Made by a program: the position numbers and the translations under genes. Below the pieces are notes generated by a model. The model saw only the letters and a program-made list of their open reading frames with translations. It made no database searches and was not told where the DNA came from. Positions 1 to 37,101 of a DNA stretch of 37,101 bases are shown in pieces (the stretch's first letter is position 1; every line of letters starts with the position of its first letter). Source of the stretch: Candidatus Gastranaerophilales bacterium (GTDB lineage Bacteria; Cyanobacteriota; Vampirovibrionia; Gastranaerophilales; Gastranaerophilaceae); assembly GCA_944323145.1 (NCBI GenBank), contig CALURJ010000020.1, forward strand, positions 1-37,101, in the 5' to 3' direction.

Positions 1-1
1 A

Positions 2-1306
2 AGCATGGTCAGCAAAAATAAAAAACAAAAAACATCTGATGATTACAAATTCGCTTATATAAATTTGAACTGGTGGGAAAATTTTAACGATGATATTCTT
101 AACAATTATATACAAAAGGCTGTTTTAAATAATTATGACTTAAAAATGGCAACTCTTAATGTTGAAGAATATTATCAAAATGTAAAAGCCCAATTTGCAA
201 ATGAACTTCCTTCAGCAGTCGGAGGTTTCGGGCCGGCATGGTATAAAGCTCCAGGAAGCACAAGTACTGATGCGGCATTTGGTGTTCCTATCATTGTTCA
301 ATATGAAGCAGATATCTTTTTGAAAAACCATAATAAAACACAGGCCGTAAAAAAACTTTACGAAGGTTCAAAACTTGATGAACGCGCAGCTTATATTTCA
401 ATTGCCTCAGCCGTAGGCTCAACATATTTTAACATAATTAATCTCGACAAAATGGTTGAATTGCAGGAAGAAATCGTTAAAATCAGACAGGAAATTTATG
501 ATTTAATGGTAGCAAGCAATAAAGAAGGCTTAACATCTACTGCTGATACCGTCAGAGCGAATAAATCACTGGTTCAAGGCCAAACCGATTTAATTGAGTT
601 GAAGAAAAACAGAGAGCAAATGTTACATCAATTGAGCGTACTTATAGGAGAAAGCCCTGAAAATGCTAATGCTCTTGAAAGAAATTCGCTTGACAATATC
701 AATTACAAAATCGCCGTGCCCTCACAAATTCCTTCCGAAATCATTACTAACAGACCTGATTATCTGAAGGCTGAATTAATGGTTGAAAAAGCGGGAATTG
801 ATGTTAAAGTTGCAAAAAAAGAATTTCTTCCGTCAATCAATATATTAGGCGGAGCAGTCTTTAACGCAGGCGACTTGGGAAGCTTATTTACCACAAAAAA
901 TATGCTTCTGGGGCTTGCAGGCGGAATTATGACACCGTTATTCCAGGGCGGATCGTTAATCGCAAATTTAAGATTGAAAAAAGCTACTTATGAAAGAATT
1001 TTGCAGAACTACTATAAAACAAACCTGACAGCAATTCAGGAAGTTAACGATGCGCTTGTCGCCGCAAAACTCGACAAAGATAAGATGCTTCAAACAGAAC
1101 ATCAATATAATTTGGAAAAAACCGATTATGCATACAACGAACATAAATTTAATCAGGGAACAATTTCCAAACTTGACTTAATTCAATATCAGGAAAACCT
1201 TCTGACTATTGAAAAACTTGTTGCCCAGCAGAAAGTTGAATGCATGACAGATGCAATCAGCTTATACAAAGCAACAGGCAGCAAACCTTATGACTATGTA
1301 AATTAA
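2..1306 (+). CDS. TolC/NodT-like outer membrane efflux factor, 5' partial
   Basis: Outer membrane factor of a tripartite RND or ABC-type exporter, forming the trimeric beta-barrel and periplasmic tunnel. The visible part has the family pattern: a W-x-x-F-N-D-D-I-L start near residue 24, long amphipathic helices, a repeat of the helical hairpin in the second half, and a short conserved stretch TPLFQGGSL about three quarters along. The reading frame is open to the left edge and the first Met is only 4 bases in. The signal peptide or lipobox Cys expected of the NodT family is absent, so the gene almost certainly begins upstream of the window. About 433 residues are visible. The partner membrane-fusion and pump genes would be expected just upstream. 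A strong terminator follows. The family call is firm; the substrate cannot be inferred. Confidence 0.85.
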   Translation, partial: SMVSKNKKQKTSDDYKFAYINLNWWENFNDDILNNYIQKAVLNNYDLKMATLNVEEYYQNVKAQFANELPSAVGGFGPAWYKAPGSTSTDAAFGVPIIVQYEADIFLKNHNKTQAVKKLYEGSKLDERAAYISIASAVGSTYFNIINLDKMVELQEEIVKIRQEIYDLMVASNKEGLTSTADTVRANKSLVQGQTDLIELKKNREQMLHQLSVLIGESPENANALERNSLDNINYKIAVPSQIPSEIITNRPDYLKAELMVEKAGIDVKVAKKEFLPSINILGGAVFNAGDLGSLFTTKNMLLGLAGGIMTPLFQGGSLIANLRLKKATYERILQNYYKTNLTAIQEVNDALVAAKLDKDKMLQTEHQYNLEKTDYAYNEHKFNQGTISKLDLIQYQENLLTIEKLVAQQKVECMTDAISLYKATGSKPYDYVN

Positions 1307-1372
1307 AAATTATGTAAACTAAAATCACATATAATCATCACCTCTTTACTTTAAACGAAATTTAAAGTAATG

Positions 1373-1406
1373 TGCCGGAAATCCTCACTGTTTCCGGCAT
1401 TTTTTT
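1373..1406 (+). terminator. Rho-independent terminator of the efflux gene
   Basis: A perfect 9-bp stem (TGCCGGAAA / TTTCCGGCA) with a 9-nt loop is followed by seven T residues. It lies 66 bp after the efflux stop codon. Confidence 0.9.
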
Positions 1407-1448
1407 GTGCTACGCACGTTGATACATTAAGTTTTTACAAAAAACTTA

Positions 1449-1524
1449 TCCCTCCCTGATTAAGAAGGGTTGGGTATTGATATTGCTACCCATCCTCTTA
1501 TCCTTCCCTAATAAGGGAAGGAAG
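1449..1524 (+). repeat. Dispersed two-hairpin repeat, copy 1
   Basis: About 76 bp containing two palindromes: an imperfect TCCCTCCCTGATTAAG...GGG arm and a perfect 9-bp stem TCCTTCCCT / AGGGAAGGA at 1501-1522. The spacer contains GGGTATTGAT and CATCCT. A second copy lies in opposite orientation at 6404-6480 with the same order of parts. No coding potential is seen. It fills most of the gap between the convergent efflux and prmC genes. Confidence 0.75.
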
Positions 1525-1535
1525 TAGTTAGTTAT

Positions 1536-1578
1536 TGTAAATAGCCTATCTTCTTATCTTCATACCCTATTATCTTCT
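1536..1578 (+). repeat. Dispersed TGTAAATRGCCTATCTTC repeat, copy R1
   Basis: Degenerate copy of a repeat that also occurs at 7120-7148 (inverted) and 19723-19766. All share GCCTATCTTC followed by CATACC and TATCTTC. This copy carries a small insertion and runs into the last codons of prmC. Confidence 0.6.
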
Positions 1579-2418
1579 GAGGGCCAATCTCCCGCTTATA
1601 ACCCTGTCAATTCCTGCAAGGTCTTTAATTATCTCAATATCTGCAAAGCCGTTTTGTTCCATTAAGGATTTAACATCAGCAGCCTGACCTATACCGAGTT
1701 CAAACAGCAAATATCCACTATCGTTCAAAACTCCTGAGGCTTGTTTGGTGATTTCTTCGTAAAACTCAAGTCCCTTTTCATCTTTTGTAAAAAGAGCTTC
1801 TGGGGGGTCAAATTTCACTTCAATCTGAATTTTTTCTTTTTCACAAGGCGGAATGTAAGGGGGGTTAGAAACAATTATATCAAAACTTTCACCCGGTTTT
1901 ACATTTGAAAAAATATCGGATTTTCTAAAAATAGCTTTATTGAAAAGGTTTAGCCTTGAAGCATTATCAAGTGCCGTATTTAAAGCATCCGTTGAAATAT
2001 CAAGCCCGATAATCTGACAGTCAGTATGTTTTGCAATCATACAGGCAATACACCCGGAACCTGTACCGACATCAAGAGCCATTTTAAAATTATTTTTATT
2101 GATAATATCAACAGCTTTTCTTACAAGAATTTCCGTTTCATCACGCGGAATTAAAACAGAAGGATTTACAATAAATTTTTCTCCCATAAAGTCCGCAAAA
2201 CCTGTTATATGCTGTATCGGCTGACGGGTTTTTGCGCGCAAAAGCGCTTTTTCTTTAACTATTTCAAGTTTTTCGGGAGTTAATTTATTACCCATGATAA
2301 TATCTTTTGTGCCGTAGTTTGCAAAATGTTCAAGCAAAAGTTTAACTTCAACATTTGCTTCATTAGGTTCAATACCGTTGTCTGTCAATATTTTCAAAAT
2401 CTCTTGTAAAGTTGTCAT
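1570..2418 (-). CDS. prmC: Peptide chain release factor N5-glutamine methyltransferase PrmC (HemK)
   Basis: SAM-dependent methyltransferase that modifies the GGQ glutamine of release factors 1 and 2 to speed peptide release. The protein has the N-terminal helical domain, the SAM-binding loop DVGTGSGCIA near residue 116, and the diagnostic NPPYIPP catalytic motif near residue 184. Its 282 residues match the family length. The start is placed at ATG 2418 because AAGGAG lies 7 nt upstream; an in-frame TTG two codons earlier is not needed. The start codon overlaps the stop of the upstream hypothetical gene (ATGA), so translation is probably coupled. The Shine-Dalgarno region lies at the edge of a palindromic repeat, so the repeat may have brought in the ribosome-binding site. 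The usual neighbour prfA is absent from the window. Confidence 0.95.
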   Translation of the reverse strand: MTTLQEILKILTDNGIEPNEANVEVKLLLEHFANYGTKDIIMGNKLTPEKLEIVKEKALLRAKTRQPIQHITGFADFMGEKFIVNPSVLIPRDETEILVRKAVDIINKNNFKMALDVGTGSGCIACMIAKHTDCQIIGLDISTDALNTALDNASRLNLFNKAIFRKSDIFSNVKPGESFDIIVSNPPYIPPCEKEKIQIEVKFDPPEALFTKDEKGLEFYEEITKQASGVLNDSGYLLFELGIGQAADVKSLMEQNGFADIEIIKDLAGIDRVISGRLALRR

Positions 2419-2954
2419 AAGCAATCTCCTTCCTTCTCCCCAACGGCGGGAGAAGGTGCCTGTAAGGCGGATGAGGGGGAATAATTATTTAATATCCTGT
2501 CTATCTCATCGCGGGCTTCCAGTTTTGATGTCAGTTCTTTTTTCTCTATATTATATTTTTTGCATAAACGGTCGTAATAATAAAGCTGTTTTTTAGTCGG
2601 CGTTTCTTTTGACATTTTAACTTCACGTAAAAATGCGCGTTTTTTCTTTTCAAATTCTTTCTGCGCCTGAATTATAGGCTCCTGTTTTTTCTTGTAATCG
2701 TAGTATTTACGGCATTCTTTTAAATACAACAATGTTTCATCAAGAAATTTGTCATCATCTAAATAGTTTTCTAGAAATTCAAAATGCGGGTTATTAATTT
2801 CAAAATAGTATCTTTCATCATCAAGAAATTTATCTAAAATATCGTCAACGCTCATATCGGGCGATTTTTTGACAAGCGCGCGCAAAAAATTACACAGAGC
2901 AGACTTCTGTGTTTTTGTCATATCCTGATAAATTTGATTTTTTACCTGATACAT
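2415..2954 (-). CDS. Hypothetical charged helical protein with repeat-encoded C terminus
   Basis: A soluble 179-residue protein, rich in Lys, Asp, Glu and Tyr, with no signal peptide or membrane segment. Two blocks look structured: a helical acidic N-terminal half (residues 1-85) and a basic helical segment containing PTKKQLYYYDRLCKKY near residues 120-135. The last 20 or so residues (SPSSALQAPSPAVGEKEG) are low-complexity and are encoded by a palindromic element at 2432-2480, so the ancestral protein probably ended earlier. The gene overlaps prmC by 4 bp (ATGA) and is likely co-transcribed with it. AAAGG lies upstream of the ATG. I do not recognise the family. The PTKKQ segment resembles short helical motifs of nucleic-acid-binding proteins, but that is weak. 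Confidence 0.7.
   Translation of the reverse strand: MYQVKNQIYQDMTKTQKSALCNFLRALVKKSPDMSVDDILDKFLDDERYYFEINNPHFEFLENYLDDDKFLDETLLYLKECRKYYDYKKKQEPIIQAQKEFEKKKRAFLREVKMSKETPTKKQLYYYDRLCKKYNIEKKELTSKLEARDEIDRILNNYSPSSALQAPSPAVGEKEGDCL
2432..2480. repeat. Palindromic repeat inserted in the 3' end of a coding gene
   Basis: A perfect 9-bp stem (CCTTCTCCC / GGGAGAAGG) with a 7-nt loop is followed by TGCCTGTAAGGCGGATGAGGGG. This is the pattern of widely dispersed bacterial hairpin repeats with a CTCATCCGCC-type tail. It is translated in frame as the tail of the 2415-2954 protein. Confidence 0.7.
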
Positions 2955-3101
2955 ACCGCTACCTTTTTTGGAAATAACATATGTCTTCTCATAATTGAAG
3001 ACTAGAGGTTCAGATGTCAGGAGGTCAAGCCATTATCTGTGCTTCGCACAACAATTAACCTATGTAATTAGCTTGCCTTCCTGCCTTCCGTTCCTCTGAT
3101 A

Positions 3102-3266
3102 TCATTTTTTAAATAAATCTTTCACACTGAATTTAGACATATTTTCTTTATGGAATTCGACAAACTTTTTCGCAATCGGATTTGTTTGGCGGGAAACCGG
3201 TTTTTCAGCCTGTTTTTCTTCGACAGTGGTTTTGTTTTCGATTAACGCTAAATCTCTCTTATCCAT
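3102..3266 (-). CDS. Small basic protein, 54 residues
   Basis: A short open frame beginning MDKRDLALIENKTTVEEKQA and ending FSVKDLFKK, with stop TGA at 3102-3104. GAGGT lies about 11 nt upstream of the ATG and suits a Shine-Dalgarno site. The composition (Lys/Glu-rich, no hydrophobic segment, amphipathic helix from about residue 30) looks like a real small soluble protein. No known family is recognised. It lies alone between the hypothetical gene upstream of prmC and the terminator of the GHKL gene. The evidence is the ribosome-binding site and plausible composition only. Confidence 0.5.
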   Translation of the reverse strand: MDKRDLALIENKTTVEEKQAEKPVSRQTNPIAKKFVEFHKENMSKFSVKDLFKK

Positions 3267-3291
3267 AAAATTATTATACCTCTATATTTAT

Positions 3292-3326
3292 AAAAAAGTA
3301 AGCCTTTAAAAAATTGACTTACTTTT
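3292..3326 (-). terminator. Terminator of the GHKL/metalloprotease gene
   Basis: A 9-bp stem (AAAAGTAAG / CTTACTTTT, 3294-3302 with 3318-3326) encloses a 15-nt loop. On the minus strand it runs into a T tract. It sits 30 bp after the stop codon at 3356. Confidence 0.7.
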
Positions 3327-3355
3327 ATATAAAAAGTATATAATTTTACATTTCT

Positions 3356-5533
3356 TTACGATAGGTCGTTCCATAACGTATTAAGAGCTTGAAGCTCGCT
3401 GCGGGATATAGGATCATTCATAATCTGAGCAATTGCATCTCTATTTACATTAGTTAGTTTGTAAGAAAACTCTGAAGATTCATCCCCGCCGGCTTTGTGA
3501 GAAAGCTCATGTAGTGCAGTTTCAAGAGCATCCGTAAAACTTGCTCTGTCAAGGTAGCTTTTTTCTATCCAGAAACCTTTTGATTGACCGTTATCAATTA
3601 TTGCTTCAGCCAATGTATCGGAATACATTCTACGCTCTTTTGCAGATGTTTTATCAAAAAGATAAATTTTTGTATCAAGTTCATCAGCCGTAAAATGTTT
3701 ATCTTTCAAAGATGGTGAGAGCTTTTGAATAGCTTCTTTCAAGATAAGTACTTTCTTCTTTTGAATATCGTTCGGTACAACAACTTCATGCGCTCTTGCA
3801 TCACCAATCAGATCTTTTATTGTAGGCATACCAATCTCGTTAAAGTTGGCTTTACATACTCTGTAACCTTTTAATATTAAATCCTCCACAACATCTTCTG
3901 AGGCGTTGGAATAAGCAACATATTTTTCGGGAAACTTAATATGAAGATTTTTTAATCCATTTAAATTTAAATAAAAGAGAAATTTATCTAAAAACTTATC
4001 CATTGGGCTTGGTGGTGTACATTTATCCCAATAATTTTCAAGAGATGTTAATAATTTTATCTTATCGTTATTGCTCATACTAATATCTACTGTCAGCCAA
4101 TGAGCAATACGTTCAAGATTTGATGAAGTCAAAGATGTTCTGTCCCTGGATGGGTAAATAACATCTTTAGGAAGTTTTTCTTTAATATTTATTGCAATTC
4201 CATCCAAACCATCATAATCGTAACCAAATTCAAAACGCTGTCCTGCAATGTAAATTCCGCCTTTTTCACCTTTTGGCAAAATTTTAAGACTCATTAACCC
4301 GTTTTCAAAATCAGGACATTCAAAATGTTTGTTATTTGAATGGTAAAAACGGTTTATTGTATTTTTTAAGGCCTCAAGCAAATCCATATCATCTGTTTCA
4401 AATTCAATATAGTTGCCGTTATAGCTATCCAACTTATCAAGCGAATAAACCATAACCTTTTTATCTGAAAGATTACCTTCTGCAAGAGAGTATGTAAGTT
4501 TCCAGTTATCTGATGCAATTTTAACATCAGCCGCACCGCCGTCACGCAATAATTTTAATACAGATATTTTCAAACCTTCGCCATAATTACCTGCAGCTTT
4601 TCTATTATTGCGTTTTGTTGACTCACCGATATAAACAGCTTTATCCGGAGTATAAGTCGATTTGCCCTCAATTCTGACTTTATAACGTCCGTTTCCTGCC
4701 GGTTCAAAATGCAGTCTTACGCCATCAAGAGTCTGTCCGTGACCATCATAAAAATTCTGCATTATATCTCTTGCAATTTTATTATTGTCCCATCTGACAG
4801 AATCAGCGTAGCTTTCCGAAATATTTGTCACCTGATTATGTACGGGCTTAAAGTCTACACTTGGCATGTGCGTAATCTTAACTTCATCAGACATAGGAAG
4901 TTCAAAATCAAATCTGCCGTCCGGAGAAATTTCAGGCATATCAAGCCCTTTCATGCCTGCTCTGTTTGTTGTGCCGACATGAGATGGTAAAGGAACCGCA
5001 TCCTCATAAATACGCACGTTTTTGCCTTTTGCAGGAGGAGTTAAAATATCATAACCGGGGTCGCATTTTTCTATTTTAGCTTTCAAATCGTTAAAAATCT
5101 TTGTACGAATTTCGTCCGGTGTAAAACCTTTTTCGAAAATATCATTTAAAGTATTTCTTGCTCTTTGGATTTGGGCATTTAAAGATTTGTTATCAATTGT
5201 TAGATTGTTAAAACTTTTCTCAAGAGTTTCAAGTGACTTTTTAACCGGTTCACTTTCTCCGAGAACTTCGGCAAGTTCTCTTTTGAGACTGCCAATTTCC
5301 CAACCATTACGCCAATGCATAACTGCACCGCCTAATACAGCAGCAGATAATGCCATGGTAATAGCAGCAGATGATGAAACATATTTCTTTGAGGACTTTT
5401 TATCATCTTTTTTACTGCCAATTTGGGCGCCGGTTTCGCTACTTTGTAAATTTTCTTTTTTTAAAGCACTGTCTGCAAGAAAATTTACATTTGTTTTTAC
5501 AAAAATTTTGTTACTAACCGGAGCTACATACAT
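3356..5533 (-). CDS. Membrane-anchored GHKL-type ATPase domain fused to an HExxH metallopeptidase-like domain
   Basis: A 725-residue protein with an unusual domain order. Residues 1-20 hold a short leader with NVNF. A single hydrophobic segment lies at about 54-72, followed by a coiled coil at about 80-135. Residues 250-400 look like a Bergerat-fold (GHKL) ATPase: an N-box-like ARDIMQNFYDG (254-264, candidate Mg ligand N260), YIGESTKRNN (301-310), then a glycine lid AGNYGEGLK (314-322). The usual DxGxG G1 motif is not obvious. Residues 672-679 are TALHELSH, a zincin HExxH motif (H675, E676, H679) followed by AGGD and acidic residues that could supply a third ligand. AAAGGA lies about 10 nt before the ATG. 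The gene stands alone with its own terminator. I know of no characterised protein with this architecture; the domain calls are by motif only. Confidence 0.7.
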   Translation of the reverse strand: MYVAPVSNKIFVKTNVNFLADSALKKENLQSSETGAQIGSKKDDKKSSKKYVSSSAAITMALSAAVLGGAVMHWRNGWEIGSLKRELAEVLGESEPVKKSLETLEKSFNNLTIDNKSLNAQIQRARNTLNDIFEKGFTPDEIRTKIFNDLKAKIEKCDPGYDILTPPAKGKNVRIYEDAVPLPSHVGTTNRAGMKGLDMPEISPDGRFDFELPMSDEVKITHMPSVDFKPVHNQVTNISESYADSVRWDNNKIARDIMQNFYDGHGQTLDGVRLHFEPAGNGRYKVRIEGKSTYTPDKAVYIGESTKRNNRKAAGNYGEGLKISVLKLLRDGGAADVKIASDNWKLTYSLAEGNLSDKKVMVYSLDKLDSYNGNYIEFETDDMDLLEALKNTINRFYHSNNKHFECPDFENGLMSLKILPKGEKGGIYIAGQRFEFGYDYDGLDGIAINIKEKLPKDVIYPSRDRTSLTSSNLERIAHWLTVDISMSNNDKIKLLTSLENYWDKCTPPSPMDKFLDKFLFYLNLNGLKNLHIKFPEKYVAYSNASEDVVEDLILKGYRVCKANFNEIGMPTIKDLIGDARAHEVVVPNDIQKKKVLILKEAIQKLSPSLKDKHFTADELDTKIYLFDKTSAKERRMYSDTLAEAIIDNGQSKGFWIEKSYLDRASFTDALETALHELSHKAGGDESSEFSYKLTNVNRDAIAQIMNDPISRSELQALNTLWNDLS

Positions 5534-5624
5534 TTTTAATTTTCCTTTCTGCTTAGAAATTAAAAAACTAAAATTAATTATATTTGATATTATTTTAACA
5601 TTTATTAAGTTTATATTTAAAATA

Positions 5625-6338
5625 TTAAATCTGTAACTTTGCTATGCGAACATTAAACACACTTTCCACGTCAACACCGTTTAAAATCTCTGTTATCAAA
5701 TCATTAGGATTTAAATTTTTGTCGAACTCAGGCAAAATCCCGAGAACTTTTGTATTTGTATATTCCTCAATCAAACGCGGCATAAGCTTTATGTTTACGT
5801 CATCACAGTCCTGCGGATAGTTGCTCAAAATAACCCCGCGCATATTTATACCGGTTTCCAAGGCATGATTTATTGTAAGAAGTATATTGTTAATATTGGC
5901 AGCCTTGGCAGATACAACCAGAAGCAGCGGCAAATCAAGCATTTTAACCATATCTTCTTCCAGAAAACTTTTGCTCAAAGGGGAAGCCAGACCGAAACTT
6001 CCATCAACAATCAGGCATTCATTTACATCTTGAATTTTTTGAAAATCGCTGAGTATAATATTTTTTTCTATAACCGTATGCTCCGCTGCAGCCGCAAGTA
6101 TCGGAGCCGATTTGTTTTTTAGAAGATAAGAAAAATAAGTTTTTATATAAGGATCGACAAATTTTACAAACGCAAGATCAAGAGATTGAATAAAACCGTT
6201 TTTTTCAACAGCACCGGTCTCCACAGGTTTGTAAACTCCCGTAGAGTACCCGAGCGACTGCATTGTACCGGCAAGCCCCGCCGTTACAAAAATTTTGTCA
6301 GAATACTCATCGGCCCCTGTAACAAATAAGTCTAGCAT
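5625..6338 (-). CDS. BioD-like (dethiobiotin synthetase family) protein with degenerate P-loop
   Basis: A 237-residue protein with the BioD fold pattern: FVTGAD at the P-loop position, GVYKPVETGA matching the conserved YKPVxTG lysine region, and the VVSAKAANINNILLT and RGVILSNYP strands of the family. BioD uses ATP and CO2 to close the ureido ring of dethiobiotin. The Walker A motif is damaged: GTDTxVGKT is replaced by GADEYSDKI, keeping the Lys (K15) but losing the last Gly and the Thr. The EGAGG region is VDGSFG. ATP binding or catalysis may therefore be altered or lost. Start chosen at ATG 6338, since a TTTACA-N17-TACTAT promoter ends 6 nt upstream; a GTG five codons earlier lies inside that promoter. 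No other biotin gene is nearby. Confidence 0.75.
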   Translation of the reverse strand: MLDLFVTGADEYSDKIFVTAGLAGTMQSLGYSTGVYKPVETGAVEKNGFIQSLDLAFVKFVDPYIKTYFSYLLKNKSAPILAAAAEHTVIEKNIILSDFQKIQDVNECLIVDGSFGLASPLSKSFLEEDMVKMLDLPLLLVVSAKAANINNILLTINHALETGINMRGVILSNYPQDCDDVNIKLMPRLIEEYTNTKVLGILPEFDKNLNPNDLITEILNGVDVESVFNVRIAKLQI

Positions 6339-6344
6339 AAGCTT

Positions 6345-6373
6345 ATAGTACACGGGACAATTGCGGTTGTAAA
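6345..6373 (-). promoter_or_regulatory. Promoter of the BioD-like gene (leaderless)
   Basis: On the minus strand, TTTACA (6368-6373) and TACTAT (6345-6350) are separated by 17 bp. The -10 box ends 6 nt before ATG 6338, so the predicted transcription start falls on or next to the start codon. Confidence 0.6.
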
Positions 6374-6403
6374 GAGTTTTTGCATATACATCTAATACCC
6401 ATC

Positions 6404-6480
6404 ACTTCCCTAATAAGGGAAGGATAAAAGGATGAGCATCAATCAATACCCACCACCAACCCTCCCTAATCAGGGAGGGA
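6404..6480 (-). repeat. Dispersed two-hairpin repeat, copy 2
   Basis: Inverted copy of the element at 1449-1524. Palindromes CTTCCCT-AATA-AGGGAAG (6405-6422) and CCCTCCCTAATCAGGGAGGG (6460-6479) are joined by a spacer holding ATCAATACCC and GGATGAGCA. It lies in the gap between the BioD-like promoter and the terminator at 6506. No gene is seen here. Confidence 0.75.
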
Positions 6481-6505
6481 GTAAGGTATGGTATACGTAA
6501 TATAA

Positions 6506-6530
6506 AAAAAGACCGGTTTGCGGTCTTTTT
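6506..6530. terminator. Bidirectional terminator after small gene A
   Basis: A perfect 10-bp stem AAAAAGACCG / CGGTCTTTTT with a GTTTG loop has A and T runs on both sides. It serves the minus-strand gene ending at 6596. Confidence 0.85.
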
Positions 6531-6556
6531 AAAAAATGATTTTTTCTAAAAGTGTG

Positions 6557-7038
6557 TGTGAGTAAATATATATTAATAAGATCTGTAAGACATAATTATG
6601 AGAAGAAAATGTTATCAAGTGTACTGAATTCAGGAGAATTAAATAAAGCTGCTATATTATCTTCTGTTTCAATATCTGTCATAACTTTTGAAACCTGAGT
6701 TACAGAAGCGCCGATTCTTTCATAAACCGTTTTTGAAGGCATACGGTTTTTGCCGAGTCCTGCCATTGCAAAAAGCTGTTCCAAATCAGCAGCATCTTCT
6801 TTCGGCACAATACCTTGAGATGATACAAAATTAACTTTTGCATACGGCTGTTCAAGTAACTTTTCACCTAACTCTTTTGTAGCTGCCTGCTGAGCATTTG
6901 CTTTAACTTCTTCTACCTGCTGTTTTTCACCTTTTGAAGCTCTCAAAGCTTCATAATAAGCTTTCAAAGCTGTCAAATCCTGCTGTTTGTTTCCTGTAAT
7001 TTTTTCTGACATTTCCACTTCTCCATATTTTACTCACA
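6557..7038 (-). repeat. Complementary UTR motif pair flanking small gene A
   Basis: TGTGAGTAAAT at 6557-6567, downstream of the stop codon, and ATTTTACTCACA at 7027-7038, in the 5' leader, form an inverted pair. Ten positions are identical, followed by a one-base gap. In the mRNA the 5' copy sits just before the Shine-Dalgarno site and the 3' copy between stop codon and terminator. The paralogous gene at 7319 has the same arrangement. Confidence 0.6.
6596..7012 (-). CDS. Small acidic protein A, paralogue of the 7319-7735 protein
   Basis: A 138-residue soluble protein of no family I recognise. The N-terminal half is Lys/Glu/Gln/Ala-rich and probably helical or disordered. The C-terminal 65 residues form the conserved domain: DLEQLFAMAGLGKNR, a Tyr-containing helix, then ALFNSPEFSTLDNIF at the end. 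The neighbour at 7319-7735 has the matching pattern DLDQLAQLIGI...ALFKSSEFGTLNTLF. The start is ATG 7012 with GGAGAA upstream; a GTG two codons earlier is less well placed. Its leader and 3' UTR share complementary motifs with its paralogue. No signal peptide or membrane segment is visible. Confidence 0.75.
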   Translation of the reverse strand: MSEKITGNKQQDLTALKAYYEALRASKGEKQQVEEVKANAQQAATKELGEKLLEQPYAKVNFVSSQGIVPKEDAADLEQLFAMAGLGKNRMPSKTVYERIGASVTQVSKVMTDIETEDNIAALFNSPEFSTLDNIFFS

Positions 7039-7119
7039 TTATATTTATCGGCAGGCAAAAGACAAAACTTTAAAATTTTTACCCGATTATTAAGAAATAT
7101 TTACAAAAAAGGAGACAGA

Positions 7120-7148
7120 AAGATAAAAAGGTATGAAGATAGGCCATT
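7120..7148 (-). repeat. Dispersed TGTAAATRGCCTATCTTC repeat, copy R2
   Basis: These 29 bp are the exact reverse complement of 19727-19755, inside the pseudopilin leader. A more diverged copy is at 1536-1578. It lies in the gap between small genes A and B. Confidence 0.8.
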
Positions 7149-7193
7149 AAAGCTGATGGAGGTCAAGAGGACAGTCTGCTGCAGTTATTCGTC

Positions 7194-7221
7194 ATTGCGG
7201 ACAGCAAAGCTAATCCGCAAT
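7194..7221. repeat. REP-like palindrome ATTGCGGA / TCCGCAAT
   Basis: A perfect 8-bp stem with a 12-nt loop, set in CGTCATTGCGGAC...GCAATCGCAAGAT. This resembles the CGTCATTGCGAGC-type dispersed repeats found in many bacteria. It lies in the non-coding gap 7039-7318, which otherwise holds repeat R2 and a terminator. Confidence 0.55.
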
Positions 7222-7259
7222 CGCAAGATAGCTGCAATATGCAAGATGACTAAACAAAA

Positions 7260-7285
7260 TGACCGGCTAAAAACTTAACCGGTCA
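7260..7285 (-). terminator. Probable terminator of small gene B
   Basis: A 7-bp stem TGACCGG / CCGGTCA with a 12-nt loop is followed on the minus strand by a short T-rich stretch. Its stem sequence GACCGG resembles the terminator after gene A, consistent with duplication of the whole unit. Confidence 0.55.
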
Positions 7286-7292
7286 CCAAACC

Positions 7293-7763
7293 TTGTGAGT
7301 AAAATTATTGTTTTTTTTTTAAGAAATACCAAATAAAGTATTTAATGTTCCAAATTCGGATGATTTAAACAATGCTTCCGCATTGCTGGTTGTCGTAAAA
7401 TCATCCATTAGTCCTGCAAATTCTACAACAGATTTTTTTATTCTGTCATAACCAGTCTGCGTTACTGAAATATTTTTTATACCTATAAGTTGTGCAAGCT
7501 GATCCAAATCTTCCATATCAGTTTTATCAAGTCTTACAGCCCCTTCGACTTCCAAACCTCTAATCTGGTCAGCCTGCTGTTTTGACCCTACATTAAAAGT
7601 AAATTCTGTTGATGAAGTTTCTGTTGTTGGAGCAGTTTGTTCTGTTCTAACAGATTTATCTGTTCTGCCTACGTTTAATGAATTCTGTCCAAAATAAACA
7701 TTTTTCATTCCATCATTTCCATTAATTCTTGTCATTTCCTGTTCTCCGTTATTTTACTCACAA
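7293..7763 (-). repeat. Complementary UTR motif pair flanking small gene B
   Basis: TTGTGAGTAAAAT at 7293-7305 (3' UTR) and ATTTTACTCACAA at 7751-7763 (5' leader) are a perfect 13-nt inverted pair. In the mRNA the two UTRs could base-pair, with the 5' copy ending a few nt before GGAGAA. Confidence 0.65.
7319..7735 (-). CDS. Small acidic protein B, paralogue of the 6596-7012 protein
   Basis: A 138-residue protein with an N-terminal NVYFGQ segment, a Thr/Ser/Glu-rich linker (about residues 25-55), and a C-terminal conserved domain containing DLDQLAQLIGI, a Tyr-Asp-Arg helix and ALFKSSEFGTLNTLF. The last 60 or so residues align with protein A. No known family is recognised. The ATG is preceded by GGAGAACAGGAA, and the whole leader TGTGAGTAAAATA-GGAGAA--GGAAATG is shared with gene A, which supports both start sites. 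No export signal is clear. The pair probably arose by tandem duplication with UTRs included. Confidence 0.75.
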   Translation of the reverse strand: MTRINGNDGMKNVYFGQNSLNVGRTDKSVRTEQTAPTTETSSTEFTFNVGSKQQADQIRGLEVEGAVRLDKTDMEDLDQLAQLIGIKNISVTQTGYDRIKKSVVEFAGLMDDFTTTSNAEALFKSSEFGTLNTLFGIS

Positions 7764-7988
7764 TCTCTTAATCTATTTAATTAATTTTAATTGAATAACA
7801 ATACTCTGTTCTCTTAAAATTCCTTTAAATTGATTTCCGTATTTATATAAAGTATTTTTATATTTAAAAATTGCGTGCATGGTATATATTTTTTACATAT
7901 TTATTAACATTTTGTTACAATTATTCGCTTATGCCCGAAACAAGCTGTTTTACACCGCTGCTTAAATGTAGACCTTTGGCTAATAGCT

Positions 7989-8019
7989 TTATTACAGCGT
8001 TTTGCTAAGATTGTAATAA
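7989..8019 (+). promoter_or_regulatory. Inverted repeat upstream of the LuxR-type gene
   Basis: TTATTACA (7989-7996) and TGTAATAA (8012-8019) form a perfect 8-bp inverted repeat with a 15-nt spacer, ending 37 bp before the start codon. It could be an operator or an RNA hairpin. The rest of the 7736-8056 gap is A+T-rich and holds no gene I can support. Confidence 0.4.
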
Positions 8020-8056
8020 GAATAGTGGAGTGAGATAAATAAATAAGAAAGAGATT

Positions 8057-8293
8057 ATGAAGAAAAAAAAGCAAAATTCTGAGTTAACTGCACGGGAAAT
8101 GGATGTGTTAAAAGAAATGGTGAGCGGCAAAAGCAACAAAAAAATCGGAAAAACATTGTTCATAACTCAATATACAGTTAAGGCTCATTTAACCCAGATT
8201 TATAAAAAATTCGGGGTTACTAACAGAATAGAAGCCGCCATGAAAGCCAGAGATAAAGGAATTATTCCTCATCAAGACTCAGAACAGCCATAA
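8057..8293 (+). CDS. Single-domain LuxR/GerE-type DNA-binding protein
   Basis: A 78-residue protein that is almost entirely a LuxR-type helix-turn-helix. [26 protein letters not shown] covers the first helices, and [28 protein letters not shown] is the recognition helix region with the family's TVKxHLxxIxxKxGVxNRxEA pattern. There is no receiver or ligand domain, as in GerE-like regulators, so its activity is probably set by expression level or a partner. AGAAAGAG lies before the ATG. The 3' end overlaps the 3' end of lepA by 32 bp on the opposite strand. It is divergent from small gene B, which may be a target (inference). Confidence 0.88.
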
Positions 8294-10064
8294 ACGCTTC
8301 CTGAGGAACCTCTACTCTGCCAACAGACTTCATACGTTTTTTGCCTTTCTTTTGTTTTTCAAGAAGTTTTCGCTTACGAGAAATATCACCGCCATAACAT
8401 TTATCCAGAACGTTTTTGCGCATAGCTTTTATATTTGTTCTGGCAATAACACGCCCGCCGACAGCGGCTTGAATAGGAACTTCAAATAACTGGCGGGGAA
8501 TTATATCTTTAAGTTTTGCAGTTAATTTTTGTCCGATATAAAAAGCACTGTCCTCATGGCAGATAACCGAAAGCGCATCAACAACTTCACCTGCCAGCAT
8601 TATATCAAGTTTAACAAGCTTGGAGCGTTTATAATCCTTAAACTCATAATCCATACTTGCATAACCTTTTGTTCTGGATTTCAACTGGTCATAAAAATCG
8701 GTAATAACCTCACTCAGCGGAATTTCATATTCAAGCGAGGCGCGTACTTTGTCAATATAAGACATATTAATAAATATACCGCGTTTTGTCTGGGCTAAAT
8801 CCATTAAAGTTCCTACATAATCGTTAGGAGCAATAATTTGAACTTTTACATAAGGTTCTTCAATATACTCTCTGTACTGCGCGGGAGGAAGATTTGCGGG
8901 GTTATCAATTTCAACAACCTCTCCGTTTGTTTTATGAACTTTATAAACAACCGAAGGTGCGGTTGTAACAAGCGAAAGCCCGTATTCACGCTCTAAACGC
9001 TCCTGAGCTATTTCCATGTGAAGCATTCCGAGAAATCCGCATCGAAATCCAAAACCCAGAGCACTTGATGTTTCCGGTTCAAAAGTTATACTGCTGTCGT
9101 TAAGTTTAAGTTTTTCAAGCGCCTCTTTCAAATCCGCGTAATCATCGTTATCCACGGGATAAAGCCCTGAAAATACCATAGGAAGAGCTTCTTTATACCC
9201 AGGCAAAGGTTCTTTCGCTGGGTTTTCAACAGAGGTTAAAGTATCGCCCACAAACCTTGTTAATTCTTTAATTGAACCCGCAAAATATCCTACATCCCCG
9301 CAGACAAGTTCATCAACCTGCATTCTTGAAGGGGTTTGATACCCTAGTTCGACAACTTCATATTCTTTTCCGGACGCCATAAATTTAACCCTATCGCCAA
9401 GTTTGATTTTGCCGTCCATAATTTTAAAGAAACACAGGGTTCCGAGATATTGGTCATAAGCACTGTCAAATACAAGAGCTCTTAAAGGTTTATCGGAATT
9501 GTCAACCGGCGGAGGAATTAAATCAACAACAGCTTCCAAAACTTCATCAATTCCTATTCCTGCTTTTGCGCTCACAGGAATTGCAAGAGAAGCATCAATA
9601 CCCAGAACTTCTTCGATTTCTTCTTTAACACGCTCAACATCCGCAGAAGGCAAGTCTATCTTGTTAATTACCGGAATAATTTCCAAATTCTGTTCGATAG
9701 CAAGATAAACGTTAGCAAGAGTTTGAGCTTCAACCCCCTGAGTAGCGTCAACTATCAAAAGCGCACCTTCACAGGCCGCAAGAGAACGTGAAACTTCATA
9801 AGAGAAATCAACATGGCCGGGGGTATCAATAAGATTTAAAATATAATCTTTTCCGTCTTTTGCCTTGTAGTTCATACGGGCAGAATTAAGTTTAATTGTA
9901 ATTCCGCGTTCCCGCTCAATATCCATGGAATCCATAATCTGATTTTGCATATCGCGTTGGGCAACAGTTCCCGTTTTTTCAAGCAAACGGTCAGCCAGAG
10001 TTGATTTTCCATGGTCAATATGGGCAATGATACAAAAGTTTCTGACATTTTCTCTGTATTTCAT
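8262..10064 (-). CDS. lepA: Elongation factor 4 (LepA), ribosome-associated GTPase
   Basis: A translational GTPase that binds the ribosome and acts during initiation and under stress, proposed to back-translocate. The protein is 600 residues, the usual length. It shows the P-loop AHIDHGKST (residues 14-22), switch motifs ERGITIK and [17 protein letters not shown]-like domains II and III/V, and the LepA-specific C-terminal domain ending with [18 protein letters not shown]. It lies 31 bp downstream of the sensor gene but has its own promoter (TTGATG-N16-TATAAT) ending 7 nt before ATG, with no Shine-Dalgarno site, so a leaderless mRNA is predicted. Confidence 0.97.
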
Positions 10065-10071
10065 AATTTAT

Positions 10072-10099
10072 ATTATATGAGAAAAACATTGAACATCAA
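10072..10099 (-). promoter_or_regulatory. Promoter of lepA (leaderless)
   Basis: On the minus strand, TTGATG (10094-10099) and TATAAT (10072-10077) are 16 bp apart. The -10 box ends 7 nt before the lepA ATG. The -35 box overlaps the stop region of the upstream sensor gene. Confidence 0.6.
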
Positions 10100-11526
10100 G
10101 CCGTTGTATTAACAGGCAGAGTGAAGGTGACAGTTGTTGTTTCATTTTGGACGCTTTCAAAAGTAATAGTTCCGCCATGGGCATCAATTATTTGTTTTGA
10201 AATGTATAAGCCCAAACCAGCATTAACACTTTTTTGTTCTTCGCAATAGGATGTAAATTTTTCAAAAACATTGCCGATTTTTTGCACATCAATGCCCAAA
10301 CCTCTGTTTGTCACCGCAAAAATTATATTATTTTCATCGTTAGTAACGTTAACGGTTATCTCCTGATTTTTAAAACTGTACTTTATCCCGTTTGTCAAAA
10401 TATTATTCACAACCCGCTTTATTTCATCATAATCAAAATATATATTATCTATTTGAGATCCATAAGAAACATTAATAATTAAATTTTTCTCCAGAGCAAT
10501 GTATTTAACCTCATCACAACACTCGGAAACCAGTTTTTTAAAAGAATTAAGCGACTTTGTTATAAAAACTTTTCCGTTATCACCTTTGTATTTTTCAAGA
10601 ATATTTGCAACAAGATTTTGAAGATATTTGGTAGAATTTATAACATCTGTAAGAATTTCCTTCTGATCATCATTAAGATTATCGCCGTATAATCCCGTCA
10701 TAAGATTTAGTGCGCATAATTCCGCCTGAACAGGGCCTTTCATATCATGAATAACCATTGCAAGATAAGAATCTTTTGATTTGGAACGCTTTTCAATATC
10801 GCTGTGCGACTTTAAAAGACTGCAAATCTGAGATTTGACCACTTTAACATCAAAAGGCTTCTCAATATAAGCACAGGAGCCCAGATCAAAACTTTTTACT
10901 TTATGCTCCCTGTCAGAAAGTGCAGAAATAAAAATTATGGGCGAATTCGCATTTATCTTTGTTTTTTGTATGATTTGCGCAAGCTCAAATCCTGACATAT
11001 CAGGCATCATAATATCAAGAAGAAATAAATCTATTTTTTCAATATCAACAATTTTAGCTGCTTCTTTAGGTTTTTGAAACACAAAAAGTCTTAAGCCCAA
11101 ATCTTTCAGCGTTTCCTCCAAAAGCTCGGTATTTAAAGGGTTATCATCAACAATCATTACAGTTAAACCTTTTACCGATTTATATTTATTTTTGTCCTGC
11201 AGGCTTACGGGACGGACAACATTTTTCGGGGGATGTTCCCCGAATAATTCTTCTATCAAATCTTCATTAAGCGGATATTCAACAATATTTTTTATCCCGC
11301 ACATATTTGCCGTCAAAACGTTATCTCTTGAAACATGTTTGCAGGCAAGCCAAATTTCCAATTTCGGATAAGACTTACAAATTTTTTTTATTTTGTTTAT
11401 ATCTTTAAAATCGGTTCTTATAATACAGAGTCTTTTATTTGAAAGACCTTTTACACCTTTAAGCTCTCTGACATCATTAACATAAACTACGTCTTGACTC
11501 GCTTTCGCGGATAACGGATTTTTCAT
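10096..11526 (-). CDS. Response regulator receiver-histidine kinase hybrid with N-terminal pseudo-receiver
   Basis: A cytoplasmic signalling protein of 476 residues. Residues 10-95 look like a receiver fold without acidic pocket residues. Residues 121-240 are a complete receiver domain: acidic pair D127/D128, phosphoacceptor D171 in LLDIMMPDMSGF, and K223 in EKPF. The HisKA domain has its H-box at MVIHDMKGP (H260). The ATPase domain has an N-box (NNILTNGIKYS, N379), a VFEKF F-box and GLGLYIS (437-443). The G1 box reads VTNRGLGI, so the conserved Asp that contacts adenine is Asn407. There is no membrane segment, so the signal is probably intracellular or delivered by a partner kinase that phosphorylates D171. 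No cognate regulator is adjacent. Confidence 0.9.
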   Translation of the reverse strand: MKNPLSAKASQDVVYVNDVRELKGVKGLSNKRLCIIRTDFKDINKIKKICKSYPKLEIWLACKHVSRDNVLTANMCGIKNIVEYPLNEDLIEELFGEHPPKNVVRPVSLQDKNKYKSVKGLTVMIVDDNPLNTELLEETLKDLGLRLFVFQKPKEAAKIVDIEKIDLFLLDIMMPDMSGFELAQIIQKTKINANSPIIFISALSDREHKVKSFDLGSCAYIEKPFDVKVVKSQICSLLKSHSDIEKRSKSKDSYLAMVIHDMKGPVQAELCALNLMTGLYGDNLNDDQKEILTDVINSTKYLQNLVANILEKYKGDNGKVFITKSLNSFKKLVSECCDEVKYIALEKNLIINVSYGSQIDNIYFDYDEIKRVVNNILTNGIKYSFKNQEITVNVTNDENNIIFAVTNRGLGIDVQKIGNVFEKFTSYCEEQKSVNAGLGLYISKQIIDAHGGTITFESVQNETTTVTFTLPVNTTA

Positions 11527-11584
11527 CTCACTATGAATAATATATATAAAAATACGATAATCAATTACCCTTATAGGTATAATT

Positions 11585-11613
11585 TTGATAAAAAATTTTG
11601 TTAATGATAAAAT
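11585..11613 (+). promoter_or_regulatory. Promoter of dnaG-rpoD (leaderless)
   Basis: TTGATA (11585-11590) and TAAAAT (11608-11613) are separated by 17 bp. The -10 box ends 6 nt before ATG 11620, and no Shine-Dalgarno site is present. Confidence 0.65.
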
Positions 11614-11619
11614 TTTGTT

Positions 11620-13500
11620 ATGGCAGATACTATTGAAGAATTAGTTACCCAGATTAAAGACAGGCTTGATATTGTCGAAGTAGTGTCGCAGGAAGTTATA
11701 CTGAAAAAAAGCGGAGGCCACTATTGGGGGTGCTGCCCTTTTCATAAAGAAAAAACTCCGTCTTTTTCGGTTAACCCTAATTTGGGATTTTTTAAGTGTT
11801 TCGGCTGCGGAGTTGGCGGTGATGCAATTACATTCATAATGAAAACCCAGAATAAAGACTTTATAGAAGTCGTAAGAGAACTTGCAGAACGCTTCGGGCT
11901 TGAAATGCCTAAAAACTTCAAAAATTCCGAATCTAAAGGCCTTAAGGAAGAAATGATTAAAGCCTGTACAAAAGCTGCGGAATTTTATAATCTCAGACTT
12001 TTAAAAGACAAAGAACCCGACACCTCAAAAGTTTTGGACTACCTGACAGGCAGAGGAATTACAAAAGATATAATAGAAAAATACACGCTCGGCCTTGCTC
12101 CAAAATCTTATGAAACATTTTACCGGAAATTCAAAGATGAGTTTTCCGATGAAGTTCTGGAAAAAGCCGGCTTGATAATAAAAACCCGCGAGGGCGATTA
12201 TATAGACAGGTTCAGAAACCGTGTTATTATACCTATTCAAAACGAATTCGGAGAATATGTCGCATTCGGTGCCAGATCCGTTGAAAAAGACCAGCAGCCA
12301 AAATATTTGAACTCCTCGGATTCGCTTATTTATAACAAAAGTAAGCTGCTGTACGGGCTTTATACGGCAAAAGACGCTATAAAACGCGAAGACAGCGTAA
12401 TATTAATGGAAGGCTATTTTGATGTAATCTCAGCTCAGGCACACGGTGTGGAAAACGCAGTTGCGTCCTGCGGAACATCTCTGACGGCAGACCATATTAA
12501 ACTTCTTTCAAGATACACACCGTCAAGAAAAATTTATCTTTCATTTGACACAGATTCTGCCGGCCAAAAAGCAACAAACAGAAACGCGGAACTTATTAAA
12601 GAAGCTTTTGAAGGACTCGGAAATATTAAACAGTTTGATGAAAGCTATATTTCAACAACAAATGGCAAATATGCCTGTGAAATTCGTGTTATCGCTCCGC
12701 CGGAAGGGAAAGACCCCGATGAATTTATACGTTCTGTAGGCGCAGAAAGTTACAAAGAATACATGGCTCACGCACCTTTATTACTGGATTTTCAGCTTAA
12801 CAACATAATGAAAGAAAAACCAAAAACTCCGATTGAAAAAACAAAAACGGTTAAAGAAATTATCCCGCTTTTGAAAGAAATAAGAAACGAAATCGTACAA
12901 TCAGAATACATAAGAATGATTGCTAACACGCTTAACATTGACGAAAACGCTCTTATGCGCGAAGTCAAAAAAGCGCAGAGTTTTGAGGCTGCAAAAAATA
13001 CAAATATTGAAAAAATTGTTAAGAAAAATATACCAATTTCAGAAAAAGCGCAAAAAAATTTATTGAGCGTTTTTCTTGTAACCGACAATCACTTTTCATT
13101 TGATGAAATCAAGCAAATGATAGGCAGCACAGAGTTTACGAACGAAACGTTAATAAATGTAAAAACTACAATTGACAAATTAACTTGTACCGTAAATAAT
13201 GTGAAAGAATTGGTAGAACAGCTGTATACAGCGTTCGCCGAAAAACCGGAAGTACAAAGCATTATCACCGATTTGATAACAACTTCCGAAACATTTCAAA
13301 ATCTCGATGATAAGGATTTTGCAACGGCAATCAGAGAAAATATAAATAAAATCAATGAATGTCAGAAACAAAAAGAACAGGAACAAATCAGAAATTTATA
13401 TAAAAGCGCAAATGATAATGATACAGAAGCCCTTAAAATTCAGATGCAGCTTAGAGATAAGATAAATAACAGATTAAAATTGGAGAAAATGAATGAGTAA
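11620..13500 (+). CDS. dnaG: DNA primase
   Basis: Synthesises RNA primers at the replication fork. The 626-residue protein has the N-terminal CHC2 zinc ribbon (C39, H42, C60, C63), the RNA polymerase core, and the Toprim domain with E264 in LMEGYFDV and D310/D312 in SFDTDSAG. The C-terminal part (about 430-626) is a charged helical region corresponding to the helicase-binding domain. It overlaps rpoD by 8 bp, the classical primase-sigma factor order of the macromolecular synthesis operon, here without rpsU. The start ATG has no Shine-Dalgarno site but sits 6 nt after a -10 box. Confidence 0.97.
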
Positions 13501-14593
13501 AAAAAGACAATCCAACTCCTCTATTGTCAGCATTATGGACGAAGATAATATCGATTTGAATGATATTGATGATGAAGCAGCACTTTCTGCTGATGCAGAC
13601 AGCGTAAATTATATGAATATGGATATCAGTACAGATAATATCGAAGATATCGTTACCGAAAAAATCGGTAAAAAAGTTAATCTGGAAGATATCTATATGA
13701 CAAATCCCCACGGAGAAGAAAACGAAGCAGATTTGGAAGTTCCAAAAGGTATAGCTGTTGACGATCCCGTAAGACTTTATTTAAGAGAAATCGGAAGAAT
13801 TAAACTCCTTTCAGCTAACGAAGAAATTGAACTTGCAAGAAAAATTCTTGAAGGCGGAACCCCCGGCGCTATCGCAAAAAGAAAACTCGTTCAGGCAAAT
13901 TTACGTCTGGTTGTAAGTATCGCTAAAAAATATGTCGGACGCGGAATGCTTTTCTTAGACTTAATTCAGGAAGGAAACTTGGGTTTAATCCGTGCGGCAG
14001 AAAAATTTGACCACGAAAGAGGTTTTAAATTCTCAACTTACGCAACATGGTGGATAAGACAGGCTATTACAAGAGCAATCGCAGATCAGGCAAGAACAAT
14101 CAGAATTCCTGTTCATATGGTTGAAACAATCAATAAATTGAAAAAAGTTACAAGACGCCTTGCTCAGGAACTTTCAAGAAAACCGACCGAAGATGAACTT
14201 GCTATTGAAATGAATGTTTCTATCCCGAAACTTCGCGAAATAATTAAAATAGCTCAGGAGCCGTTATCTTTAGAAACACCTATCGGTAAAGAAGAAGATT
14301 CAAGACTCGGCGACTTTATTGAAGACAAAGAGGCTGATGCTCCTATTAAAACCGTAGCATCAGAACTTTTGAGAGAAGATTTAGCAGAAGTTTTATGCAC
14401 ACTTTCACCAAGAGAACGCGATGTTTTAAGACTGCGTTTCGGTATGGATGACGGACGCCAGAGGACTTTAGAAGAAGTCGGACAACTTTTCGGCGTAACA
14501 CGTGAACGTATCAGACAAATTGAGGCAAAAGCTCTCAGAAAACTCCGTCACCCGAACAGAAGCAAACGTTTAAGAGAATATGTAGAATCATAA
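13493..14593 (+). CDS. rpoD: Primary RNA polymerase sigma factor RpoD (SigA)
   Basis: Housekeeping sigma-70 of 366 residues. Residues 1-88 are an acidic low-complexity N-terminal extension. Region 1.2 begins at [11 protein letters not shown] (91-101), region 2 contains [12 protein letters not shown] and the -10 recognition segment [15 protein letters not shown] (182-196), region 3 follows, and region 4.2 has the -35-binding helix-turn-helix [20 protein letters not shown] (325-344). The length and short region 1.1 are like cyanobacterial or Firmicutes SigA rather than E. coli RpoD. It overlaps dnaG by 8 bp and ends in a very strong terminator that begins inside its stop codon. TTGACA/TATAAT-like promoters in the window match its expected specificity. 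Confidence 0.96.
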
Positions 14594-14629
14594 TTAAAAC
14601 CCCTCTCATTAAAGAGAGGGGTTTTAATT
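14592..14629 (+). terminator. Terminator of dnaG-rpoD
   Basis: A perfect 16-bp stem (14592-14607 with 14614-14629) with a 6-nt loop: AATTAAAACCCCTCTC pairs with GAGAGGGGTTTTAATT. The rpoD stop codon is within the first arm. Confidence 0.93.
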
Positions 14630-14713
14630 AAATATTACTTATTTAATTTTATTTCCGTTTATTCCCAAAATATACTTTCAGCTATATTTTCTTTATTTAT
14701 GTATAATGTAAGT

Positions 14714-15478
14714 ATGAAATATTTTTTTATATTTATAGCCCTTATAATTATATGGTCTGTTTTTATTGAACCTAATATCCTTACTGTCAGCCGTATTAAA
14801 GTAAATGAACCATCGCTTAAAGGTTTAAAAATAGTCTTTGCAAGCGACTTTCATATAAAACCTTATGAAATGTACAGACTTAAAAGGATAATTAGAGCGA
14901 TTAACAAACAAAATGCCGACATAATTATCCTCGGCGGAGATTATGTCAACGGGCATAAAAAGGGAAATTCAATGACAATCGACAAGATTGCAGAGCAGTT
15001 TTCATATCTTAAGGCAAAATACGGAGCTTATGCAGTAATAGGAAATCATGACGGATGGCAGGGAAAAGAAGAAATTATAACGGAACTTAAAAAAAATAAC
15101 ATAAATTTACTTTTCAACAGCAGCAAATGTTTTGAACAGTTTTGTATTGCCGGCGTTGACGATATGCAAACAGGAATCCCCGATATCAACAAAGCCTTAA
15201 AAGGAACTAAAACTCCAGTGATTCTTGTTTCACATACACCGGATATTATGCCGGATGTTCCGTATAATGTTAATCTTACTCTTTCGGGACATTTGCATGG
15301 CGGACAGGTAAGACTTCATAAAGCATTAACAACTCCTTCTGCTTACGGAGTCAAATATGCAAACGGTTTTCTTGACGATAAAGGGAAAAAAGTCTACACA
15401 ACAAAGGGACTAGGAACAAGCATTTTACCGATAAGATTTAATTGTTTTCCGGAAATTGCGGTAATTACTTTTTACTAG
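14714..15478 (+). CDS. Membrane-anchored metallophosphoesterase, YkuE-like
   Basis: A calcineurin-like phosphoesterase of 254 residues with an N-terminal hydrophobic anchor (about residues 2-17). All metal-binding motifs are visible in order: ASDFHI (DxH), LGGDYVNG (GDxxxx), IGNHDGW (GNHD), VSHTP (H) and LSGHLHGG (GHxH). This set is typical of the YkuE/LpxG-like branch, which includes lipid-phosphate or UDP-diacylglucosamine hydrolases; the substrate here is not determined. The start is placed at ATG 14714, because TATAAT ends 6 nt upstream and would lie inside the coding region if the ATG at 14699 were used. The 3' end overlaps the convergent XRE gene by 4 bp. Confidence 0.88.
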   Translation: MKYFFIFIALIIIWSVFIEPNILTVSRIKVNEPSLKGLKIVFASDFHIKPYEMYRLKRIIRAINKQNADIIILGGDYVNGHKKGNSMTIDKIAEQFSYLKAKYGAYAVIGNHDGWQGKEEIITELKKNNINLLFNSSKCFEQFCIAGVDDMQTGIPDINKALKGTKTPVILVSHTPDIMPDVPYNVNLTLSGHLHGGQVRLHKALTTPSAYGVKYANGFLDDKGKKVYTTKGLGTSILPIRFNCFPEIAVITFY

Positions 15479-15690
15479 TCAAAGTCGAGAAGCTCTTTTA
15501 AATTCACACCCAGAACATCAGCAATAATTTTTAATTTGGAAAGTGTTATATCTGTTTTTGCTGTTTCGACCATGGCTATAGTAGAGCGGGAAATCCCCTC
15601 AACATCAAGAAAATCATCCTGTTTTATATTTTTCTCTTTTCTGATTTTTTTCAAGTGTTGAGCAAATTTTTTCAGATATTCATTATCCAT
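15475..15690 (-). CDS. XRE-family transcriptional regulator
   Basis: A 71-residue Cro/CI-type helix-turn-helix protein: HLKKIRKEKNIKQDDFLDVE, then GISRSTIAMVETAKTDITLS and LKIIADVLGVNLKELL cover the five helices. It lacks any other domain, like small phage- or cassette-type repressors. ATG 15690 is chosen rather than GTG 15717, because the GTG lies inside a direct-repeat operator and GATAAT ends 7 nt before ATG 15690. Two 16-bp direct repeats overlap its promoter, suggesting autoregulation. The same region is upstream of the divergent small gene at 15841, which may be controlled too. Confidence 0.9.
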   Translation of the reverse strand: MDNEYLKKFAQHLKKIRKEKNIKQDDFLDVEGISRSTIAMVETAKTDITLSKLKIIADVLGVNLKELLDFD

Positions 15691-15700
15691 GTAATTTATT

Positions 15701-15741
15701 ATCAACCATATTGACACTTCTGAAAATCAGCCATATTGACA
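15701..15741. promoter_or_regulatory. Direct-repeat operator of the XRE gene
   Basis: ATCAACCATATTGACA (15701-15716) and ATCAGCCATATTGACA (15726-15741) match at 15 of 16 positions and start 25 bp apart. They span the predicted promoter region of the XRE gene. Each ends in TTGACA on the plus strand, which could act as a -35 element. Confidence 0.65.
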
Positions 15742-15780
15742 TTTAATTTTAATATTTTTTAATTTTATTTCCATTTTTTA

Positions 15781-15809
15781 TTGATTTTTTTTATCACATA
15801 TTGTATAAT
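15781..15809 (+). promoter_or_regulatory. Promoter of the 51-residue gene
   Basis: TTGATT (15781-15786) and TATAAT (15804-15809) are 17 bp apart. The predicted start is near 15816, leaving a short leader with AAAAGGAAAA before ATG 15841. Confidence 0.65.
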
Positions 15810-15840
15810 TTTTTTTGTAAAAAAGAAAAGGAAAAATTAT

Positions 15841-15996
15841 ATGGACAAAAATTTGCAAAAAGAAATGCTGGCATCAATTGAAATCACACGTGAAAGTATT
15901 AAAAATTCACTGGATGTAACACTTGAAAGCTACACAGAAGCTTTTTCAAGACTTGATCTGCTTACATATCTTCTGATTGGAAGTGAAAACAAATAA
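15841..15996 (+). CDS. Small helical protein, 51 residues
   Basis: An acidic helical protein, MDKNLQKEMLASIEITRESI at its N-terminus and LLTYLLIGSENK at its end. A good promoter and AAAAGGAAAA Shine-Dalgarno-like site support ATG 15841; the in-frame upstream Met at 15781 would start inside the promoter. No family is recognised. The divergent XRE regulator with direct-repeat operators makes it a candidate target of that regulator (inference). The small regulator plus tiny protein could be a toxin-antitoxin-like or cassette arrangement, but nothing in the sequence shows toxicity. Confidence 0.6.
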   Translation: MDKNLQKEMLASIEITRESIKNSLDVTLESYTEAFSRLDLLTYLLIGSENK

Positions 15997-16157
15997 GTTT
16001 TTTACTCATAATGTAGCATTTTTCAAGAATTATGTTATTATATTATTAAAAATACTTTAACCAAAAATTTTTCGGAAACTTTTTTTGAAAAATTACATCT
16101 AATAAAATAAGTTGTGCAACAAAATGGTTAGAGGTATTTGGAGGACATAATTTAAGA

Positions 16158-17381
16158 ATGAGAAACATTATGAAGAAAAGCATTATATTTTTCGGAGCAT
16201 TTTTGTTCCTGTCAGGCTGGGTAGTCAGAGATAACGTATTTGCATACAGTCCGATTGACCTGTATGATAACGTATGGAGATTAATTAATACCAAATTTGT
16301 CGACCAGACAAACAACTCGCAGGATTGGGCAAAATGGCGCCACAAGTATGACAATCAGATTAAAACAAATGAAGATGCCTATGTAGCAATCAATACAATG
16401 GTTGCAAGCTTGAACGACCCTTATACAAAATTTTTGGATCCTAAAGAATTTGCGGAAGAAACAAGTTCTATCAAAGGTTCGCTGAAAGGTATCGGTATCC
16501 AAATCGGGGTTAAAGACGGCAAATTAATGGTAATTGCGCCTATCGAAGACACCCCTGCGGAAAAAGCAGGATTGAAAGCTGATGACGAAATCCTTGAAAT
16601 AGACGGTGTAAGCACAAAAGGGATTACTGTTGACAAAGCTGCAGATAAAATCAGAGGTAAGGAAGGTACACAAGTTACTCTTCTTGTAAAACGTGCGGGA
16701 ATGGAACCGAAATTATACACTATTACGCGTGCTGAAATTGAAGTTAAATCAATTTCACAAAAAATTCCGACTGAAAATATCAAAGTTCCCGATGACTTAT
16801 GCTATATCAGATTGAGCTCTTTTATCAGCAGAAACGCTACAACTGAATTCGGAACAATATTAAACAACAACAGAGATAAAAAAGGGTTTATTATCGACCT
16901 CCGTTCAAACCCCGGCGGACTTTTAACAAACGCTATTTATATCTCGGATATGTTCCTTGACGGCGGAACAATTGTCAGCACGGTTGACAGGGACGGATAC
17001 AAAGAAACTCAAAGAGCAGCTGCAGGAGTTTATACAAACAAACCGGTTGTTGTTTTGATTAACAAAGGTTCGGCTTCGGCTTCAGAAATCTTCTCGGGAG
17101 CAATGAAAGACAATCACAGAGCAATCATTATCGGAGAACAGTCTTTCGGTAAAGGTCTTGTTCAGGAAATCAACAAACTTCCTTATGAATCAGGAATTAA
17201 CATTACAATCCAAAAATATCTGACACCTAACGGAACAGATATTAACAAAAAAGGGATTACACCGGATATTGAAGTAAAATTAACTGAAGAAGACGTAAAA
17301 AATAAAAACGATGTTCAACTGAAAAAAGCAATAGAAGTTTTGAGCAAAATGACAAACGGGCAGGAAATTGCAGCTCAATAG
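16158..17381 (+). CDS. ctpA: C-terminal processing protease CtpA (S41 family, PDZ domain)
   Basis: An exported serine protease of 407 residues that cleaves C-terminal tails of periplasmic proteins. There is an N-terminal signal or anchor segment (about residues 5-24, followed by NVFAYS), a helical region, a PDZ domain at about 105-190 (GSLKGIGIQIG, AEKAGLKADDEILEIDG), then the S41 core. The catalytic Ser-Lys pair is S307 in KGSASASE and K332 in FGKGLVQ, with Q336 as the supporting residue; the 25-residue spacing matches Tsp. ATG 16158 is chosen, with GGAGGA 12 nt upstream. The gene is single, with its own terminator, just before aroK. In cyanobacteria CtpA matures photosystem II D1; here that role is not expected. 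Confidence 0.95.
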   Translation: MRNIMKKSIIFFGAFLFLSGWVVRDNVFAYSPIDLYDNVWRLINTKFVDQTNNSQDWAKWRHKYDNQIKTNEDAYVAINTMVASLNDPYTKFLDPKEFAEETSSIKGSLKGIGIQIGVKDGKLMVIAPIEDTPAEKAGLKADDEILEIDGVSTKGITVDKAADKIRGKEGTQVTLLVKRAGMEPKLYTITRAEIEVKSISQKIPTENIKVPDDLCYIRLSSFISRNATTEFGTILNNNRDKKGFIIDLRSNPGGLLTNAIYISDMFLDGGTIVSTVDRDGYKETQRAAAGVYTNKPVVVLINKGSASASEIFSGAMKDNHRAIIIGEQSFGKGLVQEINKLPYESGINITIQKYLTPNGTDINKKGITPDIEVKLTEEDVKNKNDVQLKKAIEVLSKMTNGQEIAAQ

Positions 17382-17400
17382 ATAAACAAATTTTATAAGA

Positions 17401-17432
17401 AAAATACCTGTTTAATAAACAGGTATTTTTTT
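17401..17432 (+). terminator. Terminator of ctpA
   Basis: A 13-bp stem AAAATACCTGTTT / AAACAGGTATTTT with a 3-nt loop is followed by T residues. It ends 16 bp before aroK. Confidence 0.9.
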
Positions 17433-17448
17433 ATTGTAAAATATTCTT

Positions 17449-17958
17449 ATGAATAAAAATATAATCCTCATCGGCATGATGGGCAGCGGAAAAACAACAG
17501 TGAGTAAAGAGCTTTCCAAAACACTGCCTGAATACTCTCTTATAGATATTGACAGCGAGATTGAAAAAAGCACACAGAAAAAAATTTCGGAAATTTTCTT
17601 GAAACATGGCGAGCCTTTTTTCAGAATGCTTGAATCAGACAAAATAAAAAAATTCTGCACCGGCGAGAAAAAAATAATCAGTGCCGGAGGCGGAGCTTTC
17701 GAAAACGAAGATAACCGCAAAATCATGCTTGCAAACGGCACTGTAATTTATCTTAAAGCCTCAGCTCAAGAGATTTTCAACAGGATTAAAAACGAAACCC
17801 ACAGACCGCTTTTAAAAAGAAATTTTTCTCTTGAAAAAATTGAAAATATAATGAAAAACAGAGAGAAAAATTACCTGAAAGCAAACCACACAATTGACAC
17901 AACCGGAAAAACTCCCTATAATATCGTCAAAGAAATTCTCGGGGTAATCCATGATTAA
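17449..17958 (+). CDS. aroK: Shikimate kinase
   Basis: Phosphorylates shikimate with ATP, the fifth step of the shikimate pathway. The 169-residue protein has the P-loop GMMGSGKTT (residues 9-17), the DID shikimate/Mg motif, GEPFFRMLES with its conserved Arg, the SAGGGA loop, and RPLL in the lid. It overlaps aroB by 8 bp, so the two are translationally linked. There is no Shine-Dalgarno site; TAAAAT (17437-17442) ends 6 nt before the ATG, implying a leaderless start immediately after the ctpA terminator. The -35 region is poor. Confidence 0.95.
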   Translation: MNKNIILIGMMGSGKTTVSKELSKTLPEYSLIDIDSEIEKSTQKKISEIFLKHGEPFFRMLESDKIKKFCTGEKKIISAGGGAFENEDNRKIMLANGTVIYLKASAQEIFNRIKNETHRPLLKRNFSLEKIENIMKNREKNYLKANHTIDTTGKTPYNIVKEILGVIHD

Positions 17959-19015
17959 TCTGTCAGTTAATATTAAATCTGAAAATAAAAGCTATCCTAT
18001 TTTTATAGAAAGTTGTACGGTTTCCGCATTAAAAGAACAAATTTTATCTTTTTTAAACGGGAAAAACTTTCTTGTTGTGATATCGGAAAAGGTTGAAAAA
18101 CTTTACGGAAAAGAACTCGGCTTTGACAAATCTCAAAAATTTGTATTAAAAGACGGCGAAAAAGAAAAGAATTTCAAAAATTATAAAAGAATTCTTGAAA
18201 AAGCACTGAAAATGAAACTTACGCGCAATGACGCAATCGTTGCAATAGGCGGCGGCGTTGTCGGAGATATGGCAGGATTTGCAGCGTCAACTTACATGAG
18301 AGGTATAGGCTATATTCAGGTACCGACAACTCTTTTGGCCTGTGTTGACAGTTCTGTCGGCGGAAAAACGGCAATAGATACAAATTACGGAAAAAATCTC
18401 GTAGGCTCGTTTTATCAGCCCGATGCTGTTTTTATCAATCCAGGATTTTTAAAAACCCTTGATGACAGGCAGTTTAAAAGCGGTCTGGGTGAAGTTGTCA
18501 AATACGCTTTTATTGAAAAAAGCTGCAGGTGCGGCGAAGATTTAAACCTCACAAACTTTTTAAGCGAAAAAACTTCAGATATTCTAAACCGTGACGAAAA
18601 AACTCTTTCAAAACTTATAAAAATCTGCGTAAAACTAAAAATTTCCGTTGTTGAAAAAGATGAAACAGAAAGCGGATTAAGAAAAATTTTAAACTTCGGG
18701 CACACTTACGGCCACGCAATCGAAAAAATTACCAATTACAAAAAATACACACACGGTGAAGCCGTTGTTGAGGGAATGAAATTCTCCTTTAATCTTGCGG
18801 TTAAAAGAAATTTGATTGATAAAAACTACAAATTTTTTGCTGATGATGTAATAAGAAAATTCAATTTCCGTGAAATTCCCCTATTTAATCAGGAAAAAAT
18901 GATTGAATTAATGCAGATGGATAAAAAGGCAACATCAAAACATATTGTCTTTATTCTTCCAACAGACTATTCAACGGTAGAAGAATTTGCTCTTTTGCCT
19001 GATGAAATAATTTAA
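17951..19015 (+). CDS. aroB: 3-dehydroquinate synthase
   Basis: NAD- and metal-dependent enzyme that cyclises DAHP to 3-dehydroquinate, the second step of the shikimate pathway. The 354-residue protein shows the NAD-binding GGGVVGDMAGFAASTYMRGI region, PTTLLACVDSSVGGKTA, the substrate/zinc segment with NFGHTYGHAIE, and HGEAVVEGM with the remaining metal His. It is the second gene of an aroK-aroB unit, overlapping aroK by 8 bp. It ends 8 bp before the convergent pseudopilin gene with no visible terminator between them. Confidence 0.96.
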   Translation: MINLSVNIKSENKSYPIFIESCTVSALKEQILSFLNGKNFLVVISEKVEKLYGKELGFDKSQKFVLKDGEKEKNFKNYKRILEKALKMKLTRNDAIVAIGGGVVGDMAGFAASTYMRGIGYIQVPTTLLACVDSSVGGKTAIDTNYGKNLVGSFYQPDAVFINPGFLKTLDDRQFKSGLGEVVKYAFIEKSCRCGEDLNLTNFLSEKTSDILNRDEKTLSKLIKICVKLKISVVEKDETESGLRKILNFGHTYGHAIEKITNYKKYTHGEAVVEGMKFSFNLAVKRNLIDKNYKFFADDVIRKFNFREIPLFNQEKMIELMQMDKKATSKHIVFILPTDYSTVEEFALLPDEII

Positions 19016-19023
19016 TACAATTT

Positions 19024-19944
19024 TTATTTATACATATCGTCAATATATACAGATTTATTATCGCTTGTATTCATACAATAAGTTATATTATCCCCTATAT
19101 AATATCCGCCAGTATCATTTTTATATATTACAAAACTGAATAAATCTTTCCCCCTGTCATTAGGGCCTTTTTTACCATTTATATCAACCGCAAAAATAGC
19201 TTCCAGTCCCACATCATAAGCAATCAATAATGACCCGTCAGCCAACACATAGGTAAATGCCTTTTTATTCATAGCCTCTTCGTTATAACCATAACAACCG
19301 CCGGTATGATAAGATTTATATTTAGGAATACAGCCTTCTTCATAGGAATTTTTCGGACAATATTTTACGTATTTTATATGCTCTGCCATTTGTTTATAAA
19401 ACGGCTGACATAAAGACCGTTTATTTCCGCCATTATAATAGCAGTCGATATATCCGCCGTTTTCGATTGTTACATATTGCATTGCCTGCAAAATTGTTGA
19501 ATAAGTCTTTTTAAATTGAGCTTTCAACTGGGCTTCCTGATATTTCGCAATAACAGAAGGAATAGTCATAGCCGCAACAACACCAATTATGCCAAGGGTG
19601 ATGAGAACCTCTGCCAGGGTGAATGCAGTTCGCCTAGCACCCTCTCCTATGGGAGAGAACAGGGGTGAGGGCTGATATATAGAAGATAAGAGGACAAGAG
19701 GGTAAGAAGGTAAGCTATTTTCTGTAAATGGCCTATCTTCATACCTTTTTATCTTCCTATCTTCTAATAAGACTCTCTCCCTTAAGCCCTCTCCCAAAAG
19801 AGGGAAAAGAGTTACGATACTACTTAGTGTCTTAGCGACATAGTATCTTACAATCTTTATATAGCTTGCCTTCTTGACCTCATGGCTTCCGTCTAGCCGA
19901 GAACTGCCCCCCACGAGTTCACATTTATTTACATATCCTTTCAT
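19024..19944 (-). CDS. Type IV pilin-like (pseudopilin) protein with a long repeat-encoded leader
   Basis: A secreted pilin or type II secretion pseudopilin of 306 residues. The prepilin motif AFTLAEVLITLGIIGVVAA occurs at residues 107-125, with cleavage expected between A107 and F108 and the conserved Glu at +5 (E112). It is followed by the hydrophobic N-terminal helix and a Cys-rich globular part (about 150-306). The leader is about 107 residues rather than the usual 5-30, and much of it is encoded by dispersed hairpin repeats. The -1 residue is Ala instead of Gly. Start chosen at ATG 19944, which has GAGGAAAGG upstream and a TTGAAT-N17-TATAAT promoter. A later internal start could give a normal leader, but I see no good site. 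No pilus assembly genes are nearby. Confidence 0.8.
   Translation of the reverse strand: MKGYVNKCELVGGSSRLDGSHEVKKASYIKIVRYYVAKTLSSIVTLFPLLGEGLRERVLLEDRKIKRYEDRPFTENSLPSYPLVLLSSIYQPSPLFSPIGEGARRTAFTLAEVLITLGIIGVVAAMTIPSVIAKYQEAQLKAQFKKTYSTILQAMQYVTIENGGYIDCYYNGGNKRSLCQPFYKQMAEHIKYVKYCPKNSYEEGCIPKYKSYHTGGCYGYNEEAMNKKAFTYVLADGSLLIAYDVGLEAIFAVDINGKKGPNDRGKDLFSFVIYKNDTGGYYIGDNITYCMNTSDNKSVYIDDMYK
19642..19657. repeat. Hairpin repeat inside the pseudopilin leader
   Basis: CTCTCC / GGAGAG around a TATG loop lies directly before the prepilin cleavage motif. The neighbouring sequence ACAGGGGTGAGGG is typical of dispersed bacterial hairpin repeats. A second CCCTCT / AGAGGG hairpin lies near 19788-19805. 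Confidence 0.6.
19723..19766 (+). repeat. Dispersed TGTAAATRGCCTATCTTC repeat, copy R3
   Basis: Its central 29 bp (19727-19755) are exactly inverted at 7120-7148, and a degenerate copy is at 1536-1578. This copy is inside the pseudopilin reading frame. Confidence 0.8.
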
Positions 19945-19968
19945 TATCAGCGCCTTTCCTCGTTTTTG

Positions 19969-19997
19969 ATTATAACAAAAATTTGTCAATCATTCAA
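19969..19997 (-). promoter_or_regulatory. Promoter of the pseudopilin gene
   Basis: On the minus strand, TTGAAT (19992-19997) and TATAAT (19969-19974) are 17 bp apart. They are followed by a short leader with GAGGAAAGG before ATG 19944. This excludes the frame's upstream Met at 19989. Confidence 0.65.
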
Positions 19998-20007
19998 GTT
20001 AGGAAAA

Positions 20008-20397
20008 TTATGGTTTTTTCTTAAAAATTCCTGTGAATTTTTTCCATCCGTTTGAAAAGAAGTTTCCAACCTTGCTGGATGCATTTTTTACAAACGGAAC
20101 AATTTTAGATTTAAATTTAAATCCCGTAAAAATCAATGCTCCGGCGGCAACAAGTCCGAACAACCACTTTTTCCATGCAGGAGTTTTGACAAGATTATTA
20201 TTTTTTGACGGTTTAAATTCATCAACTTGCGGCTGTTCAAATCCGGGAACTCTTGGCGGATTGTCATTCAAAGGGTTAACAGGCCCCAGATTTCCAACAT
20301 ATCTCGGAGGCTGACCTAATACATAAGCAGGTGCATCAAAATCCAAAACACCGCTTTGTGCCAGTAAATCCAAATTATTTGCCCAACCTATACCCAT
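20008..20397 (-). CDS. Hypothetical protein with one membrane segment
   Basis: A 129-residue protein. Residues 1-35 form a conserved-looking segment (DFDAPAYVLGQPPRYVG), then a Pro/Asn-rich linker, one hydrophobic segment at about 79-93 (WLFGLVAAGALIFTGF), and a strongly basic C-terminal tail ending GIFKKKP. AAAGGTGG before the ATG is a good Shine-Dalgarno site. The basic tail next to the membrane helix suggests an inner-membrane protein with a cytoplasmic tail, which would place the N-terminal part outside. I do not recognise a family. It is divergent from the GT-C gene. Confidence 0.7.
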   Translation of the reverse strand: MGIGWANNLDLLAQSGVLDFDAPAYVLGQPPRYVGNLGPVNPLNDNPPRVPGFEQPQVDEFKPSKNNNLVKTPAWKKWLFGLVAAGALIFTGFKFKSKIVPFVKNASSKVGNFFSNGWKKFTGIFKKKP

Positions 20398-20455
20398 AGT
20401 ACCACCTTTTTACCTTTGTACACTTATTTATATAAAAAATATTTTTGCCGAAAAA

Positions 20456-20484
20456 TTGCTTTTTAATTTTTTATTTGTTAAATT
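20456..20484 (+). promoter_or_regulatory. Promoter of the GT-C gene (leaderless)
   Basis: TTGCTT (20456-20461) and TAAATT (20479-20484) are separated by 17 bp, with ATG 20492 starting 7 nt after the -10 box. The TTG at 20456, a formal alternative start, is the -35 element. Confidence 0.5.
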
Positions 20485-20491
20485 TTGTAAT

Positions 20492-22111
20492 ATGAAAGGG
20501 ATTTTGAAAGAGAATAAATACCTTATTATTTTATGGGTATTGTGCATTTTAGGGCTTGTTTTGTTCTGCGGACATTATTCGGGAATTTTAATAGATTTCG
20601 GACGGGAAGTTTACTATCCCGAAAGAATTTTAGAGGGAAAAGTTTTATACAAAGATCTTTTTAATATTTACGGCCCGCTGGCTTACCAGATTAATGCAGT
20701 GTTATATGCAATATTCGGAGCAAAACTTTCAACACTATACGGAATCGGTGCTGTTTGCTCTTTATTGACGGTAAGCGGAATTTATTTAATCGCAAACAAG
20801 TTTCTTTCAAAGTTTTTAAGTTTTTCGCTCGGGCTTTTTACGATTGCTGTCGGAATTACTACTACTGCAATATTTAATTTTCATTTTCCGTATTCTTGGG
20901 CTGTTTTGTATGGTTTAATTGCATTTTTGTATTCGCTTTACTTTCTGCTAAATTTCACCGAAACGGGAAAAACTAAAAACCTTTGCATAAGCTCATTTTT
21001 AGCGGGAATTTGTATTACATGCAAATACGATTTTCTCTTATACGGTTTAATTGTCCTATTTTTTATCATAAAAGAGAAAAACCGGAAGGCTCTTTTGAGT
21101 TTTATCTGCGCGCCTGTAATCAGTTACGGAATTTTATTCATTCAGGGTTTAAGATTTTCCGATTTAATAAGTTTTTTAGCCGTTGTAAAATCCATGGCTA
21201 AAAGCAAGACTCTGATGTATTTTTATCAGAACAGCGGAATTTATTTTCACCCGAAAGTTTTAATTGCTGATTTTATTTTATTTTTAAAATTTGTAATTCC
21301 GTTCGGGGCAATTCTTGGCGGGGCTTATTTTTTTGATAAAAACAAATACGGTTCAATCGCATTGTCTGTTATCGGATGGCTTTCATTTTTGTGGTTTTTC
21401 ACAGGCAATTTCAAAATCGCGTTCGGATTCTTACCCTTACTATTGCTAATATTTGCACTATGCAGTTATAAAAAATTCAACTTAAAACTTTTAATTCTCG
21501 TGTTATCAGCGCTCGCTGCAGGTGCAAAAGTTTTTTGGGTATTGCTTTTACAAAGTTACGGAACATATTATATATCAATACTTTTAACCGCTTTTCTTGC
21601 ACTTCTTTTCGCATATATTCCGAAAAAACTTGAAAAAACAACCGGCATCTATTTTGTTATTGCCTGTATTTTTATAATGATTGTTAATTTTAACACTCTT
21701 AAACTAACGCAGTATAAAATTTCAACGAATAAGGGAACAATTTTTACACAAAAATTTTATGCAGAAAGTACAAATCAGCTTATCGAATACCTTAAAACAT
21801 CAAAGGGAAACGCCGTTATTTTTCCCGAAGGAATGACCGTAAACTTCCTTGCAGAAATAAAATCCGATGATTATTATAATTCGCTCCTTCCTTTGTATAT
21901 TGAAACTTTCGGGGAAGAGAAAATTATTGAACATTACAGAAACAATCCGCCTGAATATATTATTTTCAACAACCTCAATATGAAAGATTACTATTTCCAA
22001 TACATTTGTCAGGACTATGCGCTTGGTTTTTGCGGGTTTGTAAAAAACAATTACACATCAGAAAAAATAATTGACAGCGGTTTCAGGTACATAATCTTTA
22101 AACACAAATAA
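20492..22111 (+). CDS. Multi-pass membrane protein, GT-C/GT39-like glycosyltransferase
   Basis: A 539-residue integral membrane protein with roughly ten or more hydrophobic helices across residues 10-405 and a soluble C-terminal domain (about 415-539). The first extracytoplasmic loop has the pattern FGREVYYPERILEGKVLYKD followed by YGPLAY, which resembles the acidic loop of GT-C enzymes such as ArnT and protein mannosyltransferases. These transfer sugars from polyprenyl phosphates. The usual DE pair is replaced by GRE, so the catalytic residue is uncertain. The start ATG 20492 lies 7 nt after a -10 box and lacks a Shine-Dalgarno site. A role in lipid A, glycan or lipoprotein glycosylation is possible but not shown. 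Confidence 0.75.
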   Translation: MKGILKENKYLIILWVLCILGLVLFCGHYSGILIDFGREVYYPERILEGKVLYKDLFNIYGPLAYQINAVLYAIFGAKLSTLYGIGAVCSLLTVSGIYLIANKFLSKFLSFSLGLFTIAVGITTTAIFNFHFPYSWAVLYGLIAFLYSLYFLLNFTETGKTKNLCISSFLAGICITCKYDFLLYGLIVLFFIIKEKNRKALLSFICAPVISYGILFIQGLRFSDLISFLAVVKSMAKSKTLMYFYQNSGIYFHPKVLIADFILFLKFVIPFGAILGGAYFFDKNKYGSIALSVIGWLSFLWFFTGNFKIAFGFLPLLLLIFALCSYKKFNLKLLILVLSALAAGAKVFWVLLLQSYGTYYISILLTAFLALLFAYIPKKLEKTTGIYFVIACIFIMIVNFNTLKLTQYKISTNKGTIFTQKFYAESTNQLIEYLKTSKGNAVIFPEGMTVNFLAEIKSDDYYNSLLPLYIETFGEEKIIEHYRNNPPEYIIFNNLNMKDYYFQYICQDYALGFCGFVKNNYTSEKIIDSGFRYIIFKHK

Positions 22112-22170
22112 TTTTTTATGATAATATTTAATGGTAGAGGATAGACACTATCCATTCCCTTAGGGATAAA
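22097..22170 (+). promoter_or_regulatory. Promoter and two-hairpin leader of metG
   Basis: TTTAAA (22097-22102) and GATAAT (22120-22125) are 17 bp apart. The leader of about 70 nt holds two small hairpins: GGATAG-ACA-CTATCC (22139-22153) and ATTCCC-TTA-GGGAT just after it. No T tract or T-box motif is visible, so any regulatory role is unproven. Confidence 0.4.
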
Positions 22171-22204
22171 AAAATATAAAAAGAAAACAATATAAGGATA
22201 GAAA

Positions 22205-23764
22205 ATGGAAAAATTTTATATTACAACAGCAATTGATTATGTAAACGGTGCTCCGCATATCGGACACGCTTATGAAAAAATATTGACGGATATTATTGCA
22301 AGACACTATACACAAAGATGTGATGATGTGTATTTTCTTACAGGCACTGACGAACACGGTATAAAAATTCAAAAAACCGCAGCAGCGCAAGGGATTACAC
22401 CTAAAGAACTCTGCGATATGAATGCCCAAAAATTTAAAGACGCATGGAAGGCTTTAGATATTGATTACAAAAAATTTATCAGAACAACCGATGAAGATCA
22501 CGAAAAAATTGTTCAGAAAATTTTTGACAAACTTCTTAAACAGGGCGATATTTACAAACATTCCTATGAAGGTTTATACTGTCAGGGATGTGAATGTTTT
22601 TTAAATCCGAAAGATTTAACAGAAGACGGTCTTTGCCCCGACCACCTGAAAAAACCTGAAGTTGTAAAAGAAGAAAACTATTTCTTCAAACTTACAAAAT
22701 ACAAAGATATTTTAATTAAATATATAAAAGAACATCCTGACTTTATTGTTCCACAATTCAGAGCAAACGAAGTTTTAAACCAGCTTGAAGATATTCAGGA
22801 CATATCTGTTTCCCGCGCCAAATCAAATGTTCAGTGGGGAATTGATGTCTTAAGCGACAGCGAACAGTCTATATATGTTTGGATTGACGCTTTATCAAAT
22901 TATATTACCGCTCTCGGATTTGACACGGAAAACCCTTCCGATACTTTCAAAAAATACTGGCCTGCAGATGTTCATGTTATCGGAAAAGATATTCTGAAAT
23001 TCCACAGTATTTACTGGCCGGCATTTTTGATGGCACTTGATTTACCTTTGCCAAAACATATCTTTGCGCACGGATGGATTACAATAGACGAATCTAAAAT
23101 GTCAAAATCTTTAGGCAACGTAATTTCGCCGACATCTGTGCTTGAAAGCTTCAATTTGGAACATCCTGATGCTTTCAGATACTATATGGCATCATCCGCT
23201 CCCTGCGGACGCGACGGAAACTATTCGGATGACGACTTTAAAGAAAAAGTTAATGCCCACCTTGCAAACAGCATGGGAAATCTACTAAACAGAACCCTTT
23301 CTATGCTTGTAAAATATTTTGACGGCGAGGTTAAACCGGAATTCAAGGGTGAAAATCCGCTTGCTAAAAAAGCACTAGGCACTGTTCAGATAGTAAAAAA
23401 CCATTTTGATAATTTTGAGATAGCGGAAGCGTCGCTTGAAATTATTTCACTTGTAGATGCCGCAAACAAATACGTTCAGGACAATGCACCATGGACACTT
23501 GCCAAAGAAGAAAAAATGATTGAATGCGGTCAGGTGCTCACAAATGTTCTTGATATTATGTGCATAATCTGTGCACTTATTTATCCTTACTGTCCGAACA
23601 TTACGGCTGATATGGCCCGCCAGCTTTCATTTAACCTTAAAACAAAATTGGATGATTTGACTGCAGACAACATAAAGACAGGTAAATTAATCTCAAAAGA
23701 AGATATCAAACCAGTATTTTTAAGAGTTGATTCTGAACTTGCGGACAAATCTCAAAAGAAATAA
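22205..23764 (+). CDS. metG: Methionyl-tRNA synthetase
   Basis: Class I synthetase charging tRNA-Met, 519 residues. The HIGH motif is APHIGHAYEK (residues 16-25) and the KMSKS motif is ESKMSKSLGN (about 297-306). Between them is a single zinc knuckle (CQGCECF...CPDHL) and the connective peptide. The C-terminal anticodon-binding helical bundle is present, and the tRNA-binding (Arc1p/EMAP-like) C-terminal extension of longer MetRS is absent. This is the short MetRS type found in cyanobacteria and others. AAGGATAG precedes the ATG. The gene is single, with promoter and terminator. Confidence 0.97.
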   Translation: MEKFYITTAIDYVNGAPHIGHAYEKILTDIIARHYTQRCDDVYFLTGTDEHGIKIQKTAAAQGITPKELCDMNAQKFKDAWKALDIDYKKFIRTTDEDHEKIVQKIFDKLLKQGDIYKHSYEGLYCQGCECFLNPKDLTEDGLCPDHLKKPEVVKEENYFFKLTKYKDILIKYIKEHPDFIVPQFRANEVLNQLEDIQDISVSRAKSNVQWGIDVLSDSEQSIYVWIDALSNYITALGFDTENPSDTFKKYWPADVHVIGKDILKFHSIYWPAFLMALDLPLPKHIFAHGWITIDESKMSKSLGNVISPTSVLESFNLEHPDAFRYYMASSAPCGRDGNYSDDDFKEKVNAHLANSMGNLLNRTLSMLVKYFDGEVKPEFKGENPLAKKALGTVQIVKNHFDNFEIAEASLEIISLVDAANKYVQDNAPWTLAKEEKMIECGQVLTNVLDIMCIICALIYPYCPNITADMARQLSFNLKTKLDDLTADNIKTGKLISKEDIKPVFLRVDSELADKSQKK

Positions 23765-23780
23765 GATTAGTTTTATAATA

Positions 23781-23812
23781 AAAAAAGAGGCTTAAAAAAG
23801 CCTCTTTTTTTT
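23781..23812. terminator. Bidirectional terminator between metG and small gene C
   Basis: A 13-bp stem AAAAAAGAGGCTT / AAGCCTCTTTTTT with a 4-nt A loop has A and T runs on both sides. It serves convergent genes. Confidence 0.9.
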
Positions 23813-24197
23813 ATTCATCTTCCTGCTGTTTAATCAAGCTTCCGACAGCCGCATACATAGCTGCTGAAATCTCTGATGTTGATGTAAACGGGCCATAGTC
23901 TTTAATAAATTTTGCAACATCAAATGTATTAAGATAATTTTGTAAGGCAGCTGTTGATGCATCTGTCAAACCACCAACAAATATAAGGTTTTTAAGATAA
24001 TTTTCAGCTTTTTCCTTAACGTCTGCCTCATCATAATCAGAAGAAGAAAATTCTGCTTTGTCGTTTTCTTCTTTTTCTTTTACTGAAACACCGTATTCTT
24101 GAGTTTGTTCTTCCTGTGCTTCTTGTAATTCTTCATCTTCTTCCACTGCAGCTGCAGCTGATGTGTAAGCTTTTGAGTTTACTCCTGTAATTTCCAT
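23811..24197 (-). CDS. Small acidic protein C, paralogue of the 24412 protein
   Basis: A 128-residue acidic protein with a Glu/Gln-rich N-terminal half (EEDEELQEAQEEQTQEYG) and a C-terminal helical domain. YLKNLIF and YLNTFDVAKFIKDYGPFTS...AAMYAAVGSLIK align with YIARLKS and YLENFDVKKFMKKNPNMTS...VMYNETEGLVK of the divergent neighbour. GAAAGGAT lies before the ATG. No signal peptide, membrane segment or known family is seen. The two genes form a head-to-head pair with a 214-bp shared upstream region. Confidence 0.72.
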   Translation of the reverse strand: MEITGVNSKAYTSAAAAVEEDEELQEAQEEQTQEYGVSVKEKEENDKAEFSSSDYDEADVKEKAENYLKNLIFVGGLTDASTAALQNYLNTFDVAKFIKDYGPFTSTSEISAAMYAAVGSLIKQQEDE

Positions 24198-24411
24198 ATA
24201 CCTATCCTTTCTGTAATTTTTTTACAATTGGTATAACGGACATTTATAAAAAAATCTTTAAGTTTTTGTGAAGAGATATTAAATTCTGGCACTCACCAAC
24301 CATTTACTAATTAGAAAGGATTTAATATATACTTCATTTATATGATTAATTAAAGTTTTTTTATTTATATCCGTTTTAAAAGTATGCAAATTATTAACTT
24401 TGAGGCATCCT

Positions 24412-24780
24412 ATGTTTAACAGTGTTAACAATCCTTTCGGAAACAGAGCAATCTCGTCATCAACCTCATCTGACAGCAACGGCAGACGGCAGAAAGAAGA
24501 TCCCAAAGAAGAATTAAAAAAATATATTGACGAAGATGAGCCGGATGAAGTTTTAATCGGCGGCCAGCCTATTTTAACGGAAGACGAAGTTTTAGCCATG
24601 ACAAATCAGTACATTGCCAGACTAAAAAGCGAACACGAAGACAATGAAAAAATTCAAAAAAAACTGGATAAGTATCTGGAGAATTTTGACGTAAAAAAAT
24701 TTATGAAGAAAAATCCGAACATGACAAGTCCTGATTTTTATATGGTTATGTACAACGAAACAGAAGGCCTCGTTAAATAA
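24412..24780 (+). CDS. Small acidic protein D, paralogue of the 23811 protein
   Basis: A 122-residue soluble acidic protein. The N-terminal 25 residues are Ser/Asn-rich (MFNSVNNPFGNRAISSSTSS), then an acidic region, then the C-terminal domain with LDKYLENFDVKKFMKKNP and MTSPDFYMVMYN shared with protein C. The start ATG 24412 is preceded by TGAGG with 6-nt spacing; the upstream TTG at 24400 would place the Shine-Dalgarno site inside the gene. It ends immediately before the convergent endonuclease IV-like gene, with no terminator seen. The family is not recognised. The divergent 24198-24411 region holds no gene and probably carries both promoters. Confidence 0.72.
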   Translation: MFNSVNNPFGNRAISSSTSSDSNGRRQKEDPKEELKKYIDEDEPDEVLIGGQPILTEDEVLAMTNQYIARLKSEHEDNEKIQKKLDKYLENFDVKKFMKKNPNMTSPDFYMVMYNETEGLVK

Positions 24781-25623
24781 TTAAAGAGCTGTATAAAAGT
24801 CTTTTAAAAGTTTACAGTCATCTTCAATATTAGGGCTTTCACACACTATCGCGCCTTTTACATTAAATTCTTTCAGAACTTTTAACAAATCCTTATAGTT
24901 CATATCTGATTCTTCAAGATTAAGGTGCTGCCGCTCACCTTTTGCTGTATATTCAATTCCTGCAAGGTGCCCGTGGAAATTTTCGAGTGCATACTGGCCG
25001 ATTTCTTTTCCGATTTTTTCAAGAACATATGAAAATTCGTCATAAGTATTATATTGCCCCGCAGTTCTTGCATGGAGATGTGAAAAATCAACACAGGGCA
25101 AAACCTGCTCAAATTCTTTTGAGAGATTTACAATTTCATCAATATCGCCCCATTGTGTAGCTTTTCCCGTTGTTTCAGGGCGGACCCAGACATTTATTTT
25201 TTCCCGCTCAAGAACATCAATTATGCGTTTCGTCTGTTTTTTAACCTGATTATAAACAGTCTGCTTATCCCCGCCCATATAAAAAGCTGCATGGTAAGTT
25301 ATACTGAAAGCCCCTGCCTGCTGTGCTACGGAAGCCGTATCTATAATTCTCTGAACACTTGCATCAATCTTTTCTTCTTCTTTGGAGTTAAGATTAATAT
25401 AGAAAGGGCCATGAGCTGTAATTACAAAATCTTTAGATTGTTCTTTTACAAATGCCCTGTGTTCATCATTCATTCTTACGCCGTGAACAAATTCAAGCTC
25501 CATTCCGTCAAGTTTCATTTCTTTTAGGACATCAAATGCTGCCGGATAACTTCCCTTTCCCGTTCTTAAGGGCATACCGGCTGTTATAAAATTAAGTTTG
25601 TCAAATTTAAATAAGTTTTGCAA
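24781..25623 (-). CDS. Endonuclease IV-like TIM-barrel protein (AP endonuclease family 2)
   Basis: A 280-residue protein with the metal-site pattern of endonuclease IV and related isomerases: AHGPFYINL, TYHAAFYMGG, RPETTGK, CVDFSHLHARTAGQ, HGHLAGIEYT with GERQHLNL, and CESP. The order matches the three-zinc cluster of Nfo, which cuts the DNA backbone 5' of abasic sites. The D-R-H segment reads GERQHL, as in a more distant Nfo-like branch, so a nuclease role is likely but not certain; sugar-phosphate isomerases share the fold. The start is TTG 25623, with AGGAG 6 nt upstream, inside the end of crcB; no in-frame ATG is available before the first strand. It forms an operon with crcB (17-bp overlap). 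Confidence 0.82.
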   Translation of the reverse strand: MQNLFKFDKLNFITAGMPLRTGKGSYPAAFDVLKEMKLDGMELEFVHGVRMNDEHRAFVKEQSKDFVITAHGPFYINLNSKEEEKIDASVQRIIDTASVAQQAGAFSITYHAAFYMGGDKQTVYNQVKKQTKRIIDVLEREKINVWVRPETTGKATQWGDIDEIVNLSKEFEQVLPCVDFSHLHARTAGQYNTYDEFSYVLEKIGKEIGQYALENFHGHLAGIEYTAKGERQHLNLEESDMNYKDLLKVLKEFNVKGAIVCESPNIEDDCKLLKDFYTAL

Positions 25624-25981
25624 GATAAGCTCCTGTTACTGTCATTAATAAACATATTGTAACACTCAAAATTATATATGCAAAGGCATAAAAAAACTGA
25701 TGATTTCCAATCATTTCAAAAAGTTCAAGCGAAAAAGTGCTGAATGTTGTTAACCCGCCGCAAAAACCTACTGTTAATGCCAGTTTTAATGCGGGAGATA
25801 TTTCTGCTTTTTCTATAAATAAAATATATAAAAAACCTATTATAAAACATCCGATAATATTTACACAAAATGTTGCGGCAGGAAGATTTATCTCAAAATA
25901 TTTTGCCATATTACAACTTATAAGATATCTTGCAACAGCACCAATTCCGCCGCCTAAAAATATTGAAATTATATTCAGCAT
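25607..25981 (-). CDS. crcB: Fluoride channel CrcB/Fluc
   Basis: Fluoride-selective exporter subunit acting as a dual-topology dimer in the inner membrane. It has 124 residues and four hydrophobic helices. The family motifs GGGIGAVARY (residues 10-19) and GFCGGLTTFSTFS (about 72-84), with its fluoride-coordinating Phe box, are both present. It is single-copy here, so probably a homodimer. TATAAT ends 6 nt before ATG with TG at the extended -10 position, so a leaderless transcript is predicted and there is no room for a fluoride riboswitch. It overlaps the downstream endonuclease IV-like gene. Confidence 0.95.
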   Translation of the reverse strand: MLNIISIFLGGGIGAVARYLISCNMAKYFEINLPAATFCVNIIGCFIIGFLYILFIEKAEISPALKLALTVGFCGGLTTFSTFSLELFEMIGNHQFFYAFAYIILSVTICLLMTVTGAYLAKLI

Positions 25982-26054
25982 AAAAAAATTATAACATAAA
26001 GTTGCGGATTAATGGAATATATGAGGGTAAGGGGCGAGCAGCAAAAAATCCGAA

Positions 26055-26082
26055 TTTACAACATGGTGTTTTGTGCTATCAT
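26055..26082 (+). promoter_or_regulatory. Promoter of recJ (leaderless)
   Basis: TTTACA (26055-26060) and TATCAT (26077-26082), with TGC before it as an extended -10, are 16 bp apart. The -10 box ends 6 nt before ATG 26089. This excludes the longer frame beginning at 26002. Confidence 0.65.
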
Positions 26083-26088
26083 GAAATT

Positions 26089-28431
26089 ATGGCTATGAAA
26101 GAGTGGAGATTTAATAAATACGAAGGGCAGGAAAAAAGTTTAATAAAAAGACTTTTAAACTCCAGAGGGGTAACCTCGGATGAGGATATAAAAGAATTTC
26201 TTAACCCTCTTGAGATGAAACTTACTCACCCTAAAGCTTTTTCTGATATGGAAAAATGTGTTGAAAGACTTTCCCGCGCGATTGATAACGGTGAAAAAAT
26301 TGTTATCCACGGCGACTTTGACGCTGACGGAGTTACATCCACATCTCTTTTATACAGAACTTTCAAACACCTCGGGGCTGATGTAAATTACTTTATTCCG
26401 GACAGAGAAAAAGAAGGCCACGGTTTTGACACAAAAGCTCTCGTACAGATTATGACAAAGGTTAAACCAAAAGTTATAATATCTTGTGACTGCGGAATTT
26501 CTGACGTTGATGCTGTTAATTTCTTAAACAGCTTTAAAATTGATGTAATAATTACCGACCACCATGAAGCTCCCGAAATTCTTCCGAAAGCTTACGGAAT
26601 AATTAACCCGAAAGCGTCGGATGCACTAGATGAAAAACTATCCGCAAAACAAATTAACTCTTTAACTTCCCTTGCAGGTGTCGGGGTTGCTTTCAAAGTT
26701 GCACAGGCACTCCTTGAAAAATACAACAAGCTTGATTTTATTTATGACATTCTGCCTTACGTTGCCGTCGGAACAGTCGCGGATGTAGTTCCATTAATAG
26801 GTGAAAACAGATATTTTGTAACAAAAGGTCTGGAATTAATATCAAACGGAAAACACTGGGGGCTTTCAAGGTTATTGGAAAGCGCAGGTTATAAAGGACA
26901 AATTACATCAGAACAGATTGCCTTCGGGATTGCACCGAGAATTAACGCATCGGGACGTCTTGATACCGTTGATGCGGCAATAAAAGTTCTGATTTCCGAT
27001 AACAAACAGGAAATTGAAATGTCAATTCAGACTCTTAATGAGTTTAATAAGGTTCGTCAGGAACTCTGCCAGAATATTTTTGCACAAGCTGATGAAATGG
27101 TTAAGGCCGAAAAGAACAGAAATCCTGCAATTGTTTTATTTAACAAAGATTGGCATATAGGAATTATAGGTATTGTAGCCTCTATGCTTGTTGAAAAATA
27201 CTACAAACCTGCTTTTTTAATGACATATTCAGACGAAACCAAACAGTTCAGATGTTCTGCAAGAAGCATCGAAGGAATAAATCTTTATGATGTTATTTCA
27301 GCAAACGGGGAACTTTTTGACGGGTTCGGCGGACATGCTATGGCTGCAGGTCTTGCTTTCAGCGAAGAAAAATCCTCATTTGACACTGTTAAATCGGCTC
27401 TGTGCAAAACCGTTAAAGAAATGTCGCAGGGCAAAGATTTAAAACCTTTTATTAATATAGATTTAGAGTTGACGCCTGATGATATTACGGTTGATTTAGT
27501 CGAACAGATTTCTCAACTTGAACCTTTCGGAGCAAGCAACCCGAGTCCTGTTTTTGCACTAAAAAATTTACAGATAAAAGAAAAAAGACTTATGGGAGAA
27601 AATAAAAACCACCTTAGATTAACATGTCAGGCAGGAACTTCCGAATTCAACTGTATAAGATGGAAAGACGGTGATATATCCCTCGTAAAAGGTGATCCTT
27701 TAGATATTGCGTTCCATCCGCAGATTAACGAATATAACGGAGTTACAAGCGTTCAGTTGATTATTGACGACATTCATTCACCTTATCTGAAAGATGAAGA
27801 AGAAAATCAATTAAAACAAAAACTTTACGATCACCGCAAAAAAACAGATATCTTACCGCAGGTTAATGACTATGTTAAAAATTCAAAACAGAATATTCTG
27901 ATTTTTGCGGAGAGCAAACCTGTTCTGGATAAATTAAAACCGTTTCAGGAACTTTTTGCCCGGACAATAACGCGCGACAATCTGCGCCCGTGTGATTCTC
28001 TAATGCTTTTTGATTACCCTGCTGACAGAGAAACTTTTGACAGAATTCTCGGTCAAACCAATCCGCTCTCGCTTCATTTCATGAACTATGATATTAAATA
28101 TATGGATGAAGAAGAATTTTTGAAAACAGTCTGGGGTATGCTGAAATTTGCCTGCCACAATAACGGCGGAAAAGTTGAGCTCAGAAGATGCGCAAGTTTC
28201 TTAGGAAAATCATATAAAGTTTTTGATTTGTTATTCTCTATTTTTGAAGATACTGATTTGATAAAAATAAAAGAAAAAACAAAAGACTATTATATAGTTG
28301 ATTTTACCGGAGAAGATGATATAACAAGAGTTCTTCATTCTCCGAAATACACAATTTTAACAGACCTTATTGCCGAGTGCGAAGACTTTCAGAAAACAAT
28401 GCTGGAAGATGATGTATACACTCTTGTGTAA
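26089..28431 (+). CDS. recJ: Single-stranded-DNA exonuclease RecJ
   Basis: A 5'-3' ssDNA exonuclease of the DHH family in recombination and mismatch repair, 780 residues from the chosen start. DHH motifs are present: GDFDADGVTST, a CDCGISD segment, TDHHE, and the later ASGRLDTVDAA and GFGGHAMAAG (DHHA1) blocks. An OB-fold region follows, then a long C-terminal extension (about 590-780) not found in the shortest RecJ proteins. ATG 26089 has a TTTACA-N16-TGCTATCAT promoter ending 6 nt upstream; 29 codons of the longer frame would cover that promoter. It is convergent with dnaN. Confidence 0.95.
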   Translation: MAMKEWRFNKYEGQEKSLIKRLLNSRGVTSDEDIKEFLNPLEMKLTHPKAFSDMEKCVERLSRAIDNGEKIVIHGDFDADGVTSTSLLYRTFKHLGADVNYFIPDREKEGHGFDTKALVQIMTKVKPKVIISCDCGISDVDAVNFLNSFKIDVIITDHHEAPEILPKAYGIINPKASDALDEKLSAKQINSLTSLAGVGVAFKVAQALLEKYNKLDFIYDILPYVAVGTVADVVPLIGENRYFVTKGLELISNGKHWGLSRLLESAGYKGQITSEQIAFGIAPRINASGRLDTVDAAIKVLISDNKQEIEMSIQTLNEFNKVRQELCQNIFAQADEMVKAEKNRNPAIVLFNKDWHIGIIGIVASMLVEKYYKPAFLMTYSDETKQFRCSARSIEGINLYDVISANGELFDGFGGHAMAAGLAFSEEKSSFDTVKSALCKTVKEMSQGKDLKPFINIDLELTPDDITVDLVEQISQLEPFGASNPSPVFALKNLQIKEKRLMGENKNHLRLTCQAGTSEFNCIRWKDGDISLVKGDPLDIAFHPQINEYNGVTSVQLIIDDIHSPYLKDEEENQLKQKLYDHRKKTDILPQVNDYVKNSKQNILIFAESKPVLDKLKPFQELFARTITRDNLRPCDSLMLFDYPADRETFDRILGQTNPLSLHFMNYDIKYMDEEEFLKTVWGMLKFACHNNGGKVELRRCASFLGKSYKVFDLLFSIFEDTDLIKIKEKTKDYYIVDFTGEDDITRVLHSPKYTILTDLIAECEDFQKTMLEDDVYTLV

Positions 28432-28468
28432 AACTGTTATTATAATCTGATTTTATAAAACCTGCCGG

Positions 28469-29590
28469 TTATCTGATTTGAACAGGCATTATCAGACAGA
28501 CGTAATCTTCTTCATTGTTCGGTTTAAACATTGTAGCCGAAAGCGAAGTATTTAAACCTATTTTAACTTCATCCGCATCAATGTTTTTCAATGCTTCAAG
28601 AACAAATTTATAGTTAAAAGCAATTGTCAAATCTTCGCCTGCATAATCTATATCAATACTTTCTTCAGATTTACCGGAATCAGGAGTATCTGCCATTAAT
28701 TTCAATGTATTATGGCTGAACTCAAGTTTTACAATACTTGTTTTTTCGTTAACCATAATTGATACACGTTCCAGAGCCGATATCATCTGTTGAACATTAA
28801 CAAGAGCTTCTTTCGGGCTTTCTTTCGGAATAAGCTGATTGTATTTAGGGAATTGTCCTTCAAGAAGTCTTGAAATTGTTGTTGTTTTTTCTGATTTAAT
28901 TATTATTTTTGATTTTTCAGTATAAATTTTAACTGTATCTTCATCAATAAAACCACTCATTTTTATAAATTCATTAAGAGTTTTTGAAGGAATAATAAGC
29001 TGTTTTGAATGGTTATCTTTATTATCAATAGTTTCTCTGACTCTTGCAAGGCGGTTTCCGTCAGTTGAAGCAATTTCAAGAACATTTTCCGATATGTCGC
29101 AAACAATACCTGATAAAAGGTTGCTGGATTCATAGCTTGCAGCAGCAAAACCTGCCTGTTTTACGGCTTTTACAAAAGGTCTGATTTCTATTTCAAAACC
29201 TTCAGCCTCATTTACCTGAACATTTGCAAATTCAGGCGGAAATTCCGAAGCAGAAATACCTATGATATCAAATTTTGAATTCTGACAGGTTATATTAACA
29301 GAAGTTTGTCCGTCAGCCATTTCAAAAGTAATAAGTTTGTCGCCGAGCTTTGAAACTATCTCATTGAGAGTTTTTGACGGCAATGTAATTTTTCCGTCTT
29401 CTTCAACCTGTGCATCTACAAGAGCTGTTACGGTAAAATCCAAATCTGTTGCAACCAGTTTAATTGTACTTTTATCAATAGTTTCAATCAAAATATTTAA
29501 AAAAACGGGCTGGAGAGCTTTCATTGAAGTAGCTCTTTCAACAATCTTAATTCCGTTATACAAGTCTTCTTTTTTTACGACAAATTTCAT
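28469..29590 (-). CDS. dnaN: DNA polymerase III beta sliding clamp
   Basis: Ring-shaped processivity clamp that tethers the replicative polymerase to DNA. The 373-residue protein has three similar domains, and the C-terminal YVCLIMPVQIR matches the family's conserved M-P-x-R ending. AAGGAG lies upstream of the ATG. The gene reads away from a cluster of TGTAGAAAA repeats, the order expected at a chromosomal origin in cyanobacterial relatives, where dnaN rather than dnaA flanks oriC. dnaA is not in the window. Confidence 0.97.
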   Translation of the reverse strand: MKFVVKKEDLYNGIKIVERATSMKALQPVFLNILIETIDKSTIKLVATDLDFTVTALVDAQVEEDGKITLPSKTLNEIVSKLGDKLITFEMADGQTSVNITCQNSKFDIIGISASEFPPEFANVQVNEAEGFEIEIRPFVKAVKQAGFAAASYESSNLLSGIVCDISENVLEIASTDGNRLARVRETIDNKDNHSKQLIIPSKTLNEFIKMSGFIDEDTVKIYTEKSKIIIKSEKTTTISRLLEGQFPKYNQLIPKESPKEALVNVQQMISALERVSIMVNEKTSIVKLEFSHNTLKLMADTPDSGKSEESIDIDYAGEDLTIAFNYKFVLEALKNIDADEVKIGLNTSLSATMFKPNNEEDYVCLIMPVQIR

Positions 29591-29718
29591 TATTTTACTC
29601 CTTAACTTATCCCTCTTTATGACTAAATTATATCTTAATAAAAAAACAATTAAAAGAATACTTAAACAAAATTTTACCTTTTAAATTACCTCTTCTAAGT
29701 TTTGAACAATAAATTTTC

Positions 29719-29945
29719 TATTATATATTATATTAATAATTATATATATAAATATAACAGTAATAATAAGCTCAAATTATTTGTAGAAAACCGGCTGAAA
29801 CTATGATTATTATTAGATTTTCATTGTAGAATATTTTGTAGAAAATATGTATAAAAATGTTTTATTTTTGTAGAAAACTATTAATTTCAAAAATTTCTGT
29901 AGAAAACTCATGAATTTTCTACTGTTTTCTACAAAATTTTCTACT
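29719..29945. other. Candidate chromosomal replication origin (oriC)
   Basis: In the 328-bp gap upstream of dnaN, running into the 3' end of aroC, TGTAGAAAA or its complement occurs five times exactly: 29782, 29837, 29869 and 29898 forward, 29925 reverse. Three one-mismatch copies are at 29825, 29915 and 29937. TTTTCTACA differs by one base from the cyanobacterial DnaA box TTTTCCACA. Next to the first box are trinucleotide repeats (29755-29769) and 39 bp of uninterrupted A/T (29719-29757), fitting a DNA unwinding element. The remaining 29591-29718 gap is A+T-rich with no gene seen. Confidence 0.75.
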
Positions 29946-30986
29946 GATTTCGTCAAAAGAATCGCCGCCGAATTTTAGTAAGAATTCGTCAACCAGCACG
30001 CAGGCAATTCTGCTTTCCGCAATAACCGAACAAGCTTCAACAGCGCAGGTATCGGAACGTTCAAAATGAGCTTCGCATTCTTCCATCGTTTTTAAATCCA
30101 CTGTTTTCAAAGGTTTTGGCATAGTGGGAATAGGTTTCATAGATGCGGTTACAATTAACGGTTCTCCGTTTGTCATACCGCCTTCAACTCCGCCGGCATT
30201 GTTTGAATGTCTTACAATTTTTCCGTTTTCGACAAACATTTCATCATGGAACTCGCTTCCGCGCATTTTGTATGAATGATGATTTCCTATTGAAACAGTT
30301 TTAACCGCAGGAATACTCATTACTGCCTGAGCTATTTTTCCGTCAATCATTCTGTCCCAGTGAACGTATGAACCAAGCCCTACAGGAAGATTTTCAAAAA
30401 TTACTTCAAATTTTCCCCCTAAACTATCCCCTTCGGTTCTTGCTTTATCTATTTCAGAGTGAAAGTTTTCGGGATTTTTTTCCTGACCGATTTGAAGAAT
30501 TTTTGATGAGCATTTTATATCAAATTGAGCTAAAATTTGTTTTGCAACCGAGCCGACAGCAACTTCAATTGCTGTTTTGCGGGCACTGGAACGCTCAAGA
30601 ATGTTTCTTAAATCCTTATGGTTATATTTTATGCTTCCTGCATAATCTGCGTGTCCCGGGCGGCATTGTGTGAAGGATTTTTTTTCCGTAAAATCTTCAG
30701 CCATTACGCTCATTATTTTCTGCCAATTTTCGAAATCTCTGTTTTGAATTACAAGAGTAACCGGCGAACCCATAGTTTTTCCAAAACGCACGCCGGAAGT
30801 AATTTCAACAGTGTCTGCTTCAATTTTCATCCTGCCGCCGCGGCCGTAACCCTGCTGACGGCGTTTGAGATTTTCATTGATTTGATTTATATCAATATCA
30901 AACCCCGCAGGTATTCCCTCTATTATTGCGGTCAAGCATTTTCCGTGGCTTTCTCCCGCTGTTAAAAATCTGAATTTATCCAACAT
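29919..30986 (-). CDS. aroC: Chorismate synthase
   Basis: FMN-dependent enzyme converting EPSP to chorismate, the last step of the shikimate pathway. The 355-residue protein carries AGESHGK (residues 10-16), RRQQGYGRGGRM, RPGHADYAGSIKY with RNILERSSARKTA, and GGVEGGMTNGE, all family signatures. It starts 2 bp after the stop of the upstream NTF2-like gene, so the two form an operon. The last codons (SRKFCRKQ) are encoded by three TTTTCTACA-type boxes of the candidate origin, so the C-terminus may be shaped by that DNA constraint. It is separated from aroK-aroB by about 11 kb. Confidence 0.97.
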   Translation of the reverse strand: MLDKFRFLTAGESHGKCLTAIIEGIPAGFDIDINQINENLKRRQQGYGRGGRMKIEADTVEITSGVRFGKTMGSPVTLVIQNRDFENWQKIMSVMAEDFTEKKSFTQCRPGHADYAGSIKYNHKDLRNILERSSARKTAIEVAVGSVAKQILAQFDIKCSSKILQIGQEKNPENFHSEIDKARTEGDSLGGKFEVIFENLPVGLGSYVHWDRMIDGKIAQAVMSIPAVKTVSIGNHHSYKMRGSEFHDEMFVENGKIVRHSNNAGGVEGGMTNGEPLIVTASMKPIPTMPKPLKTVDLKTMEECEAHFERSDTCAVEACSVIAESRIACVLVDEFLLKFGGDSFDEISRKFCRKQ

Positions 30987-30988
30987 AA

Positions 30989-31471
30989 TTATTTTTTGTT
31001 TGCATATTTAAGAAATATCTGCTCTTTTGTCTGCATCATTTCTTCCGTAATCTGCCATTTTCCGTTAATCTTTTTTACTATCATATAAGTTTTCAGCTTA
31101 TAAGTTTCACCTTTTGGCTGTCTTAATGAGCTTACTTTATAAGCCCCATTTCCTAGTGGAGTTACTGAAATATTTGTATAAGTATTTTTATAACCTCTTA
31201 ATTTTGCACCTGCCTGCCCGATTTTCATCTGTTTTATATAAGTTGCAGTGTCGGTGTTTACGTTTACAAGTCCGCCGTCAGGTTTTACAACCTGTCTGAT
31301 TATTTTGGCGCTTGGCGAATACATTGTTGCAACTGTTGGGCTGTATGTGTTTGCAGCATTTACATAACTGTTGAAGAAGTTTAAAGCTTCATGTGAATCA
31401 TCTGCAAAAGCTTTTAAGCCTGCAGTCAAAATTATTGTAAATACAAACATTATTGATAATAATTTTTTCAT
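30989..31471 (-). CDS. Secreted NTF2/SnoaL-like protein
   Basis: A 160-residue exported protein. The signal peptide spans about residues 1-23 (positive MKK, hydrophobic core, AFADD cleavage region). The mature part resembles an NTF2-like cone fold: a helical FFNSYVNAANTYSPTVATMY segment, a central strand set, and a C-terminal KINGKWQITEEMMQTKEQ strand typical of SnoaL/DUF4440-like proteins. It has no clear catalytic residues. AAGGAAT precedes the ATG. It is 2 bp upstream of aroC in an apparent operon, although a periplasmic protein has no obvious link to chorismate synthesis. Confidence 0.72.
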   Translation of the reverse strand: MKKLLSIMFVFTIILTAGLKAFADDSHEALNFFNSYVNAANTYSPTVATMYSPSAKIIRQVVKPDGGLVNVNTDTATYIKQMKIGQAGAKLRGYKNTYTNISVTPLGNGAYKVSSLRQPKGETYKLKTYMIVKKINGKWQITEEMMQTKEQIFLKYANKK

Positions 31472-31592
31472 TTTTTATTCCTTATTACTATACTACACAT
31501 ATATATAACGATAAAAATAAAATTTTGTTCATTTTAATTATATCATATAAACTTCGGATGTCATTAAACAAAATAGTTAGTAAAATTATTAT

Positions 31593-32450
31593 ATGGATTT
31601 GCAAATATTATCTGAATATCTGGATTATCTTGAAATAGAAAAAGGTCTTGCTGAAAATACTCTTGAGGCTTACAGGAGAGATTTGGAAAAATTTTTTGAG
31701 TTCTGCGGGGACATTGGTATTAAAGATGTGCAGAGGAATAGAATAAATTCTTATATTAGAGAACTCCATGAAAAACATTTTTACCCGACAAGTATAATGC
31801 GTAAAATCGCCTCAATCCGCGGATTTTTTAAATGGGCATGTACAGACGGAATTTTGAAAACAAATCCTGCGCTTACTCTGGAACAGCCGAAAGTTCCGCA
31901 AAAGCTCCCGAAAGTTATGACGGTTGAAGAAATTAATAATCTATTAAATCAAAATTTAAACAAGCTTCAAAGAGTGATTGTTGAGCTATTATACGGCTGC
32001 GGGCTGAGAGTGTCGGAGCTTGTAAATTTAAAAACAACAGATTACGATTTGAAAGGAAAGTTCCTTGAATGTACGGGAAAAGGCTCAAAAGACAGAATTG
32101 TTCCTATGGGAAAAAAAGCCGTAGAAGCAATAAAAAACTATCTGCCTGAAAGAGATTATCTCCTGCAAAAATATAATATTAATACAAAACAGCTTTTGAT
32201 AGGCGAAAAAGGAAAAAAACTTAACCGTCAGGATGTTTATACTTTTATTCATGAACAGGGGAAAAGACTTCATAAATCTATATCTCCTCACACACTGCGT
32301 CATACATTTGCAACCCACCTGCTTGAAAACGGAGCGGATTTAAGAGTTGTTCAGGAACTTTTAGGACACAGCAACGTTTCTACAACCCAGCTTTATACTC
32401 ACATAAGCAAAAAACGATTAAAAGAAGTTTATTTTGCAATAAACGGTTGA
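31593..32450 (+). CDS. xerC: Tyrosine recombinase XerC/XerD
   Basis: Site-specific recombinase for chromosome dimer resolution at dif, 285 residues. The N-terminal SAM-like DNA-binding domain (residues 1-90) is followed by the catalytic domain with the full set: R139 (GLRVSELV), K163 (TGKGSKDR), H233 and R236 (SPHTLRHTFATH), H259 (LLGHSNVSTTQ) and nucleophile Y268 (LYTHIS). XerC and XerD cannot be told apart here. TAAAAT ends 6 nt before ATG, with no Shine-Dalgarno site, predicting a leaderless message. It lies about 1.6 kb from the candidate origin, whereas dif is usually near the terminus; no dif site was recognised. Confidence 0.93.
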   Translation: MDLQILSEYLDYLEIEKGLAENTLEAYRRDLEKFFEFCGDIGIKDVQRNRINSYIRELHEKHFYPTSIMRKIASIRGFFKWACTDGILKTNPALTLEQPKVPQKLPKVMTVEEINNLLNQNLNKLQRVIVELLYGCGLRVSELVNLKTTDYDLKGKFLECTGKGSKDRIVPMGKKAVEAIKNYLPERDYLLQKYNINTKQLLIGEKGKKLNRQDVYTFIHEQGKRLHKSISPHTLRHTFATHLLENGADLRVVQELLGHSNVSTTQLYTHISKKRLKEVYFAING

Positions 32451-32523
32451 AGAAACTTTACTCTCCTGCACAAATAAATTAAACAAAGGATGATTTTTCT
32501 TCAATAATCATTATAATTATGGT

Positions 32524-33171
32524 ATGAAGAAGTTAGCTGTTTTATTTTTAGCTGTAATATTAAGCAGTACAATGTGTTTCGGATGGGGTTTTAAAAAAAG
32601 CTCAAAAGATACCGCTTCAACGGAAGGCAGAGGGTATGTCGGAACTTTGCCCGATATTTCAAAGAGTTTTAATGCAAACGAACCCAAAACAACAAAACCG
32701 CTTTTTGAAGAATCAAAAGATTTCAATTCAGCAGATGAAATAAAACCTGTTCCGCGTGACAATCCGGCTTTTGTAAATATTATTTTAAAAGACAATAAAA
32801 CATCTCCCTATCTGAATGATATTAACGAACTTCTGCCTCAGCTGGAAAACCTCCTCTCCTGTATAGAAGACAGAGGAAGCGTTCAGCTTTTTAACGCAAA
32901 AGCTTTTTTCTTTACGAAAACAGTAGAGTATTTAAGGAACAAATATGAGGGTACACCTGAAAGCAGCTATGTATCTTTCCAAAAATTGATGGAACTTTCT
33001 ACGCATACACAATCGGTTGCAACATTGCGTGAGGAAGCTGAAAAATACAGGCCGTATATGGCTTACACAGGTGCTGGATATTTATATAACGACAATGTTA
33101 TTGACCAGCAGCTTGAATATTTAAAAACAGAAATTGAAGATACAATAGTTGTGTTAAAAGAAGCGCATTAA
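32524..33171 (+). CDS. Hypothetical secreted protein
   Basis: A 215-residue protein with a signal peptide at about residues 1-20 (MKKLAVLFLAVILSSTMCFG), a low-complexity Lys/Ser/Thr/Asp-rich region (21-75), then a helical C-terminal domain (about 85-215). The Cys at 18 lies in STMC, but the context lacks a good lipobox, so lipoprotein status is uncertain. TATAAT ends 6 nt before ATG, so a leaderless message is predicted. It follows xerC by 73 bp. The family is not recognised. Two Tyr-rich segments (YRPYMAYTGAGYLYN) suggest a structured surface. Confidence 0.7.
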   Translation: MKKLAVLFLAVILSSTMCFGWGFKKSSKDTASTEGRGYVGTLPDISKSFNANEPKTTKPLFEESKDFNSADEIKPVPRDNPAFVNIILKDNKTSPYLNDINELLPQLENLLSCIEDRGSVQLFNAKAFFFTKTVEYLRNKYEGTPESSYVSFQKLMELSTHTQSVATLREEAEKYRPYMAYTGAGYLYNDNVIDQQLEYLKTEIEDTIVVLKEAH

Positions 33172-33223
33172 AATTTTATCTTTCACTTTTTATTTAAAAT
33201 CAAAAAATATTTTTAAAAAAGTG

Positions 33224-33252
33224 TTGACAAAAAATATTTTTTATGTTATAAA
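33224..33252 (+). promoter_or_regulatory. Strong promoter driving a short transcript
   Basis: TTGACA (33224-33229) and TATAAA (33247-33252) are exactly 17 bp apart, with TGT before the -10 (extended -10). It is the best match to a sigma-70 consensus in the window. The predicted start is near 33259. Confidence 0.75.
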
Positions 33253-33258
33253 AAGTGT

Positions 33259-33308
33259 GGGGTAAATGTATATTTATAAGTCTTGTCAAATGACGAGACT
33301 TTCTTTTT
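33259..33308 (+). ncRNA. Candidate short RNA or attenuator ending in a terminator
   Basis: The transcript from the promoter at 33224 would reach an intrinsic terminator after about 50 nt: AAGTCTTGTC (33278-33287) pairs with GACGAGACTT (33292-33301), one G-U pair included, with an AAAT loop and a following TCTTTTT. The 5' part GGGGTAAATGTATATTTATAA would be single-stranded. It lies 213 bp upstream of the 33521 gene. It could be an independent small RNA or a leader attenuator. No open frame in the rest of 33172-33520 is supported. Confidence 0.45.
33278..33308 (+). terminator. Intrinsic terminator of the short transcript
   Basis: A 10-bp stem (one G-U) with a 4-nt loop is followed by a T-rich tail TCTTTTTCG. 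Confidence 0.65.
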
Positions 33309-33411
33309 CGCTACAAAGAATTTAGTTGAACAGAAGCATGGCGGGCTTTTATTATGGAATGGCAAATTTTTGTATTTCCTGTTTTTCCGTATAAAATAAG
33401 GGGTTTCACAT

Positions 33412-33435
33412 AATTGTAAATATAATGTTACAATT
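33412..33435 (+). promoter_or_regulatory. Palindromic operator around a -10 box
   Basis: AATTGTAA (33412-33419) and TTACAATT (33428-33435) form a perfect 8-bp inverted repeat with an 8-nt spacer that contains TATAAT (33421-33426). A dyad centred on a -10 box suggests a repressor site for the 33521 gene. There is no good -35 element. Confidence 0.45.
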
Positions 33436-33520
33436 TATTCTTTTTGTTAAAGTTTTTGAGAAATTTTACCGAGATAAAAAATACAGACAGAGCAATAGTT
33501 AATTGGAGGTAAAATTTTAA

Positions 33521-33880
33521 ATGAATTCAAAAACTGACAATGTTATAGTCATGGACTGTAACACAATTGCCAATGGCATTATGCACGATATTGATGACAT
33601 TGACAAAATGGAGAGAATGCTGAGCAGTGAATTGAGTTCTGCAGACTTGTTTAAAATAGATTGTGCTATCTTATCATCTCTAAGGAACACTAAAGATTTT
33701 TCAAGAGATTTACTTGAACAATTAGAATCAGGAAAATTTGAAACAGTTGCCGTAAAACCCCCGAAATCTTTTGAAAATGCAATGGCCGATATTCAACAGG
33801 AAGCAATGATTGACATTACTATGCCCCTTCAAAATATGTTTGATGAAATGGCAAATTATGTATCAGAAGCGTTTGTTTAA
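33521..33880 (+). CDS. Small acidic protein E, related to the 33910 protein
   Basis: A 119-residue soluble acidic, Met-rich protein of no known family. It is probably all helical: an N-terminal helix pair (HDIDDIDKMERMLSSELSS), a central FSRDLLEQLESGKFETV segment, and a C-terminal helix MPLQNMFDEMANYVSEAF. That last helix resembles EPIKNLFDDVLCFVSKF at the end of the next gene. TTGGAGGT is a good Shine-Dalgarno site before the ATG. Upstream lie the palindrome at 33412 and the short transcript. The two genes are 29 bp apart and likely an operon. Confidence 0.7.
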   Translation: MNSKTDNVIVMDCNTIANGIMHDIDDIDKMERMLSSELSSADLFKIDCAILSSLRNTKDFSRDLLEQLESGKFETVAVKPPKSFENAMADIQQEAMIDITMPLQNMFDEMANYVSEAFV

Positions 33881-33909
33881 AAATTAAAATTATAAGGAGC
33901 AACAGAAAG

Positions 33910-34200
33910 ATGAAAAATTTGCAAAACCCCATGGAGCTAGAAATTGATTATTCCAAAATCACACCTATTAATGATGTATGTGAAACAATTATGTTATCAG
34001 AAGAATTATTGAAAAAATATGAGATGGTTATTGATGAAAATAAAATAGAACAAATCATCGCAGAAATTCCGGAAGACCAACGTCATACATTAACATTTGA
34101 GGAAAAACTTGAATATGTAAGAAAAATTCTTTCATACGATGTTACAGAACCGATTAAAAATTTATTTGATGATGTTTTATGTTTCGTAAGTAAGTTTTAG
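33910..34200 (+). CDS. Small acidic protein F, related to the 33521 protein
   Basis: A 96-residue helical acidic protein. The C-terminal half (EEKLEYVRKILSYDVTEPIK and the following NLFDDVLCFVSKF) matches the end of protein E in pattern. TAAGGAGC lies before the ATG. It is the second gene of the pair and ends in a terminator shared with convergent der. No family, signal peptide or membrane segment is recognised. Confidence 0.7.
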   Translation: MKNLQNPMELEIDYSKITPINDVCETIMLSEELLKKYEMVIDENKIEQIIAEIPEDQRHTLTFEEKLEYVRKILSYDVTEPIKNLFDDVLCFVSKF

Positions 34201-34204
34201 TTAA

Positions 34205-34236
34205 AAAAAAGAGGATTTGTTAAAATCCTCTTTTTT
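34205..34236. terminator. Bidirectional terminator between small gene F and der
   Basis: A 14-bp stem AAAAAAGAGGATTT / AAATCCTCTTTTTT with a 4-nt loop serves both convergent genes. Confidence 0.9.
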
Positions 34237-35566
34237 ATTTCTTTTCTTTGTCCGAACGCTCTCGTACTGAAAGTTTTATCGGAGTGCCGAAAAAGCCGAA
34301 AGCTTCCCGAAGCTTGTTTTCAATATAACGTTTGTAATGATCTTTCATTAAATCCGCGTTATTTGCAAAAATTACAATATGCGGAGGCTGAACTCCTGTT
34401 TGAGTTACATACATAATTTTCAATCTCTTGCCTTTTGATGAGGCCGGCGGATTGAGCATGTAAGCCTCTTTTATTATTTTGTTCAACAAACCTGTTGAAA
34501 TACGTTTTGTGCATTCCGCATAAACCTTTTCGGTTTCGGTAAAAATACTGTGCAGACGCTGTTTGGTAACTGCTGAGATATAAATTTTCGGTGCATATTC
34601 CAAAAACGGAATATCATTTGCAAGTTTTTTATTGTATTGATTTATAGTATTTGATTTTTTATCTTCGATTAAGTCCCATTTATTTATAGCAATAATCAAA
34701 CCTTTTCCGGCTTCGGTTATAATAGATGCAATTTTCTTATCCTGATCGGAAATCCCTTCTTTCGCATCAATTACAAGAAGTGCAACATCGCATTCCCTGA
34801 TTGAGCGTATGGCTCTGTCAACTGCAAATTTTTCAACGCCCCAGTCAACTTTTGATTTTTTTCTGATACCGGCAGTATCCACAATAATAAATTCTCTGTT
34901 ATTGTATGTTATTGAGCTGTCAATACTGTCGCGCGTTGTACCGGAAACATCCGAAACAATTACTCTGTTTTCGTTCAAAAGAGCGTTTACTATAGAAGAC
35001 TTACCGGCGTTAGGACGTCCGACAATTGCAATTTTTATTGTTTCATCATCTTCTTGTCCCGTATCCTGTGAAAAATCCTCAGTCACCAAATCAAGCAAAT
35101 CACCTACTCCGCCTGAGCCGTGAAGCGCCGAAATCCCGATAGGTTCACCTATTGCAAGCGAGTAAAAATCGTTAACCATCATTAAAGATTCGGGATTATC
35201 CGATTTATTAACCGCCAGAAAAACGGGTTTTCCTGATTGTCTTAAAATATTTGCAATATCATAATCAACCGGATTGACGCCTTCTTTCCCGTCAACTATA
35301 AAGATAATTTTATCAGCTTCTTCACATGCAATTTTTGCCTGATCGAAAATTGATAACATAATTTCATCTTCATCACCCGGAATTATTCCGCCTGTGTCAA
35401 TTACCGTAAAAATTTTGTTCTGCCACTCAACATCGAAATAAATTCTGTCGCGTGTAACACCCGGCAAATCATGAACAATAGAATTTCTTGTTCCGATTAA
35501 ACGGTTTACAAATGTTGACTTTCCGACATTCGGGCGTCCTACTATTGCTACAATCGGTTTTCTCAT
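34235..35566 (-). CDS. der: Ribosome assembly GTPase Der (EngA)
   Basis: Essential GTPase for 50S subunit maturation, 443 residues, with two tandem G domains and a KH-like C-terminal domain. The first P-loop is GRPNVGKST (residues 9-17) with DTGG and NKSD. The second is GRPNAGKSS (about 183-191) with DTAGIRKK and NKWD. The C-terminal domain contains PPASSKGKRLKIMYVTQTGVQPP and FFGTPIKL. TATAAT (minus strand, 35573-35578) ends 6 nt before ATG, with TTAACC 17 bp further up, so a leaderless message is predicted. Confidence 0.97.
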   Translation of the reverse strand: MRKPIVAIVGRPNVGKSTFVNRLIGTRNSIVHDLPGVTRDRIYFDVEWQNKIFTVIDTGGIIPGDEDEIMLSIFDQAKIACEEADKIIFIVDGKEGVNPVDYDIANILRQSGKPVFLAVNKSDNPESLMMVNDFYSLAIGEPIGISALHGSGGVGDLLDLVTEDFSQDTGQEDDETIKIAIVGRPNAGKSSIVNALLNENRVIVSDVSGTTRDSIDSSITYNNREFIIVDTAGIRKKSKVDWGVEKFAVDRAIRSIRECDVALLVIDAKEGISDQDKKIASIITEAGKGLIIAINKWDLIEDKKSNTINQYNKKLANDIPFLEYAPKIYISAVTKQRLHSIFTETEKVYAECTKRISTGLLNKIIKEAYMLNPPASSKGKRLKIMYVTQTGVQPPHIVIFANNADLMKDHYKRYIENKLREAFGFFGTPIKLSVRERSDKEKK

Positions 35567-35615
35567 AGGGGTATTATATCATGAAAAATTTAGTTGGTTA
35601 AAACTAATTATTTAG

Positions 35616-36299
35616 CTATTCAATAACAGAACCTGTGGCCGGTTCTATAATTGGAGTCTCCGGCATTGAGGACGGTGTTTGTTCCGGTTTGTGTTTGTAT
35701 CCGAACAGGTGCCACTTTTTGTGTACCGGACAAAGCACATCGTTTTGTTCCCCGTAGTACATTTTCTGCCCGAAGGGTCTTAATTTCGGATCACGCTTAT
35801 AAAAAGCCTTATCATTCATGCAGTATTTTATTTCTTTTCGTTTCATTTTTGTAACGGTATTATATTTTGCTTTCTGTTCGGAACTCAGTATTGATTTGAA
35901 TTCTTTGTCATATTTATCTGCGGTTTTTCGCATTTCTTTTTTCAAATTTTTAATAACATTTTCCTGTTTTTTTATTGCTGATTCGGATGCTCCGCTATGC
36001 TCACACATTTTCGAAAGAACATATTCTTCCTGTTGATATTGCTTAAAAAGTTTACCTAATTCTTCATACCGTTTTTGGTCAATAACATCTTTGCACTTTT
36101 GCTGGTCATTAGATAAGTTTAAAACATTATAAAGGGTTGCGCGTTCGTTATACATTGATGTTATTAAATCAAGGCATTTTGTGCTGCGATTGCATTCACA
36201 CGCCTGATTGCTGTTTTCCATAATTCCGATTTCCTGTGAAAATACAGTTGTTCCGGATAAACAACAAAATACAACAATTATAAATAATTTTTTTAACAT
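35616..36299 (-). CDS. Secreted Spy/CpxP-like helical protein
   Basis: A 227-residue exported protein. The signal peptide covers about residues 1-21 (LFIIVVFCCLSGTTVFSQ). The mature part is Cys-containing at the start (CECNRSTKC) and then a long helical region with LTxxQ-like repeats: LNLSNDQQ and ILSSEQKAKY, separated by charged helices. That pattern is typical of the Spy/CpxP periplasmic chaperone family. The C-terminal tail is basic then Pro/Thr-rich, with a CPVHKKWHLFGY segment. GGGAGAGG lies upstream of the ATG. It sits 49 bp upstream of der, which has its own promoter. The family call is tentative. Confidence 0.72.
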   Translation of the reverse strand: MLKKLFIIVVFCCLSGTTVFSQEIGIMENSNQACECNRSTKCLDLITSMYNERATLYNVLNLSNDQQKCKDVIDQKRYEELGKLFKQYQQEEYVLSKMCEHSGASESAIKKQENVIKNLKKEMRKTADKYDKEFKSILSSEQKAKYNTVTKMKRKEIKYCMNDKAFYKRDPKLRPFGQKMYYGEQNDVLCPVHKKWHLFGYKHKPEQTPSSMPETPIIEPATGSVIE

Positions 36300-36372
36300 A
36301 ATGACCTCTCCCTATAAAAAGAATTATTGCATAATTTTAGGTTAAATACAATATTTGTAGTAAACTCATTTT

Positions 36373-36747
36373 ATGGAAGAAATGAATTTAAGAAATTATG
36401 CTTATATAGGTGATGCTGTTTGGGAACTTTATATCCGCGAAAAAACGGTGAAGTTAACTAATAATTCCACAAACCTTCATAAAATAACAACAGCAAAGGT
36501 GAAAATGGGATTTCAGGCGGAGATGCTGCATAAGCTTGAAAATATTTTGACGGAGGAAGAACACGAAATCTCCCGCCGCGGAAGAAATTTACCTATTCCT
36601 GTTGGGCGTCGTCAAAATCAATCGGAATATCGTCAGGCAACGGCATTTGAAACATTAATAGGCTGGTGGTATTTAACAAATCCTGAGAGATTATCATATA
36701 TTTACAGCAAACTTTCTGATTATATGGATTTTGAAAAAAAAGACTAA
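36373..36747 (+). CDS. mrnC: Mini-ribonuclease III
   Basis: A 124-residue ribonuclease III catalytic domain without the dsRNA-binding domain, the Mini-III type that matures 23S rRNA ends. Signature motifs are AYIGDAVWELYIRE (residues 10-23, catalytic Asp in GDA), RRGRNLPIP and YRQATAFETLIGWWYL, with its Glu. TAAACT ends 6 nt before the ATG and no Shine-Dalgarno site is seen. It is followed by tRNA-Ala. Confidence 0.95.
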   Translation: MEEMNLRNYAYIGDAVWELYIREKTVKLTNNSTNLHKITTAKVKMGFQAEMLHKLENILTEEEHEISRRGRNLPIPVGRRQNQSEYRQATAFETLIGWWYLTNPERLSYIYSKLSDYMDFEKKD

Positions 36748-36821
36748 AGGGGCTTTACAAAAAAAAATCAGCATGTAAAATATTTCTTGTGACAATAAAA
36801 TAAAATTTCGCAAGAAATTGC

Positions 36822-36894
36822 GGGGGTTTAGCTCAGCTGGTAGAGCACCTGCTTTGCACGCAGGGGGTCAGGAGTTCGAATCTCCTAACCTCCA
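36822..36894 (+). tRNA. tRNA-Ala(UGC)
   Basis: A 73-nt cloverleaf. The 7-bp acceptor stem GGGGGTT / AACCTCC includes the G3-U70 pair that defines alanine tRNA. The D arm is GCTCAGCTGGTAGAGC, the anticodon stem CCTGC / GCAGG encloses TTTGCAC (anticodon TGC at 36855-36857), and the T loop is TTCGAAT. The discriminator is A and the CCA is not encoded. A terminator follows directly. Confidence 0.97.
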
Positions 36895-36898
36895 AAAT

Positions 36899-36932
36899 AA
36901 AAAACCGAATGACATTAGTTATTCGGTTTTTT
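36899..36932. terminator. Bidirectional terminator after tRNA-Ala
   Basis: A 12-bp stem AAAAAACCGAAT / ATTCGGTTTTTT with a 10-nt loop. It can also end the minus-strand gene entering from the right edge. Confidence 0.88.
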
Positions 36933-37005
36933 ATTTTCTGAGTGTCGTGTATCAGGGAGTTTGAGAAAAAGTACTGCAAGTTTGACATGTTTAGTCGGAA
37001 AAATA

Positions 37006-37101
37006 TTATAAGTTTTGGATTTTCTGTAGTTTTTCCAATCCCGAAATAAAATAAATAACCTGTGTAATATTATCAGAATTAAGAGTTGTTCTGGTTGCGA
37101 G
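37006..37101 (-). CDS. 3' end of a minus-strand gene, possibly a class V aminotransferase
   Basis: Thirty-one codons and a TAA stop are open to the right edge on the minus strand, beginning LATRTTLNSDNITQVIYFIS and ending LEKLQKIQNL. The R-x-T-L-x-x-x-N-x-x-x-V pattern followed by an amphipathic helix resembles the C-termini of NifS/IscS-type cysteine desulfurases (class V aminotransferases). With so few residues this is tentative. The bidirectional terminator at 36899-36932 fits as its transcription end. Confidence 0.4.
   Translation of the reverse strand, partial: LATRTTLNSDNITQVIYFISGLEKLQKIQNL

What the first reader, a model, noticed from the sequence alone, without database searches (positions are those of the whole stretch)
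3356..5533. GHKL-type ATPase joined to a zinc metallopeptidase motif behind a membrane anchor
One polypeptide combines a transmembrane segment, coiled coil, Bergerat-like motifs (ARDIMQNFYDG, NYGEGLK) and a C-terminal HELSH motif followed by AGGD. GHKL ATPases usually drive conformational clamps (MutL, Hsp90, MORC) or kinases. Coupling to a protease in one chain suggests an ATP-gated protease or a secreted effector. The N-terminal NVNF motif resembles the NVYFGQ start of small protein B and may be a shared sorting or processing signal.
Basis: partly seen in the sequence, partly recalled or inferred. Interest (0 to 1): 0.7.

Follow-up and report, generated by a model that had tools for sequence, protein, structure and literature searches.

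The report
Membrane-anchored GHKL ATPase–zinc protease fusion
A gut relative of the cyanobacteria carries a membrane-anchored protein in which an Hsp90/gyrase-type ATP-binding module is joined to a zinc-protease domain; the same two-part design turns up in uncharacterised phage proteins, so it is probably a previously undescribed nucleotide-controlled protease.

Summary
The 725-aa ORF at 3356-5533 (-) has a transmembrane segment, a probable coiled coil, a GHKL N-box and G2 box, and HELSH+GGD. AlphaFold models of residues 233-725 (pLDDT 84) and 535-725 (pLDDT 90) match GHKL+S5 proteins (TRAP1/Hsp90, topoisomerase VI-B, MORC2) and the Wss1/selecase zincin fold. Residues 233-725 recur across Gastranaerophilales (Vampirovibrionia): alone behind a membrane anchor, or twice in giant proteins whose second copy has lost HExxH. 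All 27 HExxH copies read HExxH-x4-Asp. Phage proteins share the design: Exiguobacterium vB_EalM-132, Moorella MTATph1, and 7 of 18 IMG/VR relatives. Their GHKL half is phrog_6077 (function unknown); Pfam, NCBIfam and PADLOC have no model. The protein is therefore most likely a nucleotide-gated membrane metalloprotease, comparable in logic to GHKL-nuclease Shedu (VcSduA) and in GHKL half to phage RIIA. ATP hydrolysis is doubtful: the N-box Glu is Asp in every bacterial copy and the G1 Asp is missing. The proposed NVNF sorting signal is only weakly supported. Nothing here shows catalysis, ATP binding, topology or substrate.

The parts
3356..5533 (-). whole CDS, 725 aa, GHKL-S5-zincin membrane protein
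   Evidence: ORF; orthologues at 45-78% identity in related genomes
5543..5547 (-). putative ribosome-binding site AAGGA, 9 nt before the ATG
   Evidence: sequence; inference
5480..5491 (-). NVNF (residues 15-18), first part of the N-terminal xFx[AG] element
   Evidence: equivalent VNFQAK/PDFQAR/VKFSAQ/VEFSAR in orthologues; enrichment weak
5312..5374 (-). transmembrane segment, about residues 54-74
   Evidence: Kyte-Doolittle maximum, conserved in position in the single-module orthologues
5114..5302 (-). probable coiled coil, residues 78-140
   Evidence: 78% hydrophobic a/d positions in best register; weak YabA match
4334..4816 (-). GHKL (Bergerat-type) nucleotide-binding domain, about residues 240-400
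   Evidence: AF2 model; Foldseek TRAP1 1.7e-8, GRP94, topo VI-B; VIA Z 11-12; phrog_6077 3.1e-12
4742..4774 (-). N-box ARDIMQNFYDG (254-264); D256 stands where GHKL enzymes have the catalytic Glu, N260 and D263 kept
   Evidence: invariant in 36 modules; Glu in phage relatives
4568..4588 (-). G2 box NYGEGLK (316-322)
   Evidence: GxxGEG invariant in 36 modules and in the phage relatives aligned
4004..4321 (-). S5/transducer domain, about residues 405-510
   Evidence: VIA alignments to topo VI-B, MORC2, GyrB, topo II run to model residue ~276 = window residue ~508
4139..4147 (-). RDR (463-465), candidate gamma-phosphate contact from the S5 domain
   Evidence: invariant in the alignment of bacterial and phage members A3; role inferred from GHKL-S5 enzymes
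3401..3784 (-). WLM/SprT-like zincin domain, residues 584-711
   Evidence: AF2 pLDDT 90; VIA: Wss1 Z 9.7, rmsd 2.8 over 108 residues, selecase Z 7.0; Foldseek top hits selecase, Wss1
3482..3511 (-). HELSHKAGGD (675-684): two His ligands, catalytic Glu676, candidate third ligand Asp684
   Evidence: HExxH followed by Asp at +9 in all 27 bacterial active copies, and +9 or +11 in all 9 phage copies

Best explanation
The protein is a membrane-anchored, nucleotide-controlled metalloprotease. Shown by computation: residues ~240-510 adopt a GHKL ATP-binding domain followed by an S5 transducer domain, and residues ~584-711 adopt a compact WLM/SprT-like zincin fold with HExxH-x4-Asp. Inferred: ligand binding in the GHKL pocket, with the coiled coil and a membrane anchor bringing subunits together, closes a dimeric clamp as in topoisomerase VI, MORC and Hsp90. 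That closure positions or unmasks the zinc protease at the end of each arm, so that a captured substrate is cut. The logic is that of GHKL-gated effectors such as VcSduA, where a GHKL module is proposed to control a nuclease. Also inferred: the family shares ancestry with phage proteins of the same architecture, and was elaborated in Vampirovibrionia by adding a membrane anchor, or by duplication inside giant proteins in which the second copy has become a pseudo-protease. The substrate is unknown. The patchy distribution and occasional broken copies point to an accessory role, such as phage-host conflict or membrane-linked protein quality control, rather than housekeeping.
For: AF2 models of good confidence. 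Fold matches to TRAP1/Hsp90, topo VI-B and MORC2 for the first half and to Wss1, selecase and SPRTN for the second. Viral-structure search: the best hit, a 437-aa protein at E 1.3e-19, aligns over 497 columns, i.e. both domains, followed by many RIIA proteins. N-box Asn, GxxGEG and RDR conserved in bacterial and phage members. HExxH-x4/6-D in 27 bacterial and 9 phage copies. Purifying selection, dN/dS 0.15-0.21. Same architecture in Exiguobacterium and Moorella phages and in 7 of 18 IMG/VR phage relatives. Analogous GHKL-effector logic proposed for VcSduA (PMC12137116).
Against: N-box catalytic Glu is Asp in every bacterial module and the G1 Asp is not recognisable, so ATP turnover may be slow or absent. 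The third zinc ligand (Asp684) is inferred from conservation only; no coordinates could be inspected. Topology is undecided: flanking charges are mixed among orthologues, and a periplasmic or secreted GHKL domain would have no ATP. Many phage relatives lack the protease, so the GHKL half has a role of its own. No experimental data.
Confidence: 0.5

Rival explanations
1. RIIA-like membrane/conflict factor: the GHKL-S5 part is the active principle, a phage-type membrane-associated exclusion or protection factor as in T4 rIIA, and the protease domain is a modular tail for substrate recognition or cleavage during phage-host conflict.
For: Many RIIA proteins among the best viral structural matches. 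Phage relatives sit among replication genes and often lack the protease. Membrane anchor. Patchy distribution, 25 of 58 related genomes, with a split copy and a copy with stops. RIIA described as GHKL plus variable C-terminus in counter-defence (PMC7824862).
Against: No PADLOC match. RIIA matches align poorly, with long gapped alignments and TM about 0.3, and none was shown to carry HExxH. No defence genes were recognised beside the orthologues in the loci tabulated. HExxH is kept under purifying selection in every single-module copy.
Confidence: 0.25
2. Secreted or surface-delivered effector: the N-terminal FxA element plus hydrophobic segment is an export signal, and the protein or its giant relatives act outside the cell on neighbours or host; the GHKL domain would be active only after delivery into a cytosol.
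For: Giant relatives with an EF-hand-like N-terminus and tandem modules; N-terminal motif followed by a Lys-rich stretch and hydrophobic segment resembles an extended signal.
Against: Motif enrichment weak and not replicated with the fixed pattern. No cleavage site or secretion gene identified next to it. A GHKL domain needs cytosolic ATP.
Confidence: 0.15
3. Degenerate nucleotide sensor: the GHKL domain no longer hydrolyses ATP and binds another ligand, or acts as a rigid scaffold, while the protease is constitutively active or inhibited by a partner.
For: E to D in the N-box in 36 of 36 modules and missing G1 Asp, while canonical Glu and, in some, DxGxG persist in phage relatives. An optional upstream basic, C-tail-anchored partner exists in some genomes.
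Against: N260, GxxGEG and S5 RDR are conserved over large divergence, which argues for a working phosphate-binding site.
Confidence: 0.25

Closest known systems
phrog_6077 phage proteins of unknown function, incl. Exiguobacterium phage vB_EalM-132 (AYP68649.1) and Moorella phage MTATph1 (WPA89660.1)
   Same: GHKL-S5 core, G2 GxFGEG, RDR motif; these two and 7 of 18 IMG/VR relatives also end in HExxH-x4/6-D
   Different: No transmembrane anchor or coiled coil seen in the sequences read; ~400-450 aa; N-box Glu intact; some with canonical G1; many lack the protease
VcSduA (Shedu type I with N-terminal GHKL ATPase; PMC12137116)
   Same: N-terminal GHKL module proposed to control a C-terminal degradative domain; predicted dimeric clamp
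   Different: C-terminal domain is a PD-(D/E)xK nuclease, not a protease; motifs I-IV conserved; no membrane anchor mentioned in the passages read
Phage RIIA (T4 rIIA family)
   Same: Membrane-associated GHKL protein with a variable C-terminus; among best viral structural matches
   Different: No HExxH protease domain shown; longer; sequence similarity not detectable by the searches run
Wss1 / SPRTN (WLM/SprT metalloproteases)
   Same: Zincin fold: Wss1 Z 9.7, rmsd 2.8 over 108 residues; aligned HELTHNVHGEHDSSF vs HELSHKAGGDESSEF
   Different: Third-ligand His replaced by Asp one residue earlier; no DNA-binding or SUMO/ubiquitin modules; sequence match below significance (Pfam WLM in 2 of 36 members, E 0.008)
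MORC2 / topoisomerase VI-B / Hsp90 (GHKL-S5 ATPases)
   Same: GHKL followed by S5 transducer domain (VIA Z 11-12)
   Different: Catalytic N-box Glu and G1 Asp not conserved here; protease instead of DNA- or client-binding domains

Membership tests
GHKL (Bergerat-fold) superfamily | Bergerat fold | tested here: met
   AF2 model; Foldseek TRAP1 1.7e-8, 35 PDB chains at E<=0.001 led by Hsp90, topo and MORC2; VIA Z up to 12.0, rmsd 4.6 over 237 residues
GHKL (Bergerat-fold) superfamily | N-box Glu...Asn | tested here: not met
   Asn260 kept but Glu is Asp256 in 36 of 36 modules; so it is filed as GHKL-like by fold and not claimed as a proven GHKL ATPase
GHKL (Bergerat-fold) superfamily | G1 box DxGxG | tested here: not met
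   IEGKSTY / SGEGHYD in place of it; canonical DDGPG in Moorella phage
GHKL (Bergerat-fold) superfamily | G2 box GxxGxG | tested here: met
   G71, G83, G86-E87-G88 invariant
GHKL (Bergerat-fold) superfamily | ATP binding and hydrolysis | not testable with these tools
   needs biochemistry
Zincin metallopeptidases (HExxH) | HExxH on a helix within the zincin fold | tested here: met
   HELSH lies in the predicted helix 132-147 of the model; leading fold matches are zincins
Zincin metallopeptidases (HExxH) | third metal ligand | tested here: inconclusive
   Asp at +9/+11 from first His invariant in 36 sequences; geometry not inspectable
Zincin metallopeptidases (HExxH) | proteolytic activity | not testable with these tools
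   needs biochemistry
WLM/SprT (Wss1, SPRTN) | HExxHxxxxxH with third His | tested here: not met
   position +10 from the first His is variable and never His in the 27 bacterial copies; 'works like', not 'is a' Wss1
RIIA | sequence relationship to T4 rIIA | tested here: inconclusive
   structural neighbours only; phrog_6077 is a separate unnamed family
Shedu (VcSduA-type) | DUF4263 nuclease | tested here: not met
   no Pfam DUF4263 match; C-terminal domain is a zincin

The most novel reading that the evidence does not exclude
A new class of enzyme shared by phages and Vampirovibrionia: a GHKL-S5 molecular clamp that directly switches a covalently linked zinc protease, with a clade-specific E to D change in the ATPase site and an Asp-type third zinc ligand; in giant proteins a catalytically dead second copy pairs with the active one in a single chain.
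Probability: 0.35. Interest if true: 0.8.

Novelty: new variant of a known kind. Interest (0 to 1): 0.55.

Why it matters
GHKL modules are known to drive topoisomerases, chaperones, kinases, mismatch repair and, recently, a defence nuclease. A GHKL module coupled in cis to a protease would add a proteolytic output to this switch, and the phage versions offer soluble 440-aa enzymes on which nucleotide control of proteolysis can be tested at once. It also gives a first functional handle on phrog_6077, an unnamed family found in many phages, and on giant unannotated proteins of uncultured gut Gastranaerophilales.

Tried and rejected
Sequence searches against PDB found nothing significant for the single protein and only low-significance or unrelated matches for profiles; TIM-barrel, RGS and P-glycoprotein matches are composition artefacts. 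YabA/coiled-coil Pfam and NCBIfam matches cover only the coiled coil. PADLOC: none. Plasmids: none. The one IMG/VR relative found with the bacterial alignment (L058) is a host giant gene at a prophage edge, not a phage gene. A viral-contig scan with the single Exiguobacterium phage protein gave nothing; the alignment A3 gave 19 loci, one of them again L058's contig. The MxIxPI...FxA N-terminal signature looked strong in the sample it was derived from (5 vs 0.41 expected) but not in unseen sequence (1 vs 0.26); the looser [VI]xF[SKTQ]G gave OR 3.9, p 0.027 in the unseen set only, so the sorting-signal idea is left open. A common upstream partner is missing from the window's genome, so it is not an obligate partner. 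Paper searches for GHKL with metallopeptidase/HExxH found no description of this fusion; the library is open-access only.

Full report
The ORF. Window 3356-5533 on the minus strand encodes 725 aa from ATG, with AAGGA 9 nt upstream. The window lies on contig C20 of a 1.885 Mb, 99.95% complete genome. Relatives of the protein come mostly from Candidatus Gastranaerophilales records, so the source is a non-photosynthetic gut cyanobacterial relative (Vampirovibrionia). HExxH is expected 0.017 times by chance in such a protein.

Family membership by sequence. Pfam, NCBIfam, PADLOC and the PDB sequences give no meaningful match for the whole protein or its domains. The only significant match is phrog_6077, a phage family of unknown function, to the GHKL half (E 3.1e-12; 29 of 36 module sequences).

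Relatives. In 58 related genomes 25 have a match; in 194 genomes across the phylum 26 do, all of the same family. The more sensitive phrog_6077 profile also hits other families of the class, one of them with HEITHKYGGD. Two architectures occur. Single-module orthologues (L031-L039, L054) keep the membrane segment and coiled coil. Giant proteins (1,185 to 4,366 residues in the open frames reported) carry the residue 233-725 module twice. In all second copies that could be aligned, HExxH is gone while the GHKL residues stay. One orthologue is split into two frames and another holds stop codons. The gene sits beside different core genes in different genomes (dnaN-like, recJ-like, der-like, bioD-like, names partly from resemblance to window ORFs and partly from my knowledge). 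It is thus accessory, but it evolves under purifying selection where present (dN/dS 0.15-0.21 between whole single-module genes, 0.08-0.10 for tandem modules).

Structure. AlphaFold on alignment A1 gave mean pLDDT 84. Foldseek against PDB ranks TRAP1, GRP94, Hsp90, topoisomerase VI-B and MORC2 first (E 1.7e-8 to 1e-4). VIA-align gives Z 11-12 for topo VI-B, MORC2, GyrB and topo II over model residues 6-277, that is GHKL plus the S5 transducer domain. The C-terminal 191 residues modelled alone (pLDDT 90) match Wss1 at Z 9.7 (rmsd 2.8 over 108 residues), S. pombe Wss1 9.0, selecase 7.0 and SPRTN 6.0; Foldseek E-values are weak (best 0.004), but nearly all leading hits are zincins. HELSH lies on the predicted active-site helix. 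A profile alignment to S. pombe Wss1 (HELTHNVHGEHDSSF, not significant, E 0.9) shows the same spacing to the following Phe.

Active sites. In 36 modules the N-box reads R-D-x-x-Q-N-F-x-D: Asn260 and Asp263 are invariant, but the catalytic Glu of GHKL enzymes is Asp256. Phage relatives have Glu. The G1 DxGxG is not recognisable in bacterial copies; some phage copies have it (DDGPG in the Moorella phage). GxxGEG and an S5-domain RDR are invariant in the alignment A3 of bacterial and phage members. I infer a functional phosphate-binding pocket but doubtful hydrolysis. For the protease, HExxH is followed by Asp at exactly +9 in all 27 bacterial active copies, and at +9 or +11 in all 9 phage copies. 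This Asp is the best candidate for the third metal ligand, in place of the third His of WLM/SprT enzymes.

Phage members. tblastn finds GHKL relatives in 36 to 71 phage records. In annotated records they sit near primase, polymerase, ligase, helicase or SSB genes. The Exiguobacterium phage vB_EalM-132 (437 aa) and Moorella phage MTATph1 (446 aa) proteins have GHKL, S5 and HExxH. So do 7 of 18 phage-type IMG/VR relatives (L162-L166, L168, L172). The fusion is therefore not an oddity of one bacterium. The best viral-structure match is a 437-aa protein (E 1.3e-19, 497 columns) whose length equals that of the Exiguobacterium phage protein (identity not confirmed); many RIIA proteins follow.

Mechanism. 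The best reading is a nucleotide-controlled clamp that positions or unmasks a zinc protease, tied to the membrane. The published analogue is VcSduA, in which a GHKL domain is proposed to control a nuclease (PMC12137116). RIIA, a GHKL protein with variable C-terminus in phage conflict (PMC7824862), is the nearest functional setting. Steps shown: folds, motifs, conservation, distribution. Steps inferred: ligand, dimerisation, gating, zinc ligands, topology (charges either side of the membrane segment are mixed among orthologues) and substrate.

The sorting-signal idea. Orthologues carry VNFQAK, PDFQAR, VKFSAQ, VEFSAR and similar near the start, and comparable FxG/FxA starts are visible in other hypothetical proteins of the genome. 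A fixed pattern derived from the first sample did not replicate in unseen sequence, and a looser one reached p 0.027. I regard this as open.

Verdict. Observation confirmed, interpretation partly supported. The domains are known kinds; their fusion appears undescribed in the libraries and open papers searched, and it is shared with phages. New variant of a known kind (GHKL-controlled effector), interest 0.55.

Noticed in passing
L036:4872-5963, L031:4890-5921, L032:4796-5800, L033:4802-5761: A 319-363 aa basic protein with a hydrophobic C-terminal tail lies about 40-65 bp upstream of the gene on the same strand in several relatives; absent from the window's genome and found away from the gene in one genome. 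Possible partner or substrate.
   Followed up: partly
window 5480-5491; also e.g. L084, L085, L126, L132, L134 (own genome): Short xFx[AG] element near the N-terminus of unrelated hypothetical proteins, often after an Asn-rich leader and sometimes before a Lys-rich stretch plus hydrophobic segment; resembles an extended signal region; statistics weak.
   Followed up: partly
L040-L052, L055, L058:3296-10489: Giant Gastranaerophilales proteins with two tandem GHKL-zincin modules; first copy active, second without HExxH; EF-hand-like N-terminus in L058.
   Followed up: partly
L107, L116 (G266, G276): Class-level relatives have two tandem GHKL modules ending in EEKAHQLSGA(S/P)D: the first His of HExxH is Glu, the rest of the phage-type motif is kept.
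   Followed up: no
L058 (IMG/VR 3300011989_000363), 304-3296: Tail-sheath-like protein, then an integrase-like ORF, then a host giant gene: a prophage boundary inside a contig listed as viral.
   Followed up: no
window 6596-7018 and 7319-7735: Two small proteins with similar C-terminal halves, neighbours of lepA, conserved in the same order in L036; no family above Pfam cut-off.
   Followed up: no
L037 / G018:C3:19885-21965: Orthologue split into two overlapping frames (267 + 472 aa), a decayed or frameshifted copy.
   Followed up: no
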